64,000 nt of DNA from a virus, in IMG/VR virus record IMGVR_UViG_3300021963_009388, positions 1 through 64,000 of that record; one strand, written 5' to 3'. Positions 1 to 64,000 of the stretch are shown here, one piece after another. The notes under the pieces were generated by a model. It was not told the DNA's origin. It did not search any database and saw only the letters and a program-made list of their open reading frames with translations. The stretch's first letter is position 1. Every line of letters begins with the position of its first letter. The translations under genes and the position numbers were made by a program.

Positions 1-152
1 AATGACTTGTAGATTCTGTTTAGGTTATCATGTATGTTTCTGGCTATCATTTTTGTGTTGCTTTAGGAATTACGAGTTTGTACTCTTAGTCCCAACAGCT
101 CTGGCCGCCAGGGCCATGGAGTACCACATAGAACTAGCACTGAGGAGAAAAG

Positions 153-512
153 ATGACGGAGAAGCTTAGACATATAGAAGTTACAGACGAGCTTAGCGAA
201 AAGATCTTGAGTCTATTAGAAAAAATTCCAGAGCTAAGATCATGCGCAGTAGTGCTAGATTGGAACGTTGCTCAAAACGACTTTCCATACGGCCTAATGA
301 TAGGTAGACAGGGGTCAGTAAGGCTTCCTGGAGAGCTGCACTCATTAATGATTCAGACAGCTAAGTTGTCTAAGCACCAAGCTGACGTGATGCTGGAAAT
401 TCTGACTAATGTCGATAAGATGGCTGAGGAGCTAAAAAATAAAATAACAACTCTTAAAGAAGAGCTTATCGTGCTTGAGTCTAGTAAAGTGGCCTTAACG
501 CAGAAGAATTAA
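153..512 (+). CDS. Hypothetical protein, C-terminal coiled coil
   Basis: Unrecognised 119-residue protein. An AGGAG ribosome-binding site lies about 6 bases before the ATG. Residues from about 85 to 115 form a charged K/E/L heptad-like stretch expected to make a coiled coil, so oligomerisation or partner binding is plausible. It leads a run of small co-directional genes (514, 733). No catalytic motif is visible. The 152 bases before it hold no gene I can support, only short stop-riddled frames. Confidence 0.7.
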   Translation: MTEKLRHIEVTDELSEKILSLLEKIPELRSCAVVLDWNVAQNDFPYGLMIGRQGSVRLPGELHSLMIQTAKLSKHQADVMLEILTNVDKMAEELKNKITTLKEELIVLESSKVALTQKN

Positions 513-513
513 T

Positions 514-720
514 ATGAAAAAAAGCAGGCAAAAGAAAGCTGAAAGGATTATAATATTGAGCAGCAGAAGAATGGCTTCTAGGCTGTTCAATAAACATTTC
601 TCTAACGACCAATTCGTAGATGAGGATTGGTGTGAAAGGGTCAGGACGCTGTATGAACAAAGGTACAAGCTGCCAGACAGGTTGCTAAGGGCATATGACC
701 TTGCTAGCCTAGTCCGGTAA
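514..720 (+). CDS. Small basic hypothetical protein
   Basis: A 68-residue basic protein starting one base after the stop of the preceding gene, so probably co-translated with it. The N-terminus is lysine/arginine rich and the rest is helical-looking, with no cysteine pairs or enzyme motif. The ribosome-binding site is weak (AGAAG). Function unknown. Confidence 0.55.
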   Translation: MKKSRQKKAERIIILSSRRMASRLFNKHFSNDQFVDEDWCERVRTLYEQRYKLPDRLLRAYDLASLVR

Positions 721-732
721 GGATAGGTTAAA

Positions 733-897
733 ATGCGCAGGGTAAAAGTAAAATCAGTTGAGCTCTTAAAGTTCAACAAGTATTTGGTAACGCCATCGTG
801 TAACCACTCATTCGTAAATGATACGAGTGTGAATAAACTAAAAGAAGTACCTGACTACATCAATTGTGCCAGGTGCAATCCACCCGAAAAGCCTTAA
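733..897 (+). CDS. Small Cys-containing hypothetical protein
   Basis: A 54-codon ORF starting 12 bases after the 514-720 gene. It contains a CNH motif near residue 23 and a CARC motif near residue 46, a spacing compatible with a minimal zinc-binding knuckle. It ends about 40 bases before a terminator-like hairpin, consistent with being the last gene of this small operon. Function unknown. Confidence 0.5.
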   Translation: MRRVKVKSVELLKFNKYLVTPSCNHSFVNDTSVNKLKEVPDYINCARCNPPEKP

Positions 898-935
898 CTC
901 TGTTTTCAGGCAGGTACAGAGATAATGGCTTTGAG

Positions 936-969
936 CCTCAGCCCTAAAAAGCTGGGGCTTATTTTATTT
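936..969 (+). terminator. Rho-independent terminator candidate
   Basis: CCTCAGC pairs with GCTGGGG (one T-G wobble) around a short A-rich loop, followed by a T-rich tract. It sits between the 733-897 gene and the next gene, at the expected end of the first operon. Confidence 0.5.
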
Positions 970-981
970 AAAGGAAGCAAA

Positions 982-1158
982 ATGAAAAATACACTAACCG
1001 ACTCTAAAGTAAGGGCTAAGATTAAAAAGGATAAAAAACAAAAGCTTTTTACAATGGTATTTAAAATAGAAGGAACTACGCCTCTGCTCGTAGACGGTAC
1101 GCCTCTCCGATGTTGTACATACTGCGAGCCTAACAGCATTGCGCACAAGCATGGATGA
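982..1158 (+). CDS. Truncated relative of the 9381-10130 protein
   Basis: A 58-residue ORF with an AAGGAAG ribosome-binding site. Its central segment, VFKIEGTTPLLV, closely matches EFTVEGTTPLLV of the 249-residue protein at 9381, in the same order after a lysine-rich N-terminus. After the motif the sequence diverges and ends, so it reads as a remnant or a domain-only version. The C-terminal part has three cysteines. It overlaps the next gene by 8 bases. Confidence 0.5.
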   Translation: MKNTLTDSKVRAKIKKDKKQKLFTMVFKIEGTTPLLVDGTPLRCCTYCEPNSIAHKHG

Positions 1159-1414
1159 TTTTAACCAATGGGCAGTAGGCAAATCCCTAGAACAGATGCT
1201 TACTATCTTCTTAACAAACCGTTTAATAAGAATAGGCGACAAAGACATATGGCCGTCATCCATCGTAGTTAACGGATGCCACTATGAGTTCGTATTCAGA
1301 GTGGGCAACGAGCTAGATGAAGATAGAGGGTGGTGGTCTTTTAAAGATGAGCCTATGGTGTACAGCATCATGGCTACTGAAGAAGACATGCTAAGAGTAA
1401 GGGAAAAATTATGA
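1151..1414 (+). CDS. Hypothetical protein upstream of the microgene array
   Basis: An 87-residue acidic, tryptophan-containing protein. The ATG at 1151 is preferred over the upstream TTG at 1139 in the same frame. Its TGA stop overlaps the ATG of the first array unit (ATGA), so the Trp/Ser array is translationally coupled to it. No recognised domain; function unknown. Confidence 0.6.
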   Translation: MDDFNQWAVGKSLEQMLTIFLTNRLIRIGDKDIWPSSIVVNGCHYEFVFRVGNELDEDRGWWSFKDEPMVYSIMATEEDMLRVREKL

Positions 1415-1590
1415 TAAGAAAAACAAATGCACATCCTATTTCTAAAGAATGGGAAAAATCTCGACTGTGTTCATGGATTAGTGGGTGGAGCACGTTTGAT
1501 TACAAATCAGCAAACGGAAAATTAAATTACACGTTTTCTGCACTAAACAATTGGTTTCATCACTCTCGTTGTTGGGGGGAGAGACCATGA
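1411..1590 (+). CDS. Array unit 1, Trp/Ser microprotein
   Basis: 59 residues, starts MIRKTNAH, five tryptophans. Its start overlaps the preceding stop (ATGA). It is less repetitive than later units but keeps the family start and SW/GW pairs. The GGGGGGAGAGA near its end serves as ribosome-binding site for unit 2. Confidence 0.7.
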   Translation: MIRKTNAHPISKEWEKSRLCSWISGWSTFDYKSANGKLNYTFSALNNWFHHSRCWGERP

Positions 1591-1790
1591 TAAGAAAAGT
1601 AATCGAATCTTCATCTTGGGGCTGGACTAGATCTGACCGAATTAGTTCGGCTCTGTCTAAATACGGCCGACGTACTATTCATTCTATTTGTTGGACTATG
1701 GCTAGAGATTCGTTTTGGGTTCACTTCGGGGCTTGGTCTAAGTCTAAGCATCAGTCTAGGTCGGGCCCTTGGTATGAAAGGGCTAGATAA
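1587..1790 (+). CDS. Array unit 2, Trp/Ser microprotein
   Basis: 67 residues with six tryptophans. Overlaps unit 1 by 4 bases. It is a near full-length relative of unit 27 (7800-8006): both contain a WTRSDR segment, HSICW, RDSFW, FGAW and SGPWYER in the same order, showing duplication of a whole unit across 6 kb. Confidence 0.75.
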   Translation: MIRKVIESSSWGWTRSDRISSALSKYGRRTIHSICWTMARDSFWVHFGAWSKSKHQSRSGPWYERAR

Positions 1791-1939
1791 TGATAAGAAA
1801 AACACAACCTGCGTCTGTGGCTTGGGCTTGGTCTAGGTCTGGGTCTAGTTCTTGGTCTTGGTCTTGGCCTGGGTTTAATTCTTGGTCTTGGTCTAAGTCT
1901 AGGACTAATTCTTGGTGCTGGGAAAGGACCTCTCGATAA
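1790..1939 (+). CDS. Array unit 3, Trp/Ser microprotein
   Basis: 49 residues, nine tryptophans, nearly pure Ser-X dipeptide repeat (SWSWSW blocks). The start uses a TAATG overlap with the stop of unit 2. A clear example of the hexamer-driven units. Confidence 0.7.
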   Translation: MIRKTQPASVAWAWSRSGSSSWSWSWPGFNSWSWSKSRTNSWCWERTSR

Positions 1940-1989
1940 TAAGAAAAACAGTATGGGGTAAATCTAAGAGTTGGAGGATAGGAAGATGA
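1936..1989 (+). pseudogene. Array unit 4, start-codon-less remnant
   Basis: The family start appears here as ATAATAAGAAAA, so the ATG is replaced by ATA. The frame then reads IRKTVWGKSKSW, the same opening as unit 6, and ends after 18 codons. Either a remnant left by an internal deletion or a unit using a very weak start. It still provides GGAGG for unit 5. Confidence 0.5.
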
Positions 1990-2240
1990 GAATGAAATCA
2001 GTGTGGTGTGGGTCTAGGTCTTGGTCTAAGTCTAGCTTGTCTACTCCTATGATTGAGCCTCGCGCGTCTCAGTCTTGGTCTAGGGCTGGATGTACACCTG
2101 AGGCTTGGTCTGAGTTTGGCTCTTGGTCTAGAGCTTTTCATAAATGTAGGTATACGTGGTCTAATTGTTGGAGCCGTCTTGGGAATAGACTTGCGTATGC
2201 ATGCTGGCAAAAATCTTGGAATTGGAGAATACACCAATGA
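1986..2240 (+). CDS. Array unit 5, Trp/Ser microprotein
   Basis: 84 residues, the longest intact unit, with ten tryptophans. It starts MRMKSVW rather than MIRK. The stop is inside the ATGA of unit 6, and the final codons (AATTGGAGA) include the GGAGA used by unit 6. Confidence 0.7.
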   Translation: MRMKSVWCGSRSWSKSSLSTPMIEPRASQSWSRAGCTPEAWSEFGSWSRAFHKCRYTWSNCWSRLGNRLAYACWQKSWNWRIHQ

Positions 2241-2422
2241 TAAGAAAAACAGTATGGGGTAAATCTAAGTCTTGGAGCTGGGCGGAGGCCATATCGGGGA
2301 CTGGGTCTTGGGCTTGGTCTCGGACTTCGTTTAACTCTTGGTTTAGGCCAGGGGTGGTACCTTGGTCTAGGTCTTGGGTAAATCTAAAAGGAAATTCCGG
2401 CGCTTGGAGAATACACCAATGA
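2237..2422 (+). CDS. Array unit 6, Trp/Ser microprotein
   Basis: 61 residues, nine tryptophans, starts MIRKTVWGKSKSWSW. It shares its first dozen codons with remnant unit 4 and its last codons (WRIHQ) with unit 5, showing mosaic assembly from shared segments. ATGA overlaps at both ends. Confidence 0.75.
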   Translation: MIRKTVWGKSKSWSWAEAISGTGSWAWSRTSFNSWFRPGVVPWSRSWVNLKGNSGAWRIHQ

Positions 2423-2487
2423 TAAGAAAAACAGGGTCTTGGTCTGGGTCTTGGTCTGGGTCTAAATGTTGGGAGAGCAGACTATGA
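2419..2487 (+). CDS. Array unit 7, very short
   Basis: Only 22 residues with three tryptophans: MIRKTGSWSGSW followed by a CWESRL end. It has the family start and ATGA junctions at both ends. It may be an internal-deletion derivative that remains in frame. Confidence 0.55.
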   Translation: MIRKTGSWSGSWSGSKCWESRL

Positions 2488-2669
2488 TAAGAAAAACAGT
2501 ATGGTTTGGGGCTGCGTCTTGGACTGACTCTTGGCGTGAGTCTGATTCTTGGTCTAAGTCTTTTAGCTGGTATAGATCTAGGGCTGGGTGCTGGGATGGG
2601 TCCAATTCTTGGAGTTGGACTTCTTCTAGATGCTTGGATAAATCTAAGAGTTGGGGGATAGGCCGATGA
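2484..2669 (+). CDS. Array unit 8, Trp/Ser microprotein
   Basis: 61 residues, nine tryptophans. Its first 23 residues (MIRKTVWFGAASW then SWRESDSW) match the intended product of frameshifted unit 29 at 8170. Ends with the GGGGGAT used as ribosome-binding site by unit 9. Confidence 0.75.
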   Translation: MIRKTVWFGAASWTDSWRESDSWSKSFSWYRSRAGCWDGSNSWSWTSSRCLDKSKSWGIGR

Positions 2670-2869
2670 TAAGAAAAATAAGGACCCATGAATCAAAGTG
2701 CTGGACAGATAGAAGACCTACATCATTCTCAGCGAACTATTACTTTATAGATCGTTCATGGAACTGGGGGTGGCAGCATTGTATGTCATCTCCTTGGTTA
2801 GGTATAGGCGGCTGGTGCAATAGTCTAAGCTCAGGAGGGTGGAGTTTAAACTATTGGAGAAACATTTGA
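2666..2869 (+). CDS. Array unit 9, diverged
   Basis: 67 residues with eight tryptophans but little DNA-level hexamer repetition. Serine and glycine codons are varied, yet SW, GW and PW pairs remain. This is good evidence that the protein pattern, not only the DNA repeat, is maintained. The stop overlaps the next ATG by one base. Confidence 0.75.
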   Translation: MIRKIRTHESKCWTDRRPTSFSANYYFIDRSWNWGWQHCMSSPWLGIGGWCNSLSSGGWSLNYWRNI

Positions 2870-3060
2870 TGATAAGAAAAATAGTCATATCCGGGTCCGT
2901 TTCATGGACAAATGATTTTGTCCGCAATAACAGGTGTTTTTTAAGCGACATGATGGCGGCATTTTCGTACATGAACACATCCACTAGGTCTGGAATTGGA
3001 AGTCAGAGCAACCGTGGTTGGTCTGTTTTAAGATCGCTGTCGTGGTCCAAACACCGATAA
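2869..3060 (+). CDS. Array unit 10, diverged
   Basis: 63 residues with three tryptophans, starts MIRKIVISGS and ends LSWSKHR. The middle is unlike other units. It is followed by an 18-base gap, one of the few places in the array without stop/start overlap. Confidence 0.7.
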   Translation: MIRKIVISGSVSWTNDFVRNNRCFLSDMMAAFSYMNTSTRSGIGSQSNRGWSVLRSLSWSKHR

Positions 3061-3077
3061 CCTAACTAGGAGAACCA

Positions 3078-3299
3078 ATGATCAAAAGTACAGTTGGAAA
3101 CACTATGGCCCAAGGGTATAGCCGTGCATGGGGAACATTAAGTCGTACATGGGGCTTAACAAGCAGTGGTTCGTTTACAGAATCTAAAGTGCGTTCTACT
3201 ACAAAACTGTGGCGCGGCTGTAGAGGAGTAGTATGGTCTAGTTTAACTATATCTTCTTCGTCATGGAGCAGTAGATTTTCAGGGTCCGTAAGGAGCTAA
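3078..3299 (+). CDS. Array unit 11, diverged
   Basis: 73 residues, starts MIKS rather than MIRK, with its own AGGAGA ribosome-binding site. Five tryptophans in AW/TW/LW/VW/SW pairs with mixed codons and almost no TCTNGG hexamer. Ser/Thr content is very high. Confidence 0.7.
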   Translation: MIKSTVGNTMAQGYSRAWGTLSRTWGLTSSGSFTESKVRSTTKLWRGCRGVVWSSLTISSSSWSSRFSGSVRS

Positions 3300-3300
3300 C

Positions 3301-3495
3301 ATGATAAGAAAACTTTTGTATCCATTGCATCAAAGTAAGATGTCCGTCTGCTGGACTAAGGACAAAAAGCTGAATAGGCTCTGGTCAGAAAACACGACCA
3401 TATCTGGACACAAGCATAGTGGTATAACGTGGGCTTGGGCTCACTTCAATCGCTTGCCTTGGTCCATATTAGAACCTTGGAGAGTTATTTCATGA
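3301..3495 (+). CDS. Array unit 12, diverged
   Basis: 64 residues, six tryptophans, starts MIRKLLYP with AAGGAG upstream. It begins one base after the stop of unit 11 and its stop sits within the start region of unit 13. Confidence 0.7.
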   Translation: MIRKLLYPLHQSKMSVCWTKDKKLNRLWSENTTISGHKHSGITWAWAHFNRLPWSILEPWRVIS

Positions 3496-3647
3496 TGATA
3501 AGAAGAAGAATACACCCACTTGATTCATCTAAATCATGGTCTGATCCCTGGTGTTACTCTTTGTCCGGGTCTGAAGATTATGCTTACTCTGTGTCTTGGT
3601 CGAATTGGTGTCAATGGGGTAAAAATAGTCACTCGGTTGGTTTTTAA
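3492..3647 (+). CDS. Array unit 13
   Basis: 51 residues, five tryptophans; starts with two adjacent ATG codons (3492, 3495) then IRRRIHP. The SKSWS...YS.S.S.SW region resembles unit 14, suggesting the two are a local duplication that has diverged. Confidence 0.65.
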   Translation: MMIRRRIHPLDSSKSWSDPWCYSLSGSEDYAYSVSWSNWCQWGKNSHSVGF

Positions 3648-3669
3648 ATAGGCTTTGGAGAGGTCGCTA

Positions 3670-3849
3670 ATGATACTAAAACGCAAAGCATACTTAATTG
3701 GAGACGTCTCCAAATCTTGGTCTGAGCCTTATTCTTACTCTGTGGCTTGGGCGGATGACTGGAGATGGAGTAGAGATTGGAAGAACGGTTGGTTTTTAAA
3801 CACGTTACGAGCCTACTATAGGCAGTCTAAAGGAGGACCTCGTGGTTGA
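3670..3849 (+). CDS. Array unit 14
   Basis: 59 residues, six tryptophans. The ATG at 3670 follows GGAGAGG with good spacing, so it is preferred over the TTG at 3655. The opening MILKRKAYL departs from MIRK. It contains one of the eight dispersed palindromes (3698-3713), read as Gly-Asp-Val-Ser. Confidence 0.65.
   Translation: MILKRKAYLIGDVSKSWSEPYSYSVAWADDWRWSRDWKNGWFLNTLRAYYRQSKGGPRG
3698..3713. repeat. Dispersed palindrome copy 1
   Basis: TTGGAGACGTCTCCAA: the shared 10-bp core GAGACGTCTC with two compensating outer differences from GTGGAGACGTCTCCAC, still a perfect palindrome. Located in array unit 14. Confidence 0.75.
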
Positions 3850-4084
3850 ATGGAAACCTACTGAATATGATATAGGATGGCTGGACTCAGTCTTTAGAAT
3901 ATTAAAAGAAGGCGGGTCATGGATAGCTCCTATCACAGGGCAGATGTTTGAAAAACGAGGAAACCTTTTCGTTCTAATGAACGAAGATACTCCTGACACA
4001 AGACGCATCTTTGAGAGAAGCCAAGTAATAGGGCCTAAGATTGGTATTAAAGTTATTAAACTATCGGAGGTGGATAGTGCTTAG
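3842..4084 (+). CDS. Non-array insert: GGxWxxPxTG-type small protein
   Basis: An 80-residue protein with a GTG start after AGGAGG. It lacks the Trp/Ser pattern: a helical N-terminus, then EGGSWIAPITGQMF near residue 24 and a basic/hydrophobic C-terminus. It overlaps units 14 and 15 and so belongs to the same transcript. Its presence among the microgenes suggests a functional partner or cargo gene. I have no firm family name for it. Confidence 0.6.
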   Translation: MVEWKPTEYDIGWLDSVFRILKEGGSWIAPITGQMFEKRGNLFVLMNEDTPDTRRIFERSQVIGPKIGIKVIKLSEVDSA

Positions 4085-4241
4085 ATCCCGTATGCATATG
4101 TCTCAATCCTGGTCTTGTGGGCGAAGCGCATCAAGAGCAGCATCAGATTTTTGGGGAGTATCCAATATTTTTGCTGGATGCTACTCTTGGAGCTGGGTAA
4201 ATAACTTGTCGATTTCAGAAAATTTTATGGAGTTTGAATGA
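4077..4241 (+). CDS. Array unit 15
   Basis: 54 residues from a GTG start preceded by GGAGG; ATG codons at 4092 and 4098 are alternatives. Four tryptophans (SW, FW, SWSW). The start overlaps the stop of the 3842 gene, and the stop sits in the ATGA of unit 16. Confidence 0.6.
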   Translation: MLRSRMHMSQSWSCGRSASRAASDFWGVSNIFAGCYSWSWVNNLSISENFMEFE

Positions 4242-4435
4242 TTAGAAGAACAGCAACAATCCCAGCTAGTTGGTTTGGTGCTTCTAATGCGTCCTGGGCT
4301 GTACTCCATATAGCAACATGGGGAAGGCCGTCATCGCCAAGGTTTCAATCAACTTCCCATTCACAAAGCTGGTATAGGTCTAGCAGCTGGGAAGATGATG
4401 GTTCTGCTAGTTACAATTGGAAATTAAGGAGGTAG
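4238..4435 (+). CDS. Array unit 16
   Basis: 65 residues, six tryptophans, starts MIRRTATIPASW. Serine before Trp is written with AGT, TCC and AGC codons, evidence for protein-level conservation. It ends two bases before the DUF6745-like gene. Confidence 0.75.
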   Translation: MIRRTATIPASWFGASNASWAVLHIATWGRPSSPRFQSTSHSQSWYRSSSWEDDGSASYNWKLRR

Positions 4436-4436
4436 T

Positions 4437-5033
4437 ATGAAAAACAAAGGATATGAAGCTTGGGTGGCGCGACTCAAGTTCTTCAACGGGGAATTCAATT
4501 TTGGCCCCGTTAAGCGCGTCTTAAATGAAGACGGGCGACTGCACTGCGACACGGGTCCAGCGTATGTTAGTCCTACTCGTATTATGTGGTATAAGAACGG
4601 CAGGCAGCACGGAATGGACGCCGACAAGTTCGGCAGTATTCTGTACTATTACGAGGGGGTGCGTATTCCTCCACATTTCTTTACCAAACCAGAGGATGTC
4701 ACTGTAGAGGAGGTCTTAAGGCATCCTAACGCAGAAGTAAAATATGTTGGTATGAAGATAGTTGGGCTGGACAACATCATGTCTATGCCTACAACAAAAG
4801 TAGTGCATAGAGACGTGGATCAGTTCGGCAGAGAAAGAGTTCTCTTTCAGATCCCAAAGATCTTTGAGGAACCAACTCTTTATGTTAAAGTTGTTAATTC
4901 TACGGCGGAGCCAGATGGTAGTTTTAAAAATTACTTTCTGTGCGTCCCGCCAAACGTGAAAACGTGTGTCGAGGCGGTGGCGTGGACAAACTATATGAAG
5001 GCAGATAAGTATGCTCCTTCACAAGAATCTTAG
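4437..5033 (+). CDS. DUF6745-like protein
   Basis: 198 residues, start preceded by AAGGAGG. Features that recall DUF6745: an EDGRLHCDTGPA segment followed by WYKNGRQHG near residues 40-60, a YYYEGVRIPPHFF segment, and a C-terminal VKVVNSTAEPDGS...VPPNVKTCVEAVAW block. The family is usually hypothetical and the biochemical role is not known to me. It interrupts the array between units 16 and 17 and is followed by the 5055 gene, suggesting an accessory module that travels with the microgenes. Confidence 0.65.
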   Translation: MKNKGYEAWVARLKFFNGEFNFGPVKRVLNEDGRLHCDTGPAYVSPTRIMWYKNGRQHGMDADKFGSILYYYEGVRIPPHFFTKPEDVTVEEVLRHPNAEVKYVGMKIVGLDNIMSMPTTKVVHRDVDQFGRERVLFQIPKIFEEPTLYVKVVNSTAEPDGSFKNYFLCVPPNVKTCVEAVAWTNYMKADKYAPSQES

Positions 5034-5054
5034 TTTTAATCAAAGGAATTAGTT

Positions 5055-5381
5055 ATGAAGAAGTTTCAAGCGCGTCAGGGTGATATTTTCTTTAGGGTTG
5101 TTAAGAAGCCAGCGGGCTTAGCTAAGCTAAAGCCATTGGGCAGTAAGATATTGGCGTTCGGCGAGGTGACTGGCCACAGTCATCAAATTACTTCAGCAAA
5201 TGAAGTGGGTTCTTTTGTAGATGAGAAAGGAGATATCTATCTCTTCTCTGCAGAGGAGACTGTCGTGGGTCATGACGAGCACTCAAATATTACGCTCCCT
5301 AAGGGATCGTGGGTGTGCGTGACACGTCAGCGAGAGTATGATCCGCTAGCTGCTGAGAAAGAGCGAAAGGTAGCAGACTAG
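5055..5381 (+). CDS. RQGD-motif small protein
   Basis: 108 residues, beginning MKKFQARQGDIFF and containing FGEVTGHSHQI near residues 36-46. The layout suggests a small beta-rich fold. I associate such short RQGD proteins with DUF6745 neighbours, but this is recollection rather than a search. The TAG stop overlaps the GTG start of array unit 17, so they are translationally coupled. Confidence 0.6.
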   Translation: MKKFQARQGDIFFRVVKKPAGLAKLKPLGSKILAFGEVTGHSHQITSANEVGSFVDEKGDIYLFSAEETVVGHDEHSNITLPKGSWVCVTRQREYDPLAAEKERKVAD

Positions 5382-5620
5382 TGATAAGGAAAGCACTATT
5401 TGGAAACTCGTATAACTGGAGCTTATCAAGCTCCAGTTATAACGTTTCAGAAGTAAGAGATACATTCTACGGATCAACTACTTCGTTCTCTTGGCCTAAC
5501 TGTCCTTGGATGTTTTCCACTAGCTGGTCTTCTTCTGGACTAGCCTGGTCATGGAATTGGTCAGGTGGAGTGCATACATCTTGGGGTTGGAAAGAAGGAA
5601 ATGCAGTGTGGGACAGTTAA
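5381..5620 (+). CDS. Array unit 17
   Basis: 79 residues from a GTG start, reading MIRKALFGNSYNW, with ten tryptophans. Codon positions 11-21 include a perfect 14-bp inverted repeat (5411-5424 with 5428-5441, 3-nt loop), which could form a stable mRNA hairpin just after the start. Followed by an intergenic terminator. Confidence 0.7.
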   Translation: MIRKALFGNSYNWSLSSSSYNVSEVRDTFYGSTTSFSWPNCPWMFSTSWSSSGLAWSWNWSGGVHTSWGWKEGNAVWDS

Positions 5621-5676
5621 GGGTGGAGTCTAAGTAATTAAAATATTGTTAGCTATATAGACAAGTTTAGCTTACG

Positions 5677-5707
5677 GGGGTAGCAGATGTTCTGCTGCCC
5701 CTTTTTT
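5677..5707 (+). terminator. Strong Rho-independent terminator
   Basis: GGGGTAGCAG pairs with CTGCTGCCCC (one wobble) around ATGTT, followed directly by TTTTTT. This splits the array transcript between unit 17 and the 5737 gene. Confidence 0.9.
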
Positions 5708-5736
5708 GTTTGAATCACATTCAAGGAGTTGTAATT

Positions 5737-6054
5737 ATGGCTAAGGTTAAAAGCAAAGTGTCTTTAGTTGAGATCGATGGCGCAGCTGCAGCTAGCATGG
5801 CGCAAGTGGCACAGCAGTTTCTTGGGCAGCCGGTAGCGGTGTTATGTGCGCGGTACAACTACCGTGGGATTCTATCTCACGTGGGTGAAGATTGCTTGGT
5901 GCTTGCGCAAGCAAGAGCTGTCGAGACTTCTGGCGCTTCTAGTCAAGAAACACCGAACACTGAAGATCCGATTGGATCTTCTGTGATCATCTCCCTCGGT
6001 GCAGTCGAAATTATTTATCAACCAAGATGGTGCTTTGCACCATTGGATGCGTAA
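5737..6054 (+). CDS. Small beta-rich hypothetical protein
   Basis: 105 residues from the ATG at 5737, placed correctly after AAGGAG; an upstream in-frame ATG at 5710 is inside the terminator trailer and less likely. The core (PVAVLCARYNYRGIL, then GEDCLVLAQA and a C-terminal EIIYQPRWCFAPL) looks like a compact beta-barrel, possibly Sm-like; that is inference only. The stop overlaps the ATG of array unit 18. Confidence 0.65.
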   Translation: MAKVKSKVSLVEIDGAAAASMAQVAQQFLGQPVAVLCARYNYRGILSHVGEDCLVLAQARAVETSGASSQETPNTEDPIGSSVIISLGAVEIIYQPRWCFAPLDA

Positions 6055-6302
6055 TGAGGACGCATACTAGACCGGGAAGGCCTTTTGACAACCCAATTCT
6101 AGGCCCGACTTTTTCGTGGACGCAGGATAAGTTACATGGCTGGCCCTACCCTGCTAAGTCCTGCGAATGGGCAAGGGGAGTGAGATTTAATAGGGCTTGG
6201 AAATCAGCTGAGTTTCTATCCATATCAACACTGAATAGGGACTCAAGCTATTCTTGGTCTAAGGGAATCCGAGGGTCTATAAAGACAAGGAACGGAGAAT
6301 GA
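6054..6302 (+). CDS. Array unit 18, diverged
   Basis: 82 residues, starts MRTHTRPG, five tryptophans, with few hexamer repeats. Coupled to the 5737 gene by a TAATG overlap and to unit 19 by ATGA. Confidence 0.65.
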   Translation: MRTHTRPGRPFDNPILGPTFSWTQDKLHGWPYPAKSCEWARGVRFNRAWKSAEFLSISTLNRDSSYSWSKGIRGSIKTRNGE

Positions 6303-6472
6303 TAAGGAAAATAGTACACGCTAGGACCAGATCTTGGGCTAATTATACGTATCAATCTTACTCTGGAACTTGGATCAAACCTGGTTGTCCTTGGGGAATA
6401 AATATGCCTTGGTCTTGGTCTTGGTCTTGGTGTAGACCTTGGAGTATGGAATCTTGGAGGACACCCCGATGA
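6299..6472 (+). CDS. Array unit 19
   Basis: 57 residues, nine tryptophans including a PWSWSWSWC block. MIRKIVHAR start and ATGA junctions. The C-terminal SWR codons include the GGAGG that serves unit 20. Confidence 0.7.
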   Translation: MIRKIVHARTRSWANYTYQSYSGTWIKPGCPWGINMPWSWSWSWCRPWSMESWRTPR

Positions 6473-6714
6473 TAAGAAAAATAAGAAGAAGCACTGGAAT
6501 TGGAAAAGACTGCGAGGTTTCTAGTCTTTGGTCTAAGAGTTGGACTCTATCTGAGTCTGGGCGCCCAGGTGAGTTCAGTTCTAGCAATTGGGCTCAGTCG
6601 GAGGCTTTTCCTAGATATAACACAGAAAGGCACTTGTCTGAGTCTTCGACATCTTGGCGTTATAACCGGCATGACTCTTGGTATGACTTTTGGCATTGGA
6701 AGGATAACACATGA
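6469..6714 (+). CDS. Array unit 20
   Basis: 81 residues, seven tryptophans, starts MIRKIRRSTG. The C-terminal half is charged (RYNTERH, RYNRHD) with SW/FW/HW pairs. Overlaps both neighbours by ATGA. Confidence 0.7.
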   Translation: MIRKIRRSTGIGKDCEVSSLWSKSWTLSESGRPGEFSSSNWAQSEAFPRYNTERHLSESSTSWRYNRHDSWYDFWHWKDNT

Positions 6715-6893
6715 TAAGAAACGCATGGACTGGGTCATCATACGCTTGGTCTACTTCTGGATACACGTCATGGGGCTTAACTAAGTATCGCCCTTCTCTA
6801 ATGCAGTCTGACCATTGGAATCATAATTGGTGTTTCAGTGGATGTTGGGCTGAAGATACAGACATGTCAGGCTCTTGGAGGATGCACATGTGA
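6711..6893 (+). CDS. Array unit 21
   Basis: 60 residues, seven tryptophans, starts MIRNAWTGSSYAW. Contains NWCFSGCW with two cysteines. Its last codons (TCTTGGAGG) carry the ribosome-binding site for the GTG-started unit 22. Confidence 0.7.
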   Translation: MIRNAWTGSSYAWSTSGYTSWGLTKYRPSLMQSDHWNHNWCFSGCWAEDTDMSGSWRMHM

Positions 6894-7114
6894 TAAGAAG
6901 AGCATTGCTCGGTAAATCTGGTTCTTGGATTAAATTTCGATCTGAGTCTGAGTTTTTGTACTCAACAATTTGCTCCCAAGCTTGGAGTATGCCCTATGAT
7001 GGGGCTAATGCTTGGACTAGCTCTTGGCGTAAGTCTTCGAGTTGGGTTGGAAGAAGGTTTGGCTCCAGGTTTGACTCCAGGCCTGACTCCAGGTCTTGGA
7101 GGCATCAAATATGA
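6890..7114 (+). CDS. Array unit 22
   Basis: 74 residues from GTG, reading MIRRALLGKSGSWIKF, six tryptophans. Its ICSQAWS.PY segment and following pattern match broken unit 31 at 8525, so it preserves the intact version of that gene. The C-terminus has an SR/DSR repeat. Confidence 0.7.
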   Translation: MIRRALLGKSGSWIKFRSESEFLYSTICSQAWSMPYDGANAWTSSWRKSSSWVGRRFGSRFDSRPDSRSWRHQI

Positions 7115-7299
7115 TAAGAAGACCAGTGACAACAAATGGGCGCTCCCAGTGTTGGGCTAGAGATCAAGAAATGTCTTGGAGCGAAAGAAGGTATACGCCT
7201 TGGCCGCGTTATGCAGAGTGCTGGATACTGGAGTGGTGCTGGAGTGGGCTTTGGGAAACTGATGGAACCTACTCGGAGTTATGGGGGGAAAATATATGA
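7111..7299 (+). CDS. Array unit 23
   Basis: 62 residues, eight tryptophans, starts MIRRPVTTNG. It is acidic at the C-terminus and low in TCTNGG hexamers, with W pairs mostly CW/LW/EW. The stop overlaps the next ATG. Confidence 0.7.
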   Translation: MIRRPVTTNGRSQCWARDQEMSWSERRYTPWPRYAECWILEWCWSGLWETDGTYSELWGENI

Positions 7300-7490
7300 T
7301 AATGATAATGAAATGTCTACCTGACGCTAGGCTCCGAGATAGGCCCATCTCCCAGTCTTGGACTCTAAACCGGCATTGGTCTAGGGCTATGTTCTTGCCT
7401 TGGTCCAGCATCAATGTTTGGTTTTGGTCTGATTCTTGGAGTATAGACGAGACCTGCTCAGATTCTTGGATGCGGAGGAATAACGAATGA
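7296..7490 (+). CDS. Array unit 24
   Basis: 64 residues with three possible in-frame starts (MIMIMK). Seven tryptophans. An FLPWS segment recurs in unit 32. Ends with GGAGG before the ATGA of unit 25. Confidence 0.65.
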   Translation: MIMIMKCLPDARLRDRPISQSWTLNRHWSRAMFLPWSSINVWFWSDSWSIDETCSDSWMRRNNE

Positions 7491-7642
7491 TAAGAAGATT
7501 TATATTTCCTAAGTCTGAGTCTTGGTCTCAAAACGGGAGTTGGGGTTCCAACTCTGGGCTTAGAATTTATAGCTCGGCTTGGAGCATAGAAGAATTCTGG
7601 TCTACGTGTTGGGCTATGGAGCGAGACTGGAGTAATAAATGA
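7487..7642 (+). CDS. Array unit 25
   Basis: 51 residues, starts MIRRFIFPKSESW, six tryptophans. ATGA overlap at both ends. The C-terminus CWAMERDW resembles the CW.M.RDS region of units 2 and 27. Confidence 0.65.
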   Translation: MIRRFIFPKSESWSQNGSWGSNSGLRIYSSAWSIEEFWSTCWAMERDWSNK

Positions 7643-7803
7643 TAAGAAAAGCGTTGTCTAGTTCTTGGTCTAGGTCTAAGTCTAGCTCTTGGTATAGTGC
7701 TAGGTCTTGGCCTGTGCATTTGTCTTGGTCTAGGTCTATGTCTAGGTCTATGTCTTGGTCTTGGTCTTGGTATGGGGATAGTCCTTGGAGGGCACACAGA
7801 TGA
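7639..7803 (+). CDS. Array unit 26
   Basis: 54 residues, eight tryptophans, almost purely Ser-X repeat (SWSRSKSSSW, then a SMSWSWSWY run). The DNA is dominated by TCTNGG hexamers. The C-terminal PWRAHR codons include GGAGG for unit 27. Confidence 0.7.
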   Translation: MIRKALSSSWSRSKSSSWYSARSWPVHLSWSRSMSRSMSWSWSWYGDSPWRAHR

Positions 7804-8006
7804 TAAGAAAAGCAAGTGAACATGGGTCTTGGAGCTGGACTAGATCTGACCGCCTTAGTTCAGATATGTTTAGCCCCCACTCTGGTATTCATTCTATTTG
7901 TTGGGCTATGACTAGGGATTCGTTTTGGACTCGCTTCGGGGCTTGGTGTAAGTCTAGGCATCGATCTGAGTCTGGCCCTTGGTATGAAAGGACTCGTAAA
8001 TGGTAA
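7800..8006 (+). CDS. Array unit 27, copy of unit 2
   Basis: 68 residues, seven tryptophans. Aligns along most of its length with unit 2 (WTRSDR, HSICW, RDSFW, FGAW, SGPWYER). Ends TGGTAA, overlapping the ATG of unit 28. Confidence 0.75.
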   Translation: MIRKASEHGSWSWTRSDRLSSDMFSPHSGIHSICWAMTRDSFWTRFGAWCKSRHRSESGPWYERTRKW

Positions 8007-8173
8007 GAAAAACAAAATGTATTTTTGCTACGACTTTTTCTAAAGGTTGCGCTAGAGCTTATTCTTGGTCTAAAAGTTTTCCTAGGAATGGGTCTAGGGT
8101 TTGGTATAAGTTCGAGTCTGGGTCTTGGACTAATACTTGGGAAAAGTCTAGATGCTGGAGAAGCTCTCGATGA
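8000..8173 (+). CDS. Array unit 28
   Basis: 57 residues, starts MVRKTKCIF (ATA changed to GTA), five tryptophans. It overlaps unit 27 by 7 bases. The C-terminal RCWRSSR codons carry GGAGA for the next start. Confidence 0.65.
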   Translation: MVRKTKCIFATTFSKGCARAYSWSKSFPRNGSRVWYKFESGSWTNTWEKSRCWRSSR

Positions 8174-8374
8174 TAAGAAAAGCAGTATGGCTTGGGGCTG
8201 CGGCTTGGGGCTGCGGCTTGGTCTGAGTCTTGGCGTGAGTCTGAATCTTGGGTCGAAGGTGAAAGATGGCCTCAATATAGATTTAGGGCTGATTTACTTG
8301 ATGTGTCTAAATCCTGGAGTCGGGATAGGACTCGGTATTGGAGTAGGTCTTTAAATTGGAGTATACGACGATGA
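8170..8374 (+). pseudogene. Array unit 29, frameshifted by a 13-bp duplication
   Basis: The frame opens MIRKAVWLGAAAW but stops after 18 codons. The 13-mer CTTGGGGCTGCGG occurs twice in tandem (8191-8203 and 8204-8216). Deleting one copy restores MIRKAVWLGAAAWSESWRES and an uninterrupted frame to 8374, matching unit 8. This is a recent replication-slippage or recombination event. Confidence 0.85.
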
Positions 8375-8520
8375 TAAGAAAAGCTAACAACGGCTATCCC
8401 GTCTGGGATTGGCCTGGCTCTATAAGCTGGAAAAGGCCTTCGGCTAAATCGTCTTCTTGGTCTAGGTGCTGGGCTCTATCTTCTGTGTGGCGTACACGTA
8501 ACCCTAACCGTTGGGGATAA
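8371..8520 (+). CDS. Array unit 30
   Basis: 49 residues, starts MIRKANNGYPVW, seven tryptophans, ends RNPNRWG. The start overlaps the stop of the restored frame of unit 29, not its premature stop, which supports that frame as ancestral. Confidence 0.7.
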   Translation: MIRKANNGYPVWDWPGSISWKRPSAKSSSWSRCWALSSVWRTRNPNRWG

Positions 8521-8524
8521 ACAA

Positions 8525-8725
8525 ATGATGAAAAACACGTTATCTGCTAGGTCTAATTCTTGGATTTAATTTTGGAGCGAGTCTGAGTCTTTGTCATCGG
8601 TAATTTGCTCCCAAGCTTGGAGTGTTCCCTATGCTGCGTCTAGGATGTGGGCTAGCTCTTGGTGCGAGTCTTCGGGTTGGGGTAGAAGAAATTTTGACTC
8701 CAAGTCTTGGAGTAGTAGCTTATGA
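8525..8725 (+). pseudogene. Array unit 31, nonsense-interrupted
   Basis: Starts MMKNTLSARSNSWI then hits TAA at 8567-8569. The same frame continues open to 8725 with SESES, ICSQAWS, PYAAS and SSWCES, aligning with intact unit 22. Where unit 22 reads ATT AAA TTT, this unit reads ATT TAA TTT. The downstream remainder keeps the family pattern. Confidence 0.8.
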
Positions 8726-8889
8726 TAAGAAAAACAGGGTGTTGGTATAAATATAAGTCTTGGTCTAAGTCTAGGTCTTGGTTTCGGAGTAAATCGGCGT
8801 CTGTGTTTGGGTCTTTGTTCTTACCTTGGTCTAGGTCTTGGCATTGGAATAACTCTATAGGTAACTTTAGCTCTAGCCCTTGGGAGTAA
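8722..8889 (+). CDS. Array unit 32
   Basis: 55 residues, seven tryptophans, starts MIRKTGCWYKYKSW and has a Ser-X core. Ends TAATAA, seven bases before unit 33. Confidence 0.7.
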   Translation: MIRKTGCWYKYKSWSKSRSWFRSKSASVFGSLFLPWSRSWHWNNSIGNFSSSPWE

Positions 8890-8895
8890 TAACGA

Positions 8896-9021
8896 ATGAT
8901 TAGAAAAGCGTGGAAAGGGCCTAACTCGTCTAGGTCTTGGTATTTTTGGAATTGGAGTCTAGGTCTCACCTGGTCTAGATGTTGGTCTATGGAACTGGTC
9001 TGGTGGAAAAAACAACGATGA
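8896..9021 (+). CDS. Array unit 33
   Basis: 41 residues with eight tryptophans, one in five, including a VWWKKQR end. Starts MIRKAWKG; the stop overlaps the ATG of unit 34. Confidence 0.65.
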   Translation: MIRKAWKGPNSSRSWYFWNWSLGLTWSRCWSMELVWWKKQR

Positions 9022-9206
9022 TACGAAAAGCATGTGCATGTGATAGCGATAGATCACAAGGATGGCAGAACGATAGAGGCAGCTCAGAGCTTTGGTTTAC
9101 AGACATGATGGATTGCTACACGCCGTCTTACTGTTGGAGCGCCCCATATTCGGGCGGCTGCAGCTGGGAGTGGAGGGCGGGAATGGCGAGCTCTTCTAAG
9201 TGGTAA
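9018..9206 (+). CDS. Array unit 34, last of the array
   Basis: 62 residues, starts MIRKACACDSDRS, six tryptophans and several cysteines; no hexamer repeat. Directly followed by a dispersed palindrome and then a new ribosome-binding site. Confidence 0.7.
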   Translation: MIRKACACDSDRSQGWQNDRGSSELWFTDMMDCYTPSYCWSAPYSGGCSWEWRAGMASSSKW

Positions 9207-9222
9207 GTGGAGACGTCTCTAA
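9207..9222. repeat. Dispersed palindrome copy 2 (intergenic)
   Basis: GTGGAGACGTCTCTAA, two differences from consensus on the right side. The only copy outside a gene, immediately after the array's last stop codon. Confidence 0.7.
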
Positions 9223-9238
9223 ACTCAAGGAGGAGAAT

Positions 9239-9322
9239 ATGCCAAAGGTTAAAGTAAAGAAAAAAATAAAGAAGAGTATCAAAATAAAGACGGGTAATAG
9301 GAAAAAAATAAAAGCGGCTTAA
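9239..9322 (+). CDS. Lysine-rich 27-residue peptide
   Basis: Begins MPKVKVKKKIKKS, ends KKIKAA. About half the residues are lysine and none are acidic. It has an excellent AGGAGGAG ribosome-binding site at 9229-9236. Its basic composition suggests nucleic-acid binding. An imperfect hairpin (9324-9345) follows. Function unknown. Confidence 0.6.
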   Translation: MPKVKVKKKIKKSIKIKTGNRKKIKAA

Positions 9323-9380
9323 AGTTAACGCAATGTAGCGTTGACTTATCTAATTTATCAAATTCACGGAGAATGATTCT

Positions 9381-10130
9381 ATGACTACTATCAAACGCGA
9401 AACTACTAAAGAATTCATGAAGAAAGCTCGTAAGATTAAAGAAGCAGTAAATATGAGCGGAGAGGCTGCAGCTATTACGTTAGAGAGCGCTAGCAAAATT
9501 GTACCGGTAAACTTTACGTTTGCCCCAGTAACTCTGCACACGCTTGAGTTTACGGTAGAAGGCACAACGCCTTTACTTGTAAACAACTTTGGACCAAAAA
9601 GCAGGCAGCAGATGTTAGACTCAATGCAGCCATCAAAGACAAAAGCAGCTAAAGGTGCAGCCCCTAGAAAAGATAAAGATCCAGAAGAAGAATATAATAA
9701 TGCGTTCTATCGACTTGAAGACGGTCGGCCTGGGTTTCCTCTGCTTGCTTTAAAGGCTGCGGCTATCTCAGCGTTAACCTCTAACAATCCTAAGCTAAGC
9801 CGCCCTGTAGCTCGCCAAATGTTCTTTATTCTGAACGATGAAGAAGGCGGAGAACTTACACCAGTTTACCACCCAAATGAAGTCGGACCGGTTATGAGGC
9901 AAGACCGTGTAAGAATCATGCTAGGCAAGCCTGATCTTCGCCACAGGCCTGAGTTCAAGAAGTGGGGCATTAAGTTTTCTGTAAGGTTTAACCCAGCCCA
10001 TATCACTGCTGAGCAGATGGCGCAACTTATTAGCCACAGCGGGCAGACCGTTGGTATCGGCGAATGGAGGCCTGAAAAAGGTGGAAGCCATGGAACCTAC
10101 TTAGTAGTAAACGAATTTTCATGGGAGTAA
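9381..10130 (+). CDS. Conserved phage-type hypothetical protein
   Basis: 249 residues. Visible blocks: EFTVEGTTPLLVNNF (about 56-70), a Lys/Pro-rich linker (about 85-105), GFPLLALKAAAISA (about 122-135) and a C-terminal VGIGEWRPEKGGSHG. I recall this combination from uncharacterised phage proteins but cannot name a function. A truncated relative lies at 982-1158. The following gene starts 32 bases downstream, probably in the same operon. Confidence 0.7.
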   Translation: MTTIKRETTKEFMKKARKIKEAVNMSGEAAAITLESASKIVPVNFTFAPVTLHTLEFTVEGTTPLLVNNFGPKSRQQMLDSMQPSKTKAAKGAAPRKDKDPEEEYNNAFYRLEDGRPGFPLLALKAAAISALTSNNPKLSRPVARQMFFILNDEEGGELTPVYHPNEVGPVMRQDRVRIMLGKPDLRHRPEFKKWGIKFSVRFNPAHITAEQMAQLISHSGQTVGIGEWRPEKGGSHGTYLVVNEFSWE

Positions 10131-10162
10131 TTTTACTAGGGTAATTACACAGGAGTAATCAA

Positions 10163-10666
10163 ATGGCAAAAAAGAAGAAAGAAAGCGTAGGGTTTGAGTA
10201 CAGAAAAGGCAGAGAAATACCTGGAGTAACGGCTAAAGAAGCTTACGAAGCCGTTCTAGACATAAGGGATAGAAACGGAGGTAAGCTTACCGCTGAAGCT
10301 CTGTTAGAATATAGCAGCAAACCTGGAGACACATTCTATAGTGTGTTCACTAGAGATAAAGACTTAGCGCAATACAAGTTAAACTTAATAGAAGCTGCTA
10401 GGATTTTAAACATAGTGCGCTTAGTTGCTAGAGTAGATAACCCTGACTCTAAAGTGTCTATTCAAGTTAAATATAGAGCTTTTGTAAACGTGCATAATTC
10501 AGTAGATGGGTCAGCTTACTACCCTACTATTGAAGTTGCTAAGACACCCGATCTTAACAACAAACATAAAGAGCAGTTGCTAGACAGAATTAAAACTCTT
10601 ATAGCAACTTACTCTAAATACGAAGAGTTATCTGAAATTCTTAATAAGATGAGATCAATATTGTAA
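10163..10666 (+). CDS. Hypothetical phage protein
   Basis: 167 residues with a very basic N-terminus (MAKKKKES) and a helical, mixed-charge body; no enzymatic motif. AGGAG ribosome-binding site. The pairing with the 9381 gene suggests a shared role. It is the last gene before a 690-bp stretch with no convincing gene. Confidence 0.65.
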   Translation: MAKKKKESVGFEYRKGREIPGVTAKEAYEAVLDIRDRNGGKLTAEALLEYSSKPGDTFYSVFTRDKDLAQYKLNLIEAARILNIVRLVARVDNPDSKVSIQVKYRAFVNVHNSVDGSAYYPTIEVAKTPDLNNKHKEQLLDRIKTLIATYSKYEELSEILNKMRSIL

Positions 10667-10676
10667 AATGAGAATT

Positions 10677-10770
10677 CGTCTAAACCAGCTGTTCGGCTAC
10701 GGGTGATTTAATGCAGGCGCAGCCATAGTTCATAAAATTACGACTGTGCGGGCTGGTTTAGACGTTTATT
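10677..10770 (+). other. Long hairpin (13-bp stem, about 62-nt loop)
   Basis: CGTCTAAACCAGC (10677-10689) is perfectly complementary to GCTGGTTTAGACG (10752-10764), followed by TTTATTTATA. It could be a terminator for the 9381-10666 operon or a small structured RNA; the enclosed sequence can itself fold. Confidence 0.6.
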
Positions 10771-10785
10771 TATACTGATAGCAAC

Positions 10786-11256
10786 AAGGCAGGCGTGGTC
10801 CGGCGAGGCCGGTCGAGGCGTGGCGAGGCAGGCACGGCGGGGTCTGACGAGGCAGCTCGGGGCGGGGCGAGGCATGGCAGGCGAGGCGTGGCGCGGTCCG
10901 GCTGCGATCGGCTTGGCAGGCTAGGTGAGGCGCGGCCTGTTCGGGCGAAGCGCGGCAGGCATGGTGCAGTTTGGCGTGGTTAGGATCGGCAGGCGGGGCG
11001 AGGGCTGGCGCGGCGTGGCCAGGCGAGGCATGGCAGGCGAGGTTAGGCCGGGTGAGGTTAGGCGAGGTGCGGCACGGCAGGCTAGGCAAGGCGCTGTCCG
11101 GCTGGGCTCGGAATGGCGAGGCAGGCGTGGTACGGCAGGCGAGGCGTGGCGGAGCCCGGTGAGGTGCGGCAGGGCAGGCACGGCCAGGTGTGGCACGGCC
11201 CGGAGAGGCCTGGCAGGCACGGCAAGGCACGGCTAGGCTGTGTTGGACTAGGGCAG
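10786..11256 (+). repeat. G-rich NNNGG pentamer repeat
   Basis: About 470 bp made almost entirely of five-base units ending in GG (CGAGG, CGTGG, CACGG, TGAGG), with frequent four-base CAGG units that shift the phase. The + strand is strongly G-rich and the tract is much higher in GC than its surroundings. Frames on both strands are open here only because the repeat lacks stops; their products are Arg/Gly or Ala/Pro low-complexity, so I do not call genes. Confidence 0.85.
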
Positions 11257-11354
11257 TTCAACATAGCTAAGGTACTCAGTAACCACGAGATCATCTATCG
11301 TCTACGATGTGAGGTAGGTGGGTTATTGGGTATCACTTTTTAAAGGAGCAATTT

Positions 11355-11420
11355 ATGAAATATATTATGGGTCTAATAGTTTGTATTACTGTGTACGTAA
11401 ACAGCGTTAAAGCGGGTTGA
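11355..11420 (+). CDS. Signal-peptide-like mini-ORF before an in-frame TGA
   Basis: 21 residues, MKYIMGLIVCITVYVNSVKAG, preceded by AAAGGAG. This is a typical export signal with a possible cleavage after the VKA segment. The TGA at 11418-11420 is in the same frame as the next ORF (11439-11834), with an open reading frame on both sides. It may originally have been the 5-prime part of that gene. Confidence 0.5.
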   Translation: MKYIMGLIVCITVYVNSVKAG

Positions 11421-11438
11421 GGAACCGCTGAGCAAAAT

Positions 11439-11834
11439 GTGACCCGTGCGGTCATAACTAGAGTTACAGATGCAGACATATATTATATGAGAAGTATCAT
11501 CAACTCGATGCTGGTAAATAATACGGCAGCGATTGTAGAGCAGGCTTTAAAGTCTTCAGATTTTAGGATCAAGGCCGCGGGATGTGTTTTGGCTCGCAGG
11601 CTCGGTAAAGAGTACGTAGAGGATTTATTTGATGGTCTAGTAGATGATAATGAGCTGGTTAGGCAGGTTAGCAGAGAGAGCCTGATGATCATAAACCACT
11701 TCTACACAAAGAAAAAAATAGACTTCGGGCCTTGGCCTGGAGAGCAGAATAACGTTAATGCGTGTGCTAGTCAGTCTTTATGGAAGGCGCACTTTAGAAC
11801 AGTAGAAAACAATCAAAACAAGGAGAAGAAGTAA
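11439..11834 (+). CDS. HEAT-repeat-like protein
   Basis: 131 residues from a GTG start with no clear ribosome-binding site. Residues about 20-85 form two to three amphipathic helix pairs (IVEQALKSSDFRIKAAG, then LFDGLVDDNELVRQVSRES), suggesting HEAT-like repeats for protein binding. The in-frame upstream segment encodes a signal peptide, so the ancestral product was probably exported. The start assignment is uncertain. Confidence 0.5.
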   Translation: MTRAVITRVTDADIYYMRSIINSMLVNNTAAIVEQALKSSDFRIKAAGCVLARRLGKEYVEDLFDGLVDDNELVRQVSRESLMIINHFYTKKKIDFGPWPGEQNNVNACASQSLWKAHFRTVENNQNKEKK

Positions 11835-12029
11835 ATGGATATTAAAGAAAAAGAATTGGCTCTAAACACTATAGCTTCACTACCTTCGAAGATCGAAGTG
11901 GCTAAGAACACCAAGGGCTTCAACTTCACTGTTGAGGTACGGTGCAAAGACGGCGCTGAGCTAGAAGCAGTAGATAGGCTGGAGACTATCGTTAAGTCTC
12001 TTAACGAAAAGTTTAAATCAGCAGAATAG
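11835..12029 (+). CDS. Small hypothetical protein
   Basis: 64 residues; the ATG directly follows the preceding stop, with AAGGAGAAG upstream. Charged alpha/beta pattern, no motif. Lies in a run with the 12039 gene. Confidence 0.6.
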   Translation: MDIKEKELALNTIASLPSKIEVAKNTKGFNFTVEVRCKDGAELEAVDRLETIVKSLNEKFKSAE

Positions 12030-12038
12030 GAGACCTCA

Positions 12039-13502
12039 ATGAGGGACATGAACCAAATAACTGGGAAAGTAGTTAACCCAGGTCTAGTAGAGCATCTAGA
12101 TGTAAAAAACGTAAAGAAGTATGTAGGGTGTGAAACTATTCGTTTTGGAAAGCTAAAAACAATTTCTCCTTTTAGTATAGCGCGCCTTTCTGCCAGAAGA
12201 GCTGAGTCTATATGGCTAGGAACGTGCGCGGTATACGAAGACATGGGAAGAGATCTTGCAACCCTGCAGGTAGATCATTTGAATGTTCAGGGCCTAAATC
12301 TTAACCTACAAGATGTAGTCGAACTTCTAGGGTCTAAAACTATAACCGGTATAAGGTTGCCTACAACTTTTCTTTTAGACATAGATAAAGAAGGTTTAAA
12401 AACGCTTCAAGAAGCGTTTGAAAAGTTTAGCGGAAAAGTTGAATGGAGTAGATCATCAGCAGAGGTATCTGAACTTGAGATTACAAGTCCCAAGTTTCTC
12501 CACTCTATAGACGCTTCCTACTATGCGTCGTTTACTTCCACCGGCTCCTACGATCGTAAGTCTGGAACTTACATGAGCACAATTCAAGTTATGGACTTAG
12601 TTAAAAAGTACCCGAAAGTTAGTACCGAGGTACTATCTCAAGCTCTAGTACTAGGGACTCTATTTAATATAGACGGCGAGCATCCTTCCCCTAACGGGCG
12701 TAGAGCAGTGCTTTCGGTAAATATAAATAATGACAATAATGGAAACGATGTTCGTAGGGCAATCCGTATTATGGAGCATGTTGAAGAGCTCGTAGAAACG
12801 CACACATCGGCTCTCGATGACTGGAAGTTTAAGGATGCTGATGTAAGAGCTACTCCTGTTGAGAAGCTAAACGAGTTCTTTAAGGCAAAGGGCTGCAAGC
12901 TAGCCATAGACCTGTATATAAATAAAGACACCATAGACCAGAGTACTTTCGAAGAGTTAACAAATAGAAAGTTAAGAAAGCTAGCTGCTGATTCCGAAAG
13001 CTGCGACACTACTATGTTTGGTAAAAAGTTTGATGTTTTACATCCTGATGATGCTTACTTAAATTTATCAGAGATTTTACTTAAGGAGCCGGAAGAAGGA
13101 AAAGAAAGTCAAGGCCAGAGAATAGGTAAAATAATAAAGATGGCTTTTTGTGTGCGCAAACTATATTCCCTTGCCGATCCTTTCGAGATAGGTATAAGCG
13201 AAAAGTCAGATGAGATCTCATATGCTTCATTTATGCCCATATTAGAAGCTATAAACGAGATTAATGGGAAATATAAAGCCACGGGTGCGAAGACTAGTAC
13301 AGGAATGGCTAAACTGTTTAGAATTAGATTACCTGGTAATTTAAGCATAAACAATAAGCTGATTAAATATATAAAGGATTTTGTAAAGGAAAATAGGACT
13401 TCTAAAGAGCGCTTTGCTGAGCAAGCGATATGCACTGGAAATGATTCTGTTATGCCTTTAGAGCACAATTATAATACGTACTCTATAGATTTGTATGCTT
13501 AA
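12039..13502 (+). CDS. Large hypothetical protein
   Basis: 487 residues, start ATG after GGAGACC (an alternative ATG is at 12048). Mixed alpha/beta with many lysines and no recognisable active-site motif. The middle includes an asparagine-rich NINNDNNGND segment near residue 225. It ends seven bases before a strong bidirectional terminator. I do not recognise it. Confidence 0.7.
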   Translation: MRDMNQITGKVVNPGLVEHLDVKNVKKYVGCETIRFGKLKTISPFSIARLSARRAESIWLGTCAVYEDMGRDLATLQVDHLNVQGLNLNLQDVVELLGSKTITGIRLPTTFLLDIDKEGLKTLQEAFEKFSGKVEWSRSSAEVSELEITSPKFLHSIDASYYASFTSTGSYDRKSGTYMSTIQVMDLVKKYPKVSTEVLSQALVLGTLFNIDGEHPSPNGRRAVLSVNINNDNNGNDVRRAIRIMEHVEELVETHTSALDDWKFKDADVRATPVEKLNEFFKAKGCKLAIDLYINKDTIDQSTFEELTNRKLRKLAADSESCDTTMFGKKFDVLHPDDAYLNLSEILLKEPEEGKESQGQRIGKIIKMAFCVRKLYSLADPFEIGISEKSDEISYASFMPILEAINEINGKYKATGAKTSTGMAKLFRIRLPGNLSINNKLIKYIKDFVKENRTSKERFAEQAICTGNDSVMPLEHNYNTYSIDLYA

Positions 13503-13508
13503 ACTAAA

Positions 13509-13541
13509 TCAGCTAGGGCCAGTATTACTGGCCTTAGCTGA
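13509..13541. terminator. Bidirectional terminator
   Basis: A 15-bp stem (one G-T wobble) with an ATT loop between the convergent 12039 (+) and 13557 (-) genes. On the - strand it is followed by a T-rich tract. Confidence 0.8.
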
Positions 13542-13556
13542 TACGTGAAAAGAATA

Positions 13557-13778
13557 TTATCTAAACAATCTAAAGTTAGATCTAATAGATTTTTTCTTTC
13601 CACAAGAATACGCCTTAGGGCTAGTGGCCACTTCTGTAGATTTAGGCTTAGCTGCCTCTACAGGCTTAGAAGATGCAGAACAGGAACCGCCGGAACAAGA
13701 CAAAGGTCTCTTCGAGAACACCCCATCAATGGACTCGGAGCTCAAAGCCACGCTGGCAGCCAATACGAATTGAAACAT
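13557..13778 (-). CDS. Small secreted Cys/Ser-rich protein
   Basis: 73 residues on the - strand. The reverse complement shows AGGAGG seven bases before the ATG. The N-terminus MFQFVLAASVAL is a short export signal; a SCSGGSCS motif near residue 28 and a basic C-terminus follow. The + strand ORF over the same DNA is a shadow. One of only three - strand genes in the window, with its own terminator, so probably expressed independently. Confidence 0.65.
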   Translation of the reverse strand: MFQFVLAASVALSSESIDGVFSKRPLSCSGGSCSASSKPVEAAKPKSTEVATSPKAYSCGKKKSIRSNFRLFR

Positions 13779-13907
13779 GCTAACCTCCTGTCAAATTTGT
13801 TACCCCGGCCCTGTTGCCGGAGATGTAAATATACAAAACGATAACGATCCGTCAAGGTTTATAAACAATAGTTAATTAATTTTAACTTACAAAGGAGCTA
13901 ATCAGCT

Positions 13908-14732
13908 ATGAAGACTAAATTAAAAATCAGCATAACGATGAAAGACTTGCTTGAATTAGTGAAGATGAGCCAGGAAAATAATGTTGACTTAGAAATAATC
14001 ACCAGTGAAAGTGAAGAAGAAAAGCCAGTAACGGCTAAAGAAGCACTGGAAGCTATACGCAGAGAAGAAGCTCTAAGCAACGCGCTAGCTTTAAGTAGGC
14101 ATAAAACTTCGCATGAGCAACTGTTTAATGACTTTGAGGAAGACTTTAATTCTAATATGCCTAAATTAGAAGCGCCTGTCGAAGATGATAACAAAACTCA
14201 TAAGGCTGATATTCTTAGAGACGACATTCTTAAGCGCATTAAAGAAATTAAAGAACGCCTCAATAAAGATTCTGGGCCGTCAAAGGAAGATCTTGAAAAA
14301 GCTATGGAACTATGTAGGAAAAACGGGCTTGCCATAAGTAAAACTAGTAAAAAAGGTAAAAGAGGTAAGGCAGATAAACGCATAGTAAAATCAAGACAGC
14401 TAGAAGAGAGAATCAAGCTGGGAATAGCTAGAGGTACGGACAGAAGAATATTTCTGTTAAAGAATCTTCCATGGCTTGACAAAAGCGTTATGGAAGATTT
14501 AGAAGCTTTAGGCTATTCAACGATAGGCGACATTCTTGACAGTAGCGCTACTGAGCTAGCGAAGAAGATAGGCGGCAAAGACGCAAACGGTGGCTACGTA
14601 GCGGCCGACCCTGAGATTCTAGATCATATGGTCAACAAGATTCAAGAAGCTATGCGCAAGATAGGCATTTACTTTCGGAAGAATTGCTACAAAGACAGAG
14701 GCTACGGCTATAGACGCAAGAATGAAAATTAA
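13908..14732 (+). CDS. Hypothetical protein with helix-hairpin-helix-like C-terminus
   Basis: 274 residues, AAAGGAG ribosome-binding site. The N-terminal half is acidic and helical with a long charged coil (about 90-140), then a KKGKRGKADKR basic patch. Around residues 186-225, LPWLDKSVMEDLEALGYSTIGDIL resembles the helix-hairpin-helix of RNA polymerase alpha C-terminal domains, suggesting DNA or polymerase contact. This is inference from pattern. It is divergently arranged with the 13557 gene across a 129-bp gap. Confidence 0.6.
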   Translation: MKTKLKISITMKDLLELVKMSQENNVDLEIITSESEEEKPVTAKEALEAIRREEALSNALALSRHKTSHEQLFNDFEEDFNSNMPKLEAPVEDDNKTHKADILRDDILKRIKEIKERLNKDSGPSKEDLEKAMELCRKNGLAISKTSKKGKRGKADKRIVKSRQLEERIKLGIARGTDRRIFLLKNLPWLDKSVMEDLEALGYSTIGDILDSSATELAKKIGGKDANGGYVAADPEILDHMVNKIQEAMRKIGIYFRKNCYKDRGYGYRRKNEN

Positions 14733-14778
14733 ACTACACCCTTTTGCTGGCCCTTGAATGGGCATAAATTGATAAGTT

Positions 14779-14825
14779 ACTGTCAAGTTAACACAACACT
14801 CGTTAGCTTGGCAGTTTTTAAAATT
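14779..14825 (+). terminator. Terminator candidate after the 13908 gene
   Basis: ACTGTCAAG and CTTGGCAGT pair (one wobble) around a 19-nt loop and are followed by TTTTTAAAATTT. Confidence 0.6.
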
Positions 14826-14836
14826 TAAAAGCAATA

Positions 14837-14892
14837 GGGCCGTATGTGGCTGGGCAAGGCAAGGCAAGGGCAAGGCAGGGTGAGGCAAGGTA
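14837..14892 (+). repeat. Second short G-rich island
   Basis: About 56 bp of GGGCAAGGCAAGG-type sequence, a smaller counterpart of the 10786-11256 repeat, lying in the gap before the inverted-repeat cassette. Confidence 0.7.
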
Positions 14893-14969
14893 GATTATTT
14901 AATGTACTATTGGGCCAACGTATAGCCCTTTTAGATTGTGTTAGGTGCCAAATCATGTATATAAATCAC

Positions 14970-15004
14970 TGCACTTAATTCATTATATCTAAGATATAAT
15001 AGTA
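14970..15004 (+). repeat. Left 35-bp inverted repeat
   Basis: Outer end TGCACTTAATTC; the inner part includes GATATAATAGTA, which also resembles a -10 promoter element (TATAAT) reading into the ORF. Perfect reverse complement of 15477-15511. Confidence 0.9.
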
Positions 15005-15029
15005 CAAGAAATATAAGAGGTTAATAAAA

Positions 15030-15473
15030 ATGTTAAGATGCATAGTTTTAAAAAATCATAAGAATCGCAGTCATGAAAATAGAATGAAATATTCTAGAAG
15101 TCCTAGTTTTATTCGGATTAGGGCTACTAAACTTCAGGTGTTTCTAGGAGATCACCACATAACAGCCATAGATGAAGTTAAGAAAATGCTAACTAAAGAA
15201 GGGCTAGACCCGGATGATTTTGATCTTGTGAGCTTTGATTGGTCTGAAGGCCTATTCTTAGATACTTTGTTCTCTAAGCCAAAAGCCTTAAGCATATGGT
15301 ACAAGTGTAAAGAAATAGACATAAGACATTTAAGTGATACAGCCTACAACGAAGGTGATCCTAATGGAGACTTATTTGAAGAGTATGACTTAGATACTTC
15401 TTTATCCGACTATCAAGCTGGATTGAAAGAAGAGTATAAGAAGGATATGAAAGAATATAAAAATGATGAATAA
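15030..15473 (+). CDS. Hypothetical protein in the inverted-repeat cassette
   Basis: 147 residues, AAGAGG ribosome-binding region. The first 30 residues are basic (KNHKNRSHENR); the rest is acidic, with a C-terminal D/E/K-rich helix. No catalytic signature of a transposase, recombinase or homing endonuclease is visible. Unknown function; its isolation between inverted repeats is its main feature. Confidence 0.65.
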   Translation: MLRCIVLKNHKNRSHENRMKYSRSPSFIRIRATKLQVFLGDHHITAIDEVKKMLTKEGLDPDDFDLVSFDWSEGLFLDTLFSKPKALSIWYKCKEIDIRHLSDTAYNEGDPNGDLFEEYDLDTSLSDYQAGLKEEYKKDMKEYKNDE

Positions 15474-15476
15474 CTA

Positions 15477-15511
15477 TACTATTATATCTTAGATATAATG
15501 AATTAAGTGCA
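15477..15511 (-). repeat. Right 35-bp inverted repeat
   Basis: Exact reverse complement of 14970-15004, beginning 4 bases after the ORF stop. Confidence 0.9.
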
Positions 15512-15556
15512 AGCTGTACAGGGTAGTGTACAATCACCTAAAGAGGAGACCCAACT

Positions 15557-15976
15557 TTGAAAAATAAATACAGCCTAGAGTTAGCCCGAATATCTCCAAA
15601 CTCTAATAAGGTAGATGTGGTCGAACTTTCTTTTAATCCAGAAAAGATGAAATCTGTATTCGAAGATTTAGTTGGCGGGCTGGCTGGAGTGATGAAGTTA
15701 GATAATGGATTCTTTATAATATATAACAACTCAGAGTTTACCGAGAATGACCTCGATTTTAACATCGGGGCTTCTTGGTTTATAGCAAAGACTACAAAGC
15801 ACAAAGATATAAAAATTTACGGAAACGTACTGGTGGCTAGCTATAGAGATGAAGACCCAGACACACTAAGAAGCATAGACTTTGATAAACTGTCTACCAT
15901 CTTTAAGGATCAGGATGAACCTGTGGTAGGTGTTAGTTACCAATACAAGTCTTCAATTAACCCTTCAATCAATTAG
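15557..15976 (+). CDS. Hypothetical protein
   Basis: 139 residues from a TTG start 8 bases after GAGGAG. Mixed alpha/beta, no motif recognised. First of a group of four short ORFs (15557, 15986, 16288, 16612) with similar size and spacing. Confidence 0.6.
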   Translation: MKNKYSLELARISPNSNKVDVVELSFNPEKMKSVFEDLVGGLAGVMKLDNGFFIIYNNSEFTENDLDFNIGASWFIAKTTKHKDIKIYGNVLVASYRDEDPDTLRSIDFDKLSTIFKDQDEPVVGVSYQYKSSINPSIN

Positions 15977-15985
15977 GACAACATC

Positions 15986-16279
15986 ATGGATGAAAGCTTG
16001 TTATCTATAATTGCCGCCACTCTGAACACTGATAGCGGTTCAGAGCTGGAGGCCGTTAAAAAAGAAATCTCTGATCAATCTATGTTTATAGAAGTCAAAG
16101 ATTTGGATATTTCCTTTAAAGAAAGGCAGATAGTCCTCACTGTTAATCACGAAGGTACGCTGTTTAGCAAGTGCCTTACTTTGTTCGAAGACGATACGCC
16201 CGTAGAGGTTAGGTCAAAGTTCTGGAACCTAGTGAATGAAGCAGAGAACTTCATGGCCGCGGATAACTTAAAATGGTAG
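15986..16279 (+). CDS. Hypothetical acidic protein
   Basis: 97 residues, acidic with beta-strand-like segments; starts 10 bases after the previous stop with little ribosome-binding signal. Unrecognised. Confidence 0.55.
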   Translation: MDESLLSIIAATLNTDSGSELEAVKKEISDQSMFIEVKDLDISFKERQIVLTVNHEGTLFSKCLTLFEDDTPVEVRSKFWNLVNEAENFMAADNLKW

Positions 16280-16287
16280 AATGTATC

Positions 16288-16575
16288 ATGTCTAACACTC
16301 AGGAGGTGCTCATGGCTACTTTAGGATTAGATAAAGATGGTTCAGTGGAGTCGTCTCCACTGAAAAAAGTCAAACCAAAAATAGATAAGGTTATACTTAA
16401 TAATCTTTCTAAGTTAGTGCTCTTTCCAGAAGAGCACATAAAGTGTGAGGCTATCAATGTTTACGACGACAGGTGGCGCGTAAACATTTGGACCTCTGGA
16501 GATAACAATGCCAAGATTGAAAAGTCTTGGTTTGTTGTAGCTGACTCTCTAGGTGCAGTCATATCTTTTAATTAG
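16288..16575 (+). CDS. Hypothetical protein
   Basis: 95 residues from the ATG at 16288; an upstream ATG at 16273 is in frame but lies inside the previous gene. An internal ATG (16312) follows AGGAGG and could be the true start, giving 87 residues. It contains dispersed palindrome copy 3. Function unknown. Confidence 0.5.
   Translation: MSNTQEVLMATLGLDKDGSVESSPLKKVKPKIDKVILNNLSKLVLFPEEHIKCEAINVYDDRWRVNIWTSGDNNAKIEKSWFVVADSLGAVISFN
16345..16360. repeat. Dispersed palindrome copy 3
   Basis: GTGGAGTCGTCTCCAC, one central substitution from consensus; flanking bases extend the pairing to 16343-16362. Read in the gene as Val-Glu-Ser-Ser-Pro. Confidence 0.75.
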
Positions 16576-16611
16576 TTTTAGATTTTTATTTACTCTAACA
16601 ACGAGGTTATC

Positions 16612-16839
16612 ATGACTGACGTTATAGTTTCCGCACGCATAACCCCTATGCCAGTTAATTTTACAGACCCTATGCCTAACGTAATGGTTATCACTGCCGG
16701 CAGTGAAGAAGAGCAGCTGCTCTTCTCCTACTACCCTGACGAGCTTTCATTCTCACCTAGTGAGTTTATAGGTTTGTCTGTAGAGCAGGGTAGGACTCTA
16801 AAGTTTACAAAGGACGTGGCCTTTCTTAAAGCGCCTTAG
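16612..16839 (+). CDS. Hypothetical protein
   Basis: 75 residues, beta-rich, ends just before the 16857 gene. No motif. Function unknown. Confidence 0.55.
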   Translation: MTDVIVSARITPMPVNFTDPMPNVMVITAGSEEEQLLFSYYPDELSFSPSEFIGLSVEQGRTLKFTKDVAFLKAP

Positions 16840-16856
16840 TCCTAAGAAAGGACATT

Positions 16857-17636
16857 ATGTCTAGGAGATTTTACAGGTCCTGCTTTTATGTTCAAATGTT
16901 TGCCGCTTTACGCTCGCACGGCCCTACAAGCCGTGCGAGCGTTCTGTTTAAGTTTTTAGCTCTCAGAGAGAAAAAAGCAAAAGCTTTGTTTGACTCCGTA
17001 GAGGGCAGGCCTAATCTTAAAAAAAGTTACCCCTATCTTGCAGCCGCTGTAACCGCCTGTACTTTGCCGGCATACTTATACAAAAAAGAGAAAGATCTTA
17101 AGAGTAACTCATGCAGCAAGGCTCGTTACTGCGCATATTGCTGGAACAGAATGACGTGCAAGTCTTATGTGCGTATGACTAAGCCAGCCAACAGGTTAAA
17201 CATTAAAGACTATGTGTATGCTTACTCAGAGGTATCTGTATCTCTTCCCCTAGGATCAAGTAGAAACGATATAGCTTCAGCGGGCATGGCTCTGTTCTCT
17301 CCTAGGTGGAAGTACAGCAGAGACAAGCTTGCATCTTCTAGGGTTTTAGGCGTAGCTGAGCTGCTTGTAGTACACTCTTGTAAGCAAGACGCCGGTGATC
17401 GATCCTACAAAGTTACTTTAAGAAAAATAGCTTACTGCCATAAAAATTCAAAATTAGCTAAAGATTCTTTAAAATCTTCTAGCAGGTATGGCTCCGCTGG
17501 TGTTAAGTTTTGCTGTTACCCTGTGTCTATGCTTTTTGATGGGCCTCTTAGGTCTATAAAGTTTGATGAAGCCTTTAGGCACAGAAGGACTATGAGACAG
17601 TATGGCGTGTTTTATGGCAGTAATTCTATAAAGTAG
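16857..17636 (+). CDS. Hypothetical basic Cys-containing protein
   Basis: 259 residues, strongly basic, AAGGAC ribosome-binding site. A CAYCWNRMTC segment near residue 95 could bind zinc. Codons 19-28 contain a perfect 12-bp inverted repeat (16911-16922 with 16930-16941, 7-nt loop) followed by a T-rich stretch, resembling an intragenic terminator or attenuator. No recognised family. Confidence 0.6.
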   Translation: MSRRFYRSCFYVQMFAALRSHGPTSRASVLFKFLALREKKAKALFDSVEGRPNLKKSYPYLAAAVTACTLPAYLYKKEKDLKSNSCSKARYCAYCWNRMTCKSYVRMTKPANRLNIKDYVYAYSEVSVSLPLGSSRNDIASAGMALFSPRWKYSRDKLASSRVLGVAELLVVHSCKQDAGDRSYKVTLRKIAYCHKNSKLAKDSLKSSSRYGSAGVKFCCYPVSMLFDGPLRSIKFDEAFRHRRTMRQYGVFYGSNSIK

Positions 17637-17662
17637 CGCTCAGGAGGATAGTAGAACAGCCT

Positions 17663-18157
17663 ATGAGCAAACGGAAGGACCCGGCTAAAATGATTAAGGA
17701 AGCTAAGTTTAAGCATTACACCGTATTTGTACCCCCTGTCTTTGGGGAAGTACCTAGCGAAATACGTAAGTATCCTATGCCTGGAGAAAGTTATAATTAT
17801 AATCAAATGGTGGACGTTTTATCTATATTTGACAAGAGATGGAAGTCCGCCGGCTCCACGGAAGATAGGGAGCCTTATGCTACTTCTTCCGAGAAGGACG
17901 GGTCTAATTCTTTAAGTGATTTAAGCTCAAGGCTGACTAGAGATGGTATCTATTCTGAGGTAGCTAGTGAGGCTTTTATAGAAGCCGTGGCTGAAAAAGA
18001 ATCTTCTAATCTACTCATAAATAACTTACTTAGGCTTGACTGTTCTTCAGATGATGCAGATGATCTGGATGAGGACGTACCTAAACTTCAGCCACAAGGA
18101 GGTGGCCAGCCGTGTCCAAAAGGAAAAGAAGAGAAGAAGAGGAAGAAAAAAAGGTAG
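17663..18157 (+). CDS. Hypothetical protein with basic tail
   Basis: 164 residues: basic N-terminus, serine-rich middle, acidic DDADDLDEDV segment, and a lysine/arginine tail (KGKEEKKRKKKR). The last 46 bases overlap the start of the 18112 gene in another frame. Unknown function. Confidence 0.55.
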   Translation: MSKRKDPAKMIKEAKFKHYTVFVPPVFGEVPSEIRKYPMPGESYNYNQMVDVLSIFDKRWKSAGSTEDREPYATSSEKDGSNSLSDLSSRLTRDGIYSEVASEAFIEAVAEKESSNLLINNLLRLDCSSDDADDLDEDVPKLQPQGGGQPCPKGKEEKKRKKKR

Positions 18158-18342
18158 GTAAGAAAGACAAGAAGCACCCGAATAGCGGCGTTAAGCTTTG
18201 CTTAAGGTGTGGAAAAGAATTCATGTCTTTGGATGTATGCCGAAATAGAATATGTACGGCATGCGGCAGAGCAAACTACAGAGAGTGGCTACCTAACGTA
18301 TACAACTCAGGCCCTGGAATTGAAGCAGAGGATAACTTTTAG
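18112..18342 (+). CDS. Small zinc-ribbon protein
   Basis: 76 residues from a GTG start after GGAGGTGG. The N-terminus is highly charged, then CLRCGKEF...CRNRICTACG gives two CxxC pairs, a classic zinc ribbon likely to bind nucleic acid or protein. Overlaps the preceding gene. Confidence 0.65.
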   Translation: MSKRKRREEEEEKKVGKKDKKHPNSGVKLCLRCGKEFMSLDVCRNRICTACGRANYREWLPNVYNSGPGIEAEDNF

Positions 18343-18343
18343 T

Positions 18344-18991
18344 TTACCTGTTGTTTCTTAGCCCGGGATCAACCATGTGCCTAGCCTGTTGTATTACAAG
18401 CTCATCATCTATCGAGCAGAACTCAGCGACTGCACTCACGGTTTCTTGAGTACTATCCACCAGATCGTTGTAGGGCACTATCAATGTCTCTATCTTGTTC
18501 TCACTTGCCCACTGCAGAGTATCTAGCCTAGCTATCTCATATCTGCCTATTATCTCACTGGCTTTTCTATAATCTACTTTCATCAGCTTGCCCATGCTCT
18601 TAGCCGATAGGTTTATGGGCCTTGCTGTACTTACAATCTTTAACTTGCAGTTCATCAGATACTCAGAGAAGTTCTTAAGCACGAACACAAGCCTAGGATC
18701 CTTAAGGCCCCACTTCTCTTGAACACACCTTGTCCTTATGAGGTTGGTGTATTTAGGCTGAGTACACTCCATAGTGTAATCGTCCAAGTTATTCATTGAA
18801 AGGTTTGGTATTTCTCCATACATAAACTGGTGAAAACCCAAAAATTCAATGTCCTCATAGAAGCCTTTAATGTTATGCTCCATGCCGTTCATGAGGTTAG
18901 GGCCCATGTTGACTCCTAGCGAATGCATTACGCCCGCTAGAGCGCTTGACCCAGACCTTGGAGTTCCTATTACAGCGTAGCAGGTATTCAT
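18344..18991 (-). CDS. Sulfotransferase-like P-loop protein
   Basis: 215 residues on the - strand. The N-terminal VIGTPRSGSSALAGVM matches the 5-prime-phosphosulfate loop of PAPS-dependent sulfotransferases, followed by KWGLKDPRLVFVL, which fits the 3-prime-phosphate-binding region. A sulfate would be placed on a glycan or other acceptor, fitting the adjacent glycosyltransferases. It is divergent from the 19010 gene with only 18 bases between them. Confidence 0.65.
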   Translation of the reverse strand: MNTCYAVIGTPRSGSSALAGVMHSLGVNMGPNLMNGMEHNIKGFYEDIEFLGFHQFMYGEIPNLSMNNLDDYTMECTQPKYTNLIRTRCVQEKWGLKDPRLVFVLKNFSEYLMNCKLKIVSTARPINLSAKSMGKLMKVDYRKASEIIGRYEIARLDTLQWASENKIETLIVPYNDLVDSTQETVSAVAEFCSIDDELVIQQARHMVDPGLRNNR

Positions 18992-19009
18992 ATTTCACCG
19001 GGTTAGCCT

Positions 19010-19876
19010 ATGATTAATAAAAGATTAGCCGCGTTTACCATAGCTCAGAATGAAGACACGTTTTTGGAGATATGGGTTAAGCACTACTCAGCCCATATAC
19101 CTAAAGAAGATTTATACATACTTAACCACAACAGTACAACAGAATCTTCGCTTAAGGTTTTAGACAGGTGCAGGCAAGAGGGTATTAACGTTATACCCAT
19201 TCATAGGTTTGAAAGCTTCAACCATGAGTGGTTAAAGAACTCTGTAGAGTTTTTTCAAAAGTACTTGCTGCAGAGTTACCAGGCTGTATTGTTTGCCGAA
19301 GCGGATGAGATAATCTTTGTAAAGCCAAGTCCTACAGCCAAGGGGCTTGTTGATTTTATAATGGATAAGCTTTCAAAAGATGATGACACTAAGCCTCATC
19401 TTAAATTCTTAAGGTGCTTTGGATTTTCTATAGACCACGTTCCTAGTCTTGAATCCCCAATAGATTTTACTAAACCTATATTAGAGCAGCGTAAGTATTG
19501 GAGGTTTGATTATTTGTATTGCAAAGCTCTTATATCTAACGTGCATTGCTATTGGACTCTGGGGTTTCATCATTTGCACAACTGTGAAGCTATTCCAATG
19601 GATATGGACCTTATGCTACTTCATCTTCACAAAATTGATTACGAGTCTTGTAAGAAGAAGCACAAAGAACAGGCTGAAAGAAAATGGAGCAAGTTGGATC
19701 TAGAGCAGCTAAGAGGACTTCAAAACAGAACAAGCGAAGGCGAAGCGTTTGATAAGTGGTTCTTTGGAGATAACAGCGAAGCTCTTAAGAGGTTTCCCAA
19801 GGCTGATTTATCTTCTTTTCCTAAGGATCATAACTCTATAAAGTTAATACCCGATTTTATGATAGGAGTAGTATGA
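19010..19876 (+). CDS. Glycosyltransferase, GT2/GT92-like
   Basis: 288 residues. The opening RLAAFTIAQNEDTFLEIWVKHY is typical of the nucleotide-sugar-binding start of GT-A enzymes that act on a distant acceptor, and FAEADEIIF near residue 100 supplies a DxD-like metal site. The last 4 bases overlap the next gene. Probably modifies phage or host glycans. Confidence 0.65.
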   Translation: MINKRLAAFTIAQNEDTFLEIWVKHYSAHIPKEDLYILNHNSTTESSLKVLDRCRQEGINVIPIHRFESFNHEWLKNSVEFFQKYLLQSYQAVLFAEADEIIFVKPSPTAKGLVDFIMDKLSKDDDTKPHLKFLRCFGFSIDHVPSLESPIDFTKPILEQRKYWRFDYLYCKALISNVHCYWTLGFHHLHNCEAIPMDMDLMLLHLHKIDYESCKKKHKEQAERKWSKLDLEQLRGLQNRTSEGEAFDKWFFGDNSEALKRFPKADLSSFPKDHNSIKLIPDFMIGVV

Positions 19877-21114
19877 GTAGTTATTCTGATCTAGCTCCAT
19901 TTTTTCTAATTAAAGACCATGTACATTTACGCAATTTAACTACTATGTTTGCAGCCTCTATAACTTCTTCTCTTGTTGTGCCAACTATAAGGCTAGGAGA
20001 GATGCCCAACTTCCTTACTCAATGGGAATCCTTAGAGTGGTTTCCTGAGAATGTGCACGTAGTGTACGACGGAGCCAGCGCTGACATAGAAGGCACTGAA
20101 GAAGGTGTTAAACTCTTAAGTTTCTCCGAAGACAAGGCTTACTCTCTGCACATTCACAGCTGGGATAAGACTTACATGGGTAGCAAAGATAAGAGCACGT
20201 GTGATAACCTTCCCTACCCAATAGACATTCTAAGAGCAGAGGGCTATACCTGTTTTAGTAAGAAGGATTCAGCAATAAGAAGCTATGGGTTTCTTCAAGC
20301 CCATGCGCTTTACTCTAAGACTAAGACTTCAAAGATACACGCTTTGTTTACACTCGATGACGACTGCCGTCCTTCCAAGTCAACTGAAGGGTGCAGTTTC
20401 TTTAAGACTCATATAGTTAATCTATTTAACTTCTCATCTTGGTCTTCAACGGTTCCGGGTGTACGCGTTAGGGGTATTCCGTACTATTCGCATACGCAGA
20501 GCATGTTTGAAGCAGCCAGGCTTCAAGTTAAGCTAAGTGTTGGAACATGGGAAGGAATGCCTGACTTTGACTCTGTGCAGCGCATAGGGCACAGAGAGCT
20601 TGAATCTGCTGAGCTTCCTTTGGCTAGAGGAGCCATACTTGCACACCCTGATGTAACCTACCCTATATGCGGTATGAACATGGCGTTTAGGGCTGACTTT
20701 CTTCCTTTGTCGTTGTTCCCGCCCATGGGGGACATCTCACCATATAAGCGCTTTGATGATATTTGGTTTGGGCTTTTAGCGCAGTTAGTTTTAAAGTACA
20801 CCTCTGGGTCGTGGTGCTATGGAAGCCCTAACTTAAATCATCAAAAGCTTAGTGATAGTATGAAGTGCTTAGTAAGCGAAGCTCCAGGCATAGCTCTTAA
20901 CGAAGAGCTCTGGATAGCGTTAAAGCACATAGCTAAATCTAAATTAGCCGGGTTCTGCAGTAGAGACGTCTCCACAGCTTGCGCTGTTATGGCTGACGCT
21001 ATGGTAGAGTACTCGGATATAGGAAGAATAAGCGCAAACTGCTCTAAGTATATAAACCAGTGGGGCTTAGCCCTACGTGACTGGTTGAAGCTTATAGACA
21101 AGTATTCACATTAG
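19873..21114 (+). CDS. RGP/GT75-like glycosyltransferase
   Basis: 413 residues. Patterns recalling reversibly glycosylated polypeptides: [17 protein letters not shown] near the N-terminus, [13 protein letters not shown] near residue 160 (DDD metal motif) and [13 protein letters not shown] near residue 298. That family handles UDP-sugar self-glycosylation or pyranose/furanose conversion. Carries dispersed palindrome copy 4. Its stop overlaps the csrA stop on the other strand. Confidence 0.6.
20960..20975. repeat. Dispersed palindrome copy 4
   Basis: GTAGAGACGTCTCCAC, one difference from consensus; read in the gene as Ser-Arg-Asp-Val-Ser-Thr. Confidence 0.75.
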
Positions 21115-21269
21115 GCTATAACTTTTTTAGACTCTTCTCTATGAACACGTATGTGATCAGGAGCTTCTATACCTAGCTTTACTTGGTTGCCGTTTATACG
21201 TACAACCTTTATAACTATGTCATCTGTAATCTTTATAGTTTGATTTAGTTTTCTTGTTATGATTAGCAC
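21111..21269 (-). CDS. csrA: CsrA/RsmA-family translational regulator
   Basis: 52 residues on the - strand with a GTG start and AAGGAGA upstream. The product begins [14 protein letters not shown] and ends with [15 protein letters not shown], matching CsrA: LxLTR-type first strand, [12 protein letters not shown] core, and the VHREE segment with the RNA-contacting arginine. CsrA dimers bind GGA motifs in mRNA leaders to block or stabilise translation. It is divergent from the sbcD-like gene and convergent with the RGP-like gene, overlapping its stop by two bases. Confidence 0.9.
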
Positions 21270-21351
21270 AGTTTCTCCTTATAGATAGGTGTGGTCTACT
21301 TAAATTATTATAGGGGCACAGTGCCCATAGTCCAATTTTTTTGGAGGTTAA

Positions 21352-22488
21352 ATGTTAGATATTCTTAAAGGTAAAAAGCCAGTAGCGGTTATCACTTCTG
21401 ATTGGCACATGGCTCTGGGAGCTTGGAAAAAGTTACCAGATGTTAAAGGCGACGCTGAGTTTTCTTTGAGCCAGATAGTAGATATAGCGATAGAGCTTAA
21501 AGTACCACTTATAGCAGCGGGCGATTTGTTCGATACTAAGAACCCTGACTCCTATAGTGTTAATGCAGTTGCTACACATATGGCTCGAATGAGACAAGCT
21601 GGTCTACCTGTATACTACGTGCAGGGCCAGCACGAAATGGCTACGCCAACATGGTTTAGTTTATTTGAAGGCTGTCACAACGTACATGATAAGCACTTTG
21701 AGATAGGTGGAGTAACTTTTTACGGCTACGACTACTTTCTGCCTAAGTCGGTAGAAGACTCCTACTCTAGGTTTAAGCCGGCTGATGTTCTAATCACACA
21801 TCAAGTATGGAGTGAGCTTCTTCCTTTCAACGGCCAGGAATTCTGCTGCTCCTACAATCTTGTACACGAGCATGTAAAGTACAAGGCTATAGTCAGCGGA
21901 GACTATCATTCTCATTTTAAAGCACCTGTAGGTTCTTCTGTGTTTGTATCCCCCGGTAGCATATGCTTACAAGACTTAAAAGAGTCATGCAATAAGGCCG
22001 CTTGGGTATTAACAGATGATCTAGGGTTTACTTCTGTTCCTTACAACACAAGAAGGCTGATACAGTGCAAGGTAGAGTCTGACTCAGACCTGCACACCTT
22101 GGTAAAGATGGCTGACTCTATAAAGTCTGATGACTACCCTAACGGAATAGGCAAGCCCATAATAAGAGTAAAGTACGCTAGCACTATCGACAACGTTAGC
22201 GTTGCAGTGTCTAGCGCCTTTAAAGGAAAGGCTTACTATGACTTGTCTCCTATTATAGAGGGGTCATCTGAAAGCGAAGACCAAAGCAGGAATGAGCCTG
22301 AAGAGAAGATTCTAGATAAGGTAAACATAGACGAGTGTTTTCAAGAATCCTTGAGTGACTTTTGTGACCCTTCTGATCGGAGCTATGGTGATCTTCTAAG
22401 GCTATGGGGGGCTAGGTCTACTGAGGATATGCGTAGAGAGATAGAGGACATAGCCAACAGCATAAAAACTGGTGGACACGAGCATTAA
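21352..22488 (+). CDS. SbcD/Mre11-like exonuclease subunit
   Basis: 378 residues with calcineurin-like phosphoesterase motifs: TSDWHMA (D17, H19), AAGDLFD near residue 63, VQGQHEMA near residue 98 and SGDYHSHFKA near residue 181. The usual GNHD/E motif reads GQHE here. Partner of the SbcC-like ATPase at 23389, as in T4 gp47/gp46, for DNA-end processing in recombination-dependent replication. The acidic C-terminus is variable. Confidence 0.85.
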   Translation: MLDILKGKKPVAVITSDWHMALGAWKKLPDVKGDAEFSLSQIVDIAIELKVPLIAAGDLFDTKNPDSYSVNAVATHMARMRQAGLPVYYVQGQHEMATPTWFSLFEGCHNVHDKHFEIGGVTFYGYDYFLPKSVEDSYSRFKPADVLITHQVWSELLPFNGQEFCCSYNLVHEHVKYKAIVSGDYHSHFKAPVGSSVFVSPGSICLQDLKESCNKAAWVLTDDLGFTSVPYNTRRLIQCKVESDSDLHTLVKMADSIKSDDYPNGIGKPIIRVKYASTIDNVSVAVSSAFKGKAYYDLSPIIEGSSESEDQSRNEPEEKILDKVNIDECFQESLSDFCDPSDRSYGDLLRLWGARSTEDMRREIEDIANSIKTGGHEH

Positions 22489-22552
22489 TCAGTGAGATAA
22501 TTTAGTGGGCTATCACTAAAGTATTTTAACTGACATACGGAGAAATAATGCT

Positions 22553-23293
22553 ATGGCTGCTCCGCTTCTTCCTCCAAAAAATGTTGGGCCGATAACTTAC
22601 GTTTACAACGGTAAAACTTTTACTGTTAGCTGGCCCTATTTTACGTATGACAGTAATGGTAGAAACGCTTTACAGAAACAAGCTATGCCTGGCGGTAACC
22701 TAGATTTAAACGCAGTAGTCCTAGCTAGTGCTATTCAAGGAGCTCTAGACAAGTTTGCAAATGACGCGGCTAAAAAAGTTTCTGCTGATAGAAAAGCAGC
22801 AAATGACGCGGCGTACGCAGATATGGTTGCGCGTAATTACGCTCAAACAAATGCATCAACTTTGCCAACCACTGTAATTACTCTTGGTAGCACTACTCCA
22901 CAGCCCATTAAACCTTTTACTACTAATACACCTATACTAGCTACTAAGGTTGTTGTAATTACCGCTAAACCCAATAGTCGAAAAGCTATAAAAACCACGC
23001 CCAAAAAACCAAATACTACAAAACAATCAAGTCCTGGAAAACCCACCCCTAACAAAAACCCGGCTATACCTCCACCACCGCCGCCACCACCTGATATAAA
23101 AGTAAGTCTCTGCCTTCCTGACACATACTTAGATATTAAAACCGGTAAATGTGTGCCATGCCCTACTGGAAAGGGACAATACATTAGGGGTAGTGGGTGC
23201 CAGCCATGCCCTCCAGGCTCTACTGGAGAAAGCATACATACTGGGTGTACCCGTGTCGGGCCTGATGGAAATAGCTACACGATGATAGCTTAA
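22553..23293 (+). CDS. Proline-rich linker protein with Cys-rich C-terminus
   Basis: 246 residues, separating the sbcD- and sbcC-like genes. An alpha-helical N-terminal domain (to about 100), a Thr/Lys/Pro linker with an eight-proline run near residue 170, then CLPDTYLDIKTGKCVPC and further Cys/Gly/Pro repeats like extracellular EGF/TNFR-type modules. Probably a virion or surface-exposed protein rather than a recombination factor. Followed by a strong terminator. Confidence 0.55.
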   Translation: MAAPLLPPKNVGPITYVYNGKTFTVSWPYFTYDSNGRNALQKQAMPGGNLDLNAVVLASAIQGALDKFANDAAKKVSADRKAANDAAYADMVARNYAQTNASTLPTTVITLGSTTPQPIKPFTTNTPILATKVVVITAKPNSRKAIKTTPKKPNTTKQSSPGKPTPNKNPAIPPPPPPPPDIKVSLCLPDTYLDIKTGKCVPCPTGKGQYIRGSGCQPCPPGSTGESIHTGCTRVGPDGNSYTMIA

Positions 23294-23316
23294 CTATTTT
23301 TATTAAAATTACTTAT

Positions 23317-23355
23317 CAAGCCCTCTAGTATTTCCTAGAGGGCTTGCTTTATATA
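23317..23355 (+). terminator. Rho-independent terminator
   Basis: A perfect 12-bp stem CAAGCCCTCTAG/CTAGAGGGCTTG with a 6-nt loop, then CTTTATATAT. Ends the transcript of the 22553 gene. Confidence 0.85.
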
Positions 23356-23388
23356 TACTTACGCCATCTTGTTTAATTTGGAGAACTT

Positions 23389-25503
23389 ATGAGATTAGAT
23401 AGGTTAAGGCTTAAAAACTTCTGCTATCACAGAGAGCTCGACTGGGTATTCTCTGATGGCATAACCTCAATATCCGGAGAGAATGGCTCTGGAAAATCAA
23501 GTGCCCTTACAGCCATATACGCAGCCCTTACCGGGGACTTTAAGCGTAACGACGGCGTAATGGGAGATAACATAAACCAGTTCTGTTCAGAGAAAGAAGA
23601 AAGTTTTGTAGAGCTTCATTTCTCTACTGACTCTAACTCTGCAGTAATAACTAGGTATCTAAGACCCAATAAGCGGTCTCTAGTAATAGACGGCGGTACG
23701 CCCATAACGTCAGAGAAAGAAATTGCTTCGGCTATAGAAGGGTTGATAGGCGTATCGTTTGAGATACTGTCTGACTACGTCTTTGTGCGCCAAGGCGATA
23801 TGCTAGGCGCGATAACCATGCGCAAAGGCGATAGACTATCAGCACTTCAATCGCTGTATGGCCTGCAAAGGTCTGAATCTTGTTACGACGAGATAAGTAA
23901 AAGCGCTGCTAAAATAATAGTGCAAACCCCCTCTGAAACTATAGAGAGCATAGCTGCTCAGCTTAGAGAGAAGAATCTAATTCTTAACTCTTTGAAAGAG
24001 TCTATTGTAGATTTAAATAAGCAAGAACTAAATGACTCTAGCCTAAAGGCAGACCTTGAGTTTTTTAGAAAGCAAGAATCAATCAAGTCTAGCATAGCTG
24101 AAGCTAATCTTAGTTTATCTAAAGTTGGCAACGATCTTAAAGAATTGATAAATAGAAGACCCATAGTAGTCGATAGGCTTAGCGGGCTGGATGTAGGTAA
24201 CCTTGATGCTATGCTATCAGATTATAAAAGAGCCAAAATCGTATGGGGCTCTATATCGTCTTATGATTTAAGAATGGCTTCAAATCGAAGTAGCGAAAGT
24301 CTTTTGTCAAGTAGACTTGGAGAGCTAATAGATTCTAAGCCTGAAAAATTAAAGGGTTACATAGCCTCAAGCGGAAAAGACTTTGATCATCTCACTGAGT
24401 TGTGCGGAGCTCTTAGCTCTAAGCGAGAGTGTTTAGAAAAGCTTCAGACTAAAAATGAATGCCCAATATGTGGAAATATGGGGGCAACACTGGCGGTAGC
24501 TGTGGATGCCCTTAAAGAAACTATAAGCATTTTAGAGCCTACAATACAACTAATGAGAGAGCTCTACCAGTCAAGCAGGGACTACGATAACCGAATATCC
24601 GATTACGAAACTAATTATGCTTTACTAAACAATCAGATTGCTCTTTTAAAGTCTAGGATGGAGGAAGTTAGACCGGAAGAGCCCAGTGTCAGCGAAAGCG
24701 AAGCCGATAAGTTTATATCTAGTTTTAACGAAGCTAGAATAAACTACAACGCTGCCTCTAGTGAGTTGGCTTCTTTAGACTCTAGAATAGTTTCTGCAGA
24801 AGCCTCCATAGCAACTTTAAATGATCTAATAGATTCTAAGAAAGGCCTGTGCGACACCTCCATAGACTACGCAAAGATAGATAGGGAGCTATCTTTTAAA
24901 ATAGCCGAGATAGGCGCTAATAAAGAAAAGAGTATTAGATTTCAGGAGCAGGAAAGATCTTTAAAGGAATCTATAGTGTACTTGGAATCAAGAAGAGAAA
25001 AAATAATGGGGGACATAGGTGAGGCTAATGTTAATAAAGAAATTAAAGATCACCTAGAAAATTTAAGAACAGTGATGCATAAGACTAACCTACCAAGAAA
25101 ACTTACGGTAAACTATCTTAAGAGAACTGTTGTTAAAGCGAATAATTACTTGGAAGATTTCAGCGCTCCATTTAGAATATACTCAGATGACGATTTGGTT
25201 TTCTGGGCGAAGTTTATAGATGGAAGAGACCTACCAGTAGGAAGGCTTTCAGGCGGCGAGCTAGGTGTGCTGTCTTTAGCGTTTAGGCTAGCAGTACACT
25301 TTGAAATAGGCGCTGGACTAAACCTCTTGGTTTTGGACGAGCCTACTGATGCTCTAGATGAGGCTAATTTAGAGTGCATTGAAACTGCATTCTCTAGGAT
25401 GAGAGCTATGTCTAAATCTTGTGGTCTGCAGGTTCTTATAGTTAGCCATAGAAAAGCTATCGAGAGAATGTGCGATCATAAGCTTCTCTGTACAAAAAGG
25501 TGA
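23389..25503 (+). CDS. SbcC/Rad50-like ATPase
   Basis: 704 residues, SMC-like. Walker A GENGSGKSSAL at about residues 30-40, long coiled-coil arms with a zinc hook CPICG near residue 358, ABC signature LSGGELGVLS near 619 and Walker B LLVLDEPTDALD near 646-657. Works with the SbcD-like nuclease as an end-tethering and resection complex. Shorter than bacterial SbcC (about 1000 residues), in the size range of phage gp46-type proteins. Confidence 0.9.
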   Translation: MRLDRLRLKNFCYHRELDWVFSDGITSISGENGSGKSSALTAIYAALTGDFKRNDGVMGDNINQFCSEKEESFVELHFSTDSNSAVITRYLRPNKRSLVIDGGTPITSEKEIASAIEGLIGVSFEILSDYVFVRQGDMLGAITMRKGDRLSALQSLYGLQRSESCYDEISKSAAKIIVQTPSETIESIAAQLREKNLILNSLKESIVDLNKQELNDSSLKADLEFFRKQESIKSSIAEANLSLSKVGNDLKELINRRPIVVDRLSGLDVGNLDAMLSDYKRAKIVWGSISSYDLRMASNRSSESLLSSRLGELIDSKPEKLKGYIASSGKDFDHLTELCGALSSKRECLEKLQTKNECPICGNMGATLAVAVDALKETISILEPTIQLMRELYQSSRDYDNRISDYETNYALLNNQIALLKSRMEEVRPEEPSVSESEADKFISSFNEARINYNAASSELASLDSRIVSAEASIATLNDLIDSKKGLCDTSIDYAKIDRELSFKIAEIGANKEKSIRFQEQERSLKESIVYLESRREKIMGDIGEANVNKEIKDHLENLRTVMHKTNLPRKLTVNYLKRTVVKANNYLEDFSAPFRIYSDDDLVFWAKFIDGRDLPVGRLSGGELGVLSLAFRLAVHFEIGAGLNLLVLDEPTDALDEANLECIETAFSRMRAMSKSCGLQVLIVSHRKAIERMCDHKLLCTKR

Positions 25504-25506
25504 TAG

Positions 25507-26421
25507 ATGACTACGGCCATAGAAGGATCTGTATATAAGTTGTCGCTCGATAGCAATGGAGAGGTATGGGTAATAGCTGGCGACAAAATGCCAAGCTGTA
25601 CCCATATGGGTGTCGAAGAATACACAAGCAATTTAGAAAAGTCTGGATCTTATCCTAGCAATTTGAGAATACTGGGTAACAGCTATAACGCTGAGCTTAT
25701 AGTAAGGCTGTACGGCCTTAAATCTAAAGGCTTTATAAAGTCTATAGAACTGGGCAGCCCTTCTATAAGCTCAAGCGATGATACTGCTTCCATTCTTATG
25801 CGAATGAGAATGTCTAACCTTCCAGCTTCTTTAGGTGGATGGCATGAGATGAATCAGAACGACTGCATATCTTATGGTGTAGGAGTTCTGATGAGGTCTG
25901 CCACCAACGGATCTCACTTGCGGGCCTGCGAGCTAATGAAGCAGCACCCTGTTTGGGGTTACGTAAACTTTATACCCCATATCAACGACATGTTCTTTAC
26001 GAAGGTTATGGCGAGAATAGCTGACCCTAGATGGTTCGTAGACCCGAGCCACGTTAACAGGTTGTCACGTTTATATGCATGGCTCGGTCTGTGCAACGGT
26101 CCTCAAACGGATGAAAAGCTTGTTAAAAAGTTTGATGTTTACTCTTGCTGGTCTGAAGGGCTTACAGGCAGCCCTGAAGATATGGCTAAGCCAGGGTGGT
26201 TTATAATAAGAGAAGGCAACATAAGATGGGGAGCTCATAAGCCGTGGGTAAGGACTTTAAGAATGTCGCAACTTTTTATCAAGTTTTTAAACACCGCTTG
26301 GATAGACTGCATCTATCCTTACCCTAATAATTGGATGGAAAAAATATTAGAACCAGACATATTCTTTAATAGCTCAGTGGATTCTTTGGGATTTTCAAAT
26401 CACAGAAAAAAAATTATTTAA
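25507..26421 (+). CDS. Hypothetical protein next to the SbcC-like gene
   Basis: 304 residues, starting 3 bases after the SbcC-like stop and so co-transcribed. Mixed alpha/beta with many tryptophans in the second half. No motif I recognise. Followed by a 180-bp gap with T-rich tracts and a sigma70-like promoter. Confidence 0.6.
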   Translation: MTTAIEGSVYKLSLDSNGEVWVIAGDKMPSCTHMGVEEYTSNLEKSGSYPSNLRILGNSYNAELIVRLYGLKSKGFIKSIELGSPSISSSDDTASILMRMRMSNLPASLGGWHEMNQNDCISYGVGVLMRSATNGSHLRACELMKQHPVWGYVNFIPHINDMFFTKVMARIADPRWFVDPSHVNRLSRLYAWLGLCNGPQTDEKLVKKFDVYSCWSEGLTGSPEDMAKPGWFIIREGNIRWGAHKPWVRTLRMSQLFIKFLNTAWIDCIYPYPNNWMEKILEPDIFFNSSVDSLGFSNHRKKII

Positions 26422-26494
26422 TCTTATTTGAGACTATAAGTCTTTCTGTTAAAAGGCCTTGTATTTTATTTTATTTTAACTTTTTAATCAGTGA

Positions 26495-26523
26495 TTGACA
26501 CTCCTCTAATAGATAAATAGAAT
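26495..26523 (+). promoter_or_regulatory. Sigma70-type promoter
   Basis: TTGACA (26495-26500), 17-bp spacer, TAGAAT (26518-26523), upstream of the helicase operon. A CTCAATA-AA-TATTGAG dyad follows shortly downstream and could be an operator or leader hairpin. Confidence 0.65.
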
Positions 26524-26603
26524 TCGATTCTAACCTTAGTGGGCTCAATAAATATTGAGTTCGCATAACAATACTTATGCCATGACCGGCAGAAGAGGTT
26601 TAC

Positions 26604-28139
26604 ATGGACGTAGTATTTACTACAGGCAATTCGCTACTTCAGATATCGGTTCCAGAGTTTGGGCCAGGGCTTCCGGTAGATCTTACTAAAGCCTTTGAAA
26701 GCAGGCTATGCTACACACACAGCACCTTTAATCAGCCTACCTACTTCTCCAAAAAGAGCGGCGTATCTACTGAGATAAGAAGAGTGTTTCAGTATGACTT
26801 AAAGGGTAACTTAGTGTGTCCTAAGGGTTTCATATCTAAGCTTGAAACAGACGCAAAAAGCCTTGGGTACTCAGTTAAAAGAGTTAACATAGACGCGGAG
26901 TATCAGAGAGGCCCAGCCTTTCAATACGACCTTGATAGGCTCTCAGGTCTCATACAGTTAAAAGATAAACAAGACGAGTGCTTGGCCGCTATTCTTACAA
27001 GTGAAGGGGGTATAATAGTTGGGCCTACAGGATTTGGAAAGTCCTTCATGTTCTCAGCAATCTGCCTAGCCTACCCCAATGCAAAGATTCAAATAGTTAC
27101 GAAGCGCGTAGATGTTATGAAGCGCATATATGGTGGGCTATCAAAGTTTATACCTAAGCTGGGAATGGTAGGTAGCGGTAACTGTAACTGGGAGCGAGTG
27201 ACGGTAATAACCGCCGATAGCATGCACCGAATATCCCATACAGACGAAGGACTTGCAGACATACTTCTGTACGACGAAGTACATGAGGCTGTAGCTCCAA
27301 CCTACCAACATGAGCTGGGTAAGTTTCTAAGGACTCGCAAGTTTGGGTTCACTGCGTCTCCCGATGGCAGAATGGATGGCGCGCACTTTATGCTTGAAGC
27401 CATATTTGGTCCTAGAATATTCGAGCTGTCCTATAGCGCAGCTGTGGATGTAGATTTGGTAGTCCCAATCAAAGTAGAGTGGGTAGCCGTAGACGGTGAT
27501 GGGCCTAGCCCCTGCGCTGACCTTTCAGGCGTTCCCAGAGAAAGATGGGGCATTTGGCGTAACGAGTATAGAAACAAAGCAATAGCCGACAAGGCTAGGG
27601 AATACGCTAAGGATGACCAGGTACTTATAATGGTAAAGTCAATTGAACACGCAGTTCATTTGAAGCAGTTCTTACCAGAGTTTAAGCTTTGCTACGACAG
27701 CATGGACCCCGCTGACTACAGCAGATATGTATCCAAAGGAATGCTAGACCACACAGAGCCTTTGATGGTACCAGCTAGGCGAGAAGAGATGAGGCTAGGG
27801 TTTGAGCGTGGAACTCTGAAGAAGGTTATAAGCACAGATGTCTGGAGTACAGGCGTGGACTTTGCCCAGCTTGCTGTTCTGATAAGGGCAGACGCCAGGG
27901 CGAGTAAAATCGTAGACATACAGGCGCCTGGTCGAGTAGCTCGAAAGCATGAAGAGTCAGGTAAAGAGTTTGGAGTGGTAATAGACTTCATGGACAACTT
28001 TGACTTTACGTTTCAGAACAGAAGCAGAAGCAGGCGGGTTAGCTATAGAAAAATGGGGTGGGAAGAGATAGTAACTACCAGCGGTAAGCTACTGCCTGAT
28101 GACCACATAGAAGTTTTAGAGGAGGCATTTGATGAGTGA
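26604..28139 (+). CDS. SF2 DNA helicase (UvsW-like)
   Basis: 511 residues. Walker A IIVGPTGFGKSFM near residues 134-146, DExH-type LYDEVHEA near 222, GFTASPDGR as motif III, STDVWSTGVDF and a PGRVARKHE motif VI near 440. The layout (N-terminal extension then two RecA domains) fits phage UvsW-type helicases acting on recombination intermediates and stalled forks. First gene of the replication operon. Confidence 0.85.
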   Translation: MDVVFTTGNSLLQISVPEFGPGLPVDLTKAFESRLCYTHSTFNQPTYFSKKSGVSTEIRRVFQYDLKGNLVCPKGFISKLETDAKSLGYSVKRVNIDAEYQRGPAFQYDLDRLSGLIQLKDKQDECLAAILTSEGGIIVGPTGFGKSFMFSAICLAYPNAKIQIVTKRVDVMKRIYGGLSKFIPKLGMVGSGNCNWERVTVITADSMHRISHTDEGLADILLYDEVHEAVAPTYQHELGKFLRTRKFGFTASPDGRMDGAHFMLEAIFGPRIFELSYSAAVDVDLVVPIKVEWVAVDGDGPSPCADLSGVPRERWGIWRNEYRNKAIADKAREYAKDDQVLIMVKSIEHAVHLKQFLPEFKLCYDSMDPADYSRYVSKGMLDHTEPLMVPARREEMRLGFERGTLKKVISTDVWSTGVDFAQLAVLIRADARASKIVDIQAPGRVARKHEESGKEFGVVIDFMDNFDFTFQNRSRSRRVSYRKMGWEEIVTTSGKLLPDDHIEVLEEAFDE

Positions 28140-28836
28140 TCAAGTAAGCATGGACGTTCTAGCTTTAGAAGCTAGGCGTGTTTACTGTATGCATATGCGT
28201 AATTTTAATAGATCAAAAGGGCAATCTTCCAACTACGGCAAAGGTAAATTGGCTAGGTACGACGGCACTTCTTCAGGCAGGCCCAGGCCTGGAGAAGCCG
28301 TATTAAGTAAGGACGGAAAAGACTACAAGCCTGTCTGGCCCAGAATAGCTGAAACTGTAAGTTCAAACAGAGTTACCATACTAGAGCTAATAAGGGCTCA
28401 GTTTGCCACTGTATCAGGTGGCGCTCCTTCTGCCAGTGCTTGCTATGGTGATAGAGCTGTAAGGCTTACAGTGCAGCGCAGAGAACAGGAGAAGCAGGAG
28501 ACCTTAAACCTTCTTAACTCCTACAGACAGGTAACTAACATCGAGGTGACTCGAATGCGTGACTTTATAACATCGGAGCAGTCTGTTGTGGATATCATCG
28601 CTGGATGTGATGTTTCTCCTTTTTACAAAGTTAACACAATAATGTTTATGAGTGACTCGGCTTTCATAGATCCTTTAATTATAAGCTTAGCCGAAGAAGA
28701 CTATCTTATGCGAATGGATGTGTACGAGGCTGTATGGTCTAAGTCCATACATACTTCGTTCAGGAGCACGGCTATTAATTCTCTCCGCAGGGAGAGAGCT
28801 AGCCTATTTATTAGCACGGATAATCTAATTTTATAG
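28132..28836 (+). CDS. Hypothetical protein between two helicases
   Basis: 234 residues from the ATG at 28132 (GAGGAGG upstream), overlapping the helicase gene by 8 bases. Basic, helical, no motif. Its location beside the DnaB-like helicase and primase makes a helicase-loader or primosome role possible, but nothing in the sequence proves it. Confidence 0.6.
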   Translation: MSDQVSMDVLALEARRVYCMHMRNFNRSKGQSSNYGKGKLARYDGTSSGRPRPGEAVLSKDGKDYKPVWPRIAETVSSNRVTILELIRAQFATVSGGAPSASACYGDRAVRLTVQRREQEKQETLNLLNSYRQVTNIEVTRMRDFITSEQSVVDIIAGCDVSPFYKVNTIMFMSDSAFIDPLIISLAEEDYLMRMDVYEAVWSKSIHTSFRSTAINSLRRERASLFISTDNLIL

Positions 28837-28844
28837 GGGTTAAC

Positions 28845-30494
28845 ATGGATGGTTATGTAGATAAAAGATTACCTGAAGTAGTTGAAACAGTTTATAGGAT
28901 TGACGCTTCAACTGTTGATTTTGTTATTAAGCATATAGTAGCCGATTCCACTTTGCTGTTAGAGTGTTTACCGCATTTTAACGAAGAGTACTTTTCCTCT
29001 GACGAGAAGCCTTACAGAATAATCATCAAAGCCCTTAAATTCTATCACAACGAGTTTAATGAGGCTCCAACTTCTGAGATGATAAAATGCATAGTAAGCG
29101 ATCTATCAGAAGTAAGAGGTAGCCTTCCTGTAGATGGCCTGAGTCTAAAGGATCAAGTCTTTAGAATAGTTGACAGCGCTTTTGACTATGGCAAGGACGG
29201 AGTCGAAGCGAATAGAAAGCTATGTAGAGAAACTCTGCAAAGGTTCTTAAACGAAAGAGCTATTCACGATAAGCTTTACAGCCAGCTTAGCTCTACCTCT
29301 GCGGTTCAGACTGTAGTTAAAGACGCTAATGATTTCTTTAACAAGTTCATATCTGTAAACCAGTCGATTCAATCGATGAATGAGTCGGCAATGTGCGATG
29401 TTATTCCAGACCTGTGGAAGCCTGCCACTAAGATAGGAGACCCTTTAGGCCTTCCTTACTTTGATAAGTTTATGACCGGCGGCACTAACGCTGGGGATGT
29501 GTACGCTATTCTAGGTGGGTTCGGCTCTGGTAAAACTTGGATGGGTATAAACGTAATAGCTAATAATTGCGCTCGCGAGCACGCCAGGGAAATGAAGTGC
29601 ATAGCGGAAAATACGCCTTATATACCTAAGGTAGGCATCTATGTAAATTACGAAGGCAGTATTGATGTTATTAGATTTAGGTTGGCTGCTTGTCTCTCTA
29701 GAATACCTGAGAAAATTATAAAGGAGCACCTCGTAAATGGCCTGCCTCTATCTACCAGAGAAACTCTAAGAGACTACGAGCTTCGAAGGTACTCTAACAC
29801 CAAGGATGAGGCTATGCGCATACCCGAAGTTGAAAGGTTTGCAAGCATTAAGGGTTTAGTAAATAGGTACACGCAGATTCTGGACATGAGTGGTAGCACT
29901 CCTGCTAAGCTAGGCAAGGGCTTTACTTCTGAGTTAATATCTCAGATAGATAAGTATGTAGCAGCTAACAAAGTACAGATAGGCACAGTGTGCGTCGATT
30001 ATGTAAAGCTAATGGCCGACAGGCATATCGCAGCTAATGGTAACAAGATGGAGAATCTAAGGCATTATATTCGTAGGGTTCCAGCTGAGCTATCCGTAGG
30101 CATAGGCATAAAGCATAACTGCGTAGTGTGGCTTCTTCATCAGATAAGCGGCGAAGCCAATAGCATAAGGCCTGGAAAAGCATTACACCATTCTCACTCT
30201 TCCGAGAGTAAAGACTTTGGTGAAAATGTGCATAGGGTATTTTGCTTAGGGCAAAAGCATGAGGAGAGCGGAGTTCAGCGCATGGACGCTTCAAAGCTTC
30301 GTAGCGATGAGACTCCATCTAAGAGCTATGTGGTTGTTAAGTTTGACGGAGAAACCAGCTCCTTTAGCCTAGACAACAACTGGATCATAGATGAACACGC
30401 CGGGTTTGTTAAGGCTTCCTATTCTGGGTCTTCTATGGATGTGTCTTCTAGAGGCAGATCTAAAGAAGAAGACTCAAATGACAGAGATTCTTAA
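28845..30494 (+). CDS. Replicative DnaB-like helicase
   Basis: 549 residues. A helical N-terminal domain (to about 180), then a RecA-like core with Walker A GGFGSGKTWMG near residue 224, Walker B-like VCVDYVKLM near 382-390 and a later HHSHSSESKDFGENVHRVF segment. Expected to be the hexameric fork helicase, paired with the primase encoded 10 bases downstream. Confidence 0.85.
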   Translation: MDGYVDKRLPEVVETVYRIDASTVDFVIKHIVADSTLLLECLPHFNEEYFSSDEKPYRIIIKALKFYHNEFNEAPTSEMIKCIVSDLSEVRGSLPVDGLSLKDQVFRIVDSAFDYGKDGVEANRKLCRETLQRFLNERAIHDKLYSQLSSTSAVQTVVKDANDFFNKFISVNQSIQSMNESAMCDVIPDLWKPATKIGDPLGLPYFDKFMTGGTNAGDVYAILGGFGSGKTWMGINVIANNCAREHAREMKCIAENTPYIPKVGIYVNYEGSIDVIRFRLAACLSRIPEKIIKEHLVNGLPLSTRETLRDYELRRYSNTKDEAMRIPEVERFASIKGLVNRYTQILDMSGSTPAKLGKGFTSELISQIDKYVAANKVQIGTVCVDYVKLMADRHIAANGNKMENLRHYIRRVPAELSVGIGIKHNCVVWLLHQISGEANSIRPGKALHHSHSSESKDFGENVHRVFCLGQKHEESGVQRMDASKLRSDETPSKSYVVVKFDGETSSFSLDNNWIIDEHAGFVKASYSGSSMDVSSRGRSKEEDSNDRDS

Positions 30495-30503
30495 AGGAGA
30501 ACT

Positions 30504-31556
30504 ATGAGCACAGCTGTAGACGATGTATTGTGCCCAGAGCTTTACTTTAGGTTAAAGAAAGTGTTTGGGAAGGTATATGTAAATAATAGAGGTACGGCTA
30601 TGGTTATGCGGCCTAGCTCCAATGGAGAAAGGCCCACGTACTTACTGCATGGAGAGTATTATAGAATATGCTGCCCATGGTGCGGAGACACTCGACATAG
30701 GCTTTATATAAACCATAGGTGGTTTGAGCATCGCCATATGGCGAACTGCTTCAACGAGACAGCGTGCACCAGGGGAGAGCTGGGCAGCATGCGCCTAGAC
30801 CAGCTACATCTGTGGCTGTTCAATACTTCTTCTCCTGTGTCTTTGCCAGTGCATCATAAGGTAATGACGCATGAGCAGATAACGGCTTTGACTGAGATTC
30901 GACCTCCTGATAGGTGTGTAGCCTTATCTTCGCTTAGAGAAGACCACGAAGTCCTAAACTACATAGTTCAAAGGGGTTATAACCCTAAGGTTTTGGAGAA
31001 GTACTTAGGAGTGGGCTGGATAACAGAAGAAGCTATTCCAACCCAGAGAGAAAGAATTTACATACCAGTTTTTCAAAATGGGAAATTAATGGGGTACCAG
31101 GGGCGAATAATTACAGACGACCCATTAAAGAAGAAGCAAAAATATATCAACCCACCAGGTATGAAGAAGTCTATGCTTCTATATAATCTGGATAACGCCA
31201 AGAATCAGAATGTGGTTGTCATATGCGAAGGCCCTATTGACGTGTGGTCTGTAGGCCCTTCAGGTGTAGCTATCTTTGGAAGCGATTGCAGCCAGGGGCA
31301 GCTAAACCTTATCGGTGAATTCTTTAACGGCAAGGTTATAGCTATAGCCCTTGATGGGGATGCTTCCTACAAGGCAGACGCGCTTGTAGATAAAGTTCAG
31401 CATTCAGCGCCTAGGTCTGTGGTTATTAAGATACCCATGGCGAAAGAAGAAGATCCAGATTCCCTAAGAGATGAGTTGTGGAGACGTCTCCAATCTATAG
31501 CAACAAACATGGGTGTCACTTTGCCAGACACTTTAAAGGAGTGGCCCAGTGAATGA
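30504..31556 (+). CDS. DnaG-like primase (CHC2 zinc, TOPRIM)
   Basis: 350 residues with AAGGAG upstream. N-terminal zinc-binding CCPWCGDTRHR (about 56-66) plus later histidine and cysteines, and TOPRIM motifs CEGPIDVWSV near 238 and IALDGDAS near 280. Synthesises RNA primers for the fork helicase. Contains dispersed palindrome copy 5 and overlaps the polymerase gene by 8 bases. Confidence 0.85.
   Translation: MSTAVDDVLCPELYFRLKKVFGKVYVNNRGTAMVMRPSSNGERPTYLLHGEYYRICCPWCGDTRHRLYINHRWFEHRHMANCFNETACTRGELGSMRLDQLHLWLFNTSSPVSLPVHHKVMTHEQITALTEIRPPDRCVALSSLREDHEVLNYIVQRGYNPKVLEKYLGVGWITEEAIPTQRERIYIPVFQNGKLMGYQGRIITDDPLKKKQKYINPPGMKKSMLLYNLDNAKNQNVVVICEGPIDVWSVGPSGVAIFGSDCSQGQLNLIGEFFNGKVIAIALDGDASYKADALVDKVQHSAPRSVVIKIPMAKEEDPDSLRDELWRRLQSIATNMGVTLPDTLKEWPSE
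31478..31493. repeat. Dispersed palindrome copy 5
   Basis: GTGGAGACGTCTCCAA, one difference from consensus; read in the primase gene as Leu-Trp-Arg-Arg-Leu-Gln. Confidence 0.75.
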
Positions 31557-34500
31557 TTTTAATAGTGAGTGCACCTATGGTAATTTTGTAAAGCTAATAA
31601 ACAAGGCCGGACCTCTTTTGAGCTGGCCTTTTTTATTTCCTTCTGAGCACTCTGGAGTTATACCTAAGGTAGGCCCTGATTTCTATCAGTGTGCCAAAGC
31701 TCTAGCAGGAACAGACGAAGACATAGTCATAGACTCGTATTCTGATATGCTTTACTTCAAAGCGCTCTATCAGCAGGGGTTCTCTCTGCCAGTATCCCTT
31801 AATGGGAACATAATAAATGCAAACTTTGTACCTGGGTGCGGCTGGATGGACAACTGCAGAGTTGGGCCTTTTAGAAAATACAAGTACATGATCATAGGTA
31901 AGTGCCCATCTATCTATGACATCAAATATAATAAGGTAAACTTTGGGCTTAGCGCTGATTTGCTATGGGATGCTTTAAGCGTAGAGGGCTTTAACAAGCC
32001 AGACTTCTACCTAACCTATGTAGTTAAACACCAGTTGTTAGACCCATCGAGCGGCAATATCAAATCCGTTTGGATCAATAACTGTGCTCCACTACTTAAG
32101 CTAGAGATGATGCTTACTCTTCCAGATTTTATATTGCTTACAGGCGATGAAGCCATGAAGGCAATACTTGGAAGGGACAATAAGCTTTCAACTGCTTCTG
32201 GTAAAGTATTTGACGTGGCTATACCTTTGGCTGACGGAGGCGTGCATATAGCTAAAGCTATAGCCTGTGTTAACCCTTCGTTTGTGCTGAGGTACCCTGA
32301 GCACATAGATCGCTTTAATTCTTCTATAGCTCATTTCTCAGCTGTATGCAGAGGAGATGAGTTTCTATCCACTGAGGCTGGCATTAATCACTTTTCAGTA
32401 AGGACTATTGAAAGGCTGCTATATGTTAGGGATGAGATAATGAAAGAGGCTTCTCCGGTTATAGCATTAGACCTTGAGTGGCAGGGAGCTTGGCCTGGAG
32501 AGAAGGGAGCGTACGTTCGTACTCTTCAGTTGTCTTGGAAGCCAGGTGTAGCCTGCAGCATAATAGTAAATGAAGCTGGAGGCGGGTTTTGCTTTGAAGG
32601 CGGCCCAGAAGCCCTTAAAGCTATACTGAACACCATATTCCATCCGACGGACGAAAGAACGGTAAGAGTAGTAGGCCATTACATTACTGCCGACTTACCT
32701 TGGCTTGAGTCTTTAGGAGTAAACTTACATACTCTCTTTGAAGCCCCCTGCGATGACTTAGTTTTTGACTCCGTAGAGGGCTACAAGTTTGGGTTTGAGA
32801 AGACAAAGCATGTAGGCGGCTTTGATACGTTATTGGCAGCTCACTCTGTTAACGAGACCGACATCTTTAACCTAGAAGAGCAGGCCGTAAGGTACTGCGG
32901 AGTTCCTAGATGGGAAGGCCCCATAATTGAATGGAGAAAAAGCTACTGCAAAGCCAAAGGAATAAAGGACTCCGAGCTAGGCGGCTATGGCGATTGCCCA
33001 GACGATGTCATAGTGCCTTATGGCTGCTACGACGCCGATGTGACTAGAAGGTTGTTTGACTACTTTAATGGAATAGGAGAAGAGCCCGGTAAGCTAGATA
33101 AGGATAAGTACGGCAATAACTGCAGGCTTCCTTTCTGGCTTTCAATGCGCGCTTATCCATCTTTCATAGAGATGAGGCAAAAGGGTATTCTCATAGACGA
33201 AGTCATGGTGCACAGCCTGACTGAGACCTATGACAAGCTCTATGGCAACCTTTTAGAGAAGCTAAGAGTAAGTATACGCTGGCCTGACTTCAATCCCTCT
33301 AGCGCTTTTCATAAGCGAGAGCTGCTCTTTGGTGAGAATCTGTCTGGAAGAAGAGATGCTTCTGGCAACCCTATTAGGCAAAGGCCTGCTGAAGCTTTAT
33401 CTCTTGAGCTTCTGCCCTATAAGAGTACTGGCACTGGCTCTAAAGGTAAGCTGTGGTCTTACTTGGTAGCTAAGTCAGAGGATCATCTGTACATGGCTTC
33501 TGCAGATAGAGAATCACTAACCATATTGGCCGAAGCTCATCCAGTAGTAGAAATGCTAAGGGATGTACGCGCTTTGCATTACTTAAGAACTACAGTTCTC
33601 AGGTCTCCTGACTGTGATGATGACGGCAATGAGAAGGTAGACTCTGAAGGTGACGTTGTATATGACAAAGGATTGTTGTCGTATATCCATGAAGACAAAA
33701 GAGTTAGGTCTATGTTTAGTCAGACTAAAGAAACTGGAAGGGCATCATCGTCAAAGCCGAATATGCAGAACTTGGGCAAGACCATAGAAGAGAAGTACAA
33801 GGCTATATTCATAGCTCATGGAAAAGACCTAGGGCTTAGTTACACATACCCTCTAAGGTCTGTGATAAGCGCAAAGCCTGGATGCGTTCTAGTAGAGGCT
33901 GACTATACCGGTGCAGAGCTAGCGATTATGGCATGGCAGTCAGGTGATAAGAACATGATCGACCATGTTCGTAGAGCCAACCTGCCAGAGAATCATCCTG
34001 AGTACTATGACATTCACAGCAACGTTGCTGTAAATACATTCAAGCTAAAATGTCCAGCTACTAAGAAGGGGCTTAAAGATATAGGCAAGGCTGGTATGCG
34101 CACTGCTGCTAAGGCTGTGGTGTTTGGATATGCATACGGACAAGGAGCCGACTCAACCGCTAGAAAGGCAAAGCAAGAGGGAGTAATAATTTCTGTAAAC
34201 GAGGCTCAGGAGCTTATAAACGGGCTAGTAGATATGTACCCAAGACTTCCAATGTACTTTAACGAGTGCAAGGCAAGAGTTACTGATCCAGGTTGGATGA
34301 GCAACTGTTTTGGAAGGTACCGTAGATTTGCTCCGAGTAAAGATAGGGCTGTTGTGGCAGAGTACGAAAGACAGAGTATGAACTTCCCAATTCAGTCAGC
34401 TGTAGCTGATGCAATGTCTTGCGCGCTTGACCATATTTATACCCATCGTAAAATGGTCACGACCAATTTACGATATGACATCATATTGCAGGTGCATGAT

Positions 34501-34740
34501 GCTGTCATTCTAGAGGTGCCTTATGAGTGCGTAGAGGAAGTCGTAGATAAGGTTCTGCCTATGTGCATGAGCGATAAAGTCAGTGTGTATTCTTGTGGCC
34601 TAGATGGGGCTATGAGAGTTGGAGATTGTGGTCCTTTTCACTTGGGCATAGCGACTGAAGTATTTACCAAATGGTCGATACCGCTAACCAAGGAGGACTG
34701 CAAGGTTATGGGCATACCCGAGAGGTTTGCCCAGCATTAA
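31549..34740 (+). CDS. Family A DNA polymerase with N-terminal UDG-like domain
   Basis: 1063 residues. About 110-265: YMIIGKCPS, FYLTYVVKHQ, ILLTGDEAMKAILG and NPSFVLRYPE, in the order seen in uracil-DNA-glycosylase-fold domains. From about 305: ALDLEWQGAW and VVGHYITADLPWL of a 3-prime exonuclease. Polymerase: TGRASSSKPNMQN near 740, motif A EADYTGAELAIMA near 783, motif B RTAAKAVVFGYAYG near 850 and motif C QVHDAVILEVP near 980. The catalytic aspartates are present, and the motif B position that sets ddNTP sensitivity is Phe. The main replicative polymerase. Confidence 0.9.
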   Translation: MNDFNSECTYGNFVKLINKAGPLLSWPFLFPSEHSGVIPKVGPDFYQCAKALAGTDEDIVIDSYSDMLYFKALYQQGFSLPVSLNGNIINANFVPGCGWMDNCRVGPFRKYKYMIIGKCPSIYDIKYNKVNFGLSADLLWDALSVEGFNKPDFYLTYVVKHQLLDPSSGNIKSVWINNCAPLLKLEMMLTLPDFILLTGDEAMKAILGRDNKLSTASGKVFDVAIPLADGGVHIAKAIACVNPSFVLRYPEHIDRFNSSIAHFSAVCRGDEFLSTEAGINHFSVRTIERLLYVRDEIMKEASPVIALDLEWQGAWPGEKGAYVRTLQLSWKPGVACSIIVNEAGGGFCFEGGPEALKAILNTIFHPTDERTVRVVGHYITADLPWLESLGVNLHTLFEAPCDDLVFDSVEGYKFGFEKTKHVGGFDTLLAAHSVNETDIFNLEEQAVRYCGVPRWEGPIIEWRKSYCKAKGIKDSELGGYGDCPDDVIVPYGCYDADVTRRLFDYFNGIGEEPGKLDKDKYGNNCRLPFWLSMRAYPSFIEMRQKGILIDEVMVHSLTETYDKLYGNLLEKLRVSIRWPDFNPSSAFHKRELLFGENLSGRRDASGNPIRQRPAEALSLELLPYKSTGTGSKGKLWSYLVAKSEDHLYMASADRESLTILAEAHPVVEMLRDVRALHYLRTTVLRSPDCDDDGNEKVDSEGDVVYDKGLLSYIHEDKRVRSMFSQTKETGRASSSKPNMQNLGKTIEEKYKAIFIAHGKDLGLSYTYPLRSVISAKPGCVLVEADYTGAELAIMAWQSGDKNMIDHVRRANLPENHPEYYDIHSNVAVNTFKLKCPATKKGLKDIGKAGMRTAAKAVVFGYAYGQGADSTARKAKQEGVIISVNEAQELINGLVDMYPRLPMYFNECKARVTDPGWMSNCFGRYRRFAPSKDRAVVAEYERQSMNFPIQSAVADAMSCALDHIYTHRKMVTTNLRYDIILQVHDAVILEVPYECVEEVVDKVLPMCMSDKVSVYSCGLDGAMRVGDCGPFHLGIATEVFTKWSIPLTKEDCKVMGIPERFAQH

Positions 34741-34750
34741 GAGAAACAAA

Positions 34751-34954
34751 ATGGAAAAAAATAGTGTCGAGTCTTGGCTAACCATTATAAAAGTTGCAAT
34801 CGACCCAGACTCTCCGTTTAAGGGTTTAGTCGATTTACGAGAGATTTTCAACTTACCACTTTCAACACAGCATAAAATACACGATGCCATGACTGAGGAC
34901 GAGCGGGCACAGCTTGCTTTAGTCTATGGCTCTGCAAAAGGAGAAGTAGCATGA
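34751..34954 (+). CDS. Small hypothetical protein after the polymerase
   Basis: 67 residues from the ATG at 34751; the upstream in-frame start lies inside the polymerase gene. Acidic, helical, unrecognised. Its stop overlaps the next start by 4 bases (ATGA). Confidence 0.6.
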   Translation: MEKNSVESWLTIIKVAIDPDSPFKGLVDLREIFNLPLSTQHKIHDAMTEDERAQLALVYGSAKGEVA

Positions 34955-35391
34955 ACAGAGGAATATCAGCACTACAAGTTGTAGAAGAATTAGCAGCCAG
35001 CAGATTAGAAGAGATGAAGACTGCGGCCTATAATAGAGCTCGAAATAAAATTAGAAAAGAACAGCGTAATAGATCTAAATGGGATAGCTTAACCAAAATA
35101 GTTTCTGAAATTAGTAGAAAATATCCCATATGCGTAGAGAATGTACAGTTTCCAGAGTCATCAAACCCTTACTTTTCATTCTTATTAAACGACCGCTCTA
35201 CGTATGGTCGTTATGATAGGTTTCATATTCATTTTGTTACTGAAGAAAGCGGAAGAGTAAGCCTTAGATATAGTGATTCTACTGAATATAGTAGATCCCG
35301 TACGCACCCTCTAGCAGATGCTAATACAGTAGATGAGTTAATACCTGCTTTGATAAGTAAACTAGCTGACGTGGTAATTAGCAGGCGGTAA
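34951..35391 (+). CDS. Tandem paralogue 1
   Basis: 146 residues. First of three adjacent related proteins with an N-terminal helix (LVEELAASRLEE-type), a basic linker, a KYP...V.NV core and a C-terminal VDELIPALIS.L.D block. The fold looks alpha/beta; no catalytic motif. Probably arose by local duplication. Confidence 0.65.
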   Translation: MNRGISALQVVEELAASRLEEMKTAAYNRARNKIRKEQRNRSKWDSLTKIVSEISRKYPICVENVQFPESSNPYFSFLLNDRSTYGRYDRFHIHFVTEESGRVSLRYSDSTEYSRSRTHPLADANTVDELIPALISKLADVVISRR

Positions 35392-35426
35392 CTAAACAAT
35401 TAAAATTTAAACAAAAAGGGATTAAA

Positions 35427-35864
35427 ATGAAAACAGCAACAGATCTTATAAAAGAGTTAGGTGTTAGCAGATTAGAACAGATTAAGATTGAAAAATTTAA
35501 TGACGAACAACACGAAATAAGAGACGTTGAATGGCGAAAATCTTTTTGGGCCAGCCTTATTAATATAGTTTCTGAAGTTAGTGATAAGTATCCTGAAAAT
35601 GTATGTAAAGTTCAGATTCTTTATGGAAGAGAGCCATACTTTTTATTTAAGTATCAAGAAAAGGATGCGAGTTGCAAATACGATGGCACCATGTATTTTA
35701 ATAAACAAGATGGAATGGTAAGTCTTCAGTATAGGAAAGATAAGTACGATACTAATAGATGGACAGCCGCAGAGGCTAGAGCTGTGGACCAATTAATACC
35801 TGCTTTAATAAGCGTATTAACTGACATAGTTCATGGATTACCGATTAATAGATGTAAAATTTAA
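35427..35864 (+). CDS. Tandem paralogue 2
   Basis: 145 residues beginning MKTATDLIKELGVSRLE, sharing its opening with paralogue 3 and its VDQLIPALIS.LTD end with paralogue 1. Start preceded by AAAGGG. Function unknown. Confidence 0.65.
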   Translation: MKTATDLIKELGVSRLEQIKIEKFNDEQHEIRDVEWRKSFWASLINIVSEVSDKYPENVCKVQILYGREPYFLFKYQEKDASCKYDGTMYFNKQDGMVSLQYRKDKYDTNRWTAAEARAVDQLIPALISVLTDIVHGLPINRCKI

Positions 35865-35909
35865 TCAAGATAGTAAAGTGTGCACAAAACAACTTCAAAA
35901 GGAATTAAA

Positions 35910-36404
35910 ATGAAAACAGCAACAGACCTTATAAAAGAGTTAGCAGAGTCAAGGAATAAAGAAGAAAAAGATAAAGCAGAAAAGGAAGCAGAAGAAAATC
36001 GTATACGTCGAATTGCTTTTGATGCGAAACTGTTAAAGCCGTTTTGGCCGTTAATAAATATTATTAACGAGGCTGCAATTCAGTTTAAAGATGTAGTAGA
36101 GCATGTCTCAGTGTATGACGACTACAGACATAACGCTGGTGGTTGGGCTCATTATGTTACATTTAGTTTATTAAATACTAATGAATATGGTCGAAGAGAA
36201 GGAAATGACTTTCTTTTTTTAAGCTTAGACCACGGTATGTTTTCAGTTAAAAAATTTGGAGGGTACGATATGCGCTACGGCACTGGCTCTTATGATGCTC
36301 ACAAAACTATGTTTAGTGCAAAATCGGCAGATGAGCTTATACCTGGTTTAATAAGCCTAATAGCAGATAGAGTTAGAGCCTTTGAGAAAGGTAAAAGTAA
36401 ATAA
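35910..36404 (+). CDS. Tandem paralogue 3
   Basis: 164 residues from the ATG at 35910 after AAAAGG; the start at 35880 is unlikely because the MKTATDLIKELA opening aligns with paralogue 2. It has an extra K/E-rich stretch (about 14-30) and the shared DELIPGLISLIAD end. Confidence 0.65.
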   Translation: MKTATDLIKELAESRNKEEKDKAEKEAEENRIRRIAFDAKLLKPFWPLINIINEAAIQFKDVVEHVSVYDDYRHNAGGWAHYVTFSLLNTNEYGRREGNDFLFLSLDHGMFSVKKFGGYDMRYGTGSYDAHKTMFSAKSADELIPGLISLIADRVRAFEKGKSK

Positions 36405-36423
36405 ATTTATAGGTGTAAAATAA

Positions 36424-36891
36424 ATGAATATTTTTGTGCTTTCTGAAGACGTTAAGGAAGCAGCTGAGTGGCATGTAGATAGGCATGTAGTAAAGATGCC
36501 ATTGGAGACAGCGCAAATGCTATGCACAGCGCTGTCTTTAAATGGCAACAGTAATGTGGAGTATAAGCCGGCTTTCTTTAAGCACCCTTGCACCATATGG
36601 GCAGCAGCTACCAGAGATAACTTTGAGTGGCTATGCAGGCTAGGCGTAGAGCTTTGCTCCGAATACACTTATAGGTATGAAAGAGAGCATGCTTCAGAAA
36701 AGGTCATTCGCAGCTGCTATGAGAAATATACCAGTGTACCAGCAGGTGCACTAACAAGCTTTGCTCAGGCCATGCCGCTTGAGTATAAGAGTGAGTGCGC
36801 TATTGCGGCGTACAGACTGTATTATGTTAAAGGCAAGAGCCATTTGGCTTCTTGGAAAAAGCGTAGTAAACCTTTATGGTTTAAGGAGTAA
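36424..36891 (+). CDS. Conserved phage protein, HxDxHVVKM type
   Basis: 155 residues: MNIFVLSEDVKEAAEWHVDRHVVKMPLE at the N-terminus, KHPCTIWAAATRDNFEWL in the middle and a C-terminal SWKKRSKPLWF. I recall this histidine-rich opening from uncharacterised phage proteins; the role is not known to me. The conserved His/Asp/Cys residues suggest an enzyme or metal site. Confidence 0.65.
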   Translation: MNIFVLSEDVKEAAEWHVDRHVVKMPLETAQMLCTALSLNGNSNVEYKPAFFKHPCTIWAAATRDNFEWLCRLGVELCSEYTYRYEREHASEKVIRSCYEKYTSVPAGALTSFAQAMPLEYKSECAIAAYRLYYVKGKSHLASWKKRSKPLWFKE

Positions 36892-36894
36892 CGC

Positions 36895-37164
36895 ATGGAT
36901 GATTTTTACAAAGAAGAGGTTGTAGCGAAAGCAGCTACAAGCTCTCTGAAGGTTTTAGATATGATAATGCAGGCTGTTAGGGACGCCAAAAGCCCTTTGT
37001 TTTGCCCGGATTACCAGAGTTTTCTTAGGCTTGTTAACGATCCCAAACATGCTGATATCAAGGAGATCCTTGAAAGAACAAAGGCGGAAATAATAAAAAG
37101 CGAAGTCGATAGATTAGAGTTGAGACAAGAAATAATGAAACAGCGGAATCACCTTAATCTTTAA
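36895..37164 (+). CDS. Small helical hypothetical protein
   Basis: 89 residues, almost entirely helical with a charged C-terminal coil. Starts 3 bases after the previous stop. Unrecognised. Confidence 0.6.
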   Translation: MDDFYKEEVVAKAATSSLKVLDMIMQAVRDAKSPLFCPDYQSFLRLVNDPKHADIKEILERTKAEIIKSEVDRLELRQEIMKQRNHLNL

Positions 37165-37175
37165 AGGGAGTTAAA

Positions 37176-37745
37176 ATGAGTGAACCAAAGTATGTTGTAA
37201 TAGAGTACTACGAATCAGATCACGGCGGAAAACCTGGAGATGAGCATAACTCTCTAGCTTTGCATAGAGTAGAGGATGGAGAAGTACAGGCATCTGATGA
37301 TGGTGCTCCTGTCACTAGAGAGGAAGCTCTGGAAATGCTGGCTGCCTTTGATAGACCTATTCACTCGTCTGTGGATGTAGCTGAAGAGGAAGAGCTTAGA
37401 AACATAACTGAGTACGATGGAGACTCTTCTCCTGATCTTGAATTTCTTAAAGCTAAAGCAGACGCTGAATCAAAAATAAAAATGATGCCAATTACTAACG
37501 TATTAAGCCTAATACCATTAGTAAAGTACGTAGAGTTAGAGTCTAAAATTTTAAATGGTCCTACCTGGAGTATACTAGTTGTAAGTGTTAAAATCGATGG
37601 CACAAAACATAGGGATGAGCTTTTAAAGATGGGTCTTACTAATATATCCAAACCTAAGCTATGGGTTGAATGCAACATTTATAAAACTTCCGGTTCTGAA
37701 GGATTAGCTTTTGTAGGCAGCTGCCTTATAAATAAGGACATGTAA
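37176..37745 (+). CDS. Hypothetical protein
   Basis: 189 residues with AAAGGGAG upstream. Acidic first half, beta-rich second half. It ends 2 bases before the kinase-like gene. No motif recognised. Confidence 0.6.
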   Translation: MSEPKYVVIEYYESDHGGKPGDEHNSLALHRVEDGEVQASDDGAPVTREEALEMLAAFDRPIHSSVDVAEEEELRNITEYDGDSSPDLEFLKAKADAESKIKMMPITNVLSLIPLVKYVELESKILNGPTWSILVVSVKIDGTKHRDELLKMGLTNISKPKLWVECNIYKTSGSEGLAFVGSCLINKDM

Positions 37746-37747
37746 AT

Positions 37748-38230
37748 ATGATAGCATTCTGTGGCCATAGCCGTTCTGGTAAAGACGCAGCAGCGTTTAT
37801 GTTCTCCCAGATAACTGGCCTTAAATATGCAGGTAGCTTGTCTTGGTTACATAAGGACATAGTTGCGGAAAAGCTGGGTGTTCCTGACCAAACCGCTTGG
37901 GAGAACAGGCACATAAACAGAATGGAATGGCGTAGGATTCTCGACGAGTATAAGGCTGGAGATGAGTCAAGATTGATAAGGAGGTCGCTCCAGTATGGTC
38001 AAATTATTGTTGGAATAAGAAATTTTTCTGAGTTGCAAGCTGCTCTCTCAGAAGGACTTATAAAAATTGCGATTTGGGTTCACAGACCTGGTATTGAAAT
38101 TGACCCAACCGTAACATATACTTCCTCTGACTGCACTCATGTGCTTAGTAATACTGGAGACTTAAGTTATCTTAACCACCAGTTAACGCTATTGGCTGAG
38201 AGCGTCTGTTCAAATGGTTCAAAAAGTTAA
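37748..38230 (+). CDS. P-loop kinase, deoxynucleoside monophosphate kinase-like
   Basis: 160 residues. Walker A MIAFCGHSRSGKDAAA at the extreme N-terminus, then a helical lid-like region and IAIWVHRP near residue 115. The size and GxxxxGKD motif fit phage dNMP kinases that feed dNTP synthesis. It ends the replication cluster; the 147 bases after it hold a terminator and no gene. Confidence 0.65.
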   Translation: MIAFCGHSRSGKDAAAFMFSQITGLKYAGSLSWLHKDIVAEKLGVPDQTAWENRHINRMEWRRILDEYKAGDESRLIRRSLQYGQIIVGIRNFSELQAALSEGLIKIAIWVHRPGIEIDPTVTYTSSDCTHVLSNTGDLSYLNHQLTLLAESVCSNGSKS

Positions 38231-38330
38231 ATGGTTCAAAATGAATTGAGGTCTTTGTGTTCAATTTTTACTTATGGTCTTTGTTAACACATTTCTCGGT
38301 TTACCCTGAATACCATTAAACTTATTTCTT

Positions 38331-38360
38331 GAACTGGCATTGTGTCAGTTCTATTTTTTT
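38331..38360 (+). terminator. Terminator candidate
   Basis: GAACTG/CAGTTC stem with a 9-nt loop and TATTTTTTT. The short stem makes it moderate. Confidence 0.5.
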
Positions 38361-38377
38361 ATTTGGAGGTAAGTTTT

Positions 38378-39697
38378 ATGTCTAGTTTTGGAATTAGTGC
38401 TCCTAACTTTGAGTCGAGCGGCTCTGACTTTAATAGAGGCGACCATGTGCTAAAGCCTGGCGCAGGTATTGTTATGCGCCCATCTTGGACGAAATCCGAC
38501 CCGACTGTTATTCGCCCATTTCCCTGCGTAGAGGGTGATAGCTTTCAGCCTACTCGCTATTCGGAACACGCGTATAGTAAGTGGTTTTCAGAGTGCACTA
38601 TGGTTAGTAGCTTCGGCAATCCGCAGAAGAGCTGGATAGCGTATGACCCTGAAGACAAGTCTTATGAGATTAGAAGCAATCCGGCTTTTATGGTATATGA
38701 CCTAGCTTCACAGGTATCTACTGGAAAGGTACGAGGTCCACAAGAGTGGGCTCTGACTATTAAAGGTGGCATGGGTAAATCGGCAGCTGTGTCTAGGCCT
38801 GATAGAGCGGTTATCATTCGTTGCGCGATTTACGAATACAAGGGTATTCCTAAACCTGTAGCTGACGGATTGGCACCGTTTCATCAAACGGTGTTTATGG
38901 TGCTCAAAAAGTCTGCAGCTCAGGCTTTGTTCAGAGAGTTAGGCATGCCAAGCTCTACTACGTCTGGACCAGACATCAACGAGAAGTACGCTACCGGTGA
39001 CGTGGTATCACTTAGTGATGGAGCGTACTTTGTGTTCTACGAAATAGGAATGACTCCTAGAGGATACACTCCTCCTACCTCTTCTGCTGTAGGGTACTCT
39101 AACGGAAAGAACAAGCCTATTGGGTATGATTGCCTCGTAAGCAAGACATACAGAAATATGCCTGCGGCTTTCTCCGAGAGTGAAATAGCGGAAGTAGCAA
39201 AAAGAGTAGCTCAGCCTATTAGGTCACAGCTTAACTTTGCTACAGACGAGGAACAGGTTCGGTATGTAGTGGACAGCCTTAGGGACTGCCCAGCTCATGC
39301 TGGTTTGGTTGTTCATGCGCTTAGAGATAGGTACGAGCGATTCTTACCAGCTGACTTTGTTAGCTACGGTAACGAGTTCCTTAGGCAAGTAGGTCTTATG
39401 GCATCTTCTGTGGCTAACCCAGGTTATGCTCAGCCAACGCTTCCTACCTACCCTATGCCTACGCAGCCTTATCAAGCTCAGCCTGTTTATGTGCCAGCTG
39501 CTGCTCCAGTATATGCTCCAGTCCCTGCTCCGGTTCCTGCGCCAGTTCCTGCTGCCTATAGGCCAGCAGCTCATGTGCCGGACACTAGAGCGGTTATTGA
39601 AGAGATTACTAACGCTCCAGATTTGGCTGAAAGCAAAGAGGCAATCGTTGCCAAGCTTAGAGAGTTTAGGTCTAAGAACGGGCTGGAATCAAAGTAG
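38378..39697 (+). CDS. Candidate single-strand-binding protein with Pro/Ala linker
   Basis: 439 residues from the ATG at 38378 after TTTGGAGG. A large beta-rich N-terminal region (to about 255), a helical segment, then repeated PAPVPAPVPAP-type linker (about 365-400) and a short C-terminal helix. A globular domain, Pro-rich linker and C-terminal tip, placed directly before the RecA-like gene, are what an SSB-type protein would show. No OB-fold motif is provable by eye, so this is inference. Confidence 0.45.
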   Translation: MSSFGISAPNFESSGSDFNRGDHVLKPGAGIVMRPSWTKSDPTVIRPFPCVEGDSFQPTRYSEHAYSKWFSECTMVSSFGNPQKSWIAYDPEDKSYEIRSNPAFMVYDLASQVSTGKVRGPQEWALTIKGGMGKSAAVSRPDRAVIIRCAIYEYKGIPKPVADGLAPFHQTVFMVLKKSAAQALFRELGMPSSTTSGPDINEKYATGDVVSLSDGAYFVFYEIGMTPRGYTPPTSSAVGYSNGKNKPIGYDCLVSKTYRNMPAAFSESEIAEVAKRVAQPIRSQLNFATDEEQVRYVVDSLRDCPAHAGLVVHALRDRYERFLPADFVSYGNEFLRQVGLMASSVANPGYAQPTLPTYPMPTQPYQAQPVYVPAAAPVYAPVPAPVPAPVPAAYRPAAHVPDTRAVIEEITNAPDLAESKEAIVAKLREFRSKNGLESK

Positions 39698-39706
39698 TTG
39701 ATAGTG

Positions 39707-39742
39707 TAGCGCTACTGGCAAATGTTAGTAGCGCTATTTAAT
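39707..39742 (+). terminator. Hairpin terminator candidate
   Basis: A perfect 10-bp stem TAGCGCTACT/AGTAGCGCTA with a 10-nt loop followed by TTTAAT. Separates the 38378 gene from the RecA-like gene. Confidence 0.65.
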
Positions 39743-39776
39743 ATACACATATAGTTAGAATAAGGCGCATCATACT

Positions 39777-40988
39777 ATGGCTAAGAAAAAGTGGGACTCA
39801 GACGTAAAGATATCTCCATCTGACTTTTTTTCATCTCAGTTATCTTCCTCTCAAGCGGAGCTTGGCAGGAACGATACTTTCGTAGGCAAGGAATCGCAAC
39901 GTGTGATTATAGGTATACCATTAAAGGCATTTAGCCTTAGGTACCTATTTCAAAACGATTGCTTTCCTTTAAGCCGTATGACTGAGTTGTATGGAGTCAG
40001 TGAATCCTGTAAGTCAGCTATGCTTTACGAAATGTTTCGTTGGCATGTTGACGCAGGTGGAGGCTATGTGCTTAATCTAGCTGAGCCTAGAGACAGCCCC
40101 GATCTTCGGGCAAGCATAATAGGCCACGCGTCTGATACCACTTTTCCTACAGTCACATGTAACAGTATAGAGGACTGGCAGCAGAACATAACTGAGTGGC
40201 TTAAGAAAAGCCGAGATATGTTCTCTGAGTCTGGGTCTTGTCCTTTTCCAGCTGCCATAGGCGTAGACTCCTTAACAGGAGTAACCACCAGAGGCGACAT
40301 TGATGATATATGGTCTAAGGGCTTTGCTTCTATAGGCTTTGCCAAAGCAGCCAACATCATCAACACTTATTGTAAGTTTGTCTTCAGTGAGCTAAGGGTA
40401 TGGCCCTACAGCTTCATCGGGGTCAATCATATGAAGATAAGTAAAAATCCTCAGGGCTTCATAGAGCGCAAGATACCTGGCGGCCAGGCCTTGGACTACT
40501 ATGCCACCTTTAAGCTGCGTATGCATCGCCGTAATGATATTGACCGCCTTGATGAGGCAGGCCGACTTATCGAGTTCACAATGGATAAAAACAGTCTAGG
40601 CACTGCCCCTGAGCGCAGGTCGATTGATGTCCCTATGAAGTGGATATTCAATGAGAACGGCGAGCAGCACACTTGGTGGGATTGGCATGAAGCCAGTATT
40701 GCCTTGATAAACGAAATGACCAGTACTCGTAAGAACAGAGTCTTAGAGGTTACTGGACTTCGTAATATCAACAAGGCGCAGCGCACTGCTGACTGCGGTG
40801 AGCTAGGCATGATTAAAGCCACGTGGACAGAGATAGGCGCAGCTATCGAAGAGAACGAGGTAATCAAAGCCGAGCTTGATGCTATTCACGGTATAAGGAA
40901 ACGTCGTCCTTTCAGGGCTGGTGTTCCTTACTCAGTGCAGATGAAGGAAGCATGCGAAGCTGGTGAGTTGGAAGATGAAAAACTATAA
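39777..40988 (+). CDS. RecA/UvsX-like recombinase
   Basis: 403 residues. A single RecA core: a Walker A-like LYGVSESCKSAML near 69-81 (GxxxxxKS, with Cys before the Lys), Walker B AAIGVDSLTG near 160, and GVNHMKISKNPQG then KIPGGQALDYYATFKLRM as L2-like elements. Expected to carry out strand exchange with the SbcCD-like pair and the UvsW-like helicase. Confidence 0.8.
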   Translation: MAKKKWDSDVKISPSDFFSSQLSSSQAELGRNDTFVGKESQRVIIGIPLKAFSLRYLFQNDCFPLSRMTELYGVSESCKSAMLYEMFRWHVDAGGGYVLNLAEPRDSPDLRASIIGHASDTTFPTVTCNSIEDWQQNITEWLKKSRDMFSESGSCPFPAAIGVDSLTGVTTRGDIDDIWSKGFASIGFAKAANIINTYCKFVFSELRVWPYSFIGVNHMKISKNPQGFIERKIPGGQALDYYATFKLRMHRRNDIDRLDEAGRLIEFTMDKNSLGTAPERRSIDVPMKWIFNENGEQHTWWDWHEASIALINEMTSTRKNRVLEVTGLRNINKAQRTADCGELGMIKATWTEIGAAIEENEVIKAELDAIHGIRKRRPFRAGVPYSVQMKEACEAGELEDEKL

Positions 40989-40997
40989 GGAGTGAGT

Positions 40998-41555
40998 ATG
41001 ACTAGCAGGGAAGAGTTCTTTAAAGATAGAGTTTCCGGTATTGATACCGAACACTCTTCTGTCGAAGCGGCTTTAAGGCAGCTGGTTAATAAGTTCCCTG
41101 CAGCAGGTACCTTTCCTGATTTGAAGCGTAAGTGTAAAGCCCAGACAGGAAGCGTAAAGGTGACTCTAGAATGGTTTTCAGAAGAGCACCCTAACTTCCC
41201 GATCCACATGGTATACAAGAACATCCCTTGGATACGAGATATGTGGGCTGGGCTTTACACAGGCTTTAAGAAGACAGAGTTGTATCAAGGCTGGGTAGAA
41301 GAAGAAAACTTACTTCAGTTAAAGGGATCAAAGGATGCTGCGTCTAAGCCTATGGCAGTTGTCTTTCAGTGGCCTAAATGGAAGATGTGCTGTATGCATA
41401 ACTTGGACTCTAAGAAATTTGGCGGTTCTTGGTACAGTGTTGCCGCCGCTAAAGATGATGACTGCTTAAAGATTTACAAGTCTTTAAAGAACGGAGAAAG
41501 CTTCGTGATCGAACCGTTCGAGCAGCTTCTTGATTCGGTCACGTGGACTAATTAG
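40998..41555 (+). CDS. Hypothetical protein after RecA-like gene
   Basis: 185 residues, ATG at 40998 after AAGGAG; the in-frame GTG at 40992 is less well placed. Many tryptophans and aromatic residues; no motif. Nine bases separate it from the RecA-like gene, so probably the same operon. Confidence 0.65.
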   Translation: MTSREEFFKDRVSGIDTEHSSVEAALRQLVNKFPAAGTFPDLKRKCKAQTGSVKVTLEWFSEEHPNFPIHMVYKNIPWIRDMWAGLYTGFKKTELYQGWVEEENLLQLKGSKDAASKPMAVVFQWPKWKMCCMHNLDSKKFGGSWYSVAAAKDDDCLKIYKSLKNGESFVIEPFEQLLDSVTWTN

Positions 41556-41567
41556 AAAGGATTTTTT

Positions 41568-41921
41568 ATGTCTAGTAAGTTAAGTAAGTTAGCCGTAGAG
41601 ATGCATAGGACTGTAGCTTTAGACAGTGCAGCCGTAGAGGAAGGTGCTTCTTCAAAGTACCTAGATGTAACTATGCAGTATTTTCCAAGTTGCGATAAGG
41701 CTAACACCGATGAGGGTAAGGATAGGGACTGGTTTAAAATGCTCGTAGACTCTAACCCTACAATCGATAACTTATCCGAAGCGGTAAACGCTGCAGCTAA
41801 ATCCATGATTAGTCAAGTTAACCCTTCAGAGGTCAACATGACGGTAAGGCTTAGCAACGATGTAGATAAACATGGGTTCTGCTCTAAGACTGTTTATTTT
41901 TCTTGGTCCGATGGAAAATAA
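41568..41921 (+). CDS. Hypothetical protein
   Basis: 117 residues, acidic, helical then beta at the C-terminus; no recognised motif. Operon position between the 40998 gene and the DUF932-like gene. Confidence 0.6.
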   Translation: MSSKLSKLAVEMHRTVALDSAAVEEGASSKYLDVTMQYFPSCDKANTDEGKDRDWFKMLVDSNPTIDNLSEAVNAAAKSMISQVNPSEVNMTVRLSNDVDKHGFCSKTVYFSWSDGK

Positions 41922-41927
41922 CCAGCT

Positions 41928-43118
41928 ATGCGCACTAAACCACCTAACAACGAGCCTAACAACCTTGCGGTCTCCTTACAGGGTTCGTTGTTTAACAAGG
42001 GCGACTACCCAAAACTTGTTGATGTTTTGGCTGAGTGCGAAAGGACAACTGAGTCCTGGTTTATAGATGACGAGGCTCAGTTAGCTTTATCGCGCAAGGG
42101 CACTACAGTTGGTGGTGACAGAGTATCATGGCTGGCTATGAGACAGGTCTGTAAAGTTCTATCATCAGGCCTGTCTTTATCTTTATTAGATTTACTTGGT
42201 ATGAGAAGAGAACCAGAAGATTTGGATAAGCCTTACAAATCTGAGGTAGATCCAGACGAAGACTTTTCTGTAGGGGAAGCTGCTTCTCTATATAACTTAG
42301 CGCTTAAAAAAAGGTTTGGTAGGTTGTTCGGATTTCAAGCCATACGTAATTCGGACACCAAAGTGATAGAGGCTGTGGTAGGCAGTAGGTACAGGAGATT
42401 ACCAAATGGCGATTTCGTATCAGCAGTGTCTAGTTCCCTGGAGTCTTGTGAGACTCCTCTAACCTTTCACTCTGCCTCTTTATCAGGCCGTAAAATATCA
42501 GTTCTGTATTCCGCAGATGGGTACGAAGATTTTCCTTTGCGCCCTGGAATAAGACTAGTAAATAGCGAGATAGGCGATTCGGCTATAAAAGCAGCCGTAG
42601 TAGTAATGTCAGAAAACGGCAGCACCATGATGTCGTCATACGGTAAGCTTAATCGTGTGTCGCATTCAGGAAAGGACCTTCTAGGTAAGCTCTCTAAGCT
42701 TATATCCAGTACTGTTGACAAAATCTCTAGTCAGCCTTTGTCTTCTGCTGGGCTAGCTAAAAAAATAGAAAACTCTTCTAGCCTATCTTTAGGGTTTTCT
42801 GGCGTCGATGGGGATGAGAAAAGGTTTAAAGACTTCATAGAGTTTTTAACCGAAAGAGCTGGCCTTACTTACTTCATGGCAAAAAGATGTTTGGCAATGG
42901 TGCTCACTGGTAGTGAGCCTAAGGTAAACAACTTTGCCATGCTAGAAAGATCAACGACTTGGCCTAAAAAATCCGCTATGGATTTAATTAGTGCAATAAT
43001 GCAAGAAAGTCTCAGTCAGCGTACGTTGTATTATAATACAACGGACAGGTTTGAGCGGGTAGCGTGGGGTATATTTTTTAACAAGATAGCTTTACCAGAT
43101 ATTAATTCTGGAAGCTAA
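41928..43118 (+). CDS. DUF932-like protein
   Basis: 396 residues. The middle reads EAVVGSRYRRLPNGDFVSAV and later GIRLVNSEIGDSAIKAAVVVM, resembling DUF932 (YfjQ-type) phage/plasmid proteins in the SdRYR and NSEvG signatures. Biochemical function of the family is not established to my knowledge. Carried in the recombination operon. Confidence 0.55.
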   Translation: MRTKPPNNEPNNLAVSLQGSLFNKGDYPKLVDVLAECERTTESWFIDDEAQLALSRKGTTVGGDRVSWLAMRQVCKVLSSGLSLSLLDLLGMRREPEDLDKPYKSEVDPDEDFSVGEAASLYNLALKKRFGRLFGFQAIRNSDTKVIEAVVGSRYRRLPNGDFVSAVSSSLESCETPLTFHSASLSGRKISVLYSADGYEDFPLRPGIRLVNSEIGDSAIKAAVVVMSENGSTMMSSYGKLNRVSHSGKDLLGKLSKLISSTVDKISSQPLSSAGLAKKIENSSSLSLGFSGVDGDEKRFKDFIEFLTERAGLTYFMAKRCLAMVLTGSEPKVNNFAMLERSTTWPKKSAMDLISAIMQESLSQRTLYYNTTDRFERVAWGIFFNKIALPDINSGS

Positions 43119-43135
43119 AATTACAAGAGGTAAAC

Positions 43136-44041
43136 ATGAGTACAAAAGACGCGATTGAAAAAGACATTAAAAGTGTTAGCAACCCTACTGCCAAAGTAGT
43201 GGATGATGCTAAGAAGATTTTGATTGATAGTATGGACCCTGAGCTTAGAGAAATCTACGAAAAAGAATTGAAAGCGTATCAGACGCTTGGAGTGGATACG
43301 CTTACCTTTAACTACGAAAGGGGCTGCGTAGCAAGCACTGTTCAAAGGTCACCTAAAGGAGATCAGTCAATCGCCCTGTTATCCAAAGCGCTTGATCTGG
43401 ACAAATCCACGGTCTACAAGACCATTACCTTCAGCTCTATGTATTCCGACTTGGATGATCTTAACGCTGTGGTAAAGCGAGCCAAAGACTCAGGGTTTTT
43501 ATTAACCTGGTCTCACTATGCCTCAGTAGTACATATCAAGGAATCTAGCGGCTCAGATCCTCACGGAAATAGACGCGATATGATTGATCGAGCTATAAAG
43601 GAAAAGCTGTCGGTTAGAGCTTTGGCTGCAGTGGTTAAAGAAGAGTACTCCGTAGCCGCTCCGGCTAAACCAGTGAACCGAGGGGCTCATGTAAAGTCTT
43701 TGGTTAAAAAAGTAGAAGAAGCAACTATTAGGTACCAAAAGACGGTAACCTCAAATGTAGAGGACATCGTTTCCGATTTTGCCGAAGTAGTTGAGAAGGT
43801 CGAAAATCCTGAAGAGCTGCTTGCAAATATAACCAGTATGCATGATAGTCTTGTAACTCTAACAGCTATATTAAAAAGAGTACTCGTCTATACGGACAAG
43901 TTCACTCCTATAGCTAAAGAGGTTATGCAGGCTAGAGAGAAGGTTAAGAAGAAAGTAGCTGCGGCCGAAGAGGAAGAGGGGTTATCCAAGACCTCTAAGC
44001 CGAGAAAGCCTTCTTCCATAGAAGCCAAGATTAAGTCTTAG
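43136..44041 (+). CDS. Helix-turn-helix and coiled-coil protein
   Basis: 301 residues. SIALLSKALDLDKSTVYKTI near residue 79 looks like a helix-turn-helix, followed by LTWSHYASVV and AIKEKLSVRALAAVV, reminiscent of ParB/KorB-like HTH regions. The C-terminal half is a coiled coil ending in a lysine-rich tail. It could bind DNA as a regulator or segregation factor; it is a candidate reader of the dispersed palindrome, but only by inference. Confidence 0.5.
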   Translation: MSTKDAIEKDIKSVSNPTAKVVDDAKKILIDSMDPELREIYEKELKAYQTLGVDTLTFNYERGCVASTVQRSPKGDQSIALLSKALDLDKSTVYKTITFSSMYSDLDDLNAVVKRAKDSGFLLTWSHYASVVHIKESSGSDPHGNRRDMIDRAIKEKLSVRALAAVVKEEYSVAAPAKPVNRGAHVKSLVKKVEEATIRYQKTVTSNVEDIVSDFAEVVEKVENPEELLANITSMHDSLVTLTAILKRVLVYTDKFTPIAKEVMQAREKVKKKVAAAEEEEGLSKTSKPRKPSSIEAKIKS

Positions 44042-44049
44042 GAGCTGCC

Positions 44050-44760
44050 TTGAACACGACCGTATGCTGTCTTCTTTACGGTGACTTTCCAGAGCTTGCT
44101 GATAGGTGCTTAAAGCCTATTAGCAAGCTTCTTAGCTCCGGCGTTCAAGTAAGGGCTGGCTGCAACGAAGTCTCCACTACCGTAAAAGGAATAGTGGAGA
44201 CCTTGCTTCCAGCCTCACTTGGAGCCAAAGTATGCTATGAGTCCCCGCAGATATTCAAGTACCCAATGATGTCTAAGCTATTTAAGCTTGGGCCTATAGA
44301 CACTGACTATATAATGTGGTTCGATGATGATAGCTACATAACTCAAGCCGACCCTATTCAATGGCTTAAAGACTTAGAATCCTTTATGAAGTCCAGCTCC
44401 GCTGATATGGCAGGAGCAACCTATGTTGTATCCACAGTTGGTTCGCAGGATGAGTGGAGACGTCTCCACTGCAGCTGGTACAGCAGCAATAACTCTAATA
44501 GGCAATCTAGGTTTGCCACTGGCGGCTGGTGGATTATAAAGTCATCTATCATAAACAAATATGGCTGGCCCCACCCTATGCTCAAGCATAGAGGGGGAGA
44601 TGTTCTTCTAGGGGAACTTATAAGAAGCCAGGGCCTCAAACTGGCCAACTATAAAAAAGGAGTAGCAATTAATGCTGATGATAACGGAAAGGAGTCTGCA
44701 TCAAAGCGCAGAGGCTACGACGAGCAGCCCATAGGCGTAACTATGAAAAGAAAGGAATAA
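44050..44760 (+). CDS. Glycosyltransferase, GT-A fold
   Basis: 236 residues from a TTG start after TAGGAG. N-terminal TTVCCLLYGDFPELADRCL, then YIMWFDDDSYI near residue 96 (DxD) and ATGGWWIIKS near 157. Typical small GT2-like enzyme lying among recombination genes. Carries perfect palindrome copy 6 and, upstream, separated half-sites GTCTCCACT...AGTGGAGAC (44170-44201). Confidence 0.65.
   Translation: MNTTVCCLLYGDFPELADRCLKPISKLLSSGVQVRAGCNEVSTTVKGIVETLLPASLGAKVCYESPQIFKYPMMSKLFKLGPIDTDYIMWFDDDSYITQADPIQWLKDLESFMKSSSADMAGATYVVSTVGSQDEWRRLHCSWYSSNNSNRQSRFATGGWWIIKSSIINKYGWPHPMLKHRGGDVLLGELIRSQGLKLANYKKGVAINADDNGKESASKRRGYDEQPIGVTMKRKE
44454..44469. repeat. Dispersed palindrome copy 6 (perfect)
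   Basis: GTGGAGACGTCTCCAC exactly; flanking A and T extend the symmetry to 18 bp. Read as Glu-Trp-Arg-Arg-Leu-His. Confidence 0.85.
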
Positions 44761-44766
44761 GTAACA

Positions 44767-45687
44767 ATGACTAGCAGGAAGCTAACAGATGAAAAAGTTA
44801 AAGTGTCAGTCTCAAAGATCCTCAATACTCGCAAGAGAGTTACTGATGCTCTCTACGGTTTCTGCGGTAATATTCTTAGTAGTGATAGCCTTGACGGGGC
44901 TACATCTGCTTTGGCGTTTTGTATTCCCAAGTCATGCATAGACTTTCACTGGGTTCAGAACCAGCTCTTAACGTTTGTAAGAAAACCTATTCTACATCAC
45001 CACGTAGATGCCATAGCTTCTAAGCTAGCTGGCAACCTAGATCTTATACTAGCCGGTGAAACCGTAGGCGACAATGAGTGGCGCATAAGGTCAGGCTGGG
45101 GGTTAGTAAGAATACTAAACGTAGAAAAGGCCGTAAGAACATTTAAAGACGGCAACTCCCAAAGAGGGGCGTGGATGAGCCTTGAAGTTATGAGCGGCCC
45201 TGCTAGCTCATTTAAGTATAAGAAGTTTTGGTCTTCCGATATGTTCAACTACGCTAAGTTCAGAATAGGCTTTAGCTACCCAGGGGATAGCTGCAAGTAT
45301 CCTTATGCTGAAGAGTCTAACCTAACTAACTTCTACTTTTTAGGTATGTTTGATCATTTGGCATTGAGAGATGGCCCCGACTACTCCGACTTTCTATGCA
45401 CTGACTATATTGTGTCTAAGAACAGAGAGCTTCTAAGAAATAGGTTAAGAAGCATTCATGTTAATTCAGGGTTTCAGTGCCCTAGAAATTATCCTAGAAA
45501 CATAAACTGTCACAAGTGCCCTGCAGGCTTGAATGAGTGTGAAGCTGCGACTCATGCTACAACTTATGTAGAGGACGACTGTAAGCATTGCAAAAGGCCT
45601 AGCTGGTTTAGCCCAGACAACATGGATAAATGCGTGGATTGCGTTACTTCTAGCAATTTAAAATTAATAGTGTTAGATGATAACTAA
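44767..45687 (+). CDS. Hypothetical protein with C-terminal zinc knuckles
   Basis: 306 residues. The first 230 residues have no known motif. The end carries CPRNYPRNINCHKCPAGLNEC and CKHCKRPSWF...CVDC, at least six cysteines in CxxC spacing, indicating structural zinc and probable nucleic-acid contact. Confidence 0.6.
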   Translation: MTSRKLTDEKVKVSVSKILNTRKRVTDALYGFCGNILSSDSLDGATSALAFCIPKSCIDFHWVQNQLLTFVRKPILHHHVDAIASKLAGNLDLILAGETVGDNEWRIRSGWGLVRILNVEKAVRTFKDGNSQRGAWMSLEVMSGPASSFKYKKFWSSDMFNYAKFRIGFSYPGDSCKYPYAEESNLTNFYFLGMFDHLALRDGPDYSDFLCTDYIVSKNRELLRNRLRSIHVNSGFQCPRNYPRNINCHKCPAGLNECEAATHATTYVEDDCKHCKRPSWFSPDNMDKCVDCVTSSNLKLIVLDDN

Positions 45688-45763
45688 AACCAACTTATCT
45701 ATTGTGTATATAGCATTCCGAATGTAAGCTTACGCTTTTAGGCACTATACTTATGGGGGATAA

Positions 45764-46288
45764 ATGGCTACTAACATAATAGGACACCCAGATAGGCGAA
45801 GATATAATCCTTCTAGGGATATAGCCTACTGCTGGCCTAACATAATGAAGTCAGCTATGGATAGGTTAAGTGAAGGGGCGGCTCTACCTTGGTTCGTATC
45901 CCTAATAGACAAGTACGAAGTAACTGATAAAAATATAGAAGATACAGCGAAGGCCATGGCCCTTTACATGGCTTTGTGCAATAAGCCCGAAGAAGGCCCT
46001 TCTGGCGCCTTACCTCTCATGAATAGGGCCGGCCTTACAAAATGCGATGACACTTCTAAGATGCTGCTCTACGCTGCCTTAGGCGAAACTATGATGGTGG
46101 CTTTTCACGCGTCTATAAGGGATGTGCTCATGGAAGATGAAGCATCCCCTTTAAACGATGCTAAGCTTGTAGAAGTTATAAACACTTCTATGACTCAAAT
46201 TCTCGAAGAGAGAAGTTCTTACATTTCAAAATTAGTAAGAAAAATAGGATCGGTATTTTCAAGAAAGGCAAGGAAGCTTAATGCATAA
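45764..46288 (+). CDS. Hypothetical helical protein
   Basis: 174 residues, mostly helical, basic C-terminus. It overlaps the exonuclease gene by 8 bases. The 76-bp gap before it has an AT-rich promoter-like stretch but no clean consensus. Function unknown. Confidence 0.6.
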   Translation: MATNIIGHPDRRRYNPSRDIAYCWPNIMKSAMDRLSEGAALPWFVSLIDKYEVTDKNIEDTAKAMALYMALCNKPEEGPSGALPLMNRAGLTKCDDTSKMLLYAALGETMMVAFHASIRDVLMEDEASPLNDAKLVEVINTSMTQILEERSSYISKLVRKIGSVFSRKARKLNA

Positions 46289-47048
46289 TTCAGAAGCGGA
46301 CAAGTGGATGGCTAATGTAGTGGCTAGACTAGGCGGGTTACCTAAAAACTACATGGTGTTCGATGTAGAGTCAACCGGCTTGGACTTAAACAACGACCTA
46401 GTCATTCAACTTGGGTACGCCCTGGTTATAGACAAAACCTTAGTAGAGTGCTCCAGCATCATGGTGGATTGGACACACTCAAGAGATGATGAGTTCTGTC
46501 AGTGGCTGGACAACAGAATGACTTCCACTAGAAACAACATGGAAGCAAAAAACCCAGGGTCTGGCATGTATAAGCATAGCGTAGCCAGGCTTAAAGAAAA
46601 GGGAATACCAGCCTACGAAGCCTTTACTCATTTCATGGACATAGTAAAGCTGTGCAGGTCTAACAAGTTCAGCTTTATAGCTCATAACGGGCTTAGGTTT
46701 GACCAGCCTATGCTGGATAGATGCGTTAAGCAGCTGAGAGGAGAAGACGAGAGCTTTAAGCTCGACACCACAAGTGGGCTCTACTTTGACACCATGGGGC
46801 TAGAGAGAGGCAGTCAGACTAAGATTATGCCTACTCCTTCTGATGATTGGTATACCTTCAACCACAGGCTTGTGTACGAAGGCGGAAGAATCTTTAGCTC
46901 TCTAGATCGCCACTGCTCCACCAAGTACGACCTAGTTAATAAGCACGCTTTAGAAGGCAGCGCGCATGAAGCTGACTTCGACTGCAGGCTCACACATCAC
47001 CTGTTTGAAGAATTTAGAGAGATGGCCGAAAGGGGCGCTGCGCTTTAA
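46281..47048 (+). CDS. DnaQ/RNase T-like DEDD exonuclease
   Basis: 255 residues. Exo I MVFDVESTGLDL (D28, E30), Exo II FIAHNGLRFDQPML near 131 and Exo III GSAHEADFDCRL near 230 give the DEDDh set. Likely a 3-prime exonuclease used in proofreading, repair or nucleotide recycling. The TAATG junction overlaps the next gene. Confidence 0.85.
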   Translation: MHNSEADKWMANVVARLGGLPKNYMVFDVESTGLDLNNDLVIQLGYALVIDKTLVECSSIMVDWTHSRDDEFCQWLDNRMTSTRNNMEAKNPGSGMYKHSVARLKEKGIPAYEAFTHFMDIVKLCRSNKFSFIAHNGLRFDQPMLDRCVKQLRGEDESFKLDTTSGLYFDTMGLERGSQTKIMPTPSDDWYTFNHRLVYEGGRIFSSLDRHCSTKYDLVNKHALEGSAHEADFDCRLTHHLFEEFREMAERGAAL

Positions 47049-47317
47049 TGAGATCAACAAAAAAGAGTATAGAAGAGTTTGCCGAAGCTTACGAATTAGA
47101 TATCCTATTCGCAGATGGGTTTGATGAATGCATAATCGGACTTGGGCAGTGCTTTGATAAATATCAAGTGATATACGACAGAGATAAGGTTATAAAGTGT
47201 TTAATGAAAAGCATGTCAGAAGACGAAGCCGAAGATTACTTTCAGTACAACATCGTAGGTTCTTACGTAGGAGAAGCCACTCCTATATTTACAGTTAGCT
47301 TAGGAGAAGACCTATGA
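47048..47317 (+). CDS. Small acidic hypothetical protein
   Basis: 89 residues, strongly acidic, overlapping both neighbours by one and four bases. Acidic small phage proteins can act as inhibitors or DNA mimics, but no motif supports that here. Confidence 0.6.
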   Translation: MRSTKKSIEEFAEAYELDILFADGFDECIIGLGQCFDKYQVIYDRDKVIKCLMKSMSEDEAEDYFQYNIVGSYVGEATPIFTVSLGEDL

Positions 47318-47952
47318 AGCAAGACATACAACGCATTCCTGAAGTCCTGGAGTCCAAGGTTAATTCTGAAAAGCCCGCTGGCTTTAAGACTGTACTGGGG
47401 TTAGACTTAGGTACATCTTGTGGGTATGCCTATTGCTTTGTTAATGAGGACAATACACTTAAACCAAAAATATACGCAGGCCAGCTGGACTTATCTGCTG
47501 GGCCTTATGACTCAGGGGCCATACGGTTTATAAAACTAAGGCATTTCCTAGCAGCTATAAAGCCAGATCTAGTAGCGTTTGAGGATGTAAAGTACACACC
47601 ACCTAGTGCCGGGTTTCAAAGTGTAGGGGCAATCATCGCTAGGGCTGCTACAGCTTGCGAGTGGTTTGGAGCACTTAAGGCTACTATGGCCACTTGGTGT
47701 GAGGCTAGGAATATTCCAAGCACAGGCATTCCTATCGGAACTATTAAGAAGAGAGCCACTGGAAAAGGTAATGCCAATAAGGCAGAGATCATCAGCGCTT
47801 GTAATAAAGAGTTTGGAATGGATTTTGAAGTAGACGGATACGAGAATTCAGGAGTGGATAATATAGCAGACGCTGTATATGTATGCTCTCTATTGTTGGA
47901 GCAGTACGGCTCGGGCCTTAACTTTGCGGATGATGCGAAAGGTGCAGTATGA
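47314..47952 (+). CDS. RuvC-like Holliday-junction nuclease
   Basis: 212 residues. RNase H-fold motifs: LGLDLGTSCGYAY (catalytic Asp near 31), LVAFEDVKYTPP (Glu near 90) and a C-terminal GVDNIADAVYV with two acidic residues. Fits phage RuvC-type resolvases that debranch DNA before packaging. Overlaps the next gene by 4 bases. Confidence 0.8.
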   Translation: MKQDIQRIPEVLESKVNSEKPAGFKTVLGLDLGTSCGYAYCFVNEDNTLKPKIYAGQLDLSAGPYDSGAIRFIKLRHFLAAIKPDLVAFEDVKYTPPSAGFQSVGAIIARAATACEWFGALKATMATWCEARNIPSTGIPIGTIKKRATGKGNANKAEIISACNKEFGMDFEVDGYENSGVDNIADAVYVCSLLLEQYGSGLNFADDAKGAV

Positions 47953-48923
47953 GCGGCATTAATATAAAAGACACTAAGACATTTAAGAGCCCTATTTCTA
48001 AGGGGTCTAGCCAAGCTTACTTTATGGATGCTCTTAGGCTTTCTCACATGCTTAGGGCTAGGGCTATACAGGACATAGAAGCTAAGGCAAGGGACATAGG
48101 AGCTTCTGACAAAGCTATACTTAAGCTCAAGGAAGATGTTAGCAACTTGGCTGAAGCCACTCCTCTGGAAAGGTTTCTCGTGCCTAAGGCATGCATGCAG
48201 ATATCCGCATACCTTGTCGATGGGTTGGTAAAGTTTAAGAAGGACCCTAATCACAAATACACTAACACCATAGAGATTCCCGGTGCTACTGTAGCCGGTA
48301 GTGTATTCTCATCTACTAAGACAAAAAGAATAAACAAGTTTGATGTAACTGCTAGCGAGTCCATATTGTCTTCAGAACCAATGGTGGTATTTGGAACAAG
48401 GGAAGAGCTAGACCTAATTATACCTTACATCATCGATAGGGCCGCGCTGGCCCCTACTAACTGCCTTCACTTCAGTGTGAAGACTTACTACAAGAAGCTT
48501 AACAAGCATTATGTAAGATACTCCCCAGAGAGATGGGAAGATACGCTTCGTACTAAAGATGGCTTCAACAGCATCATAGTAAACGAAAGCAGGTATAGGC
48601 CTGTGGAGTTAGTCATAGTTGACAACATCAATCATGGGTTTAGTCCAGCCCCTATTAAGCGAAAGAAATGTATAGCTAGGCTAGGCAGAATGAAAGAGGC
48701 TCTGCTATGTTTAAAAAGATGCAAAGCTCACACATCATCAAAAGGTATATGCTCTATTATTTGTTTTCATACAGACGACATAGTGGGGGGCATAAACCCA
48801 GAGATGATTAAATCGTTTGAAGATATAAGTTCTTTGTACGACTGCAGTTCTGACAAGAACAAAGTCCACCTAACCAAGCGAAAAGGCAAGACTATACTAT
48901 CTCTGCGCAAGGATAAGAAATGA
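47949..48923 (+). CDS. Hypothetical protein, possible degenerate ATPase
   Basis: 324 residues. PMVVFGTREELDLIIPYII near 143 and VELVIVDNINHGF near 219 sit where a RecA-type ATPase would have its Walker regions, but no intact Walker A is visible. It is chained by ATGA overlaps to the RuvC-like gene and the next gene. Confidence 0.5.
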   Translation: MSGINIKDTKTFKSPISKGSSQAYFMDALRLSHMLRARAIQDIEAKARDIGASDKAILKLKEDVSNLAEATPLERFLVPKACMQISAYLVDGLVKFKKDPNHKYTNTIEIPGATVAGSVFSSTKTKRINKFDVTASESILSSEPMVVFGTREELDLIIPYIIDRAALAPTNCLHFSVKTYYKKLNKHYVRYSPERWEDTLRTKDGFNSIIVNESRYRPVELVIVDNINHGFSPAPIKRKKCIARLGRMKEALLCLKRCKAHTSSKGICSIICFHTDDIVGGINPEMIKSFEDISSLYDCSSDKNKVHLTKRKGKTILSLRKDKK

Positions 48924-49579
48924 GCGAAAAGAGGCTAAACCCTGAAGAGGTATTGGGTTACATGAAGGATGTAACCTGTGCTGAGCTAACAGGATCCCCA
49001 CCGGTAGAGCCTGGCGTAGTAGACGCAGGCATAGTAAACCCTACCTCTCAGGAGCTTAACAGACTGCCTCCACTCAAACGAGTGGAGCTCTCAGATTCTT
49101 TAAGCAGCCTTTCCAATGACTTCGTGTTTTTTAACCATACTATGCTGTTCTCTAAAGGGGGTCTAGACTTTGACCCAATTAAAGAGTATCAAGTATTTGC
49201 AAATAAACCGGAATTAGTTAACTATGTAGTCTTTAACAGACCCATATTTAGCGGGCTTGACTTTCCTGATAACACGGGGGGTCATGATTTTATTTTATCG
49301 TTTGTTCCTATAGAGCACTGGGACACTATATACAGAGCTATAGGCAACATAACCATACTAAATAGAGCTAATGGTTACATGTTTCTATGCGAAGCAGTTA
49401 AGGTAAAAATACCCGATCCAAAGCAGCCGAGCTTGACTATAGAGCCATATCTATGGAAGATGAAGGGCTCACAACAGAGCTGGGTGTACCAGGGGTACCC
49501 TGTACCTAGGGCTGTAAAACGGTCTGCTGACTATGAAGCTATGAACTTAATGAAAGCTATTAACAATGAACCCAGATAA
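48920..49579 (+). CDS. Hypothetical protein
   Basis: 219 residues, mixed alpha/beta, beta-rich C-terminal half; no motif recognised. Chained to both neighbours by short overlaps. Confidence 0.6.
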   Translation: MSEKRLNPEEVLGYMKDVTCAELTGSPPVEPGVVDAGIVNPTSQELNRLPPLKRVELSDSLSSLSNDFVFFNHTMLFSKGGLDFDPIKEYQVFANKPELVNYVVFNRPIFSGLDFPDNTGGHDFILSFVPIEHWDTIYRAIGNITILNRANGYMFLCEAVKVKIPDPKQPSLTIEPYLWKMKGSQQSWVYQGYPVPRAVKRSADYEAMNLMKAINNEPR

Positions 49580-49862
49580 TACTTACGTGTATAGAAAGAC
49601 TAAAACATTCGTGGAAGAGCGGGTGTACGAGCGCCCAGCCGGATCTACTCCAGACGACTGGAGACTAATAAAGATAACCGATCCGCTGGATGAAACTATA
49701 AACGAATGGGTATTGGCTAATCAAGCCACCATAGTAACTGTATCGGCTCCAGGGATGGACAGTAGATGGCTAGACAAGGAAATGACCAAGCGGTCGGTGC
49801 TTGTAGCCATTACAGTTATTTACGAAGGTAGTAACAATGGACAATGGCCAGAACGTAAGTGA
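49566..49862 (+). CDS. Hypothetical protein
   Basis: 98 residues, overlaps the previous gene by 14 bases and the next by 26 bases in different frames. Beta-rich; unknown function. Confidence 0.5.
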   Translation: MNPDNTYVYRKTKTFVEERVYERPAGSTPDDWRLIKITDPLDETINEWVLANQATIVTVSAPGMDSRWLDKEMTKRSVLVAITVIYEGSNNGQWPERK

Positions 49863-50184
49863 TACGGGCCCGCCAGAGCCAGATAAATATAATTATCATA
49901 TTGTTATTATACCGGCTCACGGTCCGCCTGAAGCTCACTCGTTTAAACTTAAAGAAGAGCTTATAGACGTTCTTAGGGCTCAGCACGGACGGCGTACATG
50001 CTGCTTCGTGTATGAAGGTAATAGGTGGAACATATCTTTGCCGCCTAGAAGGTTGTTAAATTCCAACGGAGAGATAGAGGCTGAGTTATCGGCCGAGTTT
50101 AAGAACACATTACCCGACCCAAGTGGAATGATGTTTGATGACATGGACGTAGTCGACGAAGACGATGAATACTTCAAAAGCTAG
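49837..50184 (+). CDS. Hypothetical protein with acidic tail
   Basis: 115 residues ending in a run of aspartates and glutamates (DDMDVVDEDDEYF). Last gene of the block before the first late-type promoter. Unknown function. Confidence 0.55.
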   Translation: MDNGQNVSDTGPPEPDKYNYHIVIIPAHGPPEAHSFKLKEELIDVLRAQHGRRTCCFVYEGNRWNISLPPRRLLNSNGEIEAELSAEFKNTLPDPSGMMFDDMDVVDEDDEYFKS

Positions 50185-50198
50185 TTCAAATCTAAATA

Positions 50199-50227
50199 CT
50201 TAATTCGAGCTAAAATCGCGTCATAAT
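50199..50227 (+). promoter_or_regulatory. Late-type promoter motif, copy 1
   Basis: CTTAATTC, 11-base spacer, GCGTCATAAT. One of four copies with identical 29-bp spacing; drives the 50265 and 50477 genes and probably the structured RNA at 51140. Confidence 0.75.
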
Positions 50228-50264
50228 CATTTGCTTCCCCCTTAGGAAGTAGAAGGAGGTCGTT

Positions 50265-50402
50265 ATGACCTTGTTTCTAACGATATGGCTATTTGCCATA
50301 TTTTGCTATTTTTGCTTTGGAGCTTCAAAAGCTCCAAGTGTTAAAGCAGTTTCTTCTCTTTCCTCCGCTTTCAAAAGGAAGCGCAGGAGGCGAAGAAAAT
50401 AA
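50265..50402 (+). CDS. 45-residue membrane peptide with polybasic tail
   Basis: Starts after GAAGGAGG. Residues 3-20 (LFLTIWLFAIFCYFCFGA) are a transmembrane helix and the end is KRKRRRRRK. Small single-span cationic proteins of this kind are common among phage holin, spanin-like or host-takeover proteins; which one cannot be told. A GGGCTTCGGCC-type hairpin follows before the next gene. Confidence 0.65.
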   Translation: MTLFLTIWLFAIFCYFCFGASKAPSVKAVSSLSSAFKRKRRRRRK

Positions 50403-50476
50403 GGACCGGGCGAAAGCCATAAAGACAGGGCTTCGGCCATATGGTTTCACATTTTTATCTACTTAAGGAGATGACT

Positions 50477-51136
50477 ATGGTAACTATTTCTTTGTCTTAC
50501 TCCCCCGCTAGCCTCGGCTTCCCAGCTGGGGAACGTTTGTTTCCAGTCGGAAAAATCGGCGTTCTGGTGCTGTACCCCGACAACATAGTTGGGGTATGGG
50601 GCCGCCGACCAGGCGGCTGGGTAAACCTGGTTGCCGGGGACCCCATCATTGAGCGTGGCCTCCTCAGGCCTATTCCCGCTTCGGCGGCGGCGGCGCAGAC
50701 TTTCTTTGAGAAGGAAAGTCTGGTCATTGGGCCGTTGACAGGGCCTTTGGTATTACCTCGCTTAATGGCGAGGATCCCAGAGGGGTTTGATCCCGCCGAT
50801 GCGGATCAGACTGCGTTGGAGAAGGCAGCCGGTTCGGATGACGGTGACGCAATGCTCTCGACGTTTGTTGAGAGTACGGTACGAGGCCCCGACGGCCTAT
50901 TTGTTCCGAGGGGGTTCATCCCAGGGCCAGTGGCCCTGGAGGACGTTTTCGAAGACGTCGGAGGTTTAGTAGGGGACGACGGCGTCCCCAAAGTTCAGCA
51001 GGTAACCCTGCAGGAACTTAGAAAGGCCCGCCTAGCAAGGCTGGCCTTCACAAAGCAAGCCCCATCCCCAGCTTTTGGGGAGAGGGCGAAGTTCGTTAAA
51101 TCGTTTAAGAAAGCCGTAGCTACCTTATACCGGTAG
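50477..51136 (+). CDS. GC-rich hypothetical structural-type protein
   Basis: 219 residues from the ATG at 50477 (AAGGAG 6 bases before; the ATG at 50471 is too close). Rich in Gly, Pro, Ala and Val, ending in a basic helix. Codon use is clearly more GC-rich than its neighbours, suggesting high expression or separate acquisition. First large gene under promoter copy 1; virion component is a guess. Confidence 0.6.
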   Translation: MVTISLSYSPASLGFPAGERLFPVGKIGVLVLYPDNIVGVWGRRPGGWVNLVAGDPIIERGLLRPIPASAAAAQTFFEKESLVIGPLTGPLVLPRLMARIPEGFDPADADQTALEKAAGSDDGDAMLSTFVESTVRGPDGLFVPRGFIPGPVALEDVFEDVGGLVGDDGVPKVQQVTLQELRKARLARLAFTKQAPSPAFGERAKFVKSFKKAVATLYR

Positions 51137-51139
51137 TCT

Positions 51140-51442
51140 ACGTAGGGGGGGGATAACCAAGAAGCTCCAAGCGCTATGGTTCTTGGAACAACTTCTTGAC
51201 TTCCCGGAGGTGGTGCGCCACATGGCTCCAACCCACAAGCCCGTGCAGAGTAAATACAAAACTCTGCATGAGCCTAGGTATTCTGATGCACCCTTACTGG
51301 AGGGTGCATTTGGCGCGGCTCGTCCGCCGACGTAAAGACCTATAGAGGTTCATACGTTGAGACCCAGGTCGGGTGTTCGGCTAACGGCTTGAAGCCGTGA
51401 ACACTAGCTTCATCGCTAGAGTGAGCGACCCGATAAACCAGG
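51140..51442 (+). ncRNA. Structured non-coding RNA candidate
   Basis: No ORF is convincing here. Stems seen: TGCAGAGT/ACTCTGCA (51244-51268), TGCACCC/GGGTGCA (51287-51308), and a three-way junction at 51369-51433 closed by TCGGGT/ACCCGA enclosing ACGGCTT-G-AAGCCGT and CTAGC/GCTAG hairpins. It lies downstream of promoter copy 1 and ends at a strong terminator, the layout of an independent RNA or a long 3-prime structured trailer. Confidence 0.6.
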
Positions 51443-51485
51443 CCAATTCGTCATCTCGAAAAGAGGTGGCGAATTGGTTTTTTTT
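51443..51485 (+). terminator. Strong terminator
   Basis: CCAATTCG/CGAATTGG outer stem with an inner ATCTC/GAGGT helix, then a run of eight T and AGCTATTAG. The same AGCTAT tail follows the terminators at 51832 and 63566. Confidence 0.9.
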
Positions 51486-51501
51486 AGCTATTAGGTGATC
51501 A

Positions 51502-51530
51502 CTTAATTCAGAGGTAAATAGCGTCATAAT
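51502..51530 (+). promoter_or_regulatory. Late-type promoter motif, copy 2
   Basis: CTTAATTC-N11-GCGTCATAAT, immediately after the terminator at 51443-51485; drives the 51614 gene. Confidence 0.75.
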
Positions 51531-51613
51531 AAGGTGAGTTAGTAGTAGCTATAGTCGCCCGTTCTGGGTCGAGTAGTATACGACGAACTCTTTCCTGGAA
51601 AGGGAAAATTGAT

Positions 51614-51811
51614 ATGGCTAACTCTTCGAAGACTGTACTCAGCTGTGTAAAAGTTAGTGGAGAGCAGTGGGCTTCACAGGTAGAGATGGCGATGGCGGGT
51701 GAAGCCATGCAAATAGCTCTAACTGAGAGGCGGCGCGGTTTAATAGCCGTGTCCCGCCGCTCCGACACAGGCATCGTCTATGAATCAGTATTCGAGGTAT
51801 ATGACGCGTAA
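51614..51811 (+). CDS. Small hypothetical protein with its own promoter and terminator
   Basis: 65 residues, basic middle (TERRRGLIAVSRR), no motif. It is a single-gene transcription unit: promoter copy 2 is 84 bases upstream and two hairpins follow. The first, GAGGTATA...TATACCTC (51795-51826, with wobbles), places the stop codon in its loop. Confidence 0.65.
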   Translation: MANSSKTVLSCVKVSGEQWASQVEMAMAGEAMQIALTERRRGLIAVSRRSDTGIVYESVFEVYDA

Positions 51812-51831
51812 GCGTTGTATACCTCAGGCTA

Positions 51832-51873
51832 CCAGAGCTTCCTTCACAGGGAAGCTCTGGTGGTATTTTTTTT
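51832..51873 (+). terminator. Strong terminator
   Basis: CCAGAGCTTCC pairs with GGAAGCTCTGG, loop TTCACAG region, then a T-run and AGCTATCAG. Confidence 0.9.
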
Positions 51874-52009
51874 AGCTATCAGACACTTCTAAGGATCTTC
51901 ACCCATGACTAAATCTATAAGATGGGGTACTCCCAGCCACACTAGGTATACGGCTGACACCACATAAAACGTATCAGTTCTAAAACTTAAAATATATATA
52001 AGGGTTTCC

Positions 52010-52090
52010 ATGGTGCTTCAATCTTGTTATTTTAATATCATGTTGCTTATTATCCTTAGAAGAAGTAAAAAGAGTAAGTTTAATATTTAA
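52010..52090 (+). CDS. Possible 26-residue hydrophobic peptide
   Basis: Reads MVLQSCYFNIMLLIILRRSKKSKFNI, a short hydrophobic helix with basic tail, after TAAGGG. It lies in a 296-bp gap (51812-52107) that otherwise holds only the terminator and a 20-codon ORF at 51905. Weakly supported. Confidence 0.3.
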   Translation: MVLQSCYFNIMLLIILRRSKKSKFNI

Positions 52091-52107
52091 ATCACGAAAG
52101 GCGAGCC

Positions 52108-52845
52108 ATGGCAGACACTAGACTAGCATCTGTTACAGGTGGATCTACTATAGACCATAACAGAAAGACCACTAAGATAATCGTCGATCCGCATGAGACA
52201 GACTCATTCGTAATCGATCTCTCAGCTATGAAATCTGCACAAACGTTTGAAGTTAAAGAGGATGGCAGTAAGGACTTAAGGAAACTAGAACAAATAGAAA
52301 GATCTAAAATGATAGCCAACAGTTTAAGGAGATTTGCCAAGAGTACACCCGACAGCGCGCCTCCTAGCTTAGGCACTGTCTCAGGTACTGTAGACGGCGG
52401 CAACCATGTTCATCCAGCTGCTCAGCTTCCAGAGTCGGCTGTGGCTCCACCTAACGTAAGGGTCTATTTTGATATGCCTGGTCTGGCTACTCTAAACTAC
52501 AGATATCACGGAGCAGCCGTAGTGCCTGGTTATCTCGTCCTCACCACCGATATGCGGTACTCAGGCCCAGGTGAGTTCTACCCATTTACTAGTAAGCTGG
52601 CTATAGAGACAGACGCCCGAATAGGCGTTATGGTTGATGGTATAGACAGCCTATTTCTAATAAAGCCTCCAACTATACAGCACAAGTTCGGACCTTACGA
52701 GCATTGCTTAGTTCCTATAGTTCAAGAGAAGGATCTTCCTCCTGAGCTGAAGGAAGGGCTAGTTCAAGATAAGCCAGAAGTAGTGGAGACGTCTCCACGA
52801 CCAGTCGCTACTTCATCGTCAGATGCAGAAGACGGGGTGCTTTAA
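52108..52845 (+). CDS. Hypothetical protein upstream of portal
   Basis: 245 residues, CGAAAGGCGAG leader. Basic helical region (about 50-75), Pro-rich linker, then a beta-rich domain with many aromatic residues. Its position before the portal suggests a virion or assembly factor. Carries perfect palindrome copy 7 near its end. Confidence 0.6.
   Translation: MADTRLASVTGGSTIDHNRKTTKIIVDPHETDSFVIDLSAMKSAQTFEVKEDGSKDLRKLEQIERSKMIANSLRRFAKSTPDSAPPSLGTVSGTVDGGNHVHPAAQLPESAVAPPNVRVYFDMPGLATLNYRYHGAAVVPGYLVLTTDMRYSGPGEFYPFTSKLAIETDARIGVMVDGIDSLFLIKPPTIQHKFGPYEHCLVPIVQEKDLPPELKEGLVQDKPEVVETSPRPVATSSSDAEDGVL
52783..52798. repeat. Dispersed palindrome copy 7 (perfect)
   Basis: GTGGAGACGTCTCCAC exactly, read as Val-Glu-Thr-Ser-Pro, a different codon phase from copies 4 and 6. 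Confidence 0.85.
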
Positions 52846-52887
52846 TCTTAATTTATTATAAGTGTAACCTAGGGGGCCTAGCCTAAC

Positions 52888-54822
52888 ATGTCAGACTTTT
52901 CAGAAGGTGCTTTGGGCAAGGGCTGGGCTCTTAACGGAAAAGGTGATGAGCCTTTTCCAGATCCATTTATGGACTACGCCTCTACGGTCATGCCTGAGAA
53001 TATCAGGGATGCCCTGAGGTATTGCGAGTTCATATTTAACTCCAACTCTATGATAAGAGAAGCAGCAAGAAGAGTTCTTAGCTACTTCATAACAGACATA
53101 GAGGTTAAAGGCGTTGGCGGTAAGGACATCGGCGATGACGAGAGGGCTAAGTATGAGAGCTTCTTAAATGAAACTCTAGACATAAAGACCATTCTTCACT
53201 CTGTGGGTCTTGACCTCTTATGCTATGGTAATAGCTTTACCACTCTTGTAGTACCTTTTAGAAGGTACTTATCCTGCCCTCAGTGCTTTCTTGACATACC
53301 TCTTAAAGAAGCCATAAATAACAGTGCGTTCGCATTTAAGTGGAAGATGCCTGACTTTACATGTAACTGCCCTAGGTGCAAGTACACAGGTATATGGAAG
53401 CGCACAGACAGAAGAACTAACGAGCCTGAAGAAGTACGAGTAAGAAGATGGCCAGCAGCTGAGATGGAGATAAGGTACGATCCAGTAAGGGATAACCGTG
53501 ACTATCTTTGGAGAATACCAGAAGACTATAGGCTGCAAGTAAGAAGAGGAGATCCTCAAATCTTAGAGACGGTACCTTGGGAAGTAGTAGAGGCAGTTGC
53601 AGCTAACGGCTTTCTTCTATTTGACAAGGGAGCCATATACCATATGTACGAGCCAACTCTGTCAGGGGTTAGGTCGAGAGGCTGGGGTATATCTAGAACT
53701 CTAGTTAACTTTAGACATGCTTGGTACTGTCAAGTGCTTCACCGATACAACGAAGCTATAGCTCTAGACTACGTCATACCATTTAGAGTTCTAAGCCCTC
53801 AACCACAGTCTAGCTCTCTGCCAGAGGCTGGGGACCCTTTAATGAACATGGACTTGGGCGGCCTTAGAGGTCAGGTCCAGGCTATGCTTAGAAAGAGAAG
53901 AAAGGATCCGGCTGCTTGGCACTTCCTTAGCACTCCTATTCAATATCAGATGCTCGGTGGAGAAGCAAGAAACCTTGCACCTACTGATCTATTAGAGTCA
54001 GGCATAACCAATCTTTTAAACGGGTTCGGTATGCCAGCTGAGCTGTACAGAGGCACTTTATCTTTGCAAGCAGCTCTACCAGCTATACGCCTTTTTGAGT
54101 CAAGCTGGGTATACTTAGTACACTCACTCAATGCTTTTCTGAGAGAGCTTACCAAAGACATAGGCGATGCGTTTGGCTGGGAGCCGGCTGTATGTAAACT
54201 CATAAGGCCTACTATGTTAGATGATGTTCAGCTCATCATGTCCAAGATGCAGCTTATGCAAGCTCAGCAGGTCAGCCAGACCGGCGTGCTTCGAAGCATG
54301 GGTATGGACTTCAAAGACGAGCAGAGGCAGATCATTCAGGAACAGAAGTTCACACAAGAGGAGCAGGCCAAGATGCAGGAGGAGATGGACAACTCTTCGC
54401 TTATGGAACAGATGGCTCCTCCTGTTATAGATCAGATGGCTCAGCAAGGAGGACAAGGCGGGCAGCCAGGTGGACAACCACCAGCTCCTCAAGGATACGG
54501 CGCACCTGCAGCTCCAGCCGAAGGAGGAGGCGGCCAGCCACCTCAAGGACCAGCAGGCATGGCAGCACAAGGCATGTCTGTCGCTACTCCTACTAGCCCT
54601 AATCAGAAGGTTACTCCGCAAGACCTTCAAGCTAAGGCTCAAACATTGGCGGATCAGATGCTGGCTATGCCTGAATCTCAGCGTCAGTCAGAGATGACCA
54701 AGCTCAAGTCTCAGGACCCAGTTATTCATAGTTTGGTTAAGCAGACCATAGGCAACATAAGACAGCAGGCTCAGACCGCTGGAGCTAGATCTATAATGCA
54801 GCAGAAATACGGGGTAATGTAA
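52888..54822 (+). CDS. Portal protein
   Basis: 644 residues. An N-terminal arm, the FNSNSMIREAARRVLSYF helix and ADIEV-type wing, a long central helical stem (about 430-500: KLIRPTMLDDVQLIMSKMQ) and a Gln/Pro/Gly-rich C-terminus are typical of phage portals. An unusual insert has CPQC (130-133) and CPRC (161-164), a likely zinc ribbon. Dodecameric DNA entry channel of the head. Confidence 0.7.
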   Translation: MSDFSEGALGKGWALNGKGDEPFPDPFMDYASTVMPENIRDALRYCEFIFNSNSMIREAARRVLSYFITDIEVKGVGGKDIGDDERAKYESFLNETLDIKTILHSVGLDLLCYGNSFTTLVVPFRRYLSCPQCFLDIPLKEAINNSAFAFKWKMPDFTCNCPRCKYTGIWKRTDRRTNEPEEVRVRRWPAAEMEIRYDPVRDNRDYLWRIPEDYRLQVRRGDPQILETVPWEVVEAVAANGFLLFDKGAIYHMYEPTLSGVRSRGWGISRTLVNFRHAWYCQVLHRYNEAIALDYVIPFRVLSPQPQSSSLPEAGDPLMNMDLGGLRGQVQAMLRKRRKDPAAWHFLSTPIQYQMLGGEARNLAPTDLLESGITNLLNGFGMPAELYRGTLSLQAALPAIRLFESSWVYLVHSLNAFLRELTKDIGDAFGWEPAVCKLIRPTMLDDVQLIMSKMQLMQAQQVSQTGVLRSMGMDFKDEQRQIIQEQKFTQEEQAKMQEEMDNSSLMEQMAPPVIDQMAQQGGQGGQPGGQPPAPQGYGAPAAPAEGGGGQPPQGPAGMAAQGMSVATPTSPNQKVTPQDLQAKAQTLADQMLAMPESQRQSEMTKLKSQDPVIHSLVKQTIGNIRQQAQTAGARSIMQQKYGVM

Positions 54823-55352
54823 TGAATGTGATTAGCGGGTTTTTAAGTATTCTTCTTGATGTGTCTTCTAAGCGTAAGCAAGGGAGGGATATAGACATGC
54901 CCAGCATTAAAGAATGCGTAGAACTACTAGAGCTGCACAACAAGACCAGAGATATGTATGACCTGGCTCCAATGAAGACTAACGACAACTGTGCTCTTGT
55001 GGCTCAGTCTCATGCTACTTGGATGGCTGGAGTCAGTACTATATCTCATTTAGGGTTCAGTTTCTTTGGCCCGGCACAGAGGCTATCCATAGTGGGAGAG
55101 GACCCAGCAAACATAGGTGAGTGCATATCCTTCTCTAGCTGCGAAGGTGCGTCCTCTTTAATGAAGTCATGGTTTAAGTCAGAAACCCACAAGGCCATCA
55201 TTCTAGGAAACTACTCTCAGTTTGGAGTAGGAAGGGCTCTGAGTAAGGACGGCTTATACTACTGGTGTGCTATATACATGGACAGCGGTGTTTCAACTAG
55301 GGCACCAAAACTCAACTTATCCGATAGCCTGGTAGATACAGACAATATATGA
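54822..55352 (+). CDS. CAP/SCP-domain protein
   Basis: 176 residues. ELHNKTRDMYDLAPMKTNDNC, then AQSHATWMAGVSTISHLGF, GECISFSS and HKAIILGNYSQFGVGRA show the CAP superfamily order with a conserved His in each half. No signal peptide is clear. CAP proteins are usually extracellular, so it may act on the host surface or be carried in the virion. Overlaps the portal stop by one base. Confidence 0.75.
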   Translation: MNVISGFLSILLDVSSKRKQGRDIDMPSIKECVELLELHNKTRDMYDLAPMKTNDNCALVAQSHATWMAGVSTISHLGFSFFGPAQRLSIVGEDPANIGECISFSSCEGASSLMKSWFKSETHKAIILGNYSQFGVGRALSKDGLYYWCAIYMDSGVSTRAPKLNLSDSLVDTDNI

Positions 55353-55978
55353 GCATCAATCTTATAAACTTCTTTGACTGGTTTTCTTCTCATCTACTTA
55401 CTCGACCTTGGCTCATAATAGGAAAAGGACCTACCTTTGATCTATTAGATAAAGTTGATCTATCTAAGTATCATGTCATAGGGCTTAACCATGTTATGTT
55501 TAAAGTGCCATGCTTGCTTGGGCACGTCATAGACTTTGATGTTATCAAATCGTCGGTAAGCGATAACCTTTGCCAACATATTGTAACTCCATGGGAGCCT
55601 CATATAAATAACTCACCTGGAGGAAAGACTGCACTTAGCTTATTTAATAATCCCGATATAGTTGCAAAGAGCCCAGTGCTTTGGTACAACAGCAGTCGAT
55701 CAGCTCCGCTTATGATAAAGTCAGGGCCGGTTATAAGGGTCAGAGGGTTTAGTGCGGTAGCTGCAGTTAACTTATTAAGCGCAGCTGGAGTTAAAGAAGT
55801 GTTTACCTTAGGCGTTGATGGTGGCACTAAGTACTCTAGTCAGTTTAAGACAGATACTCTGTTAGCGAATGGAAGGTCTTCGTTTGACTGTCAGGCTGCT
55901 GAGTTCAAGTACTCTAGAAAAAAGTTTAATATAAAAGTTATACCACTTTACAAGGGTTTGTTTAAAGAAGGAACATAA
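55349..55978 (+). CDS. MptE/DUF115-like protein
   Basis: 209 residues. WLIIGKGPTFDLLDKV followed by VIGLNHVMFKV recalls the VGxGPS...gvN opening of the MptE/DUF115-like nucleotide-handling fold, also used in flagellin-type glycosylation enzymes. A related protein is at 58748. Begins the glycan island. Confidence 0.55.
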   Translation: MSINLINFFDWFSSHLLTRPWLIIGKGPTFDLLDKVDLSKYHVIGLNHVMFKVPCLLGHVIDFDVIKSSVSDNLCQHIVTPWEPHINNSPGGKTALSLFNNPDIVAKSPVLWYNSSRSAPLMIKSGPVIRVRGFSAVAAVNLLSAAGVKEVFTLGVDGGTKYSSQFKTDTLLANGRSSFDCQAAEFKYSRKKFNIKVIPLYKGLFKEGT

Positions 55979-55979
55979 G

Positions 55980-56684
55980 ATGATAATTGAAGGCTTTAAC
56001 CGATACGTACCTCACATAATGGTTGTTGATAACTTCTACAAGGACCCCAATGGAGTTAGAGAGGAGGCGCTTAAACTCGAATTTATAGAAGACAACAGAT
56101 ACTATAAAGGATCAAGAACACAAGAAAAGTATATAACTTCAGGGCTCATTGAAGAGTTCTCTAGGCTAATGGACCACGATATAGAAGACTGGGATAACCA
56201 GCCTATGAATGGCATATTCCAAAAGACTACTAAGGATAACCCTTTGGTCTATCATAGCGATTCTCAGGATTACGCTGGGGCTATCTACTTGACCCCAGGC
56301 GCCCCAGCAGACCAAGGCACTTCTTTCTGGAGGCATAAGGTTACCGGGTGCAGGCGACCTCCTCAGCACTTCTTAGAGCAAAGAACGGGCATTACAGCTG
56401 ATGATGTTTACAACGACAACACTCTGCTTAATCCAGATGCTTGGGAACTCATAGACCAAGCAGGATCCTTGTATAACCGACTAGTCATATGGGATGCCAA
56501 GATGATTCATTCAGCCACAAAGTACGGGGATGATGAGCGCCTAGTTCAACTGTTCTTTTTTAATCTATCTAGGTCTAAGCCAGCTCCTAAAGTTATTATA
56601 AACAATCAAAAAGAGGAAAGTGTTAAGCCTGGAATGGCCACCTTAACAGTAGCTAGATCAAGTTCTTCTATTACTAGAAGGTAA
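55980..56684 (+). CDS. DUF6445-like Fe(II)/2OG oxygenase candidate
   Basis: 234 residues. PHIMVVDNFYKDPNGVREEAL at the start, VYHSDSQDYAGAIYLTPG near 91 (HxD), GTSFWRHK, and RLVIWDAKMIHSA near 167 with a second His and WDAKMIHS-type ending, giving the HxD...H iron site. Probable hydroxylase acting on a phage or host substrate. Confidence 0.65.
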   Translation: MIIEGFNRYVPHIMVVDNFYKDPNGVREEALKLEFIEDNRYYKGSRTQEKYITSGLIEEFSRLMDHDIEDWDNQPMNGIFQKTTKDNPLVYHSDSQDYAGAIYLTPGAPADQGTSFWRHKVTGCRRPPQHFLEQRTGITADDVYNDNTLLNPDAWELIDQAGSLYNRLVIWDAKMIHSATKYGDDERLVQLFFFNLSRSKPAPKVIINNQKEESVKPGMATLTVARSSSSITRR

Positions 56685-56687
56685 GCT

Positions 56688-57938
56688 ATGCCATTTTTTT
56701 CAATAATTACTCCCACTCATAATACTAAGTACCTATTGAGGGCAGCTGACTCTTTAGCAAGTCAGACCTTTAAAGACTTTGAGTGGATCATCATGCCTAA
56801 TGGGGACGCTGTTCTTCCAGATCTAGATAGGCTACCTAATCATAAAATAGTCAATCCAAGTGACCCTAGATCAAAAGCTATAGGCCTGTATAAGAAGGAA
56901 TGCTGTGAAGTAGCTAAGGGTAACATTCTTGTAGAGCTAGACCACGATGATGAGCTAACTCCTGATTGCCTCGAAGAGCTGCATGCCGCGTTCTCGGCTG
57001 ACCCTGAGCTAGACTTTGCTTACTCTAACGACGCAGATCTAGACCAGAACTTTGAGCCATTTGCATATGGCAAGGCTTTTGGATGGGATGATAGGCCTTT
57101 CTCATATAAAGGCAGAATCATTAAAGAACAGTTATCGTTTCCGCCTACAGCTGCTTCATTCTCTAGAATATGGTATGCCCCTAATCATGTAAGGGCTTGG
57201 AAGAAGTCCTTCTATGATCGCATAGGCGGGCACAACATAACCATGGAGGTTCTTGACGACCAAGACCTTCTAGCTAGAACTTACATTCAAGGTAAGGTAA
57301 AGCTAATAAACAAATGCCTGTATATTTATTACAGACACCCTGAGAACACTTGCTACGGCGATAAGAACGCCTTTATACAGACAGAGACATTGAACATTCA
57401 TGATAAGTATATCTATGCCCTTGCAGAAAAGTGGTCGGACCTCAATGGGTTACTTAAAGTTGATCTGTGTGGTGGTATAGGTAAAGCCCCAGGGTACATG
57501 TCAATTGACTTACACTCAGCAGATATAGTACACGACCTCAATGAGCCATGGCCCTTTAGCGAAGGATCTGTAGGTGTCATAAGAGCTCATGATGCGCTTG
57601 AGCACCTTAAGAACCCAATACACGTTATGAAGGAAGCATATAGAGTACTAAAGCCTATGGGCTGGTTTCTTACGCTAACTCCTTCTACAGATGGAAGAGG
57701 AGCCTTTCAAGATCCTACGCACATATCTTTCTGGAACAGTAATAGCTTTTGGTACTATACTAGAGCAGAGACAGCTCAGTACATAGGTACACCTGTAAGA
57801 TTTCAAGCAGCTAGAATAAACAACTTGTTTCCTAGCCAGTACTGCAAGACTCATAATATAGCTTATGTTAAGGCAGATCTTATACGACTCCCAGATCGCA
57901 GCTCTGGAATAAGAGTTCCAGGCGGAGTTAATATTTAA
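56688..57938 (+). CDS. GT2 glycosyltransferase fused to a methyltransferase
   Basis: 416 residues in two domains. About 1-235: FSIITPTHNTKYLLRAADSLASQTF, VELDHDDELTPDC and a later DDQDLLARTY, a GT2 core. About 250-400: KVDLCGGIGKAPGYMSIDL, FSEGSVGVIRAHDALEHL and EAYRVLKPMGWFL, a class I SAM methyltransferase. One enzyme could transfer a sugar and methylate it. Confidence 0.75.
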   Translation: MPFFSIITPTHNTKYLLRAADSLASQTFKDFEWIIMPNGDAVLPDLDRLPNHKIVNPSDPRSKAIGLYKKECCEVAKGNILVELDHDDELTPDCLEELHAAFSADPELDFAYSNDADLDQNFEPFAYGKAFGWDDRPFSYKGRIIKEQLSFPPTAASFSRIWYAPNHVRAWKKSFYDRIGGHNITMEVLDDQDLLARTYIQGKVKLINKCLYIYYRHPENTCYGDKNAFIQTETLNIHDKYIYALAEKWSDLNGLLKVDLCGGIGKAPGYMSIDLHSADIVHDLNEPWPFSEGSVGVIRAHDALEHLKNPIHVMKEAYRVLKPMGWFLTLTPSTDGRGAFQDPTHISFWNSNSFWYYTRAETAQYIGTPVRFQAARINNLFPSQYCKTHNIAYVKADLIRLPDRSSGIRVPGGVNI

Positions 57939-57952
57939 TTAGGAGAATGAAC

Positions 57953-58741
57953 ATGCCTACAGGCCCTATTCGGATTTTCGTAGGAACAGAGGAAAAGACC
58001 AAAGTTCCTTTTGATGTGTTGTCTAGCTCTATAAAGAAATGGGCTTCAGTGCCTGTTGAGATAACTCCTATGATAGGCCCTAAGTGGACTGTACCTAAAG
58101 GGTTACATCAAGGAACAGGGTTTAGCCTTCGTCGGTTTATGATACCCGCTGCCTGCAACTTTGAAGGGTTTGCTATATACCTAGACGCGGACCAACTCTT
58201 GTTTAGCGATATAGCTGAGTTGTGGGAATACGCTAACCTTCTTACTGATAAGAGGTCAGTAGGATGCACATATCAAACAGACAAGTTTAGCTTAAAGAAT
58301 CCATGGCCTCAGTCTTCAGTAATGATAATTGACTGCGCTAACTGCGGCTGGGTTCCTGAAGAAATATGGAACCTACTTAGAGGCGGCTATCCTTATCATG
58401 ATCTTATGCACCTTATGTTCATGAGAGGTAAAGATACCTCCAAGCCAATAGATGACTTTGTTCTACGAATACCCAATTACTGGAACCACTTAAACACTTA
58501 TGAAGACACAGTCACTAGGCTGCTTCATTATACTAAGGAGCCTGAGCAGCCATGGTACAAGCCTGAGCACTCTTTGGCTAGGTTATGGGAAACCGCTTTA
58601 GGTAAAGCCATAGCCAATGGTGAAGTATACAAGGCTGACTTTGTTGCCGGGCTAAAGCTATGGCACGGCCCCAAAATAGACAAGCGACCTAAACAGGGCC
58701 TAAACCCTTATTACGAAAGGTACTTACCCAAGTTTAAGTAG
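57953..58741 (+). CDS. GT8-like glycosyltransferase
   Basis: 262 residues from the ATG at 57953, correctly spaced from AGGAG (57947 is too close). IRIFVGTEEKTKVPFDVLSSSI opening, FAIYLDADQLLFSDI with DxD near 79 and a later GLKLWHGPK end fit GT8-type retaining enzymes. Confidence 0.65.
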   Translation: MPTGPIRIFVGTEEKTKVPFDVLSSSIKKWASVPVEITPMIGPKWTVPKGLHQGTGFSLRRFMIPAACNFEGFAIYLDADQLLFSDIAELWEYANLLTDKRSVGCTYQTDKFSLKNPWPQSSVMIIDCANCGWVPEEIWNLLRGGYPYHDLMHLMFMRGKDTSKPIDDFVLRIPNYWNHLNTYEDTVTRLLHYTKEPEQPWYKPEHSLARLWETALGKAIANGEVYKADFVAGLKLWHGPKIDKRPKQGLNPYYERYLPKFK

Positions 58742-58747
58742 GGCAAA

Positions 58748-59461
58748 GTGTTAATAAGCAAACTATATAAGAAACATGTAGGCGAAGACATATATGTGGT
58801 AGGCACAGGGCCCACTGGAAGGCTGCTGCCTTCGTCTTTCTTCAACTCTAAAACATGCATAGGCCTTAACCAGGCCTATAAGCAATTCAGCTTAACCTAC
58901 AGCATAACGGCTCATCCTGAACTAGAGGTAGAGTACTGCGAACTAGCTAAAGTTAAAGCTGCTAATGTTACTAAGTGGATAGTAAAGCATAAAGCCCCAA
59001 CGTACTTAAAGCTATATGACTCAACACGTTACGTCTTTCATACCTCAACATCCTGGGATGACTTTATAGGCAAAGACCCTGACAAACTATTTCTAGGCAG
59101 AGGAATACAGCAGACAGCCATAGATATAGCCGTTAGAATGGGCGCAGCGAATGTAATATTAGTCGGGGTTGACATGGACTCGTTAGGCGGAGATCATCAC
59201 GGGCATGATCAGCATGTGCGGTTTCAGGGTTTAAACCCTAAAGAAGCTTACAGAGAATATAGGCTTTGGACATATAAAGCGAAGAAGTTAGCTAGAGAAA
59301 AAGCTGGAGTTAATGTACTATCATTATCGCCCTTGTTGGGCTGCGGTGGAGATATACACCAAGAGGACTATGTTAAAGTTAGAAAAGAGCTCGGGCTTAC
59401 GGAGCTGCCTAAGCCTAAAGATATATCAAACATTAAGCGTAAATCTATAGATTTACCTTGA
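58748..59461 (+). CDS. MptE/DUF115-like protein, second copy
   Basis: 237 residues. DIYVVGTGPTGRLLPSSFF, CIGLNQAYKQF and VILVGVDMDSLGGDHHGHDQ resemble the 55349 product in the first half, with a His-rich metal-like segment. GTG/TTG start region with weak ribosome-binding signal. Likely handles a nucleotide-linked sugar or glycan. Confidence 0.55.
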   Translation: MLISKLYKKHVGEDIYVVGTGPTGRLLPSSFFNSKTCIGLNQAYKQFSLTYSITAHPELEVEYCELAKVKAANVTKWIVKHKAPTYLKLYDSTRYVFHTSTSWDDFIGKDPDKLFLGRGIQQTAIDIAVRMGAANVILVGVDMDSLGGDHHGHDQHVRFQGLNPKEAYREYRLWTYKAKKLAREKAGVNVLSLSPLLGCGGDIHQEDYVKVRKELGLTELPKPKDISNIKRKSIDLP

Positions 59462-59492
59462 GCTACTAGACCTTTTAATCAAGGAGTTGGAC

Positions 59493-60668
59493 ATGGCAAG
59501 TAGATACGACAATCTTAGTGTGGCTATTGAGGCCACAATTAACATTAGCAAGAAGACTAAGCCCTACAGAATAGTAGACATCGGAGTGGGTAGCGGCTCC
59601 AAGGCTGAGCTCATGGTTAAACTAGCTAAGAAGCTGGGAAGATCCAACATTGAATACTATGGGTTTGACTTTTTTGAAGACGTTACTGACCTTGTAGCAT
59701 CCAGCGAGTTTGCTCTTGGAATAGGCGTAAGCAGAGATAAGGCCAGGGAAATGGTTTTAAAGTCTGGAGCTGCAAAGGCTCAGCTCATTAAAGGCAACAC
59801 TAATCAAACTCTTGCTCAGGCTAAGAAAGACATACCTATCGCAGCTGTAGTGTGCGTAGATGGAGGAGCCTCTCCTACCACAATAGCAAATGACATTGAA
59901 AACGCCCTAAGCTTTTGCTCTGAAGGCACTTACATGGTTATAACCAACTGTATTTCTTCGACCTACTACAGAGGATCTGCCTTCATCATTAAGTCAGCTG
60001 CTATGCTTAAGAAAGAGTACAGCATCACTATTGAAGAAGCAGGCCCAGTAGACGTAGTAAGTGATAAGTATTCAGATGGCACTATAGCCATTAGCTGTAT
60101 CATTCTAAAGTGCGCAGCTCAGCTTACTCCAGCAAAGTTAGAAGGCTTAGCTCACAAGCTATTAGTGGAGGCGTCTCCACAAGCTGACCCTGAGCCACAA
60201 GAGTATGTTCCCGAAGTAAGCTTTGTTCCAGAACCACCTAAGGAAATACCTGTTGAACAGGAGGCCAGCGCACCTGCTGGAGAGTCATTTCCCCAGAGTT
60301 GCAGTGGTGATACCGACGTACAATCAGTTCGAGTATGCGAAAATAGCTGTGGAAAGTTGCCTGAAGAACACTGCGAATTGCCTAGTGATTCTTGTGGACG
60401 ACGGGAGTCCTCAGTGGAACCCTGCGGACTGGTCAAAGTATCCGAAGAGCCAGATGCTAATACACCGGTTCCCGAAGAACGACAAGAACCTGACTCGGTC
60501 GTGGAACAAGGGAATACAGATAGCACTGCAGAACAAGTGCCAGATAATAGTGGCAGCGAACTCAGACCTGAAGTTCCCCCCGAACTGGACAAAGGGAATA
60601 ATAGAAACGCTAGACGCAGGCGCAGGCGCGGTGGGGCCGATGACGAACGCTCCGGGGCACAGGACTAG
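59493..60668 (+). CDS. Methyltransferase-like protein with tail overlapping a GT2 gene
   Basis: 391 residues from the ATG at 59493 after AAGGAG. The N-terminal RIVDIGVGSGSKAELMVKLA is a SAM-binding motif I, with a Rossmann-like region to about 220, then a P/E-rich linker. The last 125 codons (from about 60291) lie over a conserved GT2 domain read in the +1 frame and look like low-complexity Cys/Ser/Pro/Glu sequence ending RRRRRRGGADDERSGAQD. A +1 shift at CCCC (60291-60294) would join linker and GT2. Confidence 0.65.
   Translation: MASRYDNLSVAIEATINISKKTKPYRIVDIGVGSGSKAELMVKLAKKLGRSNIEYYGFDFFEDVTDLVASSEFALGIGVSRDKAREMVLKSGAAKAQLIKGNTNQTLAQAKKDIPIAAVVCVDGGASPTTIANDIENALSFCSEGTYMVITNCISSTYYRGSAFIIKSAAMLKKEYSITIEEAGPVDVVSDKYSDGTIAISCIILKCAAQLTPAKLEGLAHKLLVEASPQADPEPQEYVPEVSFVPEPPKEIPVEQEASAPAGESFPQSCSGDTDVQSVRVCENSCGKLPEEHCELPSDSCGRRESSVEPCGLVKVSEEPDANTPVPEERQEPDSVVEQGNTDSTAEQVPDNSGSELRPEVPPELDKGNNRNARRRRRRGGADDERSGAQD
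60165..60180. repeat. Dispersed palindrome copy 8
   Basis: GTGGAGGCGTCTCCAC, one central substitution; read as Val-Glu-Ala-Ser-Pro. Confidence 0.75.
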
Positions 60669-61026
60669 GCAGAACGTTAAGCATTGTATTCCTAACTACA
60701 AAGTTAAAGACTCAGACGGGCACATTGCTAATGTCTCGTCTGAGTTAATTAAAAACCATACTGGAAGAGTAGACAAAGGCCCATTGAATGGTTTCTGCAT
60801 AGCTGCCAAGGCAGCTACATGGAAAGCTGGGGCTTTTGCTTTTCCAGAGCATTTCTTTAATCCTAAGTTTAAGATGACCCGCAATGAAGATGAGCTTATG
60901 GGAAGGTGGAAGAAGCAAGGCATAAGCAGCTTAATAGCATGTTCAAGCTTTGTCTTTCATTACAGGGGAGTAACTAGGCGCCCTAGTGGAAAAGGAGCAG
61001 GTAGTGGTAACCTGAGAATAAAATGA
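60223..61026 (+). CDS. GT2 glycosyltransferase (overlapping or frameshift-fused)
   Basis: 267 residues if started at the TTG at 60223, for which no good ribosome-binding site is seen. RVAVVIPTYNQFEYAKIAVESCL, VILVDDGSPQW, IIVAANSDLKF and GAVGPMTNAPGH are classic GT2 motifs, followed by DELMGRWKKQGI. It overlaps the 59493 gene by 446 bases in the +1 frame. It may be a separate gene or the second domain of a methyltransferase-GT2 fusion. Confidence 0.7.
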   Translation: MFQNHLRKYLLNRRPAHLLESHFPRVAVVIPTYNQFEYAKIAVESCLKNTANCLVILVDDGSPQWNPADWSKYPKSQMLIHRFPKNDKNLTRSWNKGIQIALQNKCQIIVAANSDLKFPPNWTKGIIETLDAGAGAVGPMTNAPGHRTRQNVKHCIPNYKVKDSDGHIANVSSELIKNHTGRVDKGPLNGFCIAAKAATWKAGAFAFPEHFFNPKFKMTRNEDELMGRWKKQGISSLIACSSFVFHYRGVTRRPSGKGAGSGNLRIK

Positions 61027-61244
61027 ATAAGAAAAAGAAATTAGGCTCAAAGCTTAGATGCAGAGTAGCTAAGAAAAAACCAGCAGAGAAGATAGTAATA
61101 GCTAGAAAGGCAAGAGTATCTTCTAAAAGCTCAGATGACGGCATGAGCATAAAGGCAGTCAAAGCGCCTATCGTGAGGGCCAAGCGCGTTTCATCTGGGT
61201 CGTCTGATCAGCCTAAGCCCATAGATGACGGCTTAGTCCAATGA
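61023..61244 (+). CDS. Small basic protein
   Basis: 73 residues, lysine- and serine-rich, no acidic cluster; ATGA overlap with the GT2 gene and a 4-base overlap with the next. Possibly nucleic-acid or glycan binding. Unknown. Confidence 0.5.
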   Translation: MNKKKKLGSKLRCRVAKKKPAEKIVIARKARVSSKSSDDGMSIKAVKAPIVRAKRVSSGSSDQPKPIDDGLVQ

Positions 61245-61867
61245 GGAATTGGAAGTCAAAGACTAACATTCCTGCTAGTGCCAAGATAGGCATATCTTTA
61301 GTTACCTATCATCAAGGGCATTGCTTAGCTTCTCTAATACATTCTATAAAAGCTCAAACCTATAAAAATTACTACATACACATAATGCACGATGGCCCAT
61401 GGTCGTCTGAGTATAACAGAGCCATATGCTTAAAGGCTGTAGATGGAGACCCTAGGTTCTTTGTAGGCTGCACTGAAACGAGAGCCAATAAGTTTGGCCA
61501 TAACATGCGACAGGCAGGATTTGACGCTGCTATCAAAGAGGGCTGTGATTGGATAGGCACTATGAATGGAGATTGCTGGTATGTTCCTGTTTACTTTGAG
61601 TGGATGCTTGGATCAGCCTATAGCATAAAGGCTAGCTTTGTTTACTGTAACATGGTACACAGTCATACCTTATGGGGAAGTGTAAAGACTTCTATAGCTA
61701 GGGGTAAGATAGACGGAGGCGGATTCCTTATGCGTAAGTCTCTATGTGATACTGTAAAGTGGACGAGCACTGAATTCGCTGCTGACTGGTTCTATATAGA
61801 TAAGCTCAAAAACAAGCCTGGTTTCGTTCCAGCAAAAGTGGATGGTTATCTGTTCACTCACAACTAG
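61241..61867 (+). CDS. GT2-like glycosyltransferase
   Basis: 208 residues. KIGISLVTYHQGHCLASLIHSI and YYIHIMHDGPWSSEYN match the start of GT2 enzymes; a DxD-like MNGDCW near 106 follows. Short for the family, so probably minimal. Confidence 0.6.
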   Translation: MRNWKSKTNIPASAKIGISLVTYHQGHCLASLIHSIKAQTYKNYYIHIMHDGPWSSEYNRAICLKAVDGDPRFFVGCTETRANKFGHNMRQAGFDAAIKEGCDWIGTMNGDCWYVPVYFEWMLGSAYSIKASFVYCNMVHSHTLWGSVKTSIARGKIDGGGFLMRKSLCDTVKWTSTEFAADWFYIDKLKNKPGFVPAKVDGYLFTHN

Positions 61868-61875
61868 GTTAAACT

Positions 61876-62919
61876 ATGAAGATAGGGTTTGATGTACAGT
61901 ATAAGCTTCATGACGCAGTCTATGCGGCTTTAAGACTGTCTGATTCCCTAAAGGCTTTAGGCTACGAAACAACTCTGTACAGTAAGCTTAAGAAGAAGCA
62001 CATATACGGCTGTGACTGGGACTCTCTAGTTACTACGCCAGAAGACATGTCTTACGAAGAGTGGCTCAAGACTATTACTCATATCATTTGGCCTGTTCCA
62101 CCCAACAAAGATACGGTCAAGAAGGTTGGTAAGAATATAGTAACTATAGCTTTAGCGCCATGGGACTGCCTGCCATCTTACACCAAGGGCTCACTTAAGC
62201 TATGTGCTCACATTGTATCCACCTGTAGTGAGAACACCAAAGTACTTAAAGCTGGATCCAGCCTTACCAACATATCCACTATAGAGTGGGATAGCTTCAT
62301 ACCTATTACGCACAAAGCCTCTGGAAGCGTAGACTTAAATAACCCAAAGGTGCTTATACCTCTTCACTCAAGCCAAGGCCTTCGATGCGACCTTGACTCT
62401 TTGTTTGATATCATCGAAGGGGTAATCAGCGGGTGCCCAAAGGCTAGAATATTTATATCGTATAGCCTTAAGTCTATTCCCTGGGAGATATCAAAAGAGC
62501 TAAGAGTATTTGTTCGCAAGCACAACACTAGCGTAAGCTTAGTATTAGACGCAGCCACCTGTGTTAGCTCACTGCTTCTATATGGTAGTCATGACATAGT
62601 GCTGTGGCCTGCAGAGATAGAAGGGTTCGGCTTAGTAGGCGTAGAGTCGATATACATGGGAACTCCTGTAATTGCTTATGATGTGCCTCCTATGTCTGAT
62701 ATAGTGATAGACGGAATTAATGGAGTTCTAGTTCCCTGTAAGCATGGAGGGGCTGCCAACAATATAGTATTTGCAGAGCCTAATGCTTATAATTTCATAG
62801 ATAAGTCAGTAGACGCTATAAACAATAAGCTGGTTGAATTGAACAAGCACACGAAGACAGGCAAGAAGTCAAAGCGAAGTAAGTTCAACTCAGCATGGAA
62901 GAAGATCATAGAGGGCTAA
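61876..62919 (+). CDS. GT-B glycosyltransferase (GT4-like)
   Basis: 347 residues. An opening MKIGFDVQYKLHDAVYAALR and a C-terminal VLWPAEIEGFGLVGVESIYMGTPVIAYDVPP with the E-x7-E donor-sugar motif identify a GT4-type GT-B enzyme. The tail is lysine-rich. Part of the same operon as the cupin gene, 3 bases downstream. Confidence 0.75.
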   Translation: MKIGFDVQYKLHDAVYAALRLSDSLKALGYETTLYSKLKKKHIYGCDWDSLVTTPEDMSYEEWLKTITHIIWPVPPNKDTVKKVGKNIVTIALAPWDCLPSYTKGSLKLCAHIVSTCSENTKVLKAGSSLTNISTIEWDSFIPITHKASGSVDLNNPKVLIPLHSSQGLRCDLDSLFDIIEGVISGCPKARIFISYSLKSIPWEISKELRVFVRKHNTSVSLVLDAATCVSSLLLYGSHDIVLWPAEIEGFGLVGVESIYMGTPVIAYDVPPMSDIVIDGINGVLVPCKHGGAANNIVFAEPNAYNFIDKSVDAINNKLVELNKHTKTGKKSKRSKFNSAWKKIIEG

Positions 62920-62922
62920 CAC

Positions 62923-63288
62923 ATGGATGTTCTAGCTGTACGACAAGAAGAGAAGCTATGGGGCCGCAACCATATCATTCATTTGGATAACTCCTTTCAG
63001 ATCTGCCACATACACATCCTCAAAGGTGGATACTGCTCTAATCACTTTCACCAGCATAAGTGGAATCAATTCTATATTGTCTCGGGTAAGCTGGTGGTTA
63101 TCTGCTACAACCCAGACGGCACTACAAAGAGCACCATCACTCTTAGGCCTACCGAGTGCATTAAGATACCTCCTGGTTTAAACCATAAGTTTGAAGCTTT
63201 AGAAGAGACTGAAGCTTTGGAGATCTATTGGTCTGAGCTATCTGAGCACGATATTGTGCGTACAGACATAGGTGGCATCAAGGCTTAA
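62923..63288 (+). CDS. Cupin-domain protein (sugar-phosphate isomerase-like)
   Basis: 121 residues. EKLWGRNHIIH, then GGYCSNHFHQHKWNQFYIVSGKLVV with the cupin His/His/Glu-type metal site and IPPGLNHKFEALEE as the second motif. Resembles mannose-6-phosphate isomerase C-terminal domains or sugar-epimerase cupins; may supply nucleotide-sugar precursors. Its TAA stop lies inside promoter copy 3. Confidence 0.75.
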   Translation: MDVLAVRQEEKLWGRNHIIHLDNSFQICHIHILKGGYCSNHFHQHKWNQFYIVSGKLVVICYNPDGTTKSTITLRPTECIKIPPGLNHKFEALEETEALEIYWSELSEHDIVRTDIGGIKA

Positions 63289-63312
63289 TTCAGCCCATAA
63301 TAGCGTCATAAT
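63284..63312 (+). promoter_or_regulatory. Late-type promoter motif, copy 3
   Basis: CTTAATTC-N11-GCGTCATAAT, starting within the last codons of the cupin gene, driving the zinc-ribbon gene. Confidence 0.75.
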
Positions 63313-63350
63313 GAAGTGAGTACGTAACTATTTAATAAGAGGAGTGCATT

Positions 63351-63554
63351 ATGCACGGATTTTACCAGTCGGTTGACGCTTCTAGAATACCAGCAGACCT
63401 GGGCATCGAAAGATGCCCGGTATGCAAAGGCATCGCTCGAAACTCAACGCTTGCATGTTCGACATGCAAGCGTGACGCAAAGCTCTGCCCTAAGTTTGCT
63501 CAAAAAGTAAAAGATACTGAAAAACTAAATGGCTGGAGCGACATAGTCGCCTAG
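63351..63554 (+). CDS. Small zinc-ribbon protein
   Basis: 67 residues with RGAGGAG-type ribosome-binding site (AAGAGGAG). CPVCKG near residue 22 and CSTCKR near residue 36 plus another Cys form a zinc ribbon. Single-gene unit with promoter copy 3 before and a terminator after; small zinc proteins of this kind often modify host transcription or translation. Confidence 0.7.
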   Translation: MHGFYQSVDASRIPADLGIERCPVCKGIARNSTLACSTCKRDAKLCPKFAQKVKDTEKLNGWSDIVA

Positions 63555-63565
63555 CCATTCGTCCT

Positions 63566-63593
63566 GAGCAGGACGTTAACTTGCTCTTTTTTT
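63566..63593 (+). terminator. Terminator
   Basis: GAGCA/TGCTC stem with 11-nt loop followed by a run of seven T and AGCTATCAG. An alternative hairpin CGTCCT/AGGACG (63560-63575) overlaps it; the two are mutually exclusive. Confidence 0.75.
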
Positions 63594-63609
63594 AGCTATC
63601 AGCCATCCC

Positions 63610-63638
63610 CTTAATTCAACCTATAAGTGCGTCATAAT
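63610..63638 (+). promoter_or_regulatory. Late-type promoter motif, copy 4
   Basis: CTTAATTC-N11-GCGTCATAAT; no ORF follows in the remaining 360 bases, so it appears to drive a non-coding transcript. Confidence 0.75.
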
Positions 63639-63639
63639 A

Positions 63640-64000
63640 TAATGATACCGATAGGTATCGATGGTCCCATCGAGATAGCGACCTTAAAAGTACTCGTAAG
63701 CCCAACTGATTGTTCCATCAGGTTGGTAATATGGCCTAGGAACTTTATTAACGTCCATGCATGACGTTAAACTGCAGGTTCCCACTGACTGACAGTGGGC
63801 GGCTACCGGCCGGGGACGGATGTGGATGAAACTTCCACACTACGCCAAGTAACTACTGGCGTAGAATTTATCGGCATCTTAGTGAGGTGCACGTCTTGAG
63901 CAGGACGTTAAACTGCTTCATTTGAAGCTTATCGCTGGTGTCCTTAGTAAGACGTTAAACTGCTAACTGACCAATGAAGGCCCCACGGCCTAAGAACAGT
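63640..64000 (+). ncRNA. Structured non-coding RNA candidate (runs off the window)
   Basis: No supported ORF. Stems: TTAACGTC/GACGTTAA (63748-63770), CCCACTG/CAGTGGG (63781-63799), TACGCCA/TGGCGTA (63841-63863) and others. The hairpin-plus-tail motif GACGTTAAACTGC occurs three times (63763, 63904 and 63951), with a fourth variant GACGTTAACTTGC at 63573. Large phage-encoded ornate RNAs are known; I do not assign a family. Confidence 0.6.

What the first reader, a model, noticed from the sequence alone, without database searches (positions are those of the whole stretch)
14970..15511. Single-gene cassette between perfect 35-bp inverted repeats
The repeats are identical reverse complements and each holds an internal 8-bp dyad with 3-nt centre. 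This may be an invertible switch, a non-autonomous mobile gene, or paired insulating hairpins. No transposase is inside.
Basis: seen in the sequence. Interest (0 to 1): 0.75.

Follow-up and report, generated by a model that had tools for sequence, protein, structure and literature searches.

The report
Phage gene between twin inverted promoters
In an uncultured group of large phages, one small gene of unknown function sits between two exact mirror copies of a promoter-like DNA site; the two copies change together as the phages diverge, which suggests that they recombine with each other, but there is no sign that the gene flips over or moves to other places.

Summary
It is neither chance nor an assembly artefact. 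Three further distinct phage genomes carry the same gene between their own perfect repeats (38, 62 and 55 bp), always in the same orientation. The arms differ between phages but always match within a phage: 10 of 35 pairs changed on both sides, none on one side only. Silent sites differ by 45% between the two closest phages, while each arm differs by one base, the same base in both. The arms are therefore selected, sequence-specific sites, probably kept identical by recombination between them. Each arm holds CTTAATTCA, the box of this group's own promoter (CTTAATYCA-N12-GTCATAAT), plus TATAAT; a terminator lies upstream. No tyrosine or serine recombinase, second copy or empty site was found. 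Best reading (0.45): a self-contained expression cassette, with the left arm as promoter/operator and the right arm as its inverted twin, homogenised by the phage's recombination system. The invertible-switch and mobile-gene readings are unproven. The protein is an orphan.

The parts
14779..14819 (+). intrinsic terminator after the upstream gene: 14-bp stem, 9-nt loop, U-run
   Evidence: RNA fold -18.1 kcal/mol, z -6.4; same stem with changed bases in the relative G001, z -7.8
14970..15004 (+). left arm of the inverted repeat (35 bp)
   Evidence: 100% complementary to the right arm; 34/35 identical in G001 while synonymous sites differ by 45%
14974..14982 (+). box CTTAATTCA, shared with the phage's dispersed promoter family
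14982..15000 (.). internal dyad ATTATATC-TAA-GATATAAT; its right half holds a perfect -10 hexamer TATAAT (14995-15000)
   Evidence: sequence; dyad kept with changed bases in clade B as ACTATATTC-TAAA-GAATATAGT
15015..15020 (+). ribosome-binding site AAGAGG
   Evidence: sequence
15030..15473 (+). cassette gene, 147 aa orphan protein; predicted beta-alpha-beta N-terminal part (low confidence), acidic tail
   Evidence: dN/dS 0.05 (window vs G001) and 0.25 (G002 vs G003); no family match; weak models
15477..15511 (-). right arm, exact reverse complement of the left arm; box at 15499-15507 (minus), dyad 15481-15499
15515..15532 (.). TGTACA-N6-TGTACA on the outer side of the right arm; in clade B it belongs to the arms themselves
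   Evidence: only such pair in 102 kb; also in G001, G002 (both arms) and G003 (left arm)

Best explanation
A single orphan gene forms its own transcription unit behind a terminator and is bracketed by two inverted copies of one dedicated cis-regulatory site. The site has a CTTAA(T/G)TCA box, a dyad holding a -10 hexamer, and often an outer TGTACA pair. The left copy most likely serves as the gene's promoter/operator, pointing inward; the right copy is the same site pointing back into the 3' end of the gene. SHOWN: the arms are sequence-constrained, belong to this locus only, and change in concert. INFERRED: the copies are kept identical by recombination between them (gene conversion, possibly with rare inversion) driven by the phage's own recombination system; the box and -10 act as a promoter; one factor binds both arms. 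With inward promoters at both ends, expression would survive an accidental inversion. That is a consequence of the model, not an observation.
For: Four distinct genomes carry the gene between perfect arms of 35, 38, 62 and 55 bp. In the 35-bp core, 140/140 cells pair, 10 pairs changed on both sides, 0 on one side, 0 G-U. Arms are 97% identical between window and G001 against 76% in the adjacent intergenic DNA and pS 0.455. Arms resemble each other within a genome more than the same arm across genomes. In G003 the right-arm inner flank (TAAAAGTATACTAC) differs from G002's at four places and matches G003's own left arm at all of them, as a conversion tract would. CTTAATTCA occurs exactly 8 times in 102 kb: 6 in a dispersed promoter family CTTAATYCA-N12-GTCATAAT running in the gene direction (G000 9:0, G003 0:11, G004 0:6), some straight after terminator hairpins, and 2 in the arms. 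The window arm scores 18.1 against at most 15.6 in shuffles. Terminator upstream of the left arm, conserved in G001. Phage encodes UvsX-like, SbcC-like, DNA polymerase and DnaB-like proteins.
Against: The arms lack the family's GTCATAAT half, and their box-to-(-10) spacing is 2 nt shorter (window) or different (clade B). G001 and clade B arms score no better than background in the promoter scan, and G001 has CTTAAGTCA. No expression data. An antisense-pointing twin promoter has no obvious use. No second orientation was seen, although recombination between the arms should produce one.
Confidence: 0.45

Rival explanations
1. RNA panhandle: in read-through transcripts the two arms pair into a 35-62 bp duplex closing off the gene, which protects the message or is cut by RNase III to release it.
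For: Full complementarity with paired changes; minimum-energy folds of all four cassettes close with the complete arm-arm stem; the stop codon abuts or overlaps the right arm.
Against: No G-U pair and no one-sided change in 140 cells, whereas RNA stems usually tolerate both. The sequence of the arms, not just their pairing, is conserved. A terminator upstream and a -10 inside the left arm would leave the left arm out of the main transcript.
Confidence: 0.2
2. Recombination cassette: the arms are recombination sites or terminal inverted repeats of an ultra-small mobile or invertible element, served by the cassette protein, the host or an unrecognised enzyme.
For: Single gene plus perfect terminal repeats with an asymmetric core and dyad; the site is dedicated to the cassette; a gene weakly similar to the upstream neighbour p274 lies downstream of the cassette in G002/G003, as if one of the two had moved.
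Against: No tyrosine or serine recombinase in five contigs; no second copy, other insertion site or empty site found; no target duplication visible; same orientation in 4 of 4 distinct genomes (chance 1/8 under free flipping); vertical divergence at one locus; the protein has no nuclease or recombinase similarity.
Confidence: 0.2
3. The arms are bidirectional transcription terminators or insulating hairpins.
For: Each arm can form a small hairpin.
Against: Hairpins are A+T-rich and weak (-3.3 and -7.3 kcal/mol), with no T-tract; none of the eight terminator-like hits of the scan lies in an arm; the true terminator lies elsewhere.
Confidence: 0.05
4. Chance or assembly artefact.
For: All sequences are metagenome contigs.
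Against: Same anatomy with different sequences in four assemblies, one found identically in two metagenomes; random expectation 12-15 bp.
Confidence: 0.01

Closest known systems
PeSLs (promoter stem-loop cassettes) of T4-type phages (Arbiol 2010, Comeau 2014; read only as cited in PMC4503421)
   Same: Promoter next to a stem-loop/terminator between small accessory genes; recombination between copies of a regulatory cassette
   Different: PeSLs are many per genome and, from memory, act as direct repeats that shuffle modules; here one dedicated pair, inverted, around one gene. The phage's dispersed terminator-promoter units resemble PeSLs more closely than the arms do.
Mycobacteriophage mobile elements MPME1/2 (PMC3029335)
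   Same: About 0.4-0.5 kb, with terminal inverted repeats, in phage genomes; one small gene of unknown function (the last from memory)
   Different: MPMEs sit at different sites in near-identical phages with an extra 6 bp at one end; here one locus, no empty site, long repeats evolving in concert
Invertible segments (Mu G, P1 C, fim-type switches; own knowledge)
   Same: Inverted repeats around a coding segment
   Different: No cognate recombinase found, one orientation seen, complete gene with own promoter-like site at both ends
Extended start-associated sequences of cluster K mycobacteriophages (PMC3203893)
   Same: 17-bp inverted repeats with variable spacer linked to gene starts
   Different: Imperfect repeats upstream of genes, many copies; they do not flank a gene
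N4 virion RNA polymerase hairpin promoters (PMC4496689)
   Same: Promoter containing a small dyad with a 3-nt loop
   Different: N4's are GC-centred; no ORF in the contig exceeds 1303 aa, so no N4-type giant polymerase was seen

Membership tests
Insertion sequence / MPME-like ultra-small mobile element | terminal inverted repeats around a single gene | tested here: met
Insertion sequence / MPME-like ultra-small mobile element | multiple insertion sites or empty sites in relatives | tested here: not met
   Only this locus in the five contigs and in viral contigs pattern and protein scans; extra single hits were chance
Insertion sequence / MPME-like ultra-small mobile element | recognisable transposase | tested here: not met
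   No Pfam or PHROGs family, no solved relative
Insertion sequence / MPME-like ultra-small mobile element | target-site duplication | tested here: inconclusive
   None visible next to the arms, but no empty site to compare
Site-specific invertible switch | inverted sites around the segment | tested here: met
Site-specific invertible switch | cognate tyrosine or serine recombinase encoded by the phage | tested here: not met
   PF00589 and PF00239 absent from five contigs while control genomes ring; contigs may be incomplete; host Xer not tested
Site-specific invertible switch | both orientations observed | tested here: not met
   Same orientation in all copies found; contigs only, no reads
Phage promoter family CTTAATYCA-N12-GTCATAAT | upstream box CTTAATYCA | tested here: met
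   Exact in window, G002, G003; one mismatch in G001
Phage promoter family CTTAATYCA-N12-GTCATAAT | GTCATAAT at 12-nt spacing | tested here: not met
   Arms have GATATAAT at 10 nt (clade A) or GAATATAGT (clade B)
PeSL | stem-loop terminator with an adjacent promoter, in many copies that recombine | tested here: inconclusive
   Terminator lies 150 nt upstream of the left arm; the arm is not multi-copy
Structured RNA element (panhandle) | compensatory changes preserving pairing, with wobble or one-sided changes tolerated | tested here: inconclusive
   10 double changes but 0 one-sided; four sequences only
N4-type hairpin promoter | giant virion RNA polymerase gene | tested here: inconclusive
   Longest ORF in G000 is 1303 aa, but the contig may be partial; the PF00940 search had no positive control

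The most novel reading that the evidence does not exclude
The cassette is an autonomous genetic unit in which the orphan protein recognises the two dyad-bearing arms and drives their recombination (inversion, conversion or excision): an ultra-small phage element with a new type of DNA-processing protein unrelated to known recombinases.
Probability: 0.12. Interest if true: 0.8.

Novelty: new variant of a known kind. Interest (0 to 1): 0.5.

Why it matters
The arms are a clean natural record of concerted evolution between two short inverted copies in a virus. Every change seen in one arm is also in the other, while silent sites in the gene between them have drifted by about half. That makes a general question testable: how often phage recombination acts on 35-60 bp inverted repeats, and whether it leaves genes flippable. 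The work also defines a promoter motif, and in passing a genome-wide palindrome, for an uncultured phage group whose protein families are mostly unknown.

Tried and rejected
Relatives: the MAG hit L022 is a chance match. Single arm-pattern hits L032/L034/L036/L037/L039 and L046/L047 have no second arm and look like coding sequence. Distant p100 relatives L025-L031 share only p100, without synteny or repeats, so they are not informative empty sites. No phage in the INPHARED collection matches the protein. Protein: two AlphaFold models are weak (mean pLDDT 52 and 58), and Foldseek gives nothing below E 0.001, so no function is claimed; the H-NS Pfam hit (E 0.016) is below its cut-off. No Rfam family in the window. 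Canonical sigma-70 scan: no more hits than chance in the region. The N4-type hairpin promoter idea was considered and dropped. The PF00940 search is uninformative because no control rang. Literature: the original PeSL and MPME papers are not held; no paper on concerted evolution of phage inverted repeats was found.

Full report
OBSERVATION. The window is part of a 102,495-bp virus contig. At 14970-15004 and 15477-15511 lie two 35-bp sequences that are exact reverse complements, 472 bp apart, the only such pair in the window. Each contains ATTATATC-TAA-GATATAAT or its mirror image. Markov-random sequences of the same length give at most 12-15 bp within 2 kb. One 147-aa ORF lies inside, its start 25 nt after the left arm and its stop 3 nt before the right arm.

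RELATIVES. The protein has no match in INPHARED phages, and no significant one in Pfam, PHROGs or the PDB. In IMG/VR it occurs in G001 (L004/L014, 93% identity), G002 (L016) and G003 (L017), at 41-43%; G004 (L019) is identical to G003 over 12 kb although it comes from another metagenome. In all of them the gene is framed by its own perfect inverted repeat: 38, 62 and 55 bp. Gene orientation relative to the neighbours is the same everywhere. A search with the neighbouring p100 gene found no close relative without the cassette.

CONCERTED EVOLUTION. Window and G001 arms differ by one base (TTAATTCATT to TTAAGTCATT), in both arms. G002 and G003 differ by a paired T to G change just inside the core. 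Between the clades, 9 of the 35 aligned pairs differ, always on both sides; with the window/G001 change that makes 10 pairs: 140 of 140 cells are Watson-Crick pairs, with no one-sided change and no G-U. Meanwhile the gene has pS 0.455 and dN/dS 0.05 between window and G001, and dN/dS 0.25 between G002 and G003; the adjacent intergenic DNA is 76% identical and the arms 97%. So the arm sequence is under strong selection, and the two arms do not evolve independently. The length of perfect identity beyond the core varies: outward in G002, through a TGTACA-N6-TGTACA element, and inward in G003. In G003 the inner flank of the right arm carries four differences from G002, all of which match G003's own left arm. 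This is what gene-conversion tracts look like. The phage encodes UvsX-like and SbcC-like proteins and its own replisome. Gene conversion as the cause is an inference; a very strict structural constraint could mimic it.

WHAT THE ARMS ARE. The string CTTAATTCA occurs eight times in the 102-kb contig: in the two arms and in six intergenic places that all read CTTAATTCA-N12-GTCATAAT. This family is present in all five contigs and runs almost only in the direction of the genes (G000 9:0, G003 0:11, G004 0:6, G001 1:5, G002 4:1). Several copies sit directly behind terminator hairpins followed by TTTTTTTAGCTAT. It is therefore very probably this group's own promoter. The arm carries the same box with TATAAT shortly after it; in the window it scores just below the eight family members and above all other sites and shuffled controls (18.1 against 15.6 at most), but the G001 and clade B arms do not. 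So the arms are promoter-like, not members of the family. The left arm has the expected setting: a 14-bp terminator stem 150 nt upstream that is kept in G001, and a ribosome-binding site 10 nt downstream. The outer TGTACA pair, unique to the arms in G000, looks like an operator.

MECHANISM. Shown: paired, sequence-specific, dedicated and concertedly evolving sites around a gene under purifying selection, in one orientation. Inferred: the left arm is promoter/operator; the right arm is its inverted twin; recombination between them keeps them identical. Not shown: any inversion, excision or transposition; no tyrosine or serine recombinase was detected. The one hint of mobility is that p274, upstream of the cassette in clade A, has a weak homologue (E 4e-6; HHalign probability 67%) downstream of it in clade B, so either the cassette or that gene changed place.

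LIMITS. There are four distinct sequences, all metagenome contigs, without reads or expression data. Homologue searches used exact patterns derived from the query and can miss divergent relatives. The recombinase searches cover possibly incomplete contigs. The AlphaFold models are weak and no fold match is significant.

Noticed in passing
window 3699, 9208 (1 mismatch), 16346 (1 mismatch), 20961 (1 mismatch), 31479, 44455, 52784, 60166 (1 mismatch); continues to 100359 in the contig; also G001-G004: A 14-bp perfect palindrome TGGAGACGTCTCCA (often GTGGAGACGTCTCCAC) is dispersed over all five related phage contigs, roughly one per 7-8 kb (G000 9 exact + 6 near in 102 kb; G003 23 exact in 190 kb; the reversed control pattern gives 0-1). 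In genes it falls in all three reading frames and some copies are intergenic, so it is a DNA-level site: parS-like, stoperator-like or segregation site?
   Followed up: partly
window 50199-50227, 51502-51530, 63284-63312, 63610-63638: Phage promoter family CTTAATYCA-N12-GTCATAAT, several copies directly behind a terminator hairpin plus TTTTTTTAGCTATYAG: PeSL-like terminator-promoter units
   Followed up: partly
window 1411-8900: About 16 successive small ORFs all starting MIRK (mostly ATGATAAGAAAA), 18-81 aa, rich in Trp, Ser and Arg (SWSWS, SWSRSWS), built on GGTCTTGGTCTAAGTCT-like DNA; G001 has at least two such starts
   Followed up: no
window 10780-11245 and 14850-14893: Long non-coding G+C-rich tract of degenerate GGC units (GGCAGGCGAGGC...) in a 43% G+C genome; a shorter GGCAAGG tract lies just upstream of the cassette and is also present in G001
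   Followed up: no
L016:6380-7102 and L017:6414-7127: Clade B phages encode a protein with sigma-70 region 4 (E 5.8e-9 and 8.6e-13) about 1.4 kb downstream of the cassette; it could be the factor that reads the phage promoter
   Followed up: no
window 15557-15976: Gene after the cassette (weak DUF3846 similarity) evolves much faster than its neighbours: 62% DNA identity to G001 against 82-89% around it, and not found in clade B
   Followed up: partly
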